In this document: positions 1 to 41,707 of the stretch, piece after piece
Position numbering within the stretch: position 1 is the first letter of the stretch
Layout: each line of letters starts with the position of its first letter
Assembly (NCBI GenBank): GCA_020432165.1
Contig: JAGQGU010000065.1
Location: 1-41,707 of the forward strand
Origin: Thermomicrobiales bacterium
Lineage (GTDB): Bacteria; Chloroflexota; Chloroflexia; Thermomicrobiales; UBA6265
Length of the DNA: 41,707 nucleotides
Direction of reading: 5' to 3'
Program-made: the position numbers and the translations under genes
The notes under the pieces: model-generated
Databases searched by the model: none
What the model was told of the DNA's origin: nothing
The model's input: the letters and a program-made list of their open reading frames with translations, nothing else

Positions 1-176
1 GGTGACGCACTTGCGGACTGGGATCTTGTCTGGTCAATGACCGGAGCGTGGACACATGGGCACCTAGGGAACCTGCCATCGGATGTCTCCTCTACGTGTT
101 CCCATTGTGCCAGACTGTCACAACTTATTGATATGCGCTTAGAGCGGATTCGGTATGTATTGTCATGTAAGAGATC

Positions 177-227
177 GGTAGCAGAGGAGCTTGTCTCCCC
201 TAGGGGCAGATAAACTGCCCCTCTACC
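177..227. repeat. Modular palindromic repeat, GGTAGC...CTACC
   Basis: The element opens with GGTAGC and closes with CTACC. Inside are a short AGGAG...CTCC hairpin and a perfect hairpin GGGGCAGATAAACTGCCCC at 203-221. The same CAG-ATAAA-CTG core with different outer stem bases recurs at 7461-7481. A related core forms the terminator at 276-315. Confidence 0.6.
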
Positions 228-275
228 AATCCATGCGTGTGTCAGTACATCCGGAACTGGCTCTAAGTCAACGCA

Positions 276-315
276 CAAAAAAGAGCCGGGGCAGTTCACA
301 AATCTGCCCCGGCTC
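276..315 (-). terminator. Strong rho-independent terminator, minus strand
   Basis: A perfect 12-bp stem (283-294 paired with 304-315) with a 9-nt loop is followed on the minus strand by a run of six T (277-282). It would end transcripts leftward from the S10 peptidase gene, though it lies about 345 bp past that stop. Its GGGGCAG/CTGCCCC core matches the hairpin unit at 203-221. Confidence 0.8.
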
Positions 316-361
316 CTGTCCCCATCTGTACCGAGAAAATGATTCAGAGGACTCGCAAAAT

Positions 362-564
362 GTAGACTCGTCCCTCGCCAGCGACGGAACGTCTCGGCGC
401 CCCTGCGATCTCGAGCGGAGCCGCAGGGGGGCGGGTTCAAGTAGTTGCCCGGCGAGAGACCCCGGAACACGTGGCGGAGTTGGCCGCATTCGCCGGGTAT
501 AAAACCCGGCGCTACCAACCCGGGCAACTCGCAGGCGCAAGCGCCTTGCGAGGCCCGAGTCTAC
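362..564. repeat. 203-bp inverted-repeat-bounded element (MITE-like or REP cluster)
   Basis: The ends are perfect inverted 9-mers, GTAGACTCG at 362-370 and CGAGTCTAC at 556-564. Inside are a CCCCTGCG/CGCAGGGG hairpin, a 21-bp hairpin with a TATAAAA-type loop (491-511) followed by CTACC, and a long imperfect palindrome (519-564). The last palindrome recurs almost unchanged at 38211-38264. No transposase reading frame fits, so it would be non-autonomous if mobile. Confidence 0.55.
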
Positions 565-660
565 GCTGTCGCTGCCCGTCGTTATCTGTTTTCTCGGAAC
601 GGATGCTCCTGTCCCACTATATGTTCGGAGTCCTGACCGGTAACGAAGAGATCTCTGATC

Positions 661-2103
661 CTATGCGTTCTCGCGAATGAACACCCGGCAGGTCTCGTTC
701 AGGCGCACGAGCGAGCCGAAATCGACATAGACCATGTGGCCGGTCTCAAACTCCTCAATATGGATATTGCCACGTACGCTCTTGTCCAAATTCATATGTG
801 AGAAGGTGTATTCGGTGGCGTAATACGGTGTCGCGAGATCGTAGTAGCCGCTGGCGATATAGACCTTCATATATGGATTCTTGGCCCAGGCAGCACGGAG
901 AGCATCGCTGGTATCAGCGTAGCCCTTGCTGGCATCACCGTTATTCCAGTCCCGGAAGCCACGGATGATGTGGTACTCCACATCACTTTCATATCCGAGT
1001 TCGGTGCGAATGTAAGGCATAAGTACGCTGCCAAACGGCGGGATGATGCCGTTCATGCTCGGATCGAACTCGGCCACATCGTCCACACCATCCTTGTCCC
1101 AACTCTCGAAGCGGCTATCAAGGCGACCAACATGGCGACGCTCATCACGCTTCAGCTCTTTGCAGAACTGATGGATGTTGATGCGGAGATTGCTGTTCTG
1201 GATGTAGTCCAGCGAGAGTCCGGTATAGGCATGCAGCTTCTCGGCGATCTTCGCCGAGTGTTCGTCGCTGATGCGATCTCCGAGACTGAGTGCCTGTACG
1301 TATTCGCCTTCGACCCAGCCTTCTACCTCATCCAGGAACTCGCGAATCGATTTCTTCTTCAACTTCTTGTCCACCTTGCCGTGATACCACGCGGTGGCGG
1401 CATAGGTTGGCAGGAAGAGTTGGAACGGAAGATCGTTACCAAGTGTGAAGCGGGCGGTCTGCATATTGAGAATGCTGCTGATGAGAATGATGCCATTCAG
1501 CGCGATACCTCGATCAATCAGGTAGCCAGCAAGACCAGCGCTGCGGAAGGTACCGTAGCTCTCGCCGGAAAGATAGAGCGGACTTGTCCAACGCGCGTTC
1601 CGCACCAGATACATGCGGATGAACTCTGCGACGAATTCGATATCGCCGTCGACGCCCTTGGCCGCCTTGGCTTCATCATCGCTAACCGCGCGGCTGAAGC
1701 CGGTATCGACCGGATCGACAAAGACCAGGTCCGTCTCGGTGAGCCAGGTGTATTCGTTGTCGACCATTTTGAAGGGTGGCTTGGGCATACCACCCTCGTC
1801 CAGCATCACCACTCGCCGCGGTGCCAGGCCACCCATATGCAGCCAGATCGTACTGGAGCCAGGTCCACCGTTGTAGACAATGGTAAGCGGACGCGTGGCG
1901 GAATCCTTCACACCATCCCTGGTGTAGGCCACGTAGAAGAGCTTCGCGCGCAGATCACCCTTGTCATTGAAGATGGGCATCTGGCCAGTCGTGGTGGTAT
2001 AGCTCAGCTTCTTGCCATCGACCAGAATGCTGTGCTGCTTCACGATCGGCTCAGCAGGAAGCTCGGGCTTGGCGAGTGTGGCGGTTTCGGTATTGTCGGA
2101 CAT
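661..2103 (-). CDS. S10 family serine carboxypeptidase-like peptidase
   Basis: This is a 480-residue serine peptidase of the alpha/beta-hydrolase S10 family, expected to remove C-terminal residues from peptides. The oxyanion-region motif NGGPGSS lies at residues 78-84. The nucleophile is Ser182 in the GESYG motif, the acid is Asp422 (GYYDLATP) and the catalytic His is 456 (ETGHMVY), in the family order. No signal peptide is visible, so it is probably cytoplasmic, unlike eukaryotic vacuolar relatives. The ATG at 2103 is preferred over an in-frame upstream start because TTGGAG lies just before it. A terminator (2186-2212) separates it from the thiamin operon, so it likely has its own promoter. 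The substrate is unknown. Confidence 0.9.
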   Translation of the reverse strand: MSDNTETATLAKPELPAEPIVKQHSILVDGKKLSYTTTTGQMPIFNDKGDLRAKLFYVAYTRDGVKDSATRPLTIVYNGGPGSSTIWLHMGGLAPRRVVMLDEGGMPKPPFKMVDNEYTWLTETDLVFVDPVDTGFSRAVSDDEAKAAKGVDGDIEFVAEFIRMYLVRNARWTSPLYLSGESYGTFRSAGLAGYLIDRGIALNGIILISSILNMQTARFTLGNDLPFQLFLPTYAATAWYHGKVDKKLKKKSIREFLDEVEGWVEGEYVQALSLGDRISDEHSAKIAEKLHAYTGLSLDYIQNSNLRINIHQFCKELKRDERRHVGRLDSRFESWDKDGVDDVAEFDPSMNGIIPPFGSVLMPYIRTELGYESDVEYHIIRGFRDWNNGDASKGYADTSDALRAAWAKNPYMKVYIASGYYDLATPYYATEYTFSHMNLDKSVRGNIHIEEFETGHMVYVDFGSLVRLNETCRVFIRENA

Positions 2104-2185
2104 GTTTTCTCCAATGATGAGCATAATTACAGGAACTGCCTGGATACGTTTTGGGCATTCTAGGCCGGAAAGCGAAAACGCGAAA

Positions 2186-2212
2186 GCCCCCAATCCGTAC
2201 TGAATCGGGGGC
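2186..2212 (-). terminator. Terminator after the thiamin operon
   Basis: A 9-bp stem (GCCCCC plus three more pairs, one of them G-T) with a 9-nt loop is followed on the minus strand by TTTCGCGTTTT. It lies 17 bp after the stop of the PHA-type gene and before the S10 gene, so it fits the end of the thi transcript. Confidence 0.7.
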
Positions 2213-2228
2213 CAGGGATCACGTATCG

Positions 2229-2531
2229 CTAGGCGAGCAGTCGCTCTGCCCGTTCGCGGATAGCAGTCTCGATCGTGCTCTGGAATGGCTTGGCTGCCCA
2301 GGGGAATTCAGCATTCACGCGCATATCGTCATCGGTGACGGTCAGCTCGCCACTGATCTTGAATCCCATTGCCTTGAAGCTAAAGGATCCACCATCAGCG
2401 GTCCAGTTCTCGTGCAAATCGGAGACCTGATTCCCGTAGTTCTCTTTGACCGAACTGAGCATACCCTGAAGGCGATTCAGTGCTTCATCCTTGCCAAGAT
2501 TATGGGGTACTGCGATTTCGGTTTTCGGCAT
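2229..2531 (-). CDS. Polyhydroxyalkanoic acid system family protein (PHA_gran_rgn-like)
   Basis: This 100-residue protein resembles the small family annotated as polyhydroxyalkanoic acid system proteins. The likeness is in the N-terminal part (I-x-V-P-H-x-L-x-x-x-E-A) and in the later beta-rich stretch that ends in a helix. Family members have been linked to polyester granules, but the biochemical role is not settled. AAGGAG precedes the ATG at 2531. It lies 84 bp after thiSG on the same strand and ahead of a clear terminator, so co-transcription with the thiamin genes is likely. No PHA synthase or phasin is present nearby, so a link to PHA in this organism is only an annotation-level guess. 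Confidence 0.7.
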   Translation of the reverse strand: MPKTEIAVPHNLGKDEALNRLQGMLSSVKENYGNQVSDLHENWTADGGSFSFKAMGFKISGELTVTDDDMRVNAEFPWAAKPFQSTIETAIRERAERLLA

Positions 2532-2615
2532 TGTTTACTCCTTGTATGCATAAAGCTTGCCTGTGTATGGTACCCCAGCCACATCCGCAGCAAATGGAGG
2601 CTACCCACCAATCCC

Positions 2616-3611
2616 CTACTCGATTGCCAACGGCACACCACCAACGGGACTACTGGGGTTGGCGTAATTGGTCCGTTCCATCCTGCCCGCGAGGTAAGCG
2701 AGGCGTCCGCCTTCCACACCAAGCTTCATGGCGGCGGCCATCTGCTCCGGGTGTTGGGAACGGGCGATGGCGGTATTCACCAGCACTGCGGACGCACCAA
2801 GCTCCATTGCCAGAGCACAATCGCTCGGTACGGCAATACCAGCATCGACGACAACCGGCACGGTGACCGCGTCGATGATGCGCTCAATGCTCTTCCAATC
2901 CTGCATACCTTGCCCGGAACCGATCGGCGATGCCAAGGGCATCACCGTCGCTGCACCAGCCTCTTCGAGACGTAATGCCACGACCAGGTCCGGCGAAGTA
3001 TAAGGTAAGACCACAAAACCATCAGCGACCAGGATCTTCGTCGCCTCGATCGTGGCCGCAACATCCGGCCAAAGCGAACGTTGATCGCCGATTACTTCAA
3101 GCTTGATCCAGTTGGTACCGGTCGCCTCGCGTGCCAGCCTCGCCATTTTGACCGCATCTTTCACGGTGTAGGCACCAGCGGTATTTGGCAACAGCTTGTA
3201 ACGAGAAAGATCAATGGCTTCCAGAATTGATGGCTCACTGCTATCCAGATTCATGATGCGGATAGCGACCGTCACCATCTCGGTGCCGCTGGCATCCAGC
3301 GATGCCACCATTGAGGCAGTATCCGGATATTTGCCCGTACCGACAAAGAGCCGCGAGCCAAATGTGTGGCCCGCAATCGTCAACGTATCCGCATGATCGC
3401 CACCGGAAACCGCGCGAACGATCTCTACCTTGTCCTCGTTCTTGATATTGAACTCATCCCAAAGGCTACGGGGGATCACCTCATCGTTCACCGCTACAGC
3501 CACCGATTCCGGTTTGATCCGCCGCTGCGCCAGGTAGGTCGTAATCGTGAGTAGCAGACAGCTCATGCCACCAAAATCGTTCAGATGCTTAATGTCTTTA
3601 TCATCATCCAT
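2616..3611 (-). CDS. thiG: Fused sulfur carrier ThiS and thiazole synthase ThiG
   Basis: The 331-residue product joins a ThiS ubiquitin-like domain (about residues 14-71) to a full ThiG TIM barrel (about 76-331). ThiG forms the thiazole phosphate of thiamin from deoxyxylulose 5-phosphate, dehydroglycine and ThiS-bound sulfur. The ThiS Gly-Gly tail is present at residues 70-71 but is internal, followed directly by Asp-His. The barrel carries NWIKLEVIGD, with Lys170 as the expected Schiff-base lysine, and a late V-V-D-A-G-I phosphate-site motif. The ATG at 3611 is chosen over 3641 because AAGGAAG precedes it; it then overlaps the upstream gene by 8 bp, suggesting translational coupling. Such fusions are known in databases. 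ThiF, ThiO or ThiH are not in the window. Confidence 0.9.
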   Translation of the reverse strand: MDDDKDIKHLNDFGGMSCLLLTITTYLAQRRIKPESVAVAVNDEVIPRSLWDEFNIKNEDKVEIVRAVSGGDHADTLTIAGHTFGSRLFVGTGKYPDTASMVASLDASGTEMVTVAIRIMNLDSSEPSILEAIDLSRYKLLPNTAGAYTVKDAVKMARLAREATGTNWIKLEVIGDQRSLWPDVAATIEATKILVADGFVVLPYTSPDLVVALRLEEAGAATVMPLASPIGSGQGMQDWKSIERIIDAVTVPVVVDAGIAVPSDCALAMELGASAVLVNTAIARSQHPEQMAAAMKLGVEGGRLAYLAGRMERTNYANPSSPVGGVPLAIE

Positions 3612-4242
3612 GTTCGTATCTTCCTTCGTTGTAGGCTGCATGCCAACTCTCCTCCATCCGCCGAAGCGTGGATGGAATATCCGGAGAGCGACTTATCGCT
3701 CTGATCACTGCAATCCGGCGTATGCCTATAGCTCCAAGCGCGCCAATCGTCTGCTCATTGATGCCGCCAATAGCCGTCACGTTCGGCATATTCGCCGCGA
3801 TAGCTGCCAACGTCGCCATCCCTCGCGGGGATTCACCAGGATGCGAGTCCGAAGCAAAAACGTGGCCATAGATCAGTTCGCTCGCGCCTCGCGCAATGGC
3901 AATCCGCGCTTCATCCTGACTATGCACAGAGAATGCATCGGCGTGTGCCTGTTCATCCCGAAGGCAACGCGATGGCAACCACGCCTCACCACCCGGTATG
4001 GCCTCTGTAACTGCCGGGCGATTGTGAGTGAGGGGCGGCAGAAGCTGATCCGCATTCGCCAATCCCGAATACCAGTCGATCAACACACGCACTTCCTCGT
4101 CGGTGCTATCAGGAAGCCGAAAAGCTATCCGTAGTCTCGCCACTTGCGCACAGGCAACCACCTCACGGACGACACGACGCTGGCCAGCTTCGTCCAAATC
4201 CGGATCAGTGACATACGTGATAACGAGCGGAGACTCCTGCAT
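3604..4242 (-). CDS. tenI: TenI/ThiE-family protein, probably thiazole tautomerase
   Basis: This is a 212-residue TIM-barrel protein of the thiamin phosphate synthase superfamily, first gene after a TPP riboswitch. The pattern SVHS...GASELIYGHVF followed by ESPRG and then AIGGIN is typical of the superfamily. The Q-x-R-E-K diphosphate-binding motif of true ThiE is absent; AFRLPD stands in its place. A Gly-His pair (His127) sits where TenI has its catalytic His and where ThiE usually has Gly-Pro. This favours TenI, the aromatising tautomerase that acts on the ThiG product, which is encoded next. The ATG at 4242 gives the normal family length and leaves the riboswitch in the leader. A divergent ThiE remains possible. 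Confidence 0.75.
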   Translation of the reverse strand: MQESPLVITYVTDPDLDEAGQRRVVREVVACAQVARLRIAFRLPDSTDEEVRVLIDWYSGLANADQLLPPLTHNRPAVTEAIPGGEAWLPSRCLRDEQAHADAFSVHSQDEARIAIARGASELIYGHVFASDSHPGESPRGMATLAAIAANMPNVTAIGGINEQTIGALGAIGIRRIAVIRAISRSPDIPSTLRRMEESWHAAYNEGRYEHG

Positions 4243-4317
4243 CAATACCCCGAAAAAACGTGAATGCCGCCAACCTGAGTGAGGAGGGCGACAAACCGGA
4301 CGTGATGCCTGGATTGA

Positions 4318-4392
4318 GGCGCCTCCCTCCGCCGGTATCGACCGGATCAGGTTCCAAGGGTGTAATCTCAGCCCAAACGGGCACCCCTGACG
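4318..4392 (-). promoter_or_regulatory. TPP (THI-box) riboswitch
   Basis: Read on the minus strand, the conserved TPP aptamer segments appear in order: GGGGTGCC, GGCTGAGATTACACCC, GAACCTGATC, then ATACCGGCGGAGGGA. These are the P1/P2, pyrimidine-sensor and pyrophosphate-sensor helices. The aptamer lies about 75 nt upstream of the tenI start. A run of six T (4253-4258) lies between the two, which could belong to a transcription terminator, though I cannot draw a convincing stem immediately before it. Confidence 0.95.
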
Positions 4393-4403
4393 CTTGTACC
4401 TGT

Positions 4404-4412
4404 ATCCTATCA
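4404..4412 (-). promoter_or_regulatory. Possible extended -10 for the thiamin operon
   Basis: On the minus strand TGATAGGAT fits an extended -10 (TG-n-TAnnAT). It would place the transcript start near 4397, just ahead of the riboswitch. No good -35 is seen. It sits in a 50-bp divergent gap shared with the nuclease gene. Confidence 0.35.
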
Positions 4413-4439
4413 CGTGTTGGTCGATCCTTAGGAGGTCTC

Positions 4440-5024
4440 ATGCGTATTCTCCTCTCTCTCATCGCTGTACTCATGTTGAGCTTCGGCAGTTTGGTCGCCG
4501 CAGAAGAAGCGGTACCCACACCCGATCTGCGGGATTTCGACTACTTCGATACGTTGACATGGGAACTCCCCGATGATGCAGTCGAGATGCGGGTCGACCA
4601 TGTGCATGATGGCGATACGATTTATCTGACCGAACCCGATGATGACTGGTATGAGAGCTATCGACTCATCGGTATTCAGGCTCCGGAAATAGCAGGCTAC
4701 AAAGACGAGGAATGCTTCGGGCCGGAGAGCGCGGCGTTCGTAAAGACGCTTCTCCCCGAGGGCACACGTGTCTGGATTCAGCAAGATATCAGTAACAAGG
4801 ATCCGAATGGTCGCTTCCTGCGTCATGTCTTTATCGAGGATGCCGAGACCGGTGATATCTATCTCCTCAGCGAGGTCCTCGTACGTGGCGGTTACGCCCG
4901 GGCTCGAGCATATAAGCCCGACGATCTGTATGATGATGTCCTGCAGGAGGCTCAGGCCTACGCCTGGGAGCATCCCACCAATATGTGGACGTGCGAGGAA
5001 TGGAAATCCCTGATCGAAAAGTGA
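4440..5024 (+). CDS. Exported thermonuclease (staphylococcal nuclease homologue)
   Basis: The 194-residue product has a Sec-type signal peptide (residues 1-21, ending LVAA-EE) and an SNase OB-fold domain. The motifs match the family: VHDGDTIYL (56-63, calcium-binding Asp), YRLIGIQAPE (74-83, with Arg75 and Glu83 at the catalytic Arg/Glu positions) and NGRFLRHVF (123-131, second catalytic Arg at 125). It likely cleaves DNA and RNA outside the membrane for nutrient recovery or defence. A perfect AGGAGG precedes the ATG at 4440. It is divergent from the thiamin operon and is followed 10 bp later by the DinB-fold gene. Two cysteines (92 and 184) could form a disulfide after export. Confidence 0.92.
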   Translation: MRILLSLIAVLMLSFGSLVAAEEAVPTPDLRDFDYFDTLTWELPDDAVEMRVDHVHDGDTIYLTEPDDDWYESYRLIGIQAPEIAGYKDEECFGPESAAFVKTLLPEGTRVWIQQDISNKDPNGRFLRHVFIEDAETGDIYLLSEVLVRGGYARARAYKPDDLYDDVLQEAQAYAWEHPTNMWTCEEWKSLIEK

Positions 5025-5034
5025 GGGAACGAGA

Positions 5035-5541
5035 TTGAGCGATACCTACCGGCTACGTCCGCCATTCCATGGCGACGAAAAATCGACAACCCATGGCTTT
5101 CTCGAGTTTCAGCGGGAAACACTGCTCTGGAAATGCGCTGGCCTCAGCGAAGAACAGCTGCGCGCCAGACCAACATCGTCATCGCTGACACTGCTTGGGC
5201 TGGTCAAACATCTGGCCTTTGTCGAGCGGCAATGGTTCCAGTATGTGATGGCGGGCCGGGATGTCTACATTCCCTGGCATCATGACAACTCCGATGCAGA
5301 CTTTCGCATCGAGCCTGATGACACGGGTGAAGGCATTATCGACTTCTACAAGAAGGAGACTGCGCTCTCCGATGAAATCATCGGCTACTACGGCATGGAT
5401 GATTTGGCCGCGTGGTATCAGGATGACGAGCGTCGCCGGTCGCTGCGCTGGATCATGGGACATATGCTGGAGGAGACCGCACGTCACTGCGGACACGCCG
5501 ATATTATCCGCGAAACCCTCGACGGTATGGTGGGTGAATAG
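5035..5541 (+). CDS. DinB/DUF664-family protein
   Basis: This 168-residue protein is a four-helix-bundle member of the DinB/DUF664 group, which includes mycothiol- or bacillithiol-dependent enzymes and many of unknown function. Likely metal-binding histidines are visible in LVKHLAFVERQWF (helix 2) and in EETARHCGHADIIRE (helix 4), the usual arrangement. The start is a TTG at 5035 with GAGGGAACG upstream; no ATG fits the conserved N-terminus. The short gap to the nuclease suggests an operon. Substrate cannot be inferred. One possible reading is a thiol-dependent detoxifying enzyme, but Chloroflexota thiol chemistry is uncertain. Confidence 0.85.
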   Translation: MSDTYRLRPPFHGDEKSTTHGFLEFQRETLLWKCAGLSEEQLRARPTSSSLTLLGLVKHLAFVERQWFQYVMAGRDVYIPWHHDNSDADFRIEPDDTGEGIIDFYKKETALSDEIIGYYGMDDLAAWYQDDERRRSLRWIMGHMLEETARHCGHADIIRETLDGMVGE

Positions 5542-5553
5542 AATGAACTCGAT

Positions 5554-6393
5554 GTGATTGGACGAGTCCTTTGCAGCACTGGTGCTTTTTCTCGTGATCC
5601 AGATCGCACCGATCTGCACGCGATTCTGGCCTTCATGGGGGCAATTGATTGCGATGGATTTGAACTGATTTTCTATCCGTCCTTCTATGAATGTTTGGAC
5701 GAGTTCCAGCACCTCCCTCCTTCGAGCCAGGAGCGGCTGATCTCGCTCCACACCGAAAAGTCGATTGGCCCCCTCTTGGGTTCTTCTTCTAAATCAAACA
5801 TCCAAATGGGTCTTGATCGCCTTCAGATAAACGCCCGTCTTGCGCAGCATCTCAACATTGAGAGGCTGATTTTGCATCTTTGGGGTTTGCCTGACAGTGA
5901 TGAACACATCGAACGGAACCTCGCCCAGTTGGATGCTGCGTTTGAAATCGCCAATGACTCATCGGTAACCCTTACCATCGAATCTATTCCTTGCGTCCGT
6001 CATACCCCATCCTCACATCTACGCTTCATCGCGGATACCCATCCAAACTCCCGCTTTACCCTCGACACTGAATTTCTCGCGATGCATGACGAGATATCTA
6101 CCGCGATGGAAGATCTATCTATCTTGGGCCGAACTGATGAGATTCACATCAAGGACTTCAACGGTTCGTTGATTGATAGCAATGGCAAACGGATATACCT
6201 CCACCCTGGTGAAGGCACGATAGATTTTGGTTATGTATGCAAAAAGGCCAGCTCCTTACCTCAGATCATTGATCTATGCCTGGAATCAACCTCCGTCGAA
6301 GCCAATGGAAGTGTGAACATCAGCCAGGTTCAGCGTGATTTGGACTTTATAGGCGATGCAGCCAGAGTAGCAACGCAAAGAGAACAGGGATAA
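5554..6393 (+). CDS. Sugar-phosphate isomerase/epimerase-like TIM-barrel protein
   Basis: The 279-residue product fits the AP-endonuclease-2/xylose-isomerase-like TIM-barrel superfamily. Evidence is a conserved CDGFELIFY early strand-helix, SVTLTIESIP with a metal-ligand Glu, SRFTLDTEF with a metal-ligand Asp, DEIHIKDFNG with His, and a final LCLEST Glu. This spacing gives the usual Glu/Asp/His metal site. It could isomerise or epimerise a sugar or polyol; the substrate is unknown. The start is GTG at 5554 with a weak ribosome site, 12 bp after the DinB-fold gene. Base composition looks lower in GC than the neighbours, with many TTT, TCT and AAA codons, so recent acquisition is possible. Confidence 0.8.
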   Translation: MIGRVLCSTGAFSRDPDRTDLHAILAFMGAIDCDGFELIFYPSFYECLDEFQHLPPSSQERLISLHTEKSIGPLLGSSSKSNIQMGLDRLQINARLAQHLNIERLILHLWGLPDSDEHIERNLAQLDAAFEIANDSSVTLTIESIPCVRHTPSSHLRFIADTHPNSRFTLDTEFLAMHDEISTAMEDLSILGRTDEIHIKDFNGSLIDSNGKRIYLHPGEGTIDFGYVCKKASSLPQIIDLCLESTSVEANGSVNISQVQRDLDFIGDAARVATQREQG

Positions 6394-6401
6394 CTATTGG
6401 T

Positions 6402-7271
6402 ATGAGAATCCGCACTGAATCGGTCACCCTCAACGGCCAACGCAATGTCGTGCTTGATGCCTATATCATCGAGCAGTCGCTCACAGCACAAATTGGGCAC
6501 ATCTCCTCGCCAACATCTCGCCCTGCCATGATCATCTGCCCCGGTGGAGGCTATCGCATTCTCGCCGATCGAGAACGATTACCAGCGGCGATGCCATTCA
6601 TGGAGCAGGGGTACCAATCCTTCGTGCTCTCCTACTCCATTGGCGATGACTCCGTTTATCCTCATCCCCTGGTTGATCTCAGCATGGCCGTACGCTGGGT
6701 GCGCGCCAATGCCGAACGGCTGGGTGTGAACCCGGACCAAGTTGCGATCATGGGATTCTCCGCAGGTGGTCACTGCGCCGCCATGCTGGCGACACAATGG
6801 CATCTGGATACGTGGAAGGAAGCCGAGAGCATTGATATCGCCAGGGCGAATCTCGGTGATCTGGGCAGCTATAGCAATCAACCGAATGCGGCCGTGCTCT
6901 GCTATGCCATCACCGATTTCCACGCCTTCCCCAATATCGATGAACGCACTGCCGAGACGGTCGGGGCGATAGCGGTGCAACGGATTCCGGAGAGCGATCC
7001 GGTTAACTACATCAGCGCAGAGACCTGCCCCACGTTTCTGTGGCATACCGCTGCCGACGAGACCGTCCCTGCGTTGCAGTCCGTCCGCTTTGCCGAGAGA
7101 TTACTGGAGGCCGGGGTACCGGTGGAGTTGCATCTGTACGAGCGTGGACCGCACGGCATCAGTGCAGGCAACAAGCTGACCGATTACGGCATAGAGGATG
7201 CCATTCCAGCCACCGTACCGGGTTGGGCCAATCTCGCAGTGTTGTGGGTGAATGCAACGTTAGGGTATTAG
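6402..7271 (+). CDS. Alpha/beta hydrolase, BD-FAE/acetyl-xylan-esterase-like
   Basis: This 289-residue carboxylesterase-like protein shows a full catalytic set. CPGGGY (residues 46-51) serves the oxyanion hole, GFSAGG (118-123) holds nucleophile Ser120, TAADETVP (216-223) holds Asp219 and GPHGIS (249-254) holds His251. Length and motif order match the BD-FAE/acetylesterase group that removes acyl groups from sugars and xylan fragments. It lacks a signal peptide, so it would act on imported substrates. It begins 8 bp after the TIM-barrel gene, which suggests a shared transcript and a role in carbohydrate processing. The exact ester is unknown. Confidence 0.88.
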   Translation: MRIRTESVTLNGQRNVVLDAYIIEQSLTAQIGHISSPTSRPAMIICPGGGYRILADRERLPAAMPFMEQGYQSFVLSYSIGDDSVYPHPLVDLSMAVRWVRANAERLGVNPDQVAIMGFSAGGHCAAMLATQWHLDTWKEAESIDIARANLGDLGSYSNQPNAAVLCYAITDFHAFPNIDERTAETVGAIAVQRIPESDPVNYISAETCPTFLWHTAADETVPALQSVRFAERLLEAGVPVELHLYERGPHGISAGNKLTDYGIEDAIPATVPGWANLAVLWVNATLGY

Positions 7272-7334
7272 CCAAGTACTACCCACCTGGAAGTGCCTTT
7301 ATAGATGCCAATGAGGAGGGTTGCCGCTCAGTTC

Positions 7335-7484
7335 GGTGGTTGTGACCTTCATGGTCACCCGGTAAATCTGGGCGCACACGAGATGCGCCACTAACGGGTG
7401 AGGCGCATTAATGGCCAAAGCCCTGCACCACACACGAAGGCGGACGAAACACCCCCGCGAGCCCGCAGATAAACTGCGGGCTAC
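7335..7484. repeat. Cluster of palindromic repeat units
   Basis: Three units share a gap of about 150 bp: GTGACCTTCATGGTCAC (7342-7358); a hairpin GGGCGCACACGAGATGCGCC followed by ACTAAC (7370-7395); and a 21-bp hairpin with a CAG-ATAAA-CTG core followed by CTAC (7461-7484). Each has a relative elsewhere in the window (10947-10961, 15205-15230, 203-227). The units lie between the convergent hydrolase and esterase genes. Confidence 0.6.
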
Positions 7485-7526
7485 GAGAGAATTGAGATCT
7501 TCACCCATCGGTTTGTGCCAGAGAGC

Positions 7527-8795
7527 TTACTTCCCCAGCAAATGAATCAGCGCGTCCGCCTGCGAGTCGCGCCAGACCGAATAGTCGTGGCCACCATCGA
7601 ACTCACGGTAGGTCACGTCGTATCCCCGTGCGCGCAGGACATTGCGCATGTGGCGATTGCTATCCAACAAGGTCGGCGTGAAATCCTGGAAGCCACGCCC
7701 CTCCAGTGTGCCCGCCTCCATCCAGATGCGGATATCAGCCTGCGGCCAATCCACGACCTGCGTCGGCAGCCATTGATACTCATCGGTTACACCAATCGTC
7801 CGGCTGTAATCCATCGGATTCGGCTTCCACCAGAACGATCCGGATTGGCTCGCCACGAGACCAAAGGTCTCTGGCGCGGTCAGCCCCGCAAACATGGCAG
7901 CCAGGCCACCATAGCTCACTCCGTTGGCCACCGTCAGATCAGCGGTCGTTCGCACATCCAACTCGTTCAGCGCCCAGGGCACCAGTTCGGTACTGAGCAT
8001 CCTCACGAAATCGGCGTTACACGGGAGCTCTTCCCCCCGATCCACATTGCCGACAAAGATCGCCACCAGTGGTGGAATGGCACCATCGGCCACGAGGTTA
8101 TCCAGAACCGTAGGGGTACGGAAGATATCTGCGTGACCATCACCATCGAACTGCACCAGTAACGGTACAGTGCCAGCGGCATCAGGATGCTTGTAGAGCC
8201 ATATCTGGCGCTCGTTACCGAGAATCTCACCGGCGAAAGTATGTTCGGTAACCTCGCCACGAATGACTTCGTCCCGACGCACAATCCACGGTTGTGGCTT
8301 CGCAGAAGGCAGCGATAATACAGCCGATTGCCAGCTTCGAAGTGCCTGGAGCGCTGGCGAATCAGGATCGATCACCGTCTCGGGATTGAACGGATCAGTC
8401 GTCCATTTGGCTCGGCGCGCTTCCCAATCGGTCTCTTCCCGCTTTGGCACCAGATTGTCGTTCGGCGCAAATCCATACTGGGTACGCACACTCTCGAACA
8501 TACGAATACTGGCGTACCATAGATCCGTGCCCGGCAGATGAGTCATCACCTTTGCCGGGAAATCGATGGGGCGAACCCACTCCAGCAGCACAACGTTCTC
8601 GGTCGGACCATCTTCCCGCCAGACAAAGGTGACCAGCCAGGTGCGGGTCTCCTCATCGTAGGCTTCGAAGAGCGGTGCGCCGTGCGTAGCCACCTCTGCC
8701 CAGAACGCCGCCAGGGCATCAGTATTCGAGCCCAGCTCATCGCGAAGCTTCGCGATGGCCGGGCTTTCAATCACATCCGGATTAGTAGTCACCAT
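7527..8795 (-). CDS. Enterochelin-esterase-like protein (Fes family)
   Basis: The 422-residue product has the two-part Fes layout: an N-terminal beta-sandwich domain (about 40-150, with TFVWRE and DLWYASIRM) and a C-terminal esterase domain (about 180-420). The nucleophile is Ser294 in VSYGG and the catalytic His is 403 in GGHDYSVWR. Fes enzymes hydrolyse ferric siderophore esters in the cytoplasm to release iron. The ATG at 8795 overlaps the stop of the siderophore-binding gene by 14 bp, so the two are translationally coupled. No siderophore synthesis genes are near, so it probably processes a foreign siderophore. Some relatives act on other esters, so the substrate is inferred. Confidence 0.85.
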   Translation of the reverse strand: MVTTNPDVIESPAIAKLRDELGSNTDALAAFWAEVATHGAPLFEAYDEETRTWLVTFVWREDGPTENVVLLEWVRPIDFPAKVMTHLPGTDLWYASIRMFESVRTQYGFAPNDNLVPKREETDWEARRAKWTTDPFNPETVIDPDSPALQALRSWQSAVLSLPSAKPQPWIVRRDEVIRGEVTEHTFAGEILGNERQIWLYKHPDAAGTVPLLVQFDGDGHADIFRTPTVLDNLVADGAIPPLVAIFVGNVDRGEELPCNADFVRMLSTELVPWALNELDVRTTADLTVANGVSYGGLAAMFAGLTAPETFGLVASQSGSFWWKPNPMDYSRTIGVTDEYQWLPTQVVDWPQADIRIWMEAGTLEGRGFQDFTPTLLDSNRHMRNVLRARGYDVTYREFDGGHDYSVWRDSQADALIHLLGK

Positions 8796-9786
8796 TGATG
8801 ATGATCTTTTCAATATCGTCCATCATGGCATGACCCGCGAGGACACCAGTAGCACCACTCCAGAGATCGCCCGCAACAAGCGCAACCTGACCATTCTTCA
8901 CGGCGGTAATGGTCTGGAAGGCCGCATTCTCCTTGTAGGCTTCCAGCGCCGCTGTCATCTCCTCGTTACGAGAAGCAGCGAACAGCCAGTCAGCCTCCAT
9001 CAGATTCAGCATCTCCAGGCTGATGGTATCGCCGGAATGCGGGCTGGGGGTCTCATTGGTGAGATCATTGCCAACAAAACCGCTCCAGGTCAGCACCACA
9101 CCGGTAATCCAGTGATGGCTCATGATGACAGGGAAATCAGCCTGAGGACGGAAGACAACCACGGACTGACCAGCCTTGTCGCCAGCTTCCTCCGCGATGG
9201 CCGCGCCGCGAGCGCGCAGATCGAGCACGACCTGCTTGGCTTCCTCCAGCATGCCGAGGGCGTGACCGATGGCGAGCTGCTCCTGCTCCCACCACTGCAG
9301 CTTCTCCGGTGATTCCTCATCCTGCGAACCCGCGATCATGACCGGCGCGATCTCGCTCAACTTGATCACATCGGCCTCATCACGGTAGCGCGAATCGATG
9401 ATCAGATCTGGCTCCAGCGCGATCACCTGCTCGATATCGAGCTCGGTCCATCCACCGTCGACGATAGTGGCATCCGCAGAGACCTTGTCGGCGAGATAGG
9501 CAGCGGCGGTTTCGCCATTGGAACTGGCGGTGTAACCGATGGGCTGCACACCGAGTGCGAGGATGGCATCGAGCGGACCATCATCCAACGTTACGATCCG
9601 CTGCGGATTCTCTGGCAACTGGATCACACCGAACGGCGTCTCATACTCGCCCGGGGTGAAATTGATATCGGCAAAGAGATCATCGGCGGCTGGTGAGGCA
9701 GCCGGTGTCTGGGCGAATCCACGCGCCTGAAATGCGAGCGGTGTAGCACCCGCCAGAGCAGCGAATGAACGTCGGGTGAGCTTCAT
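8782..9786 (-). CDS. Iron-siderophore ABC transporter substrate-binding protein (FepB/FhuD-like)
   Basis: This 334-residue protein has the class III binding-protein fold. After a twin-arginine-like signal (KLTRRSFAALAG) comes an Ala/Ser/Pro-rich linker, then PQRIVTLDDGPLDAILALGVQPIGY, typical of siderophore and vitamin B12 binders. A long linking helix is expected around LAIGHALGMLEEAKQVV. It would capture a ferric siderophore outside the membrane. GGAAGG lies before the ATG at 9786. The only partner in the operon is the Fes-like esterase; the cognate permease and ATPase are missing from the window and must be encoded elsewhere, if they exist. Iron control is expected, but I see no clear Fur or DtxR box. 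Confidence 0.88.
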   Translation of the reverse strand: MKLTRRSFAALAGATPLAFQARGFAQTPAASPAADDLFADINFTPGEYETPFGVIQLPENPQRIVTLDDGPLDAILALGVQPIGYTASSNGETAAAYLADKVSADATIVDGGWTELDIEQVIALEPDLIIDSRYRDEADVIKLSEIAPVMIAGSQDEESPEKLQWWEQEQLAIGHALGMLEEAKQVVLDLRARGAAIAEEAGDKAGQSVVVFRPQADFPVIMSHHWITGVVLTWSGFVGNDLTNETPSPHSGDTISLEMLNLMEADWLFAASRNEEMTAALEAYKENAAFQTITAVKNGQVALVAGDLWSGATGVLAGHAMMDDIEKIIINGDY

Positions 9787-10022
9787 GGTGTATGATCCTT
9801 CCGTTGATATCAAATGCCGGATACATTTCCGACTATGCCACTCGGAATGATACGCCTTGCTGCCCTGCACCGTCTAGGGTAGATTGGGTGTCTCAAAACT
9901 CTGCCACGCCCCTTTCCCGTAGGTGTTGCCCGGGACCGCCCGCAATACACATGGACGAAAGTCACTCCCTGCCATATCGTAAGGAGTGATAAAACTCGGC
10001 GTATAGGGGAAAGGGAAAGATC

Positions 10023-10895
10023 ATGAGCCTGCGGATCGGACTACAACTTTACTCGGTAAGAGAAACGCTCAAGGCTGATCCCTGGCGAACGCTGGAGAGA
10101 ATCGCGGAATCCGGCTTCAAGTATCTTGAAGCAGCGAATCACAACGCCCTCAACGATCCGGGTGTTGGGTTCGGTGTTTCGGCCAGCGATATGCGGGCCA
10201 AACTGGACGAACTTGGACTTACCATCGTTGGCTGCCATATCAATCCGCTCAATGTCGATATCCTGCCTCGTGCGCTGGATTACCAGGCAGAACTCGGTAA
10301 TACCCAGTTTGGCTGCGATATCGAGTTCTTCCCCTATGGCGACATCGACTACGTTCTCCGTCGCTGCGAAACCTTCAATCAGGTCGGCGAACTCGCCCGC
10401 GCACACGGGATGCGCCTCTACTATCACAATCATTTCCAGGAGTTCCAGCGCTTCGGCGACAAGTACGTTTACGAGATCATCATGGAGAATACTGATCCCG
10501 ATCTGGTCAAGATCGAGATGGATACCTACTGGATGTATCGCGGCGGTGTCGATCCGATCGCATGGATGGAACGCTACGCGGATCGCGTCATCCTCCTGCA
10601 TCAGAAGGATTTCCCGGCCAATGCACCACAACCACTGAACCTCTACGATGGCATCGTCGATCCAGACGAGAATATCGACCACGATCTCTTCGTGGAGAAG
10701 AAGGAGAAGCGCTGCTTCGTGGAGATCGGCACCGGGATCCTGCCGATTCAGGAAATCATCGACGCTGCGGCCAATCTCCCTCACCTGGATTACATGATCC
10801 TGGAGCAGGATCACACCGCTATGGACGAGATCGATTCCGTCAGCACCAGTCGCGAGGCATTCAAAGAGAACTTCACCGGTATCAGCTGGGATTAG
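10023..10895 (+). CDS. Sugar-phosphate isomerase/epimerase-like TIM-barrel protein
   Basis: The 290-residue product opens with SLRIGLQLYSVRETL and carries GFKYLEAANH, MRLYYHNHFQEF, VKIEMDTYWMYRGG, VILLHQKDF and a late YMILEQDHT. These are the strand-end motifs of the xylose-isomerase-like TIM-barrel family, supplying Glu, Asp, His and Glu metal ligands. Relatives interconvert keto-sugars or inositol derivatives. GGGAAAG lies ahead of the ATG at 10023. It is transcribed divergently from the siderophore gene across a 236-bp gap and is followed by repeats, so it is probably a single-gene transcript. The substrate is unknown. Confidence 0.82.
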   Translation: MSLRIGLQLYSVRETLKADPWRTLERIAESGFKYLEAANHNALNDPGVGFGVSASDMRAKLDELGLTIVGCHINPLNVDILPRALDYQAELGNTQFGCDIEFFPYGDIDYVLRRCETFNQVGELARAHGMRLYYHNHFQEFQRFGDKYVYEIIMENTDPDLVKIEMDTYWMYRGGVDPIAWMERYADRVILLHQKDFPANAPQPLNLYDGIVDPDENIDHDLFVEKKEKRCFVEIGTGILPIQEIIDAAANLPHLDYMILEQDHTAMDEIDSVSTSREAFKENFTGISWD

Positions 10896-10938
10896 AGCAG
10901 TCTTCTCCGGCGTGGAGCATAAAATCAATCGTTCCATC

Positions 10939-11024
10939 GGTAGTGGTGGCCTTCATGGCCACCCGGTGGTGAATGCCCAGCACCCGGCGTGTCTTCTCGA
11001 GCCTGCACAAGGCATGCTACTACC
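10939..11024. repeat. Modular palindromic repeat, GGTAGT...ACTACC
   Basis: The 86-bp element opens with GGTAGT and ends with ACTACC. It contains a GTGGCCTTCATGGCCAC hairpin, whose loop TTCAT and layout match the unit at 7342-7358, followed by CCGGT in both copies. Further weaker pairing lies inside. It fills most of the gap before the ABC exporter. Confidence 0.55.
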
Positions 11025-11090
11025 GACCGAATCGCAATCCAGCCAAGATGACCAACAGGTGAATGTCCGTCTGAAAAGTTGCTGTAGACA

Positions 11091-11120
11091 CTGACCATTC
11101 TGAGCTGAATCAGATACAAT
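11091..11120 (+). promoter_or_regulatory. Possible promoter of the ABC exporter operon
   Basis: CTGACC (11091-11096) and TACAAT (11115-11120) are separated by 18 bp and lie 31 bp before the ATG of the ATPase gene. The -10 is good and the -35 is weak. Confidence 0.4.
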
Positions 11121-11151
11121 AGCCTTTCCGTTCCGAGCTGGAGGGCATTGC

Positions 11152-12177
11152 ATGACCATCATCACCGCGACCGATCTATCCAAGCGCTTCAAACGCGCAC
11201 GGAAGGATCCGGGGTTCAAGGGTGCGCTCAAGCATCTGGTCAAACCGGTTTTCAAAGAATTCACCGCGGTCGATTCCGTCGACTTTAGTATCGAAGAGGG
11301 CGAATCTGTCGCCTATGTCGGCCCGAACGGTGCCGGCAAGAGCACGACCGTGAAGTTGCTCACCGGTATTCTGGTGCCAACCAGTGGCGAGGTAACCGTC
11401 TGCGGTATTCACCCGTTCGAAAATCGACAGGAGAACGCTCGCAACATCGGTGTCGTCTTCGGGCAGCGTACTCAACTATGGTGGGATATCCCCGTCATCG
11501 AAAGCCTGCGCATGCTCGGCGATATCTACAGCGTGCCCACCGATCAATTCAAGCGCACCTTCGATGAACTGGTGGACGTGCTGGAGCTCACACCGCTCCT
11601 GAATGTACCCGCACGGCAACTCAGCCTGGGCCAGCGCATGCGTTGCGATTTGGCAGCCTCACTCATGCACGATCCCAAAATCCTCTATCTCGATGAACCC
11701 ACCATTGGACTTGATGTGAGCGTGAAAGCACGCTTCCGCGAGTTCATCAAATACATGCATAAAGAGCGTGGGTTGACAGCGATGCTCACCAGCCACGATA
11801 TCGGCGATATCCAGGAACTTTGTCCGCGTATGATCATGATCGACAAGGGACAGATCATCTACGACGGTGCCTTCGCCGAGGTCACCCGCCGCTTTGGCTG
11901 GGAGCAGAAGGTACTGGTCACGCTCAGCGACGACACCCCCGCGGCTGCCAGCGCCATATCTGTATCCCTCCCCGCACACGCCTCGGCTGCACAGGATTCA
12001 CCAACCGCCTTAACGGTGCGCTTCGATAGTCGGCTCTCAACCTCCGGCGAAATCATCCGCGATTTGGCCACATCGCTGCCGATCGCTGATATCTCCATCG
12101 AGGAGACTTCGGCCGAGAGCATCATCCGCAATCTCTATGAGGGATCGCTAAGCTTCTCGGAGTCGACCAATGGCTGA
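11152..12177 (+). CDS. ABC-2 exporter ATP-binding protein (COG4586 / viologen-exporter-like)
   Basis: This 341-residue ATPase drives the exporter made with the two membrane proteins encoded next. Walker A GPNGAGKST is at residues 57-65, signature LSLGQ at 157-161 and Walker B ILYLDEP at 177-183, followed by a TSHD switch histidine. The long insert between the first strands (KDPGFKGALKHLVKPVFKEF) is characteristic of the COG4586 group, whose Synechocystis members export methyl viologen. The C-terminal 100 residues form an extra regulatory domain. GGAGGG precedes the ATG. Its stop overlaps the next start by 8 bp. The natural cargo is unknown. Confidence 0.9.
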   Translation: MTIITATDLSKRFKRARKDPGFKGALKHLVKPVFKEFTAVDSVDFSIEEGESVAYVGPNGAGKSTTVKLLTGILVPTSGEVTVCGIHPFENRQENARNIGVVFGQRTQLWWDIPVIESLRMLGDIYSVPTDQFKRTFDELVDVLELTPLLNVPARQLSLGQRMRCDLAASLMHDPKILYLDEPTIGLDVSVKARFREFIKYMHKERGLTAMLTSHDIGDIQELCPRMIMIDKGQIIYDGAFAEVTRRFGWEQKVLVTLSDDTPAAASAISVSLPAHASAAQDSPTALTVRFDSRLSTSGEIIRDLATSLPIADISIEETSAESIIRNLYEGSLSFSESTNG

Positions 12178-12988
12178 GCAAATCAGATTGGAAGCTCGTC
12201 CAAAGTACGTGAGCATCGCGCTGACATCCTTCCAGCAGGCAATCACGTATCGCATTACCACGCTCACCAATATCGCCCTCACTTTCATCTGGGTCTTCAT
12301 CATCTACTATCTATGGAAGGCAGCCTTCAACGAAAAACAGATGATCCAGGGCTTCACCTGGGACGATATGCGCACGTATGTGGTATTGGCGTACGGCATC
12401 AACGCGCTCATCGGTTGGCGCATCAGTTCCAACATGATGCAAACCATTCGCACCGGCGAAATTCTGCGCGATCTCACACGACCGCTGAACTACTGCGGCA
12501 GCCAACTCAGCATCGCTACTGGCTGGGCCATTGTTGAAGGCATCATCAGCCTGATCCTCACGATCATCGTCGGTATGGTCTTTATCGGTATCCAGACACC
12601 GGCAAGCGTGAGCGCAGGCTTGCTCTTCGTTCTCGCTGTTGTTCTGGGCTTCTTCACCAAGGCGCTCATCGTTTTCAGCGTGAGCCTCCTCACCTTTTGG
12701 ACACTCAATGGTGTCGGTATCTCCTGGAGCCGGGAGGCGGTCATCAATATCCTGAGCGGCACAATTATCCCGTTGACAATGCTGCCAGGCTGGTTGCAAG
12801 CGGTCGCGAATGTCGCCCCGATGCGCGGTATCGTGAATACGCCCATTCTGCTCTACCTCGGCAAGGTGGAGGGATGGGAAGCCGCGAAGCTTCTCGGACT
12901 TTCCGCCGCCTGGCTGGTGGCGATGATCTTCTTCGCCAACTGGGCGTGGCAAACAGCGTTCAACCGCGTCGAGATTCAGGGAGGTTGA
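12170..12988 (+). CDS. ABC-2 exporter membrane subunit (COG4587-like)
   Basis: The 272-residue permease has six likely transmembrane segments. The first is ITTLTNIALTFIWVFIIYYLW and the last lies near LLGLSAAWLVAMIFFANWAW. The motif YVVLAYGINALIGWRISSNMMQTIRTGEILRDLTRPLNY, between segments two and three, is the conserved cytoplasmic loop of this family, and the LSGTIIPLTMLPGWLQ helix is typical of ABC-2 proteins. It overlaps the ATPase gene by 8 bp and is followed 1 bp later by the second subunit, so the three are made together. It likely forms a heterodimer with the next product. Confidence 0.9.
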   Translation: MAEQIRLEARPKYVSIALTSFQQAITYRITTLTNIALTFIWVFIIYYLWKAAFNEKQMIQGFTWDDMRTYVVLAYGINALIGWRISSNMMQTIRTGEILRDLTRPLNYCGSQLSIATGWAIVEGIISLILTIIVGMVFIGIQTPASVSAGLLFVLAVVLGFFTKALIVFSVSLLTFWTLNGVGISWSREAVINILSGTIIPLTMLPGWLQAVANVAPMRGIVNTPILLYLGKVEGWEAAKLLGLSAAWLVAMIFFANWAWQTAFNRVEIQGG

Positions 12989-12989
12989 G

Positions 12990-13799
12990 ATGAGCCTGTT
13001 TGCTCTCCGCAAGAATCTGCGCATCTACTTCAAGCTGCAGCTCATGCAAATCCGCAGCACGGTCGAGTACGCCGCCGATTTCTGGATCGGTATCGTGGGG
13101 GCGATGATGCTGCAGGCATCGGGACTCGTCTTCATCATCGCGCTCTTCGGTCAGGTCGACCAAATCGCTGGCTGGAGTGTCTGGAACATCATGTTGCTCT
13201 ATGGATTGGCCATGATCCCGACCGGGCTGCGCGAGCTCTTCTGCGATGGATTCTGGACACTGCGCTCCAAAGTGAACTCCGGAGAATTCGATCGTGTCCT
13301 GGTGCGGCCCATCTCACCGGCTTTGCAGAGTGCCGGTGCGCTCTCCAGCATCCACGGCTTCGGCGGGGTGATTCTGGGCAGCACATTGATCTGGCTGAGT
13401 CTCACCCGGAGCGATGTCGCGCTCCATTGGTGGACCATCCCCTTCCTGCTGCTCACGATTACTAGTGGGACGGTGCTGGTAAGCGCGATCTCGATGTTGA
13501 TCAATCTCACCGGCTTCTGGGAGCCCAGTGCACAAAGCGCATTGCCCACCATGCTGGCGCAGTTCATCGACTTCGCCAAGTTCCCGATCGATATCTACAA
13601 CAACGCTATCCGTACCGTCATCACGGTGCTCCTCCCCTACGCTTTCATCAGCTACTATCCCGCTCTGGTATTGCTGAACAGGAATCACGACTGGCAGTGG
13701 CTGGGATATTGCACGCCACTTGCTGCTGCCTGGATGGTGCTGGTTACGAAATTTGTGTGGAGTAAGGCCCTGATGCGGTATCAAGGGGTAGGACACTAG
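12990..13799 (+). CDS. ABC-2 exporter membrane subunit (COG3694-like)
   Basis: This 269-residue permease pairs with the preceding one. The hydrophobic segments, the early LQIRSTVEYAADFWIGIVGA and the loop DGFWTLRSKVNSGEFDRVLVRPISP match the COG3694 permease group; the R-P-x-S-P loop is the counterpart of the conserved loop in the other subunit. GGGAGG lies before the ATG at 12990. The operon contains no dedicated regulator, and the next gene (VOC protein) begins 59 bp downstream with its own ribosome site. Confidence 0.9.
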   Translation: MSLFALRKNLRIYFKLQLMQIRSTVEYAADFWIGIVGAMMLQASGLVFIIALFGQVDQIAGWSVWNIMLLYGLAMIPTGLRELFCDGFWTLRSKVNSGEFDRVLVRPISPALQSAGALSSIHGFGGVILGSTLIWLSLTRSDVALHWWTIPFLLLTITSGTVLVSAISMLINLTGFWEPSAQSALPTMLAQFIDFAKFPIDIYNNAIRTVITVLLPYAFISYYPALVLLNRNHDWQWLGYCTPLAAAWMVLVTKFVWSKALMRYQGVGH

Positions 13800-13857
13800 T
13801 CGATGCATCTTCTCCGGGCTCAGAGATGATAGTATCTCAACGAACCGGGAGGAACTA

Positions 13858-14229
13858 ATGACAGCAACGTTCAATCACACGATTATCGCGGCGAACGATC
13901 CCACCGTTTTGGCTGAGTTCTATCGCGATCTACTGGAGGCTACCAAGGCTCCCTCGTGGGGACCATTTGTGAACCTCATCCTTGGCGATGTCATGCTCCA
14001 GTTCGCGACGCCGCCGGTTGCGTTCCAGCCGCAGCACTATGCCTTCCTGCTTGACGACGAACATTTCGATCGTGCCTACTCTATGATCACGGAAAGTGGT
14101 CGCGAATTCTGGGCTGATCCACAGCAGACAAGACCACAAGAGATTAACACGGAGCACAATGGACGAGGGATATACCTGATTGATCCCTCGGGACATTACC
14201 TTGAATTGATCACACGCGCGTATCTCTAG
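13858..14229 (+). CDS. VOC (glyoxalase/bleomycin-resistance) family protein
   Basis: The 123-residue product has the beta-alpha-beta-beta-beta repeat of the vicinal oxygen chelate fold. Likely metal ligands are His7 (FNHTII), His in QPQHYAF and Glu in HYLELIT. The stretch IYLIDPSGHYLELI is the classic C-terminal strand of the family. Members include glyoxalases, dioxygenases and drug-binding proteins, so the reaction cannot be assigned. GGGAGGAA precedes the ATG at 13858. A TIM-barrel gene follows after 35 bp. Proximity to the exporter would suit a drug-binding role, but this is speculation. Confidence 0.88.
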   Translation: MTATFNHTIIAANDPTVLAEFYRDLLEATKAPSWGPFVNLILGDVMLQFATPPVAFQPQHYAFLLDDEHFDRAYSMITESGREFWADPQQTRPQEINTEHNGRGIYLIDPSGHYLELITRAYL

Positions 14230-14264
14230 GGTAGATCATCTACTCATGTTTGAAAGGCATCACG

Positions 14265-15077
14265 ATGACCATCGCAAAGGCAGTATCCACCTGGTCGCTT
14301 CATCGCACGCTTGGCAATTACGTACATCCAGAATCAGCGGCGAATGGTGGCCCATTCATGACGCTACCAGAGATCGATGGCGGCGAAACACTCCTGGAGT
14401 TGATCCCGGATCTGGCAAGTCACGGCTATTCCATCATTCAGATCTGCCACTTCCACCTGGAATCGCGGGACGCAGAGTATCTCGCTGCGGTGAAGCAGGC
14501 CTTGGCAGAGAATAACATCACACTCGATATGCTCCTCATTGATGACGGTGATCTCACCGCCGATGATTACGCCGCGCAGATGGATTGGATCGATGGTTGG
14601 CTGGATGTCGCAGTAACGCTGGGAGCGCATCGCGCCCGCGTCAATGCCGGACACGGCACCCCTACTCCCGAGCTGCTGCAAGCAGTCGGAGAACGGCTCG
14701 CCACGCTTGCAGCGCAGCATCCGGATGTCCGTGTTGTTACCGAGAACTTCCTGAGCATGACACCTGATGCCGAATCGGTACTAACGATCCTCGACGCTGC
14801 CGGTAATTCGGTCGGACTGCTCGTCGATTTGGGGAACTGGCACGCACCAGAGAAATACGACGAACTGGCGAAGATCGTTGGACGAGCAGAAGCCTGTCAC
14901 GCCAAATGTAGCTTTTCCGCAGATGGTCCGGACGAGGCGGATTTCCATCGGGCGCTCGGCATCCTGAAGGATGCAGCATTCTCGGGACCGATCGCATTGA
15001 TCTACGACGGACCGGATAACGATGAGTTTGCACGCCTGGACGATGAGTGGGTAATGGTGCAGCAGCGTCTGGCGTAG
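14265..15077 (+). CDS. Xylose-isomerase-like TIM-barrel protein
   Basis: This 270-residue protein belongs to the sugar-phosphate isomerase/epimerase superfamily but is divergent. Recognisable strand ends are HGYSIIQICHFHL, RVVTENF (metal-ligand Glu), VGLLVDLGNWH (Asp and His), ACHAKCSFS and FSGPIALIYDG, where the usual last Glu is replaced by Asp or is missing. The ATG at 14265 is preferred over an upstream in-frame TTG at 14250 because GAAAGG lies at proper distance. It may be co-transcribed with the VOC gene. Substrate unknown; altered ligands may mean altered chemistry. Confidence 0.78.
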   Translation: MTIAKAVSTWSLHRTLGNYVHPESAANGGPFMTLPEIDGGETLLELIPDLASHGYSIIQICHFHLESRDAEYLAAVKQALAENNITLDMLLIDDGDLTADDYAAQMDWIDGWLDVAVTLGAHRARVNAGHGTPTPELLQAVGERLATLAAQHPDVRVVTENFLSMTPDAESVLTILDAAGNSVGLLVDLGNWHAPEKYDELAKIVGRAEACHAKCSFSADGPDEADFHRALGILKDAAFSGPIALIYDGPDNDEFARLDDEWVMVQQRLA

Positions 15078-15078
15078 T

Positions 15079-15230
15079 CCCGGGGTTGACCCCCGGGGAC
15101 GTGGCACGACGGTAGCCCCCGTCATTCCGAGCGCGCAGCGTCGAGGAATCAGCCGAACGATTGGTATCCTGGCAACCACAGGTATCGACGGCTCCGCCGC
15201 CGATGGGCGCACACAAGATGCGTCGCTACC
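15079..15230. repeat. Composite palindromic repeat cluster, ends GGTAGC...GCTACC
   Basis: A CCCGGGG-TTGAC-CCCCGGG hairpin (about 15079-15099) is followed by a 120-bp unit opening GGTAGC (15111) and closing GCTACC (15230). Within it are the widespread bacterial repeat core GTCATTCCGAGCG...GAGGAATC (15121-15150) and GGGCGCACACAAGATGCGTC (15205-15224), a close relative of the unit at 7370-7389. It fills the gap between convergent genes. Confidence 0.6.
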
Positions 15231-15316
15231 GATGACCCACCGTGCACCAGACAGACACGAGCGAGGGGGTGACTGCAATGTCGCCCCCTCGCTCCCCCTC
15301 CGTTCGAAAGAGATCG

Positions 15317-16168
15317 TTAGTTTGTCTTGGCCATCGCGTTCTCGAACGCGGTACGCACATCGGCAGCCGGATCAGCCGGATTCGGATTGTCCAGCTCGAT
15401 CACGTAGTACTCCACACCAGCCGCGTCGGCCGCAGCGATGATAGCATCCCAGTCCATGATGCCTTCACCGAATGGCACATCCTTACCGGGCATGCGCTCG
15501 GAGCCATCCTTAATGTGCACCAACGCTACCCGATCCGGATTCGCGGCGATCACCTCAGCCGCATTCTTGCCACCGACTTCTGCCCAGAACGCATCCGCCT
15601 GGAAGATGATCGGCGAGTTCGCCAGCATATATTCATACATGCTCTGACCATCAGCCGTGCGGAAGAGATATTCGAAGTGATGGTTGTGGTATCCAAACTT
15701 CATACCCGCAGCATTCACCTTGGCGGCCCAATCGCTGAGATTCTTGCAGAACTCCTCGATCTTCTCCTTGCCCAGCGTGTACTTCGCGGCCAATTCGTCA
15801 CCGCTCAGAGTGCTCAGCTGATGCGCAGAGAGATTGGCGAGATCCGCCCAACCAAACTCACCGCCAGCAAGCAGGCGATCCAGCGGCGGCGCGGGCACAA
15901 TCACCCACTCGCAGCCGAGCTTGGCGTAATCCGCAATCGCCGCGTCGGCATCTTCCTCAAATGCCTGATACGGAACATGGGCACTGCGAGCCTTGAGTCC
16001 GTACTTGTCCAGCAGTGCGCGTAGTTCATCGGCACTCAGCCCTTGCAGACCGGCCAACTCGACATTCTTCAGGCCAATATCGGCCACCGCCTTCAGCGCT
16101 GCTTCGAAATCCGTTGCGGAGATCGAGCGCAATGTGTACATCTGAACACTGATCTGTTCTGGCTTCAT
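15317..16168 (-). CDS. Sugar-phosphate isomerase/epimerase-like TIM-barrel protein of the lacI operon
   Basis: The 283-residue product shows LKNVELAGLQG, AGMKFGYHNHHFEY, IIFQADAFWAEVGG, VALVHIKDG and VEYYVIELDN. These are the Glu/His/Asp/His/Glu motifs of the IolE/xylose-isomerase-like TIM-barrel family. It is the last gene of the catabolic operon, 28 bp after a Gfo/Idh/MocA dehydrogenase. In many bacteria such pairs oxidise and isomerise sugars or inositols, for example through 3-keto intermediates, so a role after sugar uptake is likely. There is no signal peptide. A repeat cluster follows and no clear terminator was seen. Confidence 0.87.
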   Translation of the reverse strand: MKPEQISVQMYTLRSISATDFEAALKAVADIGLKNVELAGLQGLSADELRALLDKYGLKARSAHVPYQAFEEDADAAIADYAKLGCEWVIVPAPPLDRLLAGGEFGWADLANLSAHQLSTLSGDELAAKYTLGKEKIEEFCKNLSDWAAKVNAAGMKFGYHNHHFEYLFRTADGQSMYEYMLANSPIIFQADAFWAEVGGKNAAEVIAANPDRVALVHIKDGSERMPGKDVPFGEGIMDWDAIIAAADAAGVEYYVIELDNPNPADPAADVRTAFENAMAKTN

Positions 16169-16196
16169 ACCAGTACTCCTTTTGCCGATCCTCGCC

Positions 16197-17297
16197 CTAC
16201 AACGAGGATGTGATCGCTATCGAATCGCCGGTTGTCAGCGATTCACCTGCCGCGAGCATGATTTCGAGCACGTGCTCGGCGTGCGCTGCAGTCAGAACGT
16301 TATCCGTACCATTGGTCATCACATCGATCGCGTGCAAAATGCCGCTCTCCAGAATGCCATCGACCTCAATGGGGTTCGGCAACGGGCTATCGTTATTCCA
16401 GCCCTCGGCTTCTCCACCCTCGGATTCATCCCGGACGTAGATATCGGTTGTGCCGTTGCCTTCGTACCACTGATGCTGACCGATCGAGACAGCACCCATC
16501 GATCCGTAGATCTCAAACATCGCGGACTTCGTGGCCGGCATCGCGAACGTATTGAAGAGGTTCGCGCTCCGGTTGTTATCGAAGGTGAGATTGATGCTGT
16601 AGAGATCCGGTGCCTGCACCTCAATCTCTTCACCGAAGAACTTCGGCTGCAGCAGTTTGCGCGTCGGATTCATGATGCCGCCGACCGCGCTCACCGTTCG
16701 GGCCGGGCCGAAGAGACCAGTCAACGCATGCAGCTGATAGACACCGAGGTCGATGAGTGGCCCGACCTTGGGGGTGTAGAAGACGCGCGGATCGCCGGAG
16801 TAGGTCCTCCAGCTGGCCGGACCCATACCGCCGATCTGCCCCTTGATGAAATACGGATTCCCGATTGCGCCGGAGTAGATGAACTCCTTCAACCACATGA
16901 AGCGACCGGTCACCATCATCGCCGGGGCGCAGAAGAAATGCAGTCCCTTTGATTCTGCCAGAGCAACGAGTGCTTCGGCATCCCCAAGGGTGGAAGCAAT
17001 CGGCTTCTCGGAATAGACGCTGTATCCGGCCTCAAGTGCCTTGGATGTGATCTCGCGATGCAGCGGAGCTGGCGTCAGATTAAAGACCAAATCCATCTTC
17101 TCGGCATCGTGCGCTACAAACGCGTCGTAATCTGTGTATGGCGCAGCATCCGGAAAGAATGCCAGCGCATCATCGACCCGGCTGGGTACGATATCGAACA
17201 CCGCGACCACCCTGGCGCGATCGGCCAGTGCTTTCAACCCTGGCATGTAGGAGTGTGTGGCCACATCGCCACACCCGATGATTCCAATGTTCAGCAC
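16197..17297 (-). CDS. Gfo/Idh/MocA family sugar dehydrogenase
   Basis: This 366-residue NAD(P)-dependent oxidoreductase has an N-terminal Rossmann domain with GIIGCGDVA (residues 5-13) and the conserved EKP at 97-99 that contacts the nicotinamide and substrate. The C-terminal beta-sheet domain follows, including GPASWRTYSGDP and VGPLIDLGVYQLHAL, where the Asp and His of the latter are the usual catalytic region. The family oxidises hydroxyls of sugars, inositols and related compounds. The start is GTG at 17297, with an adjacent TTG at 17300 as alternative; AAGGGAA precedes both. It lies 60 bp after the ATPase gene and 28 bp before the isomerase, inside the lacI operon. Confidence 0.92.
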   Translation of the reverse strand: MLNIGIIGCGDVATHSYMPGLKALADRARVVAVFDIVPSRVDDALAFFPDAAPYTDYDAFVAHDAEKMDLVFNLTPAPLHREITSKALEAGYSVYSEKPIASTLGDAEALVALAESKGLHFFCAPAMMVTGRFMWLKEFIYSGAIGNPYFIKGQIGGMGPASWRTYSGDPRVFYTPKVGPLIDLGVYQLHALTGLFGPARTVSAVGGIMNPTRKLLQPKFFGEEIEVQAPDLYSINLTFDNNRSANLFNTFAMPATKSAMFEIYGSMGAVSIGQHQWYEGNGTTDIYVRDESEGGEAEGWNNDSPLPNPIEVDGILESGILHAIDVMTNGTDNVLTAAHAEHVLEIMLAAGESLTTGDSIAITSSL

Positions 17298-17357
17298 CAA
17301 TCATTCCCTTTCGGAACATTCGTCGTGTCCGGGCACCATCGCCACGGAACTCACTCG

Positions 17358-18383
17358 TTAGCCTACGGAGTTTGCCGCCGTTGGCAAGGGGGAAACACCC
17401 CCATCTCCATATAAATGGCATCGTACCCAATGATTCGGTGCAATGGTGACCGCATTCGGCATCACCTCGCGACAAACCGGCATCACATGCGGACACCGTG
17501 CCGCAAAGGGGCACCCTGGTGGTGGATCGATCAACGAAGGAATCTCACCACGCGCCACCGTCTCCTGCGTGCGCAAGCCCGCGTGCGGATTCGGCACTGC
17601 ACTCAGCAGCAACCGCGTGTAGGGGTGAGCGGGTTCGTGCACAAGCTCATCACTCGGCGCACCCTCCACCATGCGGCCAGCGTACATCACGTTCGTGTGA
17701 TCGCTGATATAACGGGCACTGGCGATATCGTGCGTAATATAGAGGAAGCTCAGCCCGCTATCATCAGCCAATCGCTTCATCAGGTTCAGCACACCCACAC
17801 GGATCGAAACATCCAGCATCGAAACCGGCTCGTCCGCCAAAATCACCTTCGGCTCCACCGAAAGCGCCCGCGCGAAACCAACACGTTGACGCTGGCCACC
17901 AGAAAGTTCATACGGGAACTTCTCGGCAGTTTCCTCAGCAGGCCCAAGGCCGACCGTGTTCAGCAAATCAAGCACGCGCTCCCGCAGCTCTTTACGCCCG
18001 GAGACCTTCTTGTGAATCAGCAGCGGTCGTTCGATGTGGTAACCGATGGTGTGAGCAGGATTCAGCGATCCAAATGGATCCTGAAAAACCATCTGCACAT
18101 CACCGCGGTAATCCAGCGATGCACCTCGCGGTTGCGATTTGAGTACATCCGTGCCGTTGTAGATCACCTCGCCGCTGGTTGGCTCGATCAATCTCGAGAT
18201 CAACCGCGCTGTGGTGCTCTTGCCAGAACCCGATTCGCCCACCAATGTCACGATCTCAGTACGCGGAATGCTAAAGGTCACATCCTCCACCGCGTGCACC
18301 TTGCGGGCATCTCGCATTCCGCCCATGGGGAAGTGCTTGGTCAGGTGCTGTACATCCAGCACCAAATCTCGCTGCTCACTCAT
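17358..18383 (-). CDS. Opp/Dpp-type ABC transporter ATP-binding protein (OppF-like)
   Basis: The 341-residue ATPase has Walker A GESGSGKST at residues 49-57, signature LSGGQRQRV and Walker B VILADEPVSMLD. It also has the C-terminal Opp/Dpp extension with a cysteine motif, CPFAARCPHVMPVC, expected to bind an iron-sulfur cluster. It pairs with the OppD-like subunit to power uptake. The ATG at 18383 overlaps the OppD stop in an ATGA arrangement, so translation is coupled. In Opp-family sugar importers of thermophiles such as Thermotoga the same ATPases serve oligosaccharides, which fits the LacI and dehydrogenase context here. Confidence 0.93.
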   Translation of the reverse strand: MSEQRDLVLDVQHLTKHFPMGGMRDARKVHAVEDVTFSIPRTEIVTLVGESGSGKSTTARLISRLIEPTSGEVIYNGTDVLKSQPRGASLDYRGDVQMVFQDPFGSLNPAHTIGYHIERPLLIHKKVSGRKELRERVLDLLNTVGLGPAEETAEKFPYELSGGQRQRVGFARALSVEPKVILADEPVSMLDVSIRVGVLNLMKRLADDSGLSFLYITHDIASARYISDHTNVMYAGRMVEGAPSDELVHEPAHPYTRLLLSAVPNPHAGLRTQETVARGEIPSLIDPPPGCPFAARCPHVMPVCREVMPNAVTIAPNHWVRCHLYGDGGVSPLPTAANSVG

Positions 18384-19402
18384 TGCGCAGATCCTTCCGG
18401 TGTGGTGTGCAGATGACACGCCACAAAGTGATTCGGTCGTACTTCTATCAATGGCGGGTGAATGCTATCGCACGGACCAAATCGATGCGGACAACGCGGA
18501 TGGAAGCGACACCCACTCGGCGGTGAGATCAGATCCGGTGGTGAACCCGGAATACCCTCCAACCGCTTGCGTGGACCGGTCAACGCCGGGAACGACGCCA
18601 TCAGTCCCTGCGTATAAGGGTGGAGCGGATTCTCAAAGAGCTCCCGGCTCGGTGCCATCTCCACGATCTCGCCACCATACATGATGGCGATGCGATCAGA
18701 GATCTCAACCAGCAAACTCATATCGTGAGTGATGAAGAGGATGCTAAAGCCAAACTGCTCGCGCAGCTCGGTGATTTTGGCAAGAATCTCCCGCTGCACA
18801 ACCACATCAAGAGCAGTGGTTGGCTCATCCATGATCATCAGCGGTGGCTGCAATGCCAGCGCGATCGCGATGACCGCGCGCTGCCGCATACCACCAGACA
18901 ACTGATGGGGATAACTATCGATGCGATCGGCTTCGATGCCGACGATGCGGAGCATCTCCTTGGCTTGTTCGCGCGCCTGCTGCTCGCTAATCTTCCGGTG
19001 CGCCAAAATGGCATCGATGATCTGATCGCCAACCGTCATCACCGGATTGAGCGAGTTCATGGCACTCTGGAAGACCATCGAGACCTCGTCCCAACGGAAA
19101 TCCCGAATCTGCTTGTCGCTCATTTGAAGAACATCTTTGCCTTCGATGAGCACCTTGCCGCCAGTGATAATGGCCGGTGGCTGCAGAATGCGCATAATCG
19201 CTTGCGCGATTGTGCTCTTGCCCGAGCCGGATTCTCCCGCCAGGCCAACAACCTCGCCCTTACCGATGCTGAAGGAGACACCATCGACCGCTCGCACCGA
19301 GCCACGACCCGCCAGGTATTCCACCTGGAGGTTATCGATCTCGATGAGGGGGACAAAGTTTCCGGGTACAGCCCGTATACCGCGTTTAACGTCTGTGCTC
19401 AT
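18380..19402 (-). CDS. Opp/Dpp-type ABC transporter ATP-binding protein (OppD-like)
   Basis: This 340-residue ATPase carries Walker A GESGSGKST (residues 56-64), LSGGMRQRAVIAIAL and LMIMDEPTTALDVV. The C-terminal CRFHPRCPHRFGPC motif, with four cysteines, is typical of OppD/DppD. It forms the heterodimeric motor with the next product. An N-terminal extension of about 17 residues precedes the ATPase core. The gene starts 1 bp after the permease stop, with AAGG overlapping that stop. Confidence 0.93.
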   Translation of the reverse strand: MSTDVKRGIRAVPGNFVPLIEIDNLQVEYLAGRGSVRAVDGVSFSIGKGEVVGLAGESGSGKSTIAQAIMRILQPPAIITGGKVLIEGKDVLQMSDKQIRDFRWDEVSMVFQSAMNSLNPVMTVGDQIIDAILAHRKISEQQAREQAKEMLRIVGIEADRIDSYPHQLSGGMRQRAVIAIALALQPPLMIMDEPTTALDVVVQREILAKITELREQFGFSILFITHDMSLLVEISDRIAIMYGGEIVEMAPSRELFENPLHPYTQGLMASFPALTGPRKRLEGIPGSPPDLISPPSGCRFHPRCPHRFGPCDSIHPPLIEVRPNHFVACHLHTTPEGSAQ

Positions 19403-19403
19403 C

Positions 19404-20429
19404 TTAGCCTTCCGTCCCTTCCATCAGAACCGGGGTAGCACGGCTCTTGCGCACCTTCGCAGGCTGACCCTTGAGTATCTGCGCTGTCTGACGTTGAGAG
19501 CGAAGACGTGGATTCGTTACTTCATCAATCGCGTAGTTGATCATCGAGAATCCGAAGGCAACCAGGGCGATGCTGAGTCCGGAGGGAATCAACGTCCACC
19601 AGGCACCCACCAACATGGCGCTATTGTTCTGCGCCCAGTAGAGGTTGTTGCCCCAGCTGATATTGCTTGGATTACCGAGTCCCAGGAACTCAAGACCAGC
19701 CTGGGCACCGATGGCGTAGTTCACCGCTCCGAAGAATCCGGCGACAACAATACTCATCATGTTCGGCAGAATCTCCCGCAGCATGATGCGCAGTTTGCCC
19801 TCACCAACGGTGACCGCGGAGGCAACGAAGTCCTTCTCACGCAGGGACATCGTTTGCGATCGCAGCACGCGCGCTCCCCACGCCCAACCGGTCACAGAGA
19901 GAACGAAGATGATCGACCAGAATCCTGCCGGCAAGAATGCTGCCAGCACGATCAGGAGTGGCAAACCAGGAATGATCAGCACGATATTGATCACGGTCGA
20001 GAGGAAATCATCCACACGACCACGCATATACCCAGCAGTCATGCCGATGAGGATACCAATGACGGTGACGATCGCTCCCACGATAAAACCTGTGGCGAGT
20101 GAGGAACGCGCACCAACAACCGTCTGCGAAAGGACATCCTTACCGTAGCCATCGGTGCCGAACCAATGCTCCCATGAAGGTGGCATATGCCGTCGTGCCA
20201 CGATCTCAGTGGGATCGTAGGGCACCAGGTATGGACCAATAGCCGCGACCAAGACGTAAAAGACAACAATGAATGCGCCAATGGATGCCTTGCGATTCTG
20301 CAAAAGCAATCCGACAACGCCAGAGGCACGTTTCGCCTTACGAACCGGCTGATTCTTTGGCCCTTCCGGCGACGTCGCCGCAGCCTCGGTCTGCGCATTA
20401 CTGAGAGTGGTGTTCAGACTCGAACTCAT
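19404..20429 (-). CDS. Opp/Dpp-type ABC transporter permease (DppC-like)
   Basis: The 341-residue membrane protein has a cytoplasmic N-terminus rich in Ala/Thr/Lys (about 40 residues) and then six predicted membrane helices. HWFGTDGYGKDVLSQTVVGARSSL is the hallmark periplasmic/first-loop motif of the DppC family. The EAA-like coupling loop appears as REKDFVASAVTVGEGKLRIMLREILPNM. It pairs with the DppB-like protein encoded 8 bp upstream to form the channel. The family is called peptide/nickel, yet many members in Chloroflexota and Thermotogota move sugars. Confidence 0.93.
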   Translation of the reverse strand: MSSSLNTTLSNAQTEAAATSPEGPKNQPVRKAKRASGVVGLLLQNRKASIGAFIVVFYVLVAAIGPYLVPYDPTEIVARRHMPPSWEHWFGTDGYGKDVLSQTVVGARSSLATGFIVGAIVTVIGILIGMTAGYMRGRVDDFLSTVINIVLIIPGLPLLIVLAAFLPAGFWSIIFVLSVTGWAWGARVLRSQTMSLREKDFVASAVTVGEGKLRIMLREILPNMMSIVVAGFFGAVNYAIGAQAGLEFLGLGNPSNISWGNNLYWAQNNSAMLVGAWWTLIPSGLSIALVAFGFSMINYAIDEVTNPRLRSQRQTAQILKGQPAKVRKSRATPVLMEGTEG

Positions 20430-20437
20430 AATGTGCC

Positions 20438-21421
20438 CTACCCCTCACGAATGCGCGGATCGAGCCGCACGTACAGAATATCGATGATGAAGTTCGCGAT
20501 GAGCACCGCAAAGGTGATCATCATGAACAATCCTTGCATCAACGGGTAGTCGAGATTCCGGACTGAGCTAATCAGCAGGTATCCGAGACCCGGATAGGCA
20601 AAGACCATCTCGGTGAAGAGTGAGCCACTAAGAATGAAACCAAGGCTCATACCAAATGAGGTCAGGGTCGGCAGCATGGCATTGCGTGCGCCGTAGCCAA
20701 ACATCACTCTACGGCTACCAAGACCCTTGGCCTCGGCCATGGTCACATAATCCTCGGAGAGGATAGCGATCATGGTATTGCGCATGCCGAGCAACCACCC
20801 ACCGATCGAAACGATCACGATGGATATCACCGGCAGAATCATGTGTCCGATGACGCTGGAAATGAATGACCAGGAGAAGTTCGGCGAAAGATCGGTATTG
20901 TAGGCGTGTCTCGCCGGGAACCAGTTGAAATGGAACGCAAACGCAAAGAGCAGCAATGGTGCGATCCAGAAATACGGAAGTGAACCGAGGAAGACGAAGA
21001 CGGGCGGCGTAACGTTATCCATCCAGCTGCCGCGCTTCCAGGCACCGATCACGCCCAAAACACTGCCGATACCAAAGCTGATCAGCAAGGCTGTGCCCAT
21101 CAGGATGATGGTCCAGATCAGGCCGGTGCGAATTACCTCGCTCACCGCCGCCGGGAACCACGACGTCGAAACGCCGAACTCCCCTCGGAGAATATTACGC
21201 ATGTATCCAAAGTACTGAACGATGAGGGGATCGTCCGAAACGCCATAGGCTTTCATCATTGCCTCGATTGTTTCTGGACGAATATCTCCCTGACCGCGAA
21301 GCTTTGCCAGCAATACTGATCCGGGATCGCCGGGCATCATCCGCGGCAAGAAGAAGTTGAGCGTAATGGAGGCCCATGCTGCGATCAGATAAAAGATCGC
21401 CCTCCGGATGATATAGCTCAT
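20438..21421 (-). CDS. Opp/Dpp-type ABC transporter permease (DppB-like)
   Basis: This 327-residue permease opens with MSYIIRRAIFYLIAAWASITLNFFLPRMMPGDP, the DppB first helix plus its conserved M-P-G-D-P motif. Its coupling loop is LSEDYVTMAEAKGLGSRRVMFGYGARNAMLP. About six membrane helices are expected. It follows the substrate-binding gene after an 86-bp gap that holds a stem-loop (21464-21491), a layout often used to make more binding protein than permease. Confidence 0.93.
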   Translation of the reverse strand: MSYIIRRAIFYLIAAWASITLNFFLPRMMPGDPGSVLLAKLRGQGDIRPETIEAMMKAYGVSDDPLIVQYFGYMRNILRGEFGVSTSWFPAAVSEVIRTGLIWTIILMGTALLISFGIGSVLGVIGAWKRGSWMDNVTPPVFVFLGSLPYFWIAPLLLFAFAFHFNWFPARHAYNTDLSPNFSWSFISSVIGHMILPVISIVIVSIGGWLLGMRNTMIAILSEDYVTMAEAKGLGSRRVMFGYGARNAMLPTLTSFGMSLGFILSGSLFTEMVFAYPGLGYLLISSVRNLDYPLMQGLFMMITFAVLIANFIIDILYVRLDPRIREG

Positions 21422-21463
21422 AGAGTTTCCATTTCCGGGTTCCCACCAAACACGAAACGGGCT

Positions 21464-21491
21464 GAGAGCGCCGCGTTACCGCGACGCTCTC
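21464..21491 (-). terminator. Intercistronic stem-loop after the substrate-binding gene
   Basis: A 12-bp stem (one G-T pair) with a GTAA tetraloop lies between the binding-protein stop and the permease start. On the minus strand it is followed by AGCCCGTTTCG rather than a clean T run. It therefore more likely stabilises the upstream message or causes partial termination than full termination. Confidence 0.6.
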
Positions 21492-21507
21492 AACTATACA
21501 GTACACA

Positions 21508-23358
21508 TTACGCAGCTGGTGTTGCGCTCGATGTGTAGGGATCTGCCTCCATCGGCACATTGCCCTCGCCTTCCGGCGCGGCGGGTGCCCATCCATCCGG
21601 CTGCGATCCAGCCGGGTAGACCGTGTTCAGGATGATGGCCAGAATGGCCTGCCATGGCGAAAGTTCGCTGTACTGATCATCCTTGTTCGGGAAACCTTCG
21701 AACCGCTGGGTGTTGAACTGACCCCACATCGGTCCCGGGAAGAGCGGTGCGCAAGGAGCGAGCTCTGCGAATCGCTTCTGCATCTGCGCGAAGATCGCAT
21801 TCTGCTCTTCCGTATCAGAAACTGCCATCGCCTGGTCGATCAGCGCATCGACGTCTGCATCCTTGGAGCGGATCCAGTTCTCACCGGCTCGGTTGTCACC
21901 GATCGGATAGTAGGATCGTTCGCTCATCAGGGAGCGGAAGTGATTCAGCTGGGTTGGACCCTGGAAGCCCCAACCGATGGTCATGGTGAAGTTGCCGAGC
22001 GAGAGACGCTCGAACCATGGGGTGTAGTCGTACGGGGTAACAACAGCCTCGATACCAACTTCCTTCAGATGACCAGCCATCAACTCGCAGCTCTGAACCC
22101 AGTCGGACCAACCGGAGACCACATTGAGCTCGTAGCTCATCTTGTTACCATCCGGGCCAACACGCCAGTCGCCATCCTTGGTCAGGCCAGCTTCATCCAG
22201 CAGTCGATTGGCTTCGTCCACATTACGAGTGGTCCAGCCGGCATTCTTGGCTTCTTCATCCTTGACCGAATCAAACGCATCGGAAAGACCGGTGGTATCC
22301 GCCGGATGGGTGTAGTCGTACATAGCGATATTCACGATCTGATCGCGATCAAGCGCCATGCTCACGGCCTTGCGTACGTTCGGATCATCGAACGGTGCAA
22401 CTTCGTGGTTCATGTACAACGCCACCACGGCACCCGTGGATGGGAAGAAGTAGCCGAAGTGATCCGGATCCTTGGCGACATAGACATTGTCGATGTCAGG
22501 AATGAAGTTTCCACCCCAATCGACTTCGCCGTTCAACCATGCCAGGTAGATGGAATCGTTGCTGGGGAAGGCCGGCATACGCAGACCCGGAATGTACGGG
22601 CGTCCTTCCTGCCAGTAGTTTTCGTTGGCCTTCAGCTCATAGATCTGGGCCTCGAAGCGATCCAGCATCCAGGCACCGGTACCAACTGGCGTCTCATTGG
22701 TGAAGGTCACCGGATCATCAACCGTGCTCCAGATATGCTCTGGCACAATCACCTGACCACCAACCTCGTAAACGGAGGTGGTGTTGATGGTGTGGAAGAG
22801 GAACTGGACGGTGTAGTCATCGACCTTAACGATGTCATCGATATTCTGCAGCGCAGTACGGCCACCGTTGCCCGCGAGGGAATCGTTGCTCTGGAGCAGT
22901 TTCCAGGTGTACACCACGTCGTCGGCATTGAATGCTTCACCGTCATTCCAGGTGATGCCTTCGCGCAGCTTGAAAGTCAGCACGGAGCTATCGGCATTGA
23001 AGCCCCAGCTCGTGGCCAGCCATGGTGTAGCCGTATTGGTGAGCGCATTCCAGACGAAAAGCTGCTCGTAGATACCGAACTGGGACAACCAGCGGATGGA
23101 ACCACCGGCCGGGCCAAGCGGATTGAAGTTCTGGATGTAGGTCGCCTGCTGCTCATTGTTGCAAGTCAGGTAACCCTTCTCGCTGGCGCTCTGGGCAGCT
23201 ACAAGACGAGCACCAAGTGTTGCGGAGCCCGTGGCCACCGCCAGACTGGCTACGCTGGCGCCCGCGCCGAGCACGGCGAAGCGCTTGCCGAGTTCACGTC
23301 GGCTGATCTTCCCTTGCTCAAAGTCCTGAACGATTGAGAGAATCTTTGACTCACGCAT
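21508..23358 (-). CDS. Extracellular solute-binding protein family 5 (Opp-type)
   Basis: The 616-residue protein is the ligand-capturing part of the importer. After a twin-arginine-like leader (SRRELGKRFAVLGAGAS, Arg pair at 20-21) comes the SBP_bac_5 fold. It shows LTFKLREGITWNDGEAFNADDVVYTWKLL, VPEHIW, a later DPNVRKAVSMALDRDQIV and ending in an acidic/Thr-Ala tail. Family 5 members bind peptides, nickel or oligosaccharides; the operon favours an oligosaccharide. AGGGAGT precedes the ATG at 23358. It starts 58 bp after lacI, on the same transcript by arrangement. Confidence 0.93.
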   Translation of the reverse strand: MRESKILSIVQDFEQGKISRRELGKRFAVLGAGASVASLAVATGSATLGARLVAAQSASEKGYLTCNNEQQATYIQNFNPLGPAGGSIRWLSQFGIYEQLFVWNALTNTATPWLATSWGFNADSSVLTFKLREGITWNDGEAFNADDVVYTWKLLQSNDSLAGNGGRTALQNIDDIVKVDDYTVQFLFHTINTTSVYEVGGQVIVPEHIWSTVDDPVTFTNETPVGTGAWMLDRFEAQIYELKANENYWQEGRPYIPGLRMPAFPSNDSIYLAWLNGEVDWGGNFIPDIDNVYVAKDPDHFGYFFPSTGAVVALYMNHEVAPFDDPNVRKAVSMALDRDQIVNIAMYDYTHPADTTGLSDAFDSVKDEEAKNAGWTTRNVDEANRLLDEAGLTKDGDWRVGPDGNKMSYELNVVSGWSDWVQSCELMAGHLKEVGIEAVVTPYDYTPWFERLSLGNFTMTIGWGFQGPTQLNHFRSLMSERSYYPIGDNRAGENWIRSKDADVDALIDQAMAVSDTEEQNAIFAQMQKRFAELAPCAPLFPGPMWGQFNTQRFEGFPNKDDQYSELSPWQAILAIILNTVYPAGSQPDGWAPAAPEGEGNVPMEADPYTSSATPAA

Positions 23359-23416
23359 GATGGTACTCCCTGGGCAAATCCGCCCAATCAAAGAAAACGC
23401 AAAGCTACGATCCTGT

Positions 23417-24439
23417 TTATTCCGCGGCACCTCCTTGCATTGAGATAGCTGTCAACTCGCCACACGATCCGCGGGAGATCAACTCCGTATCCAGCACGAT
23501 GCATTCGCCCGGTGGCGAGCGACCTTCGACCCGGTCGATGAGGAGACGTACGGCATGACCAGCCAACAATGTGGTGTGCTGGACCAAACTGGTCAGCTCC
23601 AGGCGACGGCTGGTATCGGTATCGAAATCGTCAAATGAGATCAGGCAGACATCTGTTGGAATACGCAGACCTGCTTCGGTGATGACACGGTGAGCCACCG
23701 GTGCCAACCATCCATTGATGGTGAAGACGGCATCGAACTCTTTTCGGGCAAATTCTTTCCGCAGCATCTCATCGGCGGATGAAACCGAGTGGTCGGTAAT
23801 CAACATGCCCGCCGCAGGGAAAATGTCATGGAAGCCCTGCAATCGGCGTCGAGTTGGTACATGCTCCAACGCGGCGGCAACGATGAGTGGTCGCGATGCA
23901 CCGGCCGAACGCAGCATCTCCGCGGCCATCGCACCACCGCGACGGTTGTCGTTATCAACCCAGGCGGTGTGCGGATAGTCGGATTCACAAAGATGGACAA
24001 CCGGGACACCGGCATCCAGAAGCGGGCCGGAGAGATGATCGCGATAGCTGTGCTGGAGGACAAGGAGTCCATCCACGCGATGAGAATCAATGAACTGAGA
24101 GAGCACACGCTGACCGGCACCCGGCGCAAACGTGTCCTCCATGATGAGCATGAGACTCTGGCCAGCATCGCGGGCGGCCGCGAGGACCGCCTGAATGATG
24201 ATGGCGTACCAGGCATCGACGTGATAGTCAGCAAAGTCCTCGGGCACAACCAGACCGATCGCGCGAGAACGGTGAGACGCCAAAGCACGGGCAGCGGCAT
24301 TGGGTCGATAACCCACAGCATCAATCGTCTCCTGTACGCGAGTGCGTACCCGAGCACTGACACGAGGGTCATTATTGACAACTCGAGAAACGGTGGAACG
24401 GGAGACGCCAGCTAACTTGGCGATATCCTCCAGGTTCAT
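23417..24439 (-). CDS. LacI-family transcriptional repressor
   Basis: This 340-residue regulator has the N-terminal LacI helix-turn-helix and hinge helix: NLEDIAKLAGVSRSTVSRVVNND (residues 2-24) and the YRPNAAARALASHRSRAIGLVVP hinge. A periplasmic-binding-protein-like effector domain follows. The hinge leucine in ALASHRS is in the minor-groove-inserting position. GAGGGTGG precedes the ATG at 24439. Its own promoter overlaps or adjoins a perfect TGGGAGCGCTCCCA operator, so it likely represses itself and the importer operon until a sugar, possibly a cello-oligosaccharide, binds. Confidence 0.93.
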   Translation of the reverse strand: MNLEDIAKLAGVSRSTVSRVVNNDPRVSARVRTRVQETIDAVGYRPNAAARALASHRSRAIGLVVPEDFADYHVDAWYAIIIQAVLAAARDAGQSLMLIMEDTFAPGAGQRVLSQFIDSHRVDGLLVLQHSYRDHLSGPLLDAGVPVVHLCESDYPHTAWVDNDNRRGGAMAAEMLRSAGASRPLIVAAALEHVPTRRRLQGFHDIFPAAGMLITDHSVSSADEMLRKEFARKEFDAVFTINGWLAPVAHRVITEAGLRIPTDVCLISFDDFDTDTSRRLELTSLVQHTTLLAGHAVRLLIDRVEGRSPPGECIVLDTELISRGSCGELTAISMQGGAAE

Positions 24440-24465
24440 ATAACCACCCTCTATGCGCGTCCATC

Positions 24466-24479
24466 TGGGAGCGCTCCCA
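24466..24479. promoter_or_regulatory. LacI-family operator TGGGAGCGCTCCCA
   Basis: This perfect 14-bp palindrome with a central CG equals the CelR operator described in Thermobifida and matches the general LacI-family pattern. It lies 27 bp before the lacI ATG and about 6 bp past the expected transcript start, a position suited to repression by blocking. No second copy was seen in the operon. Confidence 0.9.
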
Positions 24480-24491
24480 CTGCATGAAGCA

Positions 24492-24520
24492 AGCATACGC
24501 ATCCAGAATACAGATGTCAA
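24492..24520 (-). promoter_or_regulatory. Near-consensus sigma-70 promoter of the lacI operon
   Basis: On the minus strand TTGACA (24515-24520) and TATGCT (24492-24497) are separated by exactly 17 bp. The transcript should begin near 24485, just upstream of the operator. Confidence 0.85.
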
Positions 24521-24527
24521 CCATTGA

Positions 24528-24555
24528 TTGTATGCAGTATCTGGTACGCTAAATG
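24528..24555 (+). promoter_or_regulatory. Possible promoter of the small membrane protein gene
   Basis: TTGTAT (24528-24533) and TAAATG (24550-24555) with a 16-bp spacer lie 27 bp before the ATG at 24583. It is close to the lacI promoter in divergent orientation, so LacI might also affect it, though the operator is not within it. Confidence 0.4.
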
Positions 24556-24582
24556 TACGGAGATCTCTGTGAGGGGAAGAAT

Positions 24583-24927
24583 ATGACGTCGCAAAAGCCA
24601 CGAACCGTGCCGCAATATCGCCTCACTGTCATCATGGTTCACGCCATGATCCTGATAACTACGGCGGGAATCGGCATAATGACTGGCTCACTGTTCGGTA
24701 CCAGTTCTTTTCTCAGTTGGCTCACAGTACTTTTGCCATGGTTTGTCATCACCTGGTCGTTGACCGAGATGAAACCACGGATACGTGAGTTAGGCTATTG
24801 GGTCCTGGCGATCATCACCATCCCGTTTGTTGTATTGGGAGCGTTCTCAGGATGGGGAATGCTCTTTATGCTGGGGATGGTTTTCCTGATATTCGGCGCA
24901 TGGATGGAACGCGAGCGTGCAGGATAA
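24583..24927 (+). CDS. Small four-helix membrane protein of unknown function
   Basis: I do not recognise this 114-residue protein. After a basic N-terminus (SQKPRTVPQYR) there are four hydrophobic segments: about residues 15-38 (VIMVHAMILITTAGIGI), 44-61 (LTVLLPWFVITWSL), 70-90 (GYWVLAIITIPFVVLGAF) and 90-107 (MLFMLGMVFLIFGAWM). The ends favour a cytoplasmic N- and C-terminus. GAGGGGAAG precedes the ATG at 24583. It is divergent from lacI and convergent with hemQ, and a shared terminator follows its stop directly. Confidence 0.75.
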   Translation: MTSQKPRTVPQYRLTVIMVHAMILITTAGIGIMTGSLFGTSSFLSWLTVLLPWFVITWSLTEMKPRIRELGYWVLAIITIPFVVLGAFSGWGMLFMLGMVFLIFGAWMERERAG

Positions 24928-24957
24928 AGCCCCGGAAGCAACGTCGCCCACGGGGCT
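24928..24957. terminator. Bidirectional terminator between convergent genes
   Basis: AGCCCCG (24928-24934) pairs with CGGGGCT (24951-24957) around a 16-nt loop. The minus-strand tail is TTTATCC and the plus-strand tail CTAAG. It lies between the membrane-protein stop and the hemQ stop, and is better for hemQ. Confidence 0.6.
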
Positions 24958-24982
24958 CTAAGATGTTTACATAACTAAATGG

Positions 24983-25666
24983 CTATCCGCGGATACTGGC
25001 CAAAGCCTCTTCCGTAGTCATACGCTCGCCGAGATAGATAGGTGTATCAAGCGCGGTGTAAACGCGAACTTCGGCATCACGCAGCTTCTTCACCATATCG
25101 ACGATATTCTTGGGATCATCATCTTCCAGGGCAACGATGAATTCCTGATCCTGGATACCGAAGCTCTCCACCGTATTCGTGAGCAGATCCGGCCAGGGTG
25201 CACCCAGCTGTCCATGCTCGATCATCATGCGGCGACGCTCCTGGAAGTCGATCAGGAACCACTCTGGAGTCTTGATGAAGGGGTAGACACTCAGGTATCG
25301 CCGTGCGGGCAGTCCCTTGATGAAGGCCGGGCCATGATTCGGATCGTACTGACTCATACCAGCCGTGCCGATATACCCATCCACACGCTTCAAGGCACGG
25401 CCGATTGTGGTCTGATCCAGCTGCACTGCCAAAGCACTCACCCGGTCCAGCTTCGGAGCATGTGCCCAAATGATGAGATCGACATCGGCGCGCAGACCAA
25501 GCGAGCTATAAACCCCACGGACCTCGACATCGGTATCGGCAAGCACCGCGGCAAACTCGACGACGGCTGCGTCCCAGTTCCCATGTGTGGCTTCGCGCCA
25601 ATCATCCCGGCGAGCATAGAGCCAAAAGGCGGTGAATCGTGATGTGGATGCGGGTGATTGGGACAT
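24983..25666 (-). CDS. hemQ: Coproheme decarboxylase HemQ (chlorite-dismutase family)
   Basis: This 227-residue enzyme converts coproheme to heme b in the coproporphyrin-dependent pathway. Diagnostic features are RRYLSVYPFIKTPEWFLID (Tyr128 is the expected radical tyrosine, with Lys132 in the YPxxK pattern), the proximal His151 in MIEHG and the C-terminal SFGIQDQEFIVALEDDDP. The distal Arg that marks true chlorite dismutases is not evident. GAGGAGC precedes the ATG at 25666. It is a single gene between a terminator and rph. The HemQ branch is typical of monoderm bacteria, which supports the taxonomic guess. Other heme genes are not present. Confidence 0.92.
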   Translation of the reverse strand: MSQSPASTSRFTAFWLYARRDDWREATHGNWDAAVVEFAAVLADTDVEVRGVYSSLGLRADVDLIIWAHAPKLDRVSALAVQLDQTTIGRALKRVDGYIGTAGMSQYDPNHGPAFIKGLPARRYLSVYPFIKTPEWFLIDFQERRRMMIEHGQLGAPWPDLLTNTVESFGIQDQEFIVALEDDDPKNIVDMVKKLRDAEVRVYTALDTPIYLGERMTTEEALASIRG

Positions 25667-25775
25667 GGGGTTGCTCCTCATAAAACGCGTCGCGCGCTGA
25701 CCGCGCGCGGATAACACCTCGACGATGGTAGCACGACTTTTCCGACTCTTTCAGTGGGGAATTACCGGACATCGC

Positions 25776-26516
25776 CTACGAATGCGCGAGCACCTCACGC
25801 TGTCTGGCGACAAGCTCCGTCACACCCTTCTGCCCCAACGCGATCAGCTGTTGCAACGTCTCGGGTGTGAAGGGATCGTGTTCAGCCGTAGACTGCAACT
25901 CCACAAACTTCCCCTCGCTGGTCATGATGATATTGGCATCAACATCGGCACCGGAATCTTCCTTATAGTCCAGATCCAGCACCGGTACGCCACTCACCAC
26001 ACCCACGCTCACCGCGGCCACATGCGCAAGCAGTGGATTCTTTTTGATCTTCTTCTGCTTCAGCAAACCCTCGCAAGCAATCGCCAGCGCCACGTATGCG
26101 CCGGTGATGCTGGCGCAGCGTGTACCACCATCGGCCTGGAGAACATCGCAATCGAGGATAATCTGACGCTCGCCGAGCACTTCCATATCCATCACCGCAC
26201 GCAACGAGCGACCGATGAGTCGCTGTATTTCCACGGTACGGCCACCCTGCTTGCCTCGAACCGCTTCGCGATCACTCCGCTCAGAGGTCGAGCGTGGCAG
26301 CATGCTGTACTCGGCGGTCACCCATCCCTTACCGGTACCCATCATCCATTTGGGTACGCGCTCATCGACGCTGGCGGTGCAAAGTACATGGGTGTTCCCC
26401 ACCTTGATGAGCGCCGAACCTTCGGCGAAGGCGTTCACATCACGCTCGATCGCAACAGTCCGCAACTGATCGAGCGCGCGATCCTCGCTGCGCTTCATCG
26501 GTACGATTATCGTCAT
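25776..26516 (-). CDS. rph: Ribonuclease PH
   Basis: The 246-residue phosphorolytic 3'-5' exoribonuclease trims the 3' ends of tRNA precursors. Family motifs are clear: [30 protein letters not shown], the arginine-rich [40 protein letters not shown] and the [13 protein letters not shown]-terminal region. It forms a hexamer in known cases. The ATG at 26516 overlaps the rarA stop (TGATG), so it is translated with rarA. Length fits the family. Confidence 0.96.
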
Positions 26517-27847
26517 CAATCCTTCTCCAATGTCTTCTTGTAGATCTCAAGCACATTCTGTAACCGGCGATCGAGTTCCTTCTCGAAGCCGCGACCGGTG
26601 GGATGATAGTAGCGTCGGCCTTTGAGATTGTCTGGCAGGTTCACCTGACCGATGACCCCACCCTCGTAGTCGTGGGCATACTTGTAGCCTTTGCCAAAAC
26701 CCTCGGCTTTCATGAACGAGGTCGGCGCGTTGCGCAGATGCATGGGCACAGGGTCATTGCGTGTCTTCTCGACATCGCCGCGCACTTCGCCGTATGCGGC
26801 GTAGAGTGCGTTGCTCTTCGGAGCCAGCGCCAGATAGACGGTCAGTTCCGCCAGCGCCAGTGAACCCTCCGGCATACCGATGAAGTGCACCGCCTGCTGG
26901 GCCGCCATTGCCAACTGCAATGCGGCAGGATCGGCCAGGCCAACATCCTCACTGGCAAAGCGGATAAGTCGCCGGGCGACATAAAGCGGATCGTCGCCCC
27001 GCTCCAGCATGCGCGCCAGCCAGTAGAGCGCTGCATCCGGATCTGAGCCACGCAAGGTTTTGTGCAAGGCGCTGATGGCATCGAAGTGGTCATCACCCGT
27101 CTTGTCGTAGGTGGCAGCCCGCCGTTGCGCCGCCTGCTGCACCAATTCGGGGGTAATCGTCTTGTCCTCCCCTATTCCTGTCGCAGCAAACTCGAGCGTG
27201 TTCAATGCAAAGCGGGCATCCCCATTGGCGAGATTGGCCAGAAGATCAAGCGCTTCATCGGTGATCGCGAACTGCTGGCTACCAAGCCCTCGCTCTTCGT
27301 CGACCAACGCCCGCTGCACGATCGTCTTGATATTCTCATCCGTCAGCGAGTTGAGCGTGATTACCCGGGAGCGACTCAGCAGGGGGGCATTCACCTCGAA
27401 ACTCGGATTCTCGGTAGTCGCACCAATGAGAATAACCGTGCCATCTTCGACATGCGGCAAAATCGCGTCCTGCTGCGCCTTGTTGAAGCGATGAATCTCA
27501 TCAATGAAGAGCACTGTGCGGGTGCCATGCATACCGAGGCGATCACTAGCCTGCGCGATCGCTTTGCGCAGATCGGCCACACCGCTGGTGACCGCGCTCA
27601 AGGCGATAAAGTCCGCCTTGGTTGTATTGGCAATCACGCGCGCTGTGGTGGTCTTGCCGGTTCCGGGCGGGCCCCATAGGATCAGCGAACTCAGGCGATC
27701 AGCCTCGATCGCCTTACGCAAAAGTGTTCCCGGACCGATGACGTGTTCCTGTCCCACCAGTTCGTCGATGGTACGGGGACGCATACGTGTCGCCAACGGA
27801 GCCCGACTGCTCAGCTGCTCGGCCTTGTTGGCTTCAAAGAGGTCCAT
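26516..27847 (-). CDS. rarA: Replication-associated recombination protein A (RarA/MgsA AAA ATPase)
   Basis: This 443-residue AAA+ ATPase acts at stalled replication forks. Walker [10 protein letters not shown] is at residues 59-67, Walker [10 protein letters not shown] at 113-121, sensor-1 [11 protein letters not shown] follows and the arginine finger lies in APLLSRSRV. The C-terminal clamp-loader-like and tetramerisation regions are present, including [10 protein letters not shown] and the [13 protein letters not shown] end motif. It starts 2 bp after the 65-aa gene and overlaps rph, so it is the centre of a tight operon. Confidence 0.96.
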
Positions 27848-27849
27848 TG

Positions 27850-28047
27850 TTATTCCGGGATTTCCGGTGCTGATGCTTCGAGCGATTCCAAAAGGGCGAC
27901 CAGTTCAGCGCGCGTGGTTACGCCAAGCTCATCCATCGCTTCCAGCGTCTCTTCGGCAAGCTCCAGCCGCTCGAAATGCGCGACGACATCGACCGGCACC
28001 TTCTTCTTCGATCGACGTGAATCCAGATCAATGATGTTTTCTGGCAT
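27850..28047 (-). CDS. Small 65-aa protein of unknown function upstream of rarA
   Basis: The gene is supported by GGAGAAC ahead of its ATG and by close fit between neighbours (11 bp after the membrane protein gene, 2 bp before rarA). The product has a basic N-terminal patch (DSRRSKKK), then two likely helices, the second being ELGVTTRAELVALLES. That helix resembles the short DNA- or protein-binding tails in which GV-T-RAELVALL forms a turn-helix. I do not recognise a family. Its placement suggests a role near RarA or simply translational coupling. Confidence 0.7.
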   Translation of the reverse strand: MPENIIDLDSRRSKKKVPVDVVAHFERLELAEETLEAMDELGVTTRAELVALLESLEASAPEIPE

Positions 28048-28058
28048 GCCCGGTTCTC

Positions 28059-29075
28059 CTACAGCACCACATCGCGCAACGCCACGATCACCAGGAGTAC
28101 GCTACCGACACCGACAAACTCGATCATCTTGTTTCGATCAAGGGTCCGGCCTTCGGCATTGGTAACCAGGAGTCCGTAGATCATGTAGAACATGGCGGTG
28201 AGTACCGCTGCTCCACCCCAGCCCCAGGTTGGCCACCAGTTCAGCGCCAACATCGTACCGGCCATCAGCCAGGCACCGAGGCCAGCCTGCAGTGATCGCG
28301 TGGGGGCATTGAGCCCGGCTCGTTCGAGCGCTTCCAACAAGAGGATGAAGGTGATGATGGCAACCAGCGGTACGGCGATGAGATTCTCAAACTTGTTCAG
28401 ATAGATAGCGCCAAAAGCGAAAAAGGCAACCACAATACCGATGACCGAGCTGATCACGCTGGCGGTGCGAACGCTTGGCTCCTCAGCCTCGTCCAACAGA
28501 TCCCGACTCAGCAGCGACGCGGCCATACCGATAAATGCCAGTGCTGGCCCGAAGAGCAGCATCCAGCGATTGTGATAGGTGGCAACAAGCAAGGCGCCCG
28601 CAAAGACGCTCACGAACGGGATGACCCAGGCAGTGGAGAGTCGACTGATGTGATCGTTGCCGTCTTCCTGAGCAGCCTTGACCGTCACGTACTCCGAGTA
28701 TTGCGCTCCCGCCGCGGACAGAATCAGCGCAATAATGCTGACCGCCCACAGCAGCGGGGTTGCCCGCTGCAGCATAGGCGGAATGCTGCCATCGCCATCA
28801 CCGATCGCGATGATCGCGCAGAGCAGTAATGCCGCCGCGATGATCAGCGCGAAGACGATACCCTGCCCATAGGTAGGCTGGCGTTCATCGGCGTTCTGAA
28901 TCCCGAGTCCGAAGATCTTGTGCTCTTCATCGCGAGTACTCGGGTAGTTCTCCTCGAAATCTTCGTACTCTTCATAGAACTCATCGTCATCGACGTAGTC
29001 ATCCCGCAAATCAACCTGCTGTTGCTGCTGGTAGGTTCTGGATGAAAATGGATTTGGCTTGTCACGCTTGGCCAT
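28059..29075 (-). CDS. Multi-pass membrane protein of unknown function
   Basis: The 338-residue protein has an unusual cytoplasmic N-terminus of about 65 residues. It is rich in Gln (five in a row) and then in Asp/Glu/Tyr (YVDDDEFYEEYEDFEENY), so it is probably disordered. About eight to nine hydrophobic segments follow, from GIVFALIIAAALLLCAIIAI to the final FVGVGSVLLVIVALRDVVL. No family motif is recognised. AAAGGAAAT precedes the ATG at 29075. It lies 58 bp after the MFS gene and 11 bp before the 65-aa gene on the same strand, so it probably shares a transcript with rarA and rph. Confidence 0.75.
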   Translation of the reverse strand: MAKRDKPNPFSSRTYQQQQQVDLRDDYVDDDEFYEEYEDFEENYPSTRDEEHKIFGLGIQNADERQPTYGQGIVFALIIAAALLLCAIIAIGDGDGSIPPMLQRATPLLWAVSIIALILSAAGAQYSEYVTVKAAQEDGNDHISRLSTAWVIPFVSVFAGALLVATYHNRWMLLFGPALAFIGMAASLLSRDLLDEAEEPSVRTASVISSVIGIVVAFFAFGAIYLNKFENLIAVPLVAIITFILLLEALERAGLNAPTRSLQAGLGAWLMAGTMLALNWWPTWGWGGAAVLTAMFYMIYGLLVTNAEGRTLDRNKMIEFVGVGSVLLVIVALRDVVL

Positions 29076-29133
29076 ACGGATTTCCTTTGGCGATATTCGT
29101 GCCGATACTAATGAAGTATAGGCGATGTGGCCA

Positions 29134-30303
29134 CTACTCCTCGCCTGCCAGCGCGCGAATCCGCGCTTCGGACGGCAGGAACCAGGCCGCCGTCGCCGCT
29201 ACGATCAGAAAGAGCGCCTGGGTTCGGACCGCGTTCTGCGTGCCGATGCTATCGGCAATCGCGCCGAAGACCGGGGCACCGATGGCACCAGCGACGAATC
29301 CCAAACCAAGGATGGCCCCACTCGCCAAACCCGCCTGTCCTTTCATCAACTGCTGTGCCATGACAAGCAGGAGTGGCACCGTGGCTGCTGCGAGCAAGCC
29401 GATAATGGCCGCGAAGAAGAATCCGGGCACGCCCGGCCACTGGGCAAACGCAAGCATGGCGGGAATGGTAAGGAGAGTGGTAACGATAATGACATTGCGC
29501 CGACCATATTTATCGGCAGCACGGCCGGTGCCAATATTGCCAAAGGCCATACCAAACATAAGCGTGCTCGCCATCGCGCCATAGAATGCCGCGCCGTATC
29601 CCATTTCGTCGTACCAAAGGGGGATGAAGTTCTGCAGACCCAGTGTCGGAAAGAGCCGGAGCATCTGGGTACCGATGATGATACCGATCACACCCCAGGG
29701 CACGGCCTGACCCGCCTGTTTCATTGCCGTACGGGAACGACCCGGGACGTTGTTGCCACGCATCGCGACAACGAGAAACGCGGCGACGAGCAGACCGGGA
29801 ATCAGCATCACGGCGGTCCCGCGCATACCAAAAGCGGTGAAAAGTCCGACGCCAATGAGCGGTCCCAAACTGCCACCGAGGATGCCACCACCGGAGTAGA
29901 TGCTCATGGCCTGGTTCCGATTGGCGGGATCGATAACGGCATTGGCGCTGATGGCGCCAAATGGATGGAAGGCACCACTACCGAGACCAGCCAATGCCGC
30001 CAGCACGATGATCATTGGAAACGAGGGAGCAAAGCCAATGGAGGCGAAGAGTACGGCACCCCAAGCCAAAGCCAGGCCGGTGAAACGTGTACCGATGCGA
30101 TCAGCCAGCATGCCGAACGCTGGCTGACTCAGGCTGCTCGCGCCGGAGTAGGCCAGAGCGACGAAGCCCACAGTTTTCAGATCGAGCGCATACTTGTCGG
30201 TGAGAATCGGATAGAGCACCGGCAATAGCCCACCAAACATATCGACACTGAAATGCCCGAATGCAAGCGTCATCAGCGGTTTGTTCCGAAATACCGTGGC
30301 CAT
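29134..30303 (-). CDS. MFS transporter, fosmidomycin-resistance-like
   Basis: This 389-residue major facilitator has twelve predicted helices. The N-terminal LAFGHFSVDMFGGLLPVLYPILTDKY is close to the Fsr subfamily signature, and the MFS loop-2/3 motif appears as GMLADRIGTRFTG with its counterpart GRAADKYGRRNVI in the second half. Fsr proteins export fosmidomycin and other compounds; the real cargo is unknown. GGGGAG precedes the ATG at 30303. It is divergent from the 30495 cluster across about 190 bp. Confidence 0.88.
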   Translation of the reverse strand: MATVFRNKPLMTLAFGHFSVDMFGGLLPVLYPILTDKYALDLKTVGFVALAYSGASSLSQPAFGMLADRIGTRFTGLALAWGAVLFASIGFAPSFPMIIVLAALAGLGSGAFHPFGAISANAVIDPANRNQAMSIYSGGGILGGSLGPLIGVGLFTAFGMRGTAVMLIPGLLVAAFLVVAMRGNNVPGRSRTAMKQAGQAVPWGVIGIIIGTQMLRLFPTLGLQNFIPLWYDEMGYGAAFYGAMASTLMFGMAFGNIGTGRAADKYGRRNVIIVTTLLTIPAMLAFAQWPGVPGFFFAAIIGLLAAATVPLLLVMAQQLMKGQAGLASGAILGLGFVAGAIGAPVFGAIADSIGTQNAVRTQALFLIVAATAAWFLPSEARIRALAGEE

Positions 30304-30400
30304 ACGTCTCCCCTGCCATCAATCTCGCCTGGGACATGCTACCAAAAGCAGGACGATTCAGGAACAATGAAAACCAGCGCGTCATCCATAGAAAATGCGC

Positions 30401-30406
30401 TATACT
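30401..30406 (+). promoter_or_regulatory. Possible -10 box for the 30495 cluster
   Basis: TATACT is a good -10 about 90 bp before the ATG of the 44-aa protein gene. No convincing -35 lies at the proper distance. Confidence 0.3.
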
Positions 30407-30494
30407 TCAGCGTTGCTGCGTGTCATCTGGCGCACGCCCTGTTGTTGTGCCTTTCGCAGCCCAGAATTTCCACACCCAAAGGAGTAAGCCAGGC

Positions 30495-30629
30495 ATGGCA
30501 AGCCCAACAGATACGGTGCAATTGAATGAGGCGGATATCGCCTTCCTGCTCAACCTGCTGCGCGATGCGAGTGGCCCTATGACCACCGCCGAGCTGGTGG
30601 AAGCCCTGAAGAATCGCAAGGCGAAGTAG
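30495..30629 (+). CDS. 44-aa protein of unknown function
   Basis: AAAGGAG lies 9 bp before the ATG at 30495, and the gene starts a tight cluster, ending 26 bp before the 613-aa gene. The product, QLNEADIAFLLNLLRD followed by PMTTAELVEALKNRK, reads as two helices joined by a turn. This resembles a minimal helix-turn-helix or an interaction helix pair. The second half resembles the helix-turn in the 613-aa neighbour (QPLTDEMLVEDVL), so the two may bind similar partners. No family is recognised. Confidence 0.65.
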   Translation: MASPTDTVQLNEADIAFLLNLLRDASGPMTTAELVEALKNRKAK

Positions 30630-30655
30630 CCTTCACCGCAGGAGCAATCCCAACT

Positions 30656-32497
30656 ATGTCCACGAATTCCGGCGAGCTGGTTCTCGCCTTCAATGGTGCC
30701 AAGAAGCTGCAGACCGCTGCCTCCAAGGCATTTGAGGCGCTGCGCATGCGTGGCGCGTTTATGAGCGAGAATGCGGCCATCCGCGTTTCCGCCACCGAGC
30801 TCGCCGAGTTCATCGGTGTTACGCCAGCGGTTCTTACCGATGCCGTGGCCGAGAATCCGGAAGTCTTCGGTGTCGAGACCACTGAAGATGGCACCGTTTT
30901 CGTCAGCACCACCCGTGATGGGCGCGCGCCATCCACGATGATCGTCGACGATACCCACACGCTCAAGCAGCGCCTGATGACACCACAACCGAAGCCGGCT
31001 CCACGCCCGCGACCGGTGCGTGAAGTCGTTCGCGCTAACGAAGCCTGGGCGACATTTGTCGGCGGCACAATCAGCGATGATCTCTTCGATGATGAAGAGT
31101 TCGGTTTCGCTGAGCCAGCGGCCGAGCAGGCTGCGGTCGTCACTACACCAATCGTCGAAGAAACGGTTGTTGCCGAGACTCCGGTGGTGGAAGCCATCGT
31201 TGAGCCGGTGATCGAAGAGATCGCCGAGGTCACACCGGCCGCAGAGGAAGAAGCCGCGACAGCCGTGGTGGAAACCACGCCTGAACCGATGGTCGTTGAG
31301 GCCGAGCCGGTGGTGGAAGACGTCCGCCCAGAGATTCCGGTCTTCGAGGAAGTCGTCCGGCAGTCGACGCCTGCACGTTCGCTCGGCGAGCCGACCGATT
31401 TCAGCGATACCGACGCCGCTGCCATCGCCGCTGCTCTGGAAACCCAGTTCAGCCATCATTCGCATGTGGCCTTCTTCGGTGGTCGCTGGATGACGACCGA
31501 TCGCGCGCATCGCCTCAGTCGCGGCAATATTCGCGATATCCGTCAGTACATCGAAGAGCAGGAACAGCCGCTCACCGACGAGATGCTGGTTGAGGATGTG
31601 CTGCGCGTGCGCCCGAGCAATCCGGAATACGCCAACACCGTCTTTGGCCTGAACTACTGGTTGGGTCGCGAACGCGATTTCGAGTTCGTGGGCACGCGGG
31701 ATCAGCGCTTCTGGAGCGTCACCGATCTGCCAGCTCTCGGCACGTCATTGAAGAAGCCGAACGATATCGGTTCCGACTATCGCTTCCTCAATGATGGCGT
31801 TAATCCCGGGGCTATCGCCCATCGTTCGGTAAGCTCGGTCGATCACACCGTGAGCTTCTACGAATGGAATCTCGGTTTGCTGCCATACGACGAGGAACTG
31901 CAGCAGCTCTTCCCGGCACCGATGCTGCCGGATCAGCGCAGCGCGGTCTTTACCTTTGAGATCCCGCAGAGCTACACGACCTATTTGGTCGAGCTGCGGT
32001 ACCCCACACCAACCCGTGGTGGATTCATCCTTGGTCTGGACGATCTCTACTTCGATTCGCTGGTACCCGGTGCCATCATCTCTATCAGCGCGACTGAGAA
32101 CGATGGTCACTACAAGGTGGAGTACCTTGCTGGCGATGAGCAGAGCGACCGGCTGCTGGAGGTGGACGACAAGCGTCCGCGCTACCACTTCCGCCCAACC
32201 ACCTATGCCTGCGCTGTGGATCGTGCCTGGTTGCTGAACGAGGATCGTTTCCCGAATCTCGCTGGCCAGAAGCCACTCACCGATCGCGAACGCCGCAAGC
32301 TCGCGACCGTGCTGGAGATGACCTTCGAACGCGCCGGTATGGACGACGGCAATGGTGGTTACCTGGCATCGTTCGACGATCTGCTGGCCGCTATCAATAT
32401 CGAGCGACCAGTAAGCGCCGACCTGCTGCATAACGAACTTGAACTGCATACCGGTATTTCGGGCGACGATGCCAACGGATACACCTATGTCCCGTAA
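30656..32497 (+). CDS. 613-aa protein with probable winged-helix domains and an acidic linker, function unknown
   Basis: I do not recognise this protein as a whole. Residues 35-90 look like a winged helix (VSATELAEFIGVTPAVLTDAVAENPEVFGVETTEDGTVFVS). Residues 150-235 are a Val/Glu/Pro/Thr-rich acidic linker with almost no other residue types. Residues 290-360 again look like a winged helix of the HARE-HTH/RNA-polymerase-delta style (NIRDIRQYIEEQEQPLTDEMLVEDVL, then FEFVGTRDQRFWSV). A C-terminal beta-rich domain of about 250 residues follows. A nucleic-acid-binding or transcription-related role is inferred from this. AGGAG precedes the ATG, and its end overlaps the HEAT gene by 11 bp. Confidence 0.75.
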   Translation: MSTNSGELVLAFNGAKKLQTAASKAFEALRMRGAFMSENAAIRVSATELAEFIGVTPAVLTDAVAENPEVFGVETTEDGTVFVSTTRDGRAPSTMIVDDTHTLKQRLMTPQPKPAPRPRPVREVVRANEAWATFVGGTISDDLFDDEEFGFAEPAAEQAAVVTTPIVEETVVAETPVVEAIVEPVIEEIAEVTPAAEEEAATAVVETTPEPMVVEAEPVVEDVRPEIPVFEEVVRQSTPARSLGEPTDFSDTDAAAIAAALETQFSHHSHVAFFGGRWMTTDRAHRLSRGNIRDIRQYIEEQEQPLTDEMLVEDVLRVRPSNPEYANTVFGLNYWLGRERDFEFVGTRDQRFWSVTDLPALGTSLKKPNDIGSDYRFLNDGVNPGAIAHRSVSSVDHTVSFYEWNLGLLPYDEELQQLFPAPMLPDQRSAVFTFEIPQSYTTYLVELRYPTPTRGGFILGLDDLYFDSLVPGAIISISATENDGHYKVEYLAGDEQSDRLLEVDDKRPRYHFRPTTYACAVDRAWLLNEDRFPNLAGQKPLTDRERRKLATVLEMTFERAGMDDGNGGYLASFDDLLAAINIERPVSADLLHNELELHTGISGDDANGYTYVP

Positions 32498-33560
32498 GAA
32501 CGGCCAGAGCGATGACGCACCCATTCACTTCTTCAATCTAGAGGAAGAGAATGTGGATGGCGATATCGATCTGGATAGCTATCAGCTGGACTATCCTCAG
32601 GTGAGCTTCGAGCAGAGTCTGGAAGCGATCCAGGAGGACGCGCTCGCACCCATGGATGTACTCGGCTTCAGTAATATGACGCTGAAGAACATCCATGAGC
32701 TGCGCGGGGTCTGGGGCACACTTTCGGACGAAACCCGAGAGACGATCGCGGAGCTGGTGCTCACGGTAGGACTCGAGCAAATCTTCACCGACTTCGGTCG
32801 CTTCTGGCAGGTTCTGCTGGAGGACAAGAGCGAAGCGGTGAAGCTCGTGGCTGCCCGTGGCGCCACAGGATCTGAGGAAACAGCGCTGATCGCACCATTG
32901 ATCGTTATCGCCGAAGGTGATGACAGTCTGGTATTGCGAGAGGCGGCGATCCGTGGCCTCGTGCAAAGCGTGATGGCGCTCGATTTCGACAATCTGTACC
33001 TGGACAAGAAGGACATCGCCCGTCTGCAACGCATGAAAGCGATGGCCGGCGACGAGTCCTGGCCAACCCCGCTGCGAGCCGCCGCGCTGGAGACGTGGTC
33101 TCACTTCACGATGGATGACGATACGATGACACTCATCGAGTCATTCATAGAGAGCGACAACGATGATCTTCAGATCGGTGCGATGAAAGCGATGATCCAG
33201 GTGGGATCCGCGCACTTCACCCGCTTCCTGGAACGGCAGTTGCAGAGTACGGACGTTGATCGTCGCGAAGCTGCTGCCTACGCGATGGGCATGAGCGGCG
33301 ATGAGGCTGTGGTGCCCATGCTCACCATGACCGCGCGCGAAGACACGGAGCCTGCGGTGCGCGAGGCGGCCTATGCTGCCCTCGGTAATCTGGCGAGCAA
33401 GCCCGCTACAAAGGCATTGGAAGAGCTCCTGAAACACGCCAGCGATGATGAGATCGAGTTGATCGAAGCAGCACTGGAATATGCCAACGAGATGGATCAA
33501 ATGGAAGATATGGCCATGTTCTATCTCGAGGACGACGAACTCGAAGACGAGGACTACTAG
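32487..33560 (+). CDS. HEAT-repeat protein of unknown function
   Basis: This 357-residue protein is mostly helical repeats in HEAT style. Examples are SEAVKLVAARGATGSEETALIAPLIVIAEGDDSLVLREAAIRGLV, then NDDLQIGAMKAMIQVGS, DVDRREAAAYAMGMSGDEAVVPML and EPAVREAAYAALGNLAS, each about 30 residues. Both ends are strongly acidic (HFFNLEEENVDGDIDLD at the start, EDDELEDEDY at the end). Such proteins usually act as scaffolds. Its start at 32487 overlaps the 613-aa gene by 11 bp; an alternative in-frame ATG lies at 32469. The overlap suggests that the two proteins form a complex. Confidence 0.8.
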   Translation: MSRKNGQSDDAPIHFFNLEEENVDGDIDLDSYQLDYPQVSFEQSLEAIQEDALAPMDVLGFSNMTLKNIHELRGVWGTLSDETRETIAELVLTVGLEQIFTDFGRFWQVLLEDKSEAVKLVAARGATGSEETALIAPLIVIAEGDDSLVLREAAIRGLVQSVMALDFDNLYLDKKDIARLQRMKAMAGDESWPTPLRAAALETWSHFTMDDDTMTLIESFIESDNDDLQIGAMKAMIQVGSAHFTRFLERQLQSTDVDRREAAAYAMGMSGDEAVVPMLTMTAREDTEPAVREAAYAALGNLASKPATKALEELLKHASDDEIELIEAALEYANEMDQMEDMAMFYLEDDELEDEDY

Positions 33561-33565
33561 AGCCC

Positions 33566-33598
33566 GTAGAGATGGCGTCCTTGGGGTGCCATCTCTAC
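33566..33598. repeat. GTAG...CTAC hairpin directly before the femX ribosome site
   Basis: A perfect 11-bp stem (GTAGAGATGGC with GCCATCTCTAC) and an 11-nt loop lie 2 bp before GGAGG of the first femX. There is no T run, so it is not a normal terminator. Its GTAG/CTAC ends match the repeat family of the window. It could modulate translation or protect the upstream message. Confidence 0.6.
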
Positions 33599-33611
33599 CC
33601 GGAGGATACCT

Positions 33612-34637
33612 GTGCCCGCCAACGATATCAGTCAGCAGGAGTGGGATGCCCTGCTCATCGAACACGGTGGTCATCTGCTGCAAAGCTGGCGATGGGGCGA
33701 GTTTAAGGGCCGCCACGGCTGGCTCCCGGTCCGTATTCATGTGAAGACACCGCACGGAGCAGGACTTGCCCAGATCCTTTTCCGCAAGCGCGGTCCGATT
33801 AGCGTCGGCTACTGCCCACGCGGACCGGTGATCAGCGGCGATGCTGAGGAAGTGTGGACAGAGCTCCGCAAAGAGATCGATACCGTCTGCAAACAACAGC
33901 GAGCCATGAACGTGATCATGGAGCCGGACCAGGATCTGGGGTTGGGTGATTCGTTGCGATCCTATGGCCTCAAGCCCGGACCAGCGCATAACCAGCCAGG
34001 TCGTACCGTGATGGTGCCGCTGGAGCCCGATGACGTGCTGCTTGGTCAGATGCATCAGAAGACCCGCTACAGCGTGCGCCTGGCCTCCCGACGCGGAGTT
34101 GACGTCAAGGTGTCCGACCCTCACGACCGTGACGCCATCATCACCTTCTATGAACTTCTTACTGATACCGCCGGTCGCAATGAGTTCGCGGTGCATTCGC
34201 GTGAGTATTACGAAGATTTCCTCGATGTTTATGGGGATGATGCATTCTTTGTCTTCGCCAGCTTCGAAGGGCATCTGTGTGCGGCCGTGATTGCGGCAAA
34301 ATTCGGTGATACCGGCATCTATATGTATGGTGCCTCCAGCACGGTGCATCGTGGGCACGGAGCAGCATTCCTGCTCCAGTTCGAAGCGATGAAATGGGCG
34401 CGCGATAACGGCTGCAGCCAGTACGATCTCTGGGGTATCCCGATGCAGGATCCCGAATCGATCACCAGCGAGAGCGGCGAAGCGATCGCTGGGACCAAGG
34501 GCGATGACTGGCGCGGTATCTACCGTTTCAAGACCGGATTCGGCGGCCACATTGTGAACTTGCCAGCAACGCTGGAGCGAGAGTATCTGCCCGGGTTGCC
34601 CTGGCTGGCACGCAAGCTCGGCGTGATGGCAGATTAG
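33612..34637 (+). CDS. FemX-like peptidoglycan bridge aminoacyltransferase
   Basis: The 341-residue product matches the FemABX family (lipid II aminoacyltransferases, double GNAT fold). It shows HLLQSWRWGEFKGRHGW near the start, GYCPRGPVI, MHQKTRYSVRLASRRGV, the central IYMYGASSTVHRGHGAAFLLQFEAMKWARDNGCSQYDLWGIP and a final YRFKTGFGGHIVNLP. These enzymes add amino acids from aminoacyl-tRNA to the third residue of the stem peptide. The start is GTG at 33612 with GGAGG upstream. It is directly followed by murE (2 bp) and then a paralogue, placing it in cell-wall assembly. The amino acid added is unknown. Confidence 0.92.
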   Translation: MPANDISQQEWDALLIEHGGHLLQSWRWGEFKGRHGWLPVRIHVKTPHGAGLAQILFRKRGPISVGYCPRGPVISGDAEEVWTELRKEIDTVCKQQRAMNVIMEPDQDLGLGDSLRSYGLKPGPAHNQPGRTVMVPLEPDDVLLGQMHQKTRYSVRLASRRGVDVKVSDPHDRDAIITFYELLTDTAGRNEFAVHSREYYEDFLDVYGDDAFFVFASFEGHLCAAVIAAKFGDTGIYMYGASSTVHRGHGAAFLLQFEAMKWARDNGCSQYDLWGIPMQDPESITSESGEAIAGTKGDDWRGIYRFKTGFGGHIVNLPATLEREYLPGLPWLARKLGVMAD

Positions 34638-34639
34638 CC

Positions 34640-36145
34640 ATGGGTATCCGTCCACAGGTTCAACCACGAGCCGCTTCGCTTGCCGAACTTACTGCGACCC
34701 TACCCCACGCGCGTCTCTACGACGACGCGATCATCACCGGGATCACCTATGACTCCCGCGATGTGCAGCCGGGCGATCTCTTTGCGGCACTGCGTGGAAG
34801 CGATTTCGATGGCCACGCCTATATTCCGCAAGCGATCGCGAACGGTGCGGCAGCCATCCTCGTCGAGCAGATTCCGGATGGTATCGATCACCCGGCGATC
34901 GTGGTTGACAACACCCGACGCGATCTGGCCCCTATCTCATCGGTATTTTATGGAAACCCCAGCCGGGAACTGATCACTATTGGCCTCACTGGCACGGATG
35001 GTAAAACTACCACCACGGCCTTGACTCGATTTGTCCTGGCGGAATCCGGGATACCAACGGGCAGCATTGGGACATTGGGTATCGATATCGGTGATGGCAC
35101 CCAGATCTCGCTGGGGCACCAGACAACACCCGAATCACACCTTGTGCAGGGATACCTGCGCCAAATGGTGGAAGCTGGCACGAGAGCGGTAGTTATCGAG
35201 GCAACCAGTCACGGACTGGCCATGCATCGGCTGGATGGCACAGAGTTCACCATCGCCGGTGTTACCAACATCACGCTTGAGCATCTTGAGTATCACGGCA
35301 CGGTTGAGGCATATCGTGCTGCCAAGGGCATCCTCATCCAGCGTGTGGCCGTGAATGCTGGCCACGTGGTCCTCAATGCTGACGATGAAGGTGCGATGAG
35401 TCTGGAGTCGCTCGCCACAGGTGCAAGCCTGCACACCTATGCGATGTCTGGAGCCGTGGCCGAAATGATGGCGGAGAATATCACCGCTGATCACCGCGGT
35501 AGTCGCTTCGAGATCGTGCGGGGAGGCGAGCGCCTCGTCGCCAACCTGCCGCTTATCGGCGAGTTCAATATCGCCAATGCGCTCTGCACCATCGCTATCT
35601 GCGAAGCTGCAGGCGTCCCGATTCAGCAGTCAATAGAGATTCTCGGGCGCGCGCCGGGAATCATCGGCCGGTTGGAACGCATCGATTGCGGTCAGGATTT
35701 CGGCGTGGTCGTGGACTATGCCCATACACCGGCCAGTCTGGAGAAGATTCTTACGCTCCTGCGTGGCCTTGTGGGCGGTGGCAGACTTCTGGTTGTCTCC
35801 GGCAGCGCTGGCGAACGCGATGTGACCAAGCGTCCCCTGCAGGGAGAGGTGATGAACCGACTGGCAGAAGTGGTCATCATCACCAGCGAGGATCCGCGCA
35901 ATGAGGATCCTCTGGCGATTATTGAGGAGATCGCTAACGGTGCGATCCCGGCCGCTGCCGATGTCTATCAGATTGTGGATCGGCGCGAGGCGATTGCTCT
36001 CGCCTTCTCGCTGGCCCGAACGGGCGATGTCGTGCTCCTTGCGGGTAAGGGCCACGAAAACAGCATCATTTGGGGGTTTGAGCATCGTCCATGGAACGAA
36101 TCGGCGGTTGCGCGTGAACTGCTCCTCCCCTATCTTGGTGCCTAA
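34640..36145 (+). CDS. murE: MurE-type UDP-MurNAc-tripeptide synthetase
   Basis: This 501-residue Mur ligase adds the third amino acid to UDP-MurNAc-L-Ala-D-Glu. It has the N-terminal domain motif SRDVQPGDLFAAL, the P-loop TGTDGKTTTT at 117-126, the catalytic ESHGL-like EATSHGLAMHRLDG, VVVDYAHTPASLEKIL and GERDVTKRP. The amino-acid-selecting loop is TSEDPRNEDP (416-424). The Arg of the DAP-type D-N-P-R motif is kept, but the preceding Asp-Asn is Glu-Asp, so meso-DAP is likely but not certain (Lys or Orn are possible). It starts 2 bp after one femX and ends 62 bp before another. MurF and other mur genes are absent. Confidence 0.9.
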   Translation: MGIRPQVQPRAASLAELTATLPHARLYDDAIITGITYDSRDVQPGDLFAALRGSDFDGHAYIPQAIANGAAAILVEQIPDGIDHPAIVVDNTRRDLAPISSVFYGNPSRELITIGLTGTDGKTTTTALTRFVLAESGIPTGSIGTLGIDIGDGTQISLGHQTTPESHLVQGYLRQMVEAGTRAVVIEATSHGLAMHRLDGTEFTIAGVTNITLEHLEYHGTVEAYRAAKGILIQRVAVNAGHVVLNADDEGAMSLESLATGASLHTYAMSGAVAEMMAENITADHRGSRFEIVRGGERLVANLPLIGEFNIANALCTIAICEAAGVPIQQSIEILGRAPGIIGRLERIDCGQDFGVVVDYAHTPASLEKILTLLRGLVGGGRLLVVSGSAGERDVTKRPLQGEVMNRLAEVVIITSEDPRNEDPLAIIEEIANGAIPAAADVYQIVDRREAIALAFSLARTGDVVLLAGKGHENSIIWGFEHRPWNESAVARELLLPYLGA

Positions 36146-36207
36146 GTGACACGGATTGGTACACCCGGGCGTTATCCCCATAGACAATGTCAGAGGGAGG
36201 ATACACC

Positions 36208-37248
36208 ATGCTGGTCCAGATGCAGGCAGAACCGATTTCCCGCGCCGGTACGGAAGGTAGCAAGATTATGGTAAGCATGTCTCTACCTGAAGCGGGTCAT
36301 CTGCTGCAATCTCCGGCATGGGCTGCGTTTAAGGCGAAGCACGGTTGGAAATCCCAGACTATTTCCACACGCATGGGCACACATAGCGCCTATGCTCAGG
36401 TGTTGTTTCGCAGGGTTGGTCCGTTTAGCATCGGGTACGTTCCTCGTGGACCGCTGATGATCGATCCGGATAACGCGCTGGTCGAGAGATTTGCGCAGGA
36501 ACTGGATCAAGCAGCCCGCAAGCATCGCGCCTTGTGGGTATTGGTGGAACCCAATGATCGTATTCCGACATTGCCCGGCTTTGTCGCTTCCCGGGACCAT
36601 ATTCAGCCCACCCGCACGGTGCGTGTGCCCCTGGCAACGGACGATGAGATGCTGGCGGCGATGCACAAGAAGACGCGCTATCACGTGCGTTTGGCAGCCC
36701 GGCATGGCATCACTATTCTCGCAGGTGGCGTGCAGAATGTAGAAGCGTTCTATCAGCTTCTGCAGGAAACCTCAGATCGGAACGGATTCTGCATTCACCC
36801 GATTAGCTATTATCGGGATGCGCTGATAGCACTGGGTGAGAACGCAGTGTTGCTCTGCGCCGAGCACGAGGGCAATCTGGTCGCGGCTGTCATCGTAGCC
36901 GCCAGCAAGCAGGAAGGCATCTATCTCTATGGATGTTCCTCCACGCAGCACCGGGGTCACGGTGCCACCAGCGCGCTTCAGTTTGCCGCAATGCAATGGG
37001 CTCGCGAGCGTGGCTGTAGCCACTATGATCTGTGGGGTATCCCCGAACGTGATCCCGAAGTCACTCAGACCGATGATGGCAAGCATCAACGTGGCTCCTA
37101 TGGTGAGGATATGACCGGTCTTTACCGCTTCAAAACGGGCTTTGGTGGCGAGATTGTGCAGATGCCCGCTACCATGGAGAAGGTGTATCATCCGTGGCTG
37201 GCACGAATGGTGCGTCAGGTGATATCGCTTCGACGTAAGCAGGCGTAA
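36208..37248 (+). CDS. Second FemX-like peptidoglycan bridge aminoacyltransferase
   Basis: The 346-residue paralogue of the first FemX shares GHLLQSPAWAAFKAKHGW, FSIGYVPRGPLM, MHKKTRYHVRLAARHGI, IYLYGCSSTQHRGHGATSALQFAAMQWARERGCSHYDLWGIP and YRFKTGFGGEIVQMP. The two copies probably add successive residues of the bridge or have split specificity, as FemA and FemB do. The ATG at 36208 is preferred over 36187 because GGGAGGAT precedes it. The next gene starts directly after its stop. The N-terminal 28 residues differ from the first copy. Confidence 0.92.
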   Translation: MLVQMQAEPISRAGTEGSKIMVSMSLPEAGHLLQSPAWAAFKAKHGWKSQTISTRMGTHSAYAQVLFRRVGPFSIGYVPRGPLMIDPDNALVERFAQELDQAARKHRALWVLVEPNDRIPTLPGFVASRDHIQPTRTVRVPLATDDEMLAAMHKKTRYHVRLAARHGITILAGGVQNVEAFYQLLQETSDRNGFCIHPISYYRDALIALGENAVLLCAEHEGNLVAAVIVAASKQEGIYLYGCSSTQHRGHGATSALQFAAMQWARERGCSHYDLWGIPERDPEVTQTDDGKHQRGSYGEDMTGLYRFKTGFGGEIVQMPATMEKVYHPWLARMVRQVISLRRKQA

Positions 37249-38211
37249 ATGACCCCACATCGTTTCCCCCGTCGCACGCTCTTCGGCGCATCGCTTGCCG
37301 GGGTGCTGGCTGCACGATCCACCGCTGCCCAAACCAACATCTACGGCCGGATCGCCTTTATCCAGGATGGCAATATCATGCAGTGGACACCGGAAGGTGT
37401 CAGCCTGCTCCACCGCGATGGCAATGCGATGTCGCCGAGTTGGCGTCCGGGAGCGAGCGAGCTTATCTATGTGCGCAATGGCGGATCGTTCAGCAATCTG
37501 ATCACCTTGGAAACCGGGACCGGACGCACCAGACGTCTCACCGATAGCGAGAGTACATACCCTGAAGGCAGCCAGGACTACGTTCTGGATTGCGACTGGA
37601 TCAATGACGCCTGCTGGAGTGAATCGGACATCATCGTCTTTTCCTCGAACGCGGAGACGACCGACGGTGGGCTCAATCTGTGGGTATTGCGATACACCAC
37701 CGACTATATGTTCCCCGGTCCAAACGATGGTGCCGAGCCTGGTCAACTGGAGAAGGTAAGCGTGGATGCGGATGGCCGTTACGCAGCCTATACCGTCACT
37801 GGCGACAACCTTATGAGCAGCTATATCAGCCTGCGCGATCTGGATACCGGCACCACTTTTCCGGTGATGGAAGGCGCACAGGGCGCGTATGATGCGGCCA
37901 TCAGTCCAAATAGTGACTGGGTGGTTGGCACGATTCGCGATTCCGATGGTGTGAACGACCTGTGGATATGGGAACGGGAGACCGAAAACACTATCCGCCT
38001 GACCCATGGCGAGCAAGCCAGTAATGTCACCTGGGACCCATACGGCGATGCGATCGCGTATCTGGCATTTACTGGCAGCGGCTTTAGCCTACGAGCAATC
38101 TACCTGGACTTCTCCGGCGATGATCCCGTTGTCAGCGGCGATCCGATTGTGTTGATCCAGAATGCCAACATCGATAGCACAAGCCGACCGAGCTGGAACA
38201 CAGCGGAATAG
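37249..38211 (+). CDS. Tat-exported TolB-like beta-propeller protein
   Basis: This 320-residue protein has a twin-arginine leader (FPRRTLFGASLAGVLAARSTAAQ) and then about six short repeats of TolB/WD40 propeller type. Examples are GRIAFIQDGNIMQWT, SWRPGASELIYVRN, AISPNSDWVVGTIRDSDG and NVTWDPYGDAIAYLAF. Such propellers bind partners or ligands outside the membrane. Its ATG is the base after the femX stop, so the two are coupled, and it may be linked to the wall. No enzymatic motif is seen. The repeat element at 38211 begins in its stop codon. Confidence 0.82.
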   Translation: MTPHRFPRRTLFGASLAGVLAARSTAAQTNIYGRIAFIQDGNIMQWTPEGVSLLHRDGNAMSPSWRPGASELIYVRNGGSFSNLITLETGTGRTRRLTDSESTYPEGSQDYVLDCDWINDACWSESDIIVFSSNAETTDGGLNLWVLRYTTDYMFPGPNDGAEPGQLEKVSVDADGRYAAYTVTGDNLMSSYISLRDLDTGTTFPVMEGAQGAYDAAISPNSDWVVGTIRDSDGVNDLWIWERETENTIRLTHGEQASNVTWDPYGDAIAYLAFTGSGFSLRAIYLDFSGDDPVVSGDPIVLIQNANIDSTSRPSWNTAE

Positions 38212-38264
38212 CTACTAACCCGGGCAACTCGCGCAGCTGCGCTGGCGCGAGGCCCGAGTCTACC
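38211..38264. repeat. Palindromic repeat, paralogue of the 362-564 element arm
   Basis: This 54-bp palindrome starts GCTAC and ends CTACC. It shares ACCCGGGCAACTCGC and GCGAGGCCCGAGTCTAC with 517-564, about 37 kb away. Only the loop-proximal bases differ. The first base overlaps the TAG stop of the propeller gene. Confidence 0.7.
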
Positions 38265-38297
38265 AGTGACCACACATCACTTTGGACCGGCTGCGCC

Positions 38298-39656
<1,359 letters not shown>

Positions 39657-39754
39657 TCAGATTCGATGCAGAAGCCGATTGGCCCGCTCCATTATCCTGC
39701 ATTTTCGGGATTCGTGGCACAGAGGCGATGGTCAGGACCCAGAATCGGTAGCCT

Positions 39755-39793
39755 GATACAAACAAGGAGAGCGATGCCGCAGCATCGCCCTCC
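39755..39793 (-). terminator. Terminator after the LPXTG protein gene
   Basis: A 12-position stem with one mismatch (39766-39777 with 39782-39793) and a 4-nt loop is followed on the minus strand by TTGTTTGT. It lies 20 bp after the stop of the surface protein gene and before argG. Confidence 0.75.
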
Positions 39794-39813
39794 TCGATCC
39801 ATGTTGGTTCTGT

Positions 39814-41707
39814 TTAGCGTTCCGAACGGCGCCAGATACCTACCGCGGTGATTGTCATCAATCCCGCTGCTGTCATGACAAGAGCGGCGAGGACATTCAC
39901 CTGGAAGGACGAGGTCCCTGAACCAGTATTGGGCAGTGCGGCCACTGTCGACACGGATGTCGCGGCGCTCGTGGCATCCGCAGTTCCGGTGGAGTCTGGA
40001 GTGTTGGTCGCAGTCCCGGTCGGTTCAGGCGTCGCGTCTGTGGTCTCCAGATTCAGTACCTGATCGTTGCCACTGGTGCTGATAGCATATTCCAGTGTCT
40101 CCCCTCCATCTGTATAGACACGGAGGATATAGTCGCCGGCGGGTAGATCGAACAACACAATTGTGTTATCCGGGCCCACTACTCCCTCGGCATAGGCACC
40201 CAGTGGTGCCATTGATGCTGTCTCAGCGAACAACGCGTATGGGGAGCCGTCGAGTGTGCTGCCATCCGGAGCAACCAGGCGGATGACGGTGGCCACAGCA
40301 TCTCCCTGCACCCAGCGAGCACCAAGTGCCGGGCTCATCGATTCCGGATGATCGATCCAGCGCGCCTGATAGCAGAGATGGTATCCGGCAACCCAAACGG
40401 AGTTGCCCTGATACTGGTTCGTCCAGAGCGTCCCGGCGGGAGCGACACCACAGACAGCATTGTCACCCCAGACATTCCAGACCGCAGCTTCCGATCCCGC
40501 CGGGTAATGGAACCAGATCGTTTGGCCAGATGGAACTTCCAGATCACCGACCACGCCAGCTTCATCCTTCGCGAGCGACATCGTCATCACTGGCGGGGTG
40601 ATGGGCGTAGAGGTAGCCGTGGCTGTGGCAGTCGCATCGTCGCTCCATGTCGCGCTCAAACACGGGCTGGTCACACCAGGATCAGCACTCCAACGCGCCT
40701 GATACCACAGCGTCACACCGTTCACCCAAACCGAATTCCCGGCATAGTCTGTGCGCCAGCCATTCTCAGGTGTGCCCGAGCAGCCGGTCGCACCATTCAT
40801 ACTGTTCCAGATCGCGACCTCTGCTCCATCCGACCAGGTGAAGTACACATAGGTACCACCCGCAACAGTGACATTCTGTACACCACCATTCAGAGTCAGG
40901 ACCGGTGCTCCAACAGGAGTTGTTGTCTCTGTCGGTGTCACGGTCTCCGTTGGGGTTACCGTCACTGAATCAACCACGTTTATATAGAGGCAGTCGCTCA
41001 TAACCGATGGATTGTCGGTCCAGCGCACTCTCATTGACATTCCCACCGGAGTGTTGGAACCAACAGAAAGTGGCGAGAGCTCTTCCACCCACTGGTTTGT
41101 AGGTCCAGCAGTGCAGGTCGTATTTCCATAAACAAACAGCAACTCCGCGTTGTCAGGGAACGAGACTGTCACTGTGGTGGAGACAGGTACTGTCACACTC
41201 TGCGGCTGACCATCCAGCAGCAGCACCGGAGGTTCACTCAGATCCGGGGTCGTGGTGGCGGTCGCCGTAGACGTGGCTGTCGCGGTCGCATCGTCGCTCC
41301 ATGTCGCGCTCAAACACGGGCTGGTCACACCAGGATCAGCACTCCAACGCGCCTGATACCACAGCGTCACACCGTTCACCCAAACCGAATTCCCGGCATA
41401 GTCTGTGCGCCAGCCATTCTCAGGTGTGCCCGAGCAGCCGGTCGCGCCATTCATACTGTTCCAGATCGCGACCTCTGCTCCATCCGACCAGGTGAAGTAC
41501 ACATAGGTACTACCCGCAACAGTGACGTTCTGTACACCACCATTCAGGGTCAGAACCGGTGCTCCAACAGGAGTTGTTGTCTCCGTTGGCGTCACCGTTG
41601 TGGTAGCGGTCGCGGTAGACGTAGCTGTTGCGGTTTCAGTCGGAGTCACCGTCGGAGTGTCCAATACCCACGTCGCGCTCAAGCAATCACTGGTCACATC
41701 AGGATAG
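39814..41707 (-). CDS. LPXTG-anchored repeat surface protein, 5' end outside the window
   Basis: Only the last 630 or so residues are present; the frame stays open at the window edge, so the start is not here. The protein has several domains of about 85 residues, each with a W-x-(8)-Y-x-A-x-W core and paired cysteines, separated by Thr/Ala/Pro-rich linkers (TATATSTATATTT type) that are probably glycosylated and extended. Two of these domains are almost identical. A beta-rich domain (PAGDYILRVYTDGGETLEY) of Cna-B style follows. The end is classic for sortase anchoring: LPNTG (codons 39922-39936), a membrane segment and RRSER. Ligand unknown. Confidence 0.9.
   Translation of the reverse strand, partial: YPDVTSDCLSATWVLDTPTVTPTETATATSTATATTTVTPTETTTPVGAPVLTLNGGVQNVTVAGSTYVYFTWSDGAEVAIWNSMNGATGCSGTPENGWRTDYAGNSVWVNGVTLWYQARWSADPGVTSPCLSATWSDDATATATSTATATTTPDLSEPPVLLLDGQPQSVTVPVSTTVTVSFPDNAELLFVYGNTTCTAGPTNQWVEELSPLSVGSNTPVGMSMRVRWTDNPSVMSDCLYINVVDSVTVTPTETVTPTETTTPVGAPVLTLNGGVQNVTVAGGTYVYFTWSDGAEVAIWNSMNGATGCSGTPENGWRTDYAGNSVWVNGVTLWYQARWSADPGVTSPCLSATWSDDATATATATSTPITPPVMTMSLAKDEAGVVGDLEVPSGQTIWFHYPAGSEAAVWNVWGDNAVCGVAPAGTLWTNQYQGNSVWVAGYHLCYQARWIDHPESMSPALGARWVQGDAVATVIRLVAPDGSTLDGSPYALFAETASMAPLGAYAEGVVGPDNTIVLFDLPAGDYILRVYTDGGETLEYAISTSGNDQVLNLETTDATPEPTGTATNTPDSTGTADATSAATSVSTVAALPNTGSGTSSFQVNVLAALVMTAAGLMTITAVGIWRRSER
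40631..40929 (-). repeat. Near-identical internal repeat, copy nearer the C-terminus
   Basis: The copies at 40631-40929 and 41285-41583 (654 bp apart) differ at only five positions that I can see. Four are synonymous and one changes Gly to Ser. This points to recent duplication or gene conversion. Confidence 0.85.
41285..41583 (-). repeat. Near-identical internal repeat, copy nearer the N-terminus
   Basis: Second copy of the repeated coding unit described at 40631-40929. A third, divergent unit lies between the two copies, and a fourth (40300-40590) retains the core tryptophans and cysteine. Confidence 0.85.

Follow-up and report, generated by a model that had tools for sequence, protein, structure and literature searches.

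The B3 domain is carried by plant factors such as ARF1/ARF5, VAL1, FUS3 and LEC2, and in bacteria the fold is familiar from restriction enzymes, where domains of the same fold family occur in the endonucleases LlaJI.R1, BfiI, NgoAVII and UbaLAI. RNA polymerase delta (RpoE) joins a HARE-HTH domain to an acidic tail, and HEAT repeats are found in bacterial proteins such as CpcE/F and NblB as well as in the designed alphaRep. Each of these has a partial counterpart in a three-gene unit from a Thermomicrobiales bacterium, located in a window of 41,707 nucleotides (the whole stretch of DNA analysed), which encodes a 44-aa protein (SMALL), a 613-aa protein (WH) and a 357-aa HEAT-repeat protein (HEAT). 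Residues 391-522 of WH are predicted to adopt the same fold as the plant B3 factors. Unlike them, the WH barrel is bacterial, shares about 10-15% identity with them, is acidic in the class under study and lies between winged helices. Unlike the B3 restriction enzymes, WH is devoid of a nuclease or NTPase domain and is the product of a near-universal core gene. WH shares with delta an acidic disordered region, carried as a linker. It has not one winged helix but three, of which the second, in a homologue from another class, scores close to delta's and level with other winged helices; it also has a B3-like barrel, and it gives no HARE-HTH Pfam match. CpcE/F, NblB and alphaRep are the nearest sequences to HEAT, which differs from CpcE/F and NblB by falling far under the NCBIfam cut-offs, by its strong acidity and by its genomic setting. 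The literature searched, of partial coverage, contained nothing on B3 in Chloroflexi or on a winged helix combined with HEAT in Chloroflexus. The component folds (winged helix, B3-like barrel and HEAT) are not new in themselves; their assembly, the small subunit and the class-wide core status are matched by nothing in the libraries or the literature searched. The first-pass annotation had put the unit forward as a candidate for an undescribed system, and no strong match to a characterised complex was found.

The three ORFs are as first described, all on the + strand of the window, which is one contig of a source genome of 3.2 Mb in 105 contigs. SMALL (30495..30629) is a helical protein and the first gene of the unit, upstream of WH wherever this could be assessed in the class. 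It is followed by WH (30656..32497) and HEAT (32487..33560), and the WH and HEAT genes overlap by 11 bp, as reported. Each gene had been credited with its own ribosome site; this holds for SMALL and WH, each preceded by AGGAG, but HEAT has a weak site only, and its translation is probably coupled to that of WH. A TATACT box at 30401-30406 is merely promoter-like, and no k-mer stood clearly above shuffles in a search for an upstream operator motif. Between the SMALL ORF and its counterpart in a locus of the same genus (L031) there are 13 synonymous and no nonsynonymous codon differences, a pattern by which the ORF is judged to be under strong selection at the protein level. In addition, profiles built from some loci recovered SMALL, WH and HEAT in order among the ORFs of held-out loci, with E-values of 1e-7 to 1e-17 for SMALL. 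Because of this codon pattern and this recovery, all three are, on the sequence evidence, genuine genes, and chance ORFs are excluded. No family above chance was found for SMALL or WH in Pfam, NCBIfam, PADLOC or PHROGs, and a PDB sequence search gave no relative beyond chance and no family covering either protein, in line, for two of the three proteins, with the earlier statement that the unit has no recognised function.

An AF2 model of WH built from a 49-row alignment has a mean pLDDT of 83.1, with 404 residues at or above 90. It predicts an N-terminal winged helix at residues 12-92 (30689..30931), which matches MarR, Zalpha and TFE winged helices with Z of 7-8. This is followed by a disordered acidic linker at residues ~96-250 (30941..31405) of mostly low pLDDT, below 50 over much of its length, whose net charge is -24 in the window protein and has a median of -16 over 49 members. 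A second winged helix is predicted at residues 254-358 (31415..31729), a B3-like pseudobarrel at residues 391-522 (31826..32221) and a third winged helix at residues 540-612 (32273..32491; one FoxP3 row, Z 7.2). The acidic linker had been recognised in the first-pass annotation; in the remainder of the chain, the model predicts three winged helices where two had been proposed there, and a B3-like barrel in place of the beta-rich domain. In VIA-align, the barrel superimposes on ARF1 with Z 10.4 and an rmsd of 2.4 over 99 residues, and the top 19 rows are all B3 proteins from plants and restriction enzymes, other folds starting from ~8.1. Foldseek alone placed WH at E 0.01-0.03 with probability up to 1.00; it gave no E below 0.001 for either WH or the homologue described next, and a viral structure library held no WH match at E<=0.001. 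The Pfam B3 profile (PF02362) detects nothing in the source genome at E<=10 and gives no hit in either set of WH proteins scanned (49 members from the class and 18 from another class). L095, a WH homologue belonging to that other class and about 19% identical to WH over the shared region, was modelled independently from an 18-row alignment (pLDDT 89.3, pTM 0.73). Its top 19 rows are again B3 proteins, with Z 10.7 for FUS3, VAL1 and ARF5 and 9.1 for LlaJI.R1, whereas the next other fold scores 7.5; BfiI matches the B3-like barrels at Z 7.5-7.7. Because it recurs in this separately modelled homologue, the B3 pseudobarrel is a well-supported prediction for WH. Within the barrel, residues Q427, Q438, R454, G455 and G460 are invariant.

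The unit is conserved across the class, which is probably Chloroflexia in the GTDB sense, the other class with homologues being probably Anaerolineae. WH is present in 148 of 158 class genomes and in all 93 of those with completeness of at least 90% and contamination of at most 5%. HEAT was found by single-sequence search in 138 of the 158 and in 87 of the 93, mostly adjoining WH. Gene order was scored in 65 class loci from ~63 genomes. SMALL lies upstream of WH in 63 of them; of the two misses, L011 has a start extended in error and L013 meets a contig edge. HEAT lies downstream of WH in 60; one miss is an ORF-extension artefact in which the HEAT match is present (L018), another is a contig edge (L037), and in L039, L042 and L044 no HEAT follows WH. 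The order SMALL-WH-HEAT was also kept in held-out class loci, so the conserved unit that had been proposed stands, and gene order in relatives, on which the proposal had been made to depend, is preserved. An apparent natural fusion of WH and HEAT (L104:5474-8302, one 942-aa ORF) was rejected as a frame slip or assembly error and left uncounted; compared with its close relative L105, the end of WH there is out of frame over the last ~35 codons. In another locus (L112:2456-4722) a frameshift or assembly error divides WH into ORFs of 397 and 356 aa.

The WH profile also finds distant homologues of ~520-560 aa in the other class, from which the reciprocal profile recovers WH; the alignments of the two classes compare at E 8e-25. 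SMALL is homologous to the N-terminus of these proteins: in profile-profile comparison this segment scores a probability of 95% with P 4e-8, and P is 7e-6 against the whole other-class alignment. Control comparisons gave 3% (P 0.015, hhalign) for SMALL against WH and 10% (P 0.003) for SMALL against k3, a protein of ~145 aa without a Pfam family. The likeness first noted between SMALL and a helix pair of WH is thus very weak, a copy of that pair being rejected at P 0.015, and the true relative of SMALL is the other-class N-terminus. When two proteins encoded apart in one group form a single chain in another, this is a classic sign of a shared complex. Since SMALL and WH show this arrangement, they probably act together.

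In nearly all other-class loci examined, k3 follows the WH homologue (L084-L096 and L100-L103; for example L089:9439-9882). The idea that k3 is a detached N-terminal winged helix found no support (hhalign 0.2%). Elsewhere in the phylum, genomes without WH carry more distant relatives of k3, beside YebC-, MoeA- or PheT-like genes. At L142:5616-6416 and L143:5633-6388, the WH homologues are cut to 251-266 aa and end after the second winged helix, without the B3-like and third winged-helix parts, and k3 is still next to them. In the other-class loci examined, HEAT is not beside the WH homologue and no wall genes are among the neighbours, which include Hsp20-Lon and S6.

HEAT repeats had been read from the sequence, and Pfam confirms them (HEAT_2 3.4e-21, 75.8 bits against a cut-off of 27.7; HEAT 39.4 against 23.5). 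The protein is strongly acidic, with net charges of -15 to -52, and its reading as a scaffold-like protein is supported. Downstream of it in the window, all on the + strand, lie a FemX/FemAB-family aminoacyltransferase (33612..34637; Pfam FemAB 7.1e-36), MurE (34640..36145; TIGR01085, 452.7 bits against a cut-off of 257.3), a second FemX/FemAB-family protein (36187..37248; FemAB 8.1e-45) and a beta-propeller-like exported protein (37249..38211; weak PD40/DPPIV_N matches), a recurrent last gene in the order. The last has a twin-arginine-like start (PRRTLFGASLAG). This murE is the sole one found in the source genome and adjoins femX genes outside the main mur cluster; a separate rsmH-murF-murD-murC cluster (L144) is without murE. 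Other window neighbours are MFS, DUF5656 and argininosuccinate synthase genes by Pfam. In 35 class loci the sequence reaches far enough downstream to judge; 24 of them have FemX after the unit, 21 have MurE and 29 have one or the other, so the stable link to femX/murE that had been suggested is borne out within the class. In many families a PIG-L deacetylase is inserted after HEAT and a ROK-family kinase lies upstream; the genes surrounding the cluster vary freely between families, while the trio, FemX and MurE are constant. HEAT accompanies the cell-wall genes as strongly as it accompanies WH. In two lineages the operon is split at the WH/HEAT boundary (L106 and L108-L110 versus L039 and L044). 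In family f7, genus g53, SMALL-WH (L039) is separate from HEAT-PIG-L-FemX-MurE (L106, L110). The unit is split in f10 too, where HEAT is followed by aminotransferase-like and NYN-like genes and FemX (L108, L109), and in one locus (L107) the detached HEAT is without FemX. Therefore, the locus consists of two sub-modules, SMALL-WH and HEAT with the wall genes, which are usually joined. All three proteins had been viewed as one complex; the fusion evidence concerns SMALL and WH alone, and HEAT is separate in two lineages.

Our preferred reading, held tentatively, is that the trio forms a lineage-specific, DNA-associated complex, a transcription regulator or nucleoid protein, possibly acting on its own murE/femX operon. 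SMALL and WH would belong to a single protein machine, WH as a multi-domain, putative DNA-associated factor in which a long acidic tether joins the first winged helix to the rest, and SMALL as its obligate small subunit, which in the sister group is the N-terminus of the WH homologue itself. HEAT, strongly acidic and translated together with WH, may be a repeat adaptor through which the factor is connected with other proteins. The analysis establishes the gene content with its conservation and order, the predicted folds, the fusion of SMALL and the single murE found; a SMALL-WH complex with HEAT as adaptor is what we infer. As a core chromosomal factor of the class, the complex would most likely have among its targets its own operon, further down which murE and femX serve to build the stem peptide of peptidoglycan and to bridge it. 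Direct control of murE and femX by the complex is plausible; that it binds DNA, where it would do so, and that it controls these two genes are guesses on our part. The nucleic-acid-binding folds first proposed for WH are indeed predicted, and a DNA-associated role is argued from the presence of four DNA-binding-type folds in one chain. The charge of these regions in the class is unlike that of typical DNA binders: by net charge, the B3-like domain is acidic in every one of the 49 class members (-2 to -14), and all three winged-helix regions have a negative median. The other-class B3-like domain is basic, at the 99th percentile of the local-gene baseline for net charge.

Such acidity could point to a DNA-independent, RNA-polymerase-associated, delta-like factor, in which a winged helix docks on the polymerase, the acidic segment competes with nucleic acid and the barrel binds protein. 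The second winged helix of L095 matches delta (8x6g_E, Z 7.5, 24% identity over 76 residues; 9a6y_A, Z 7.1), and the long linker (median -16) and the acidic B3-like domain of the class would suit this role. However, many other winged helices tie with delta on Z for L095, Pfam HARE-HTH is absent from the 49 class and 18 other-class WH members (E<=0.5 and <=1), delta is without any B3-like part and the other-class barrel is basic, and we consider a delta-like factor a fair rival, though an unlikely one. A B3-type restriction or defence system is far less probable still and, to our minds, scarcely credible. BfiI, LlaJI and NgoAVII are among the structural matches of the L095 model, but Pfam finds no nuclease or ATPase domain in any WH member (49 class and 18 other-class), neither SMALL nor WH matches a PADLOC defence model and HEAT matches repeat-containing ones only, and WH is near-universal and single-locus, which defence genes are not.

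Two further readings concern the gene order rather than the folds. The operon may hold two unrelated modules, a SMALL-WH chromosomal factor and a HEAT protein that scaffolds PIG-L, FemX and MurE, with no complex between WH and HEAT. The splits in f7 g53 and f10 favour this, with SMALL-WH apart and HEAT staying with PIG-L/FemX/MurE or with FemX (L106, L108-L110), as does the other-class WH without an adjoining HEAT; but WH and HEAT are adjacent across the remaining families of the class, with an overlap or short gaps, and we regard this two-module reading as rather unlikely. The conserved order might instead come from a housekeeping region that rearranges slowly, with no link between the trio and the wall genes. 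Chromosomal core genes are frequently clustered as a general rule, and the other-class WH has different neighbours. The surroundings nevertheless change freely between families while trio-FemX-MurE persists, and the operon splits fall at the WH/HEAT boundary, so that slow rearrangement seems to us an improbable account.

The DNA-associated complex would acquire a wider meaning if the class relied on it, with its winged helices, plant-like B3 barrel, SMALL and HEAT, to tie the state of the chromosome or of transcription to the supply of peptidoglycan precursors, an idea that we put forward as speculative and quite unlikely as it stands. Thermomicrobium roseum, also of the Thermomicrobiales, is reported to have an atypical wall in which peptidoglycan is scarce yet essential (PMC2615216), and lineage-specific control of wall supply is therefore worth testing. 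The trio is a core gene set of a whole bacterial class, and WH is core in the sister group as well. A near-universal bacterial B3-like protein, if true, would extend the range of the fold past that of plants and of restriction enzymes, and would bear on the origin of the plant B3 factors. With the trio placed ahead of the sole murE found, it can be tested directly whether a DNA-associated factor is tied to the supply of the cell wall.
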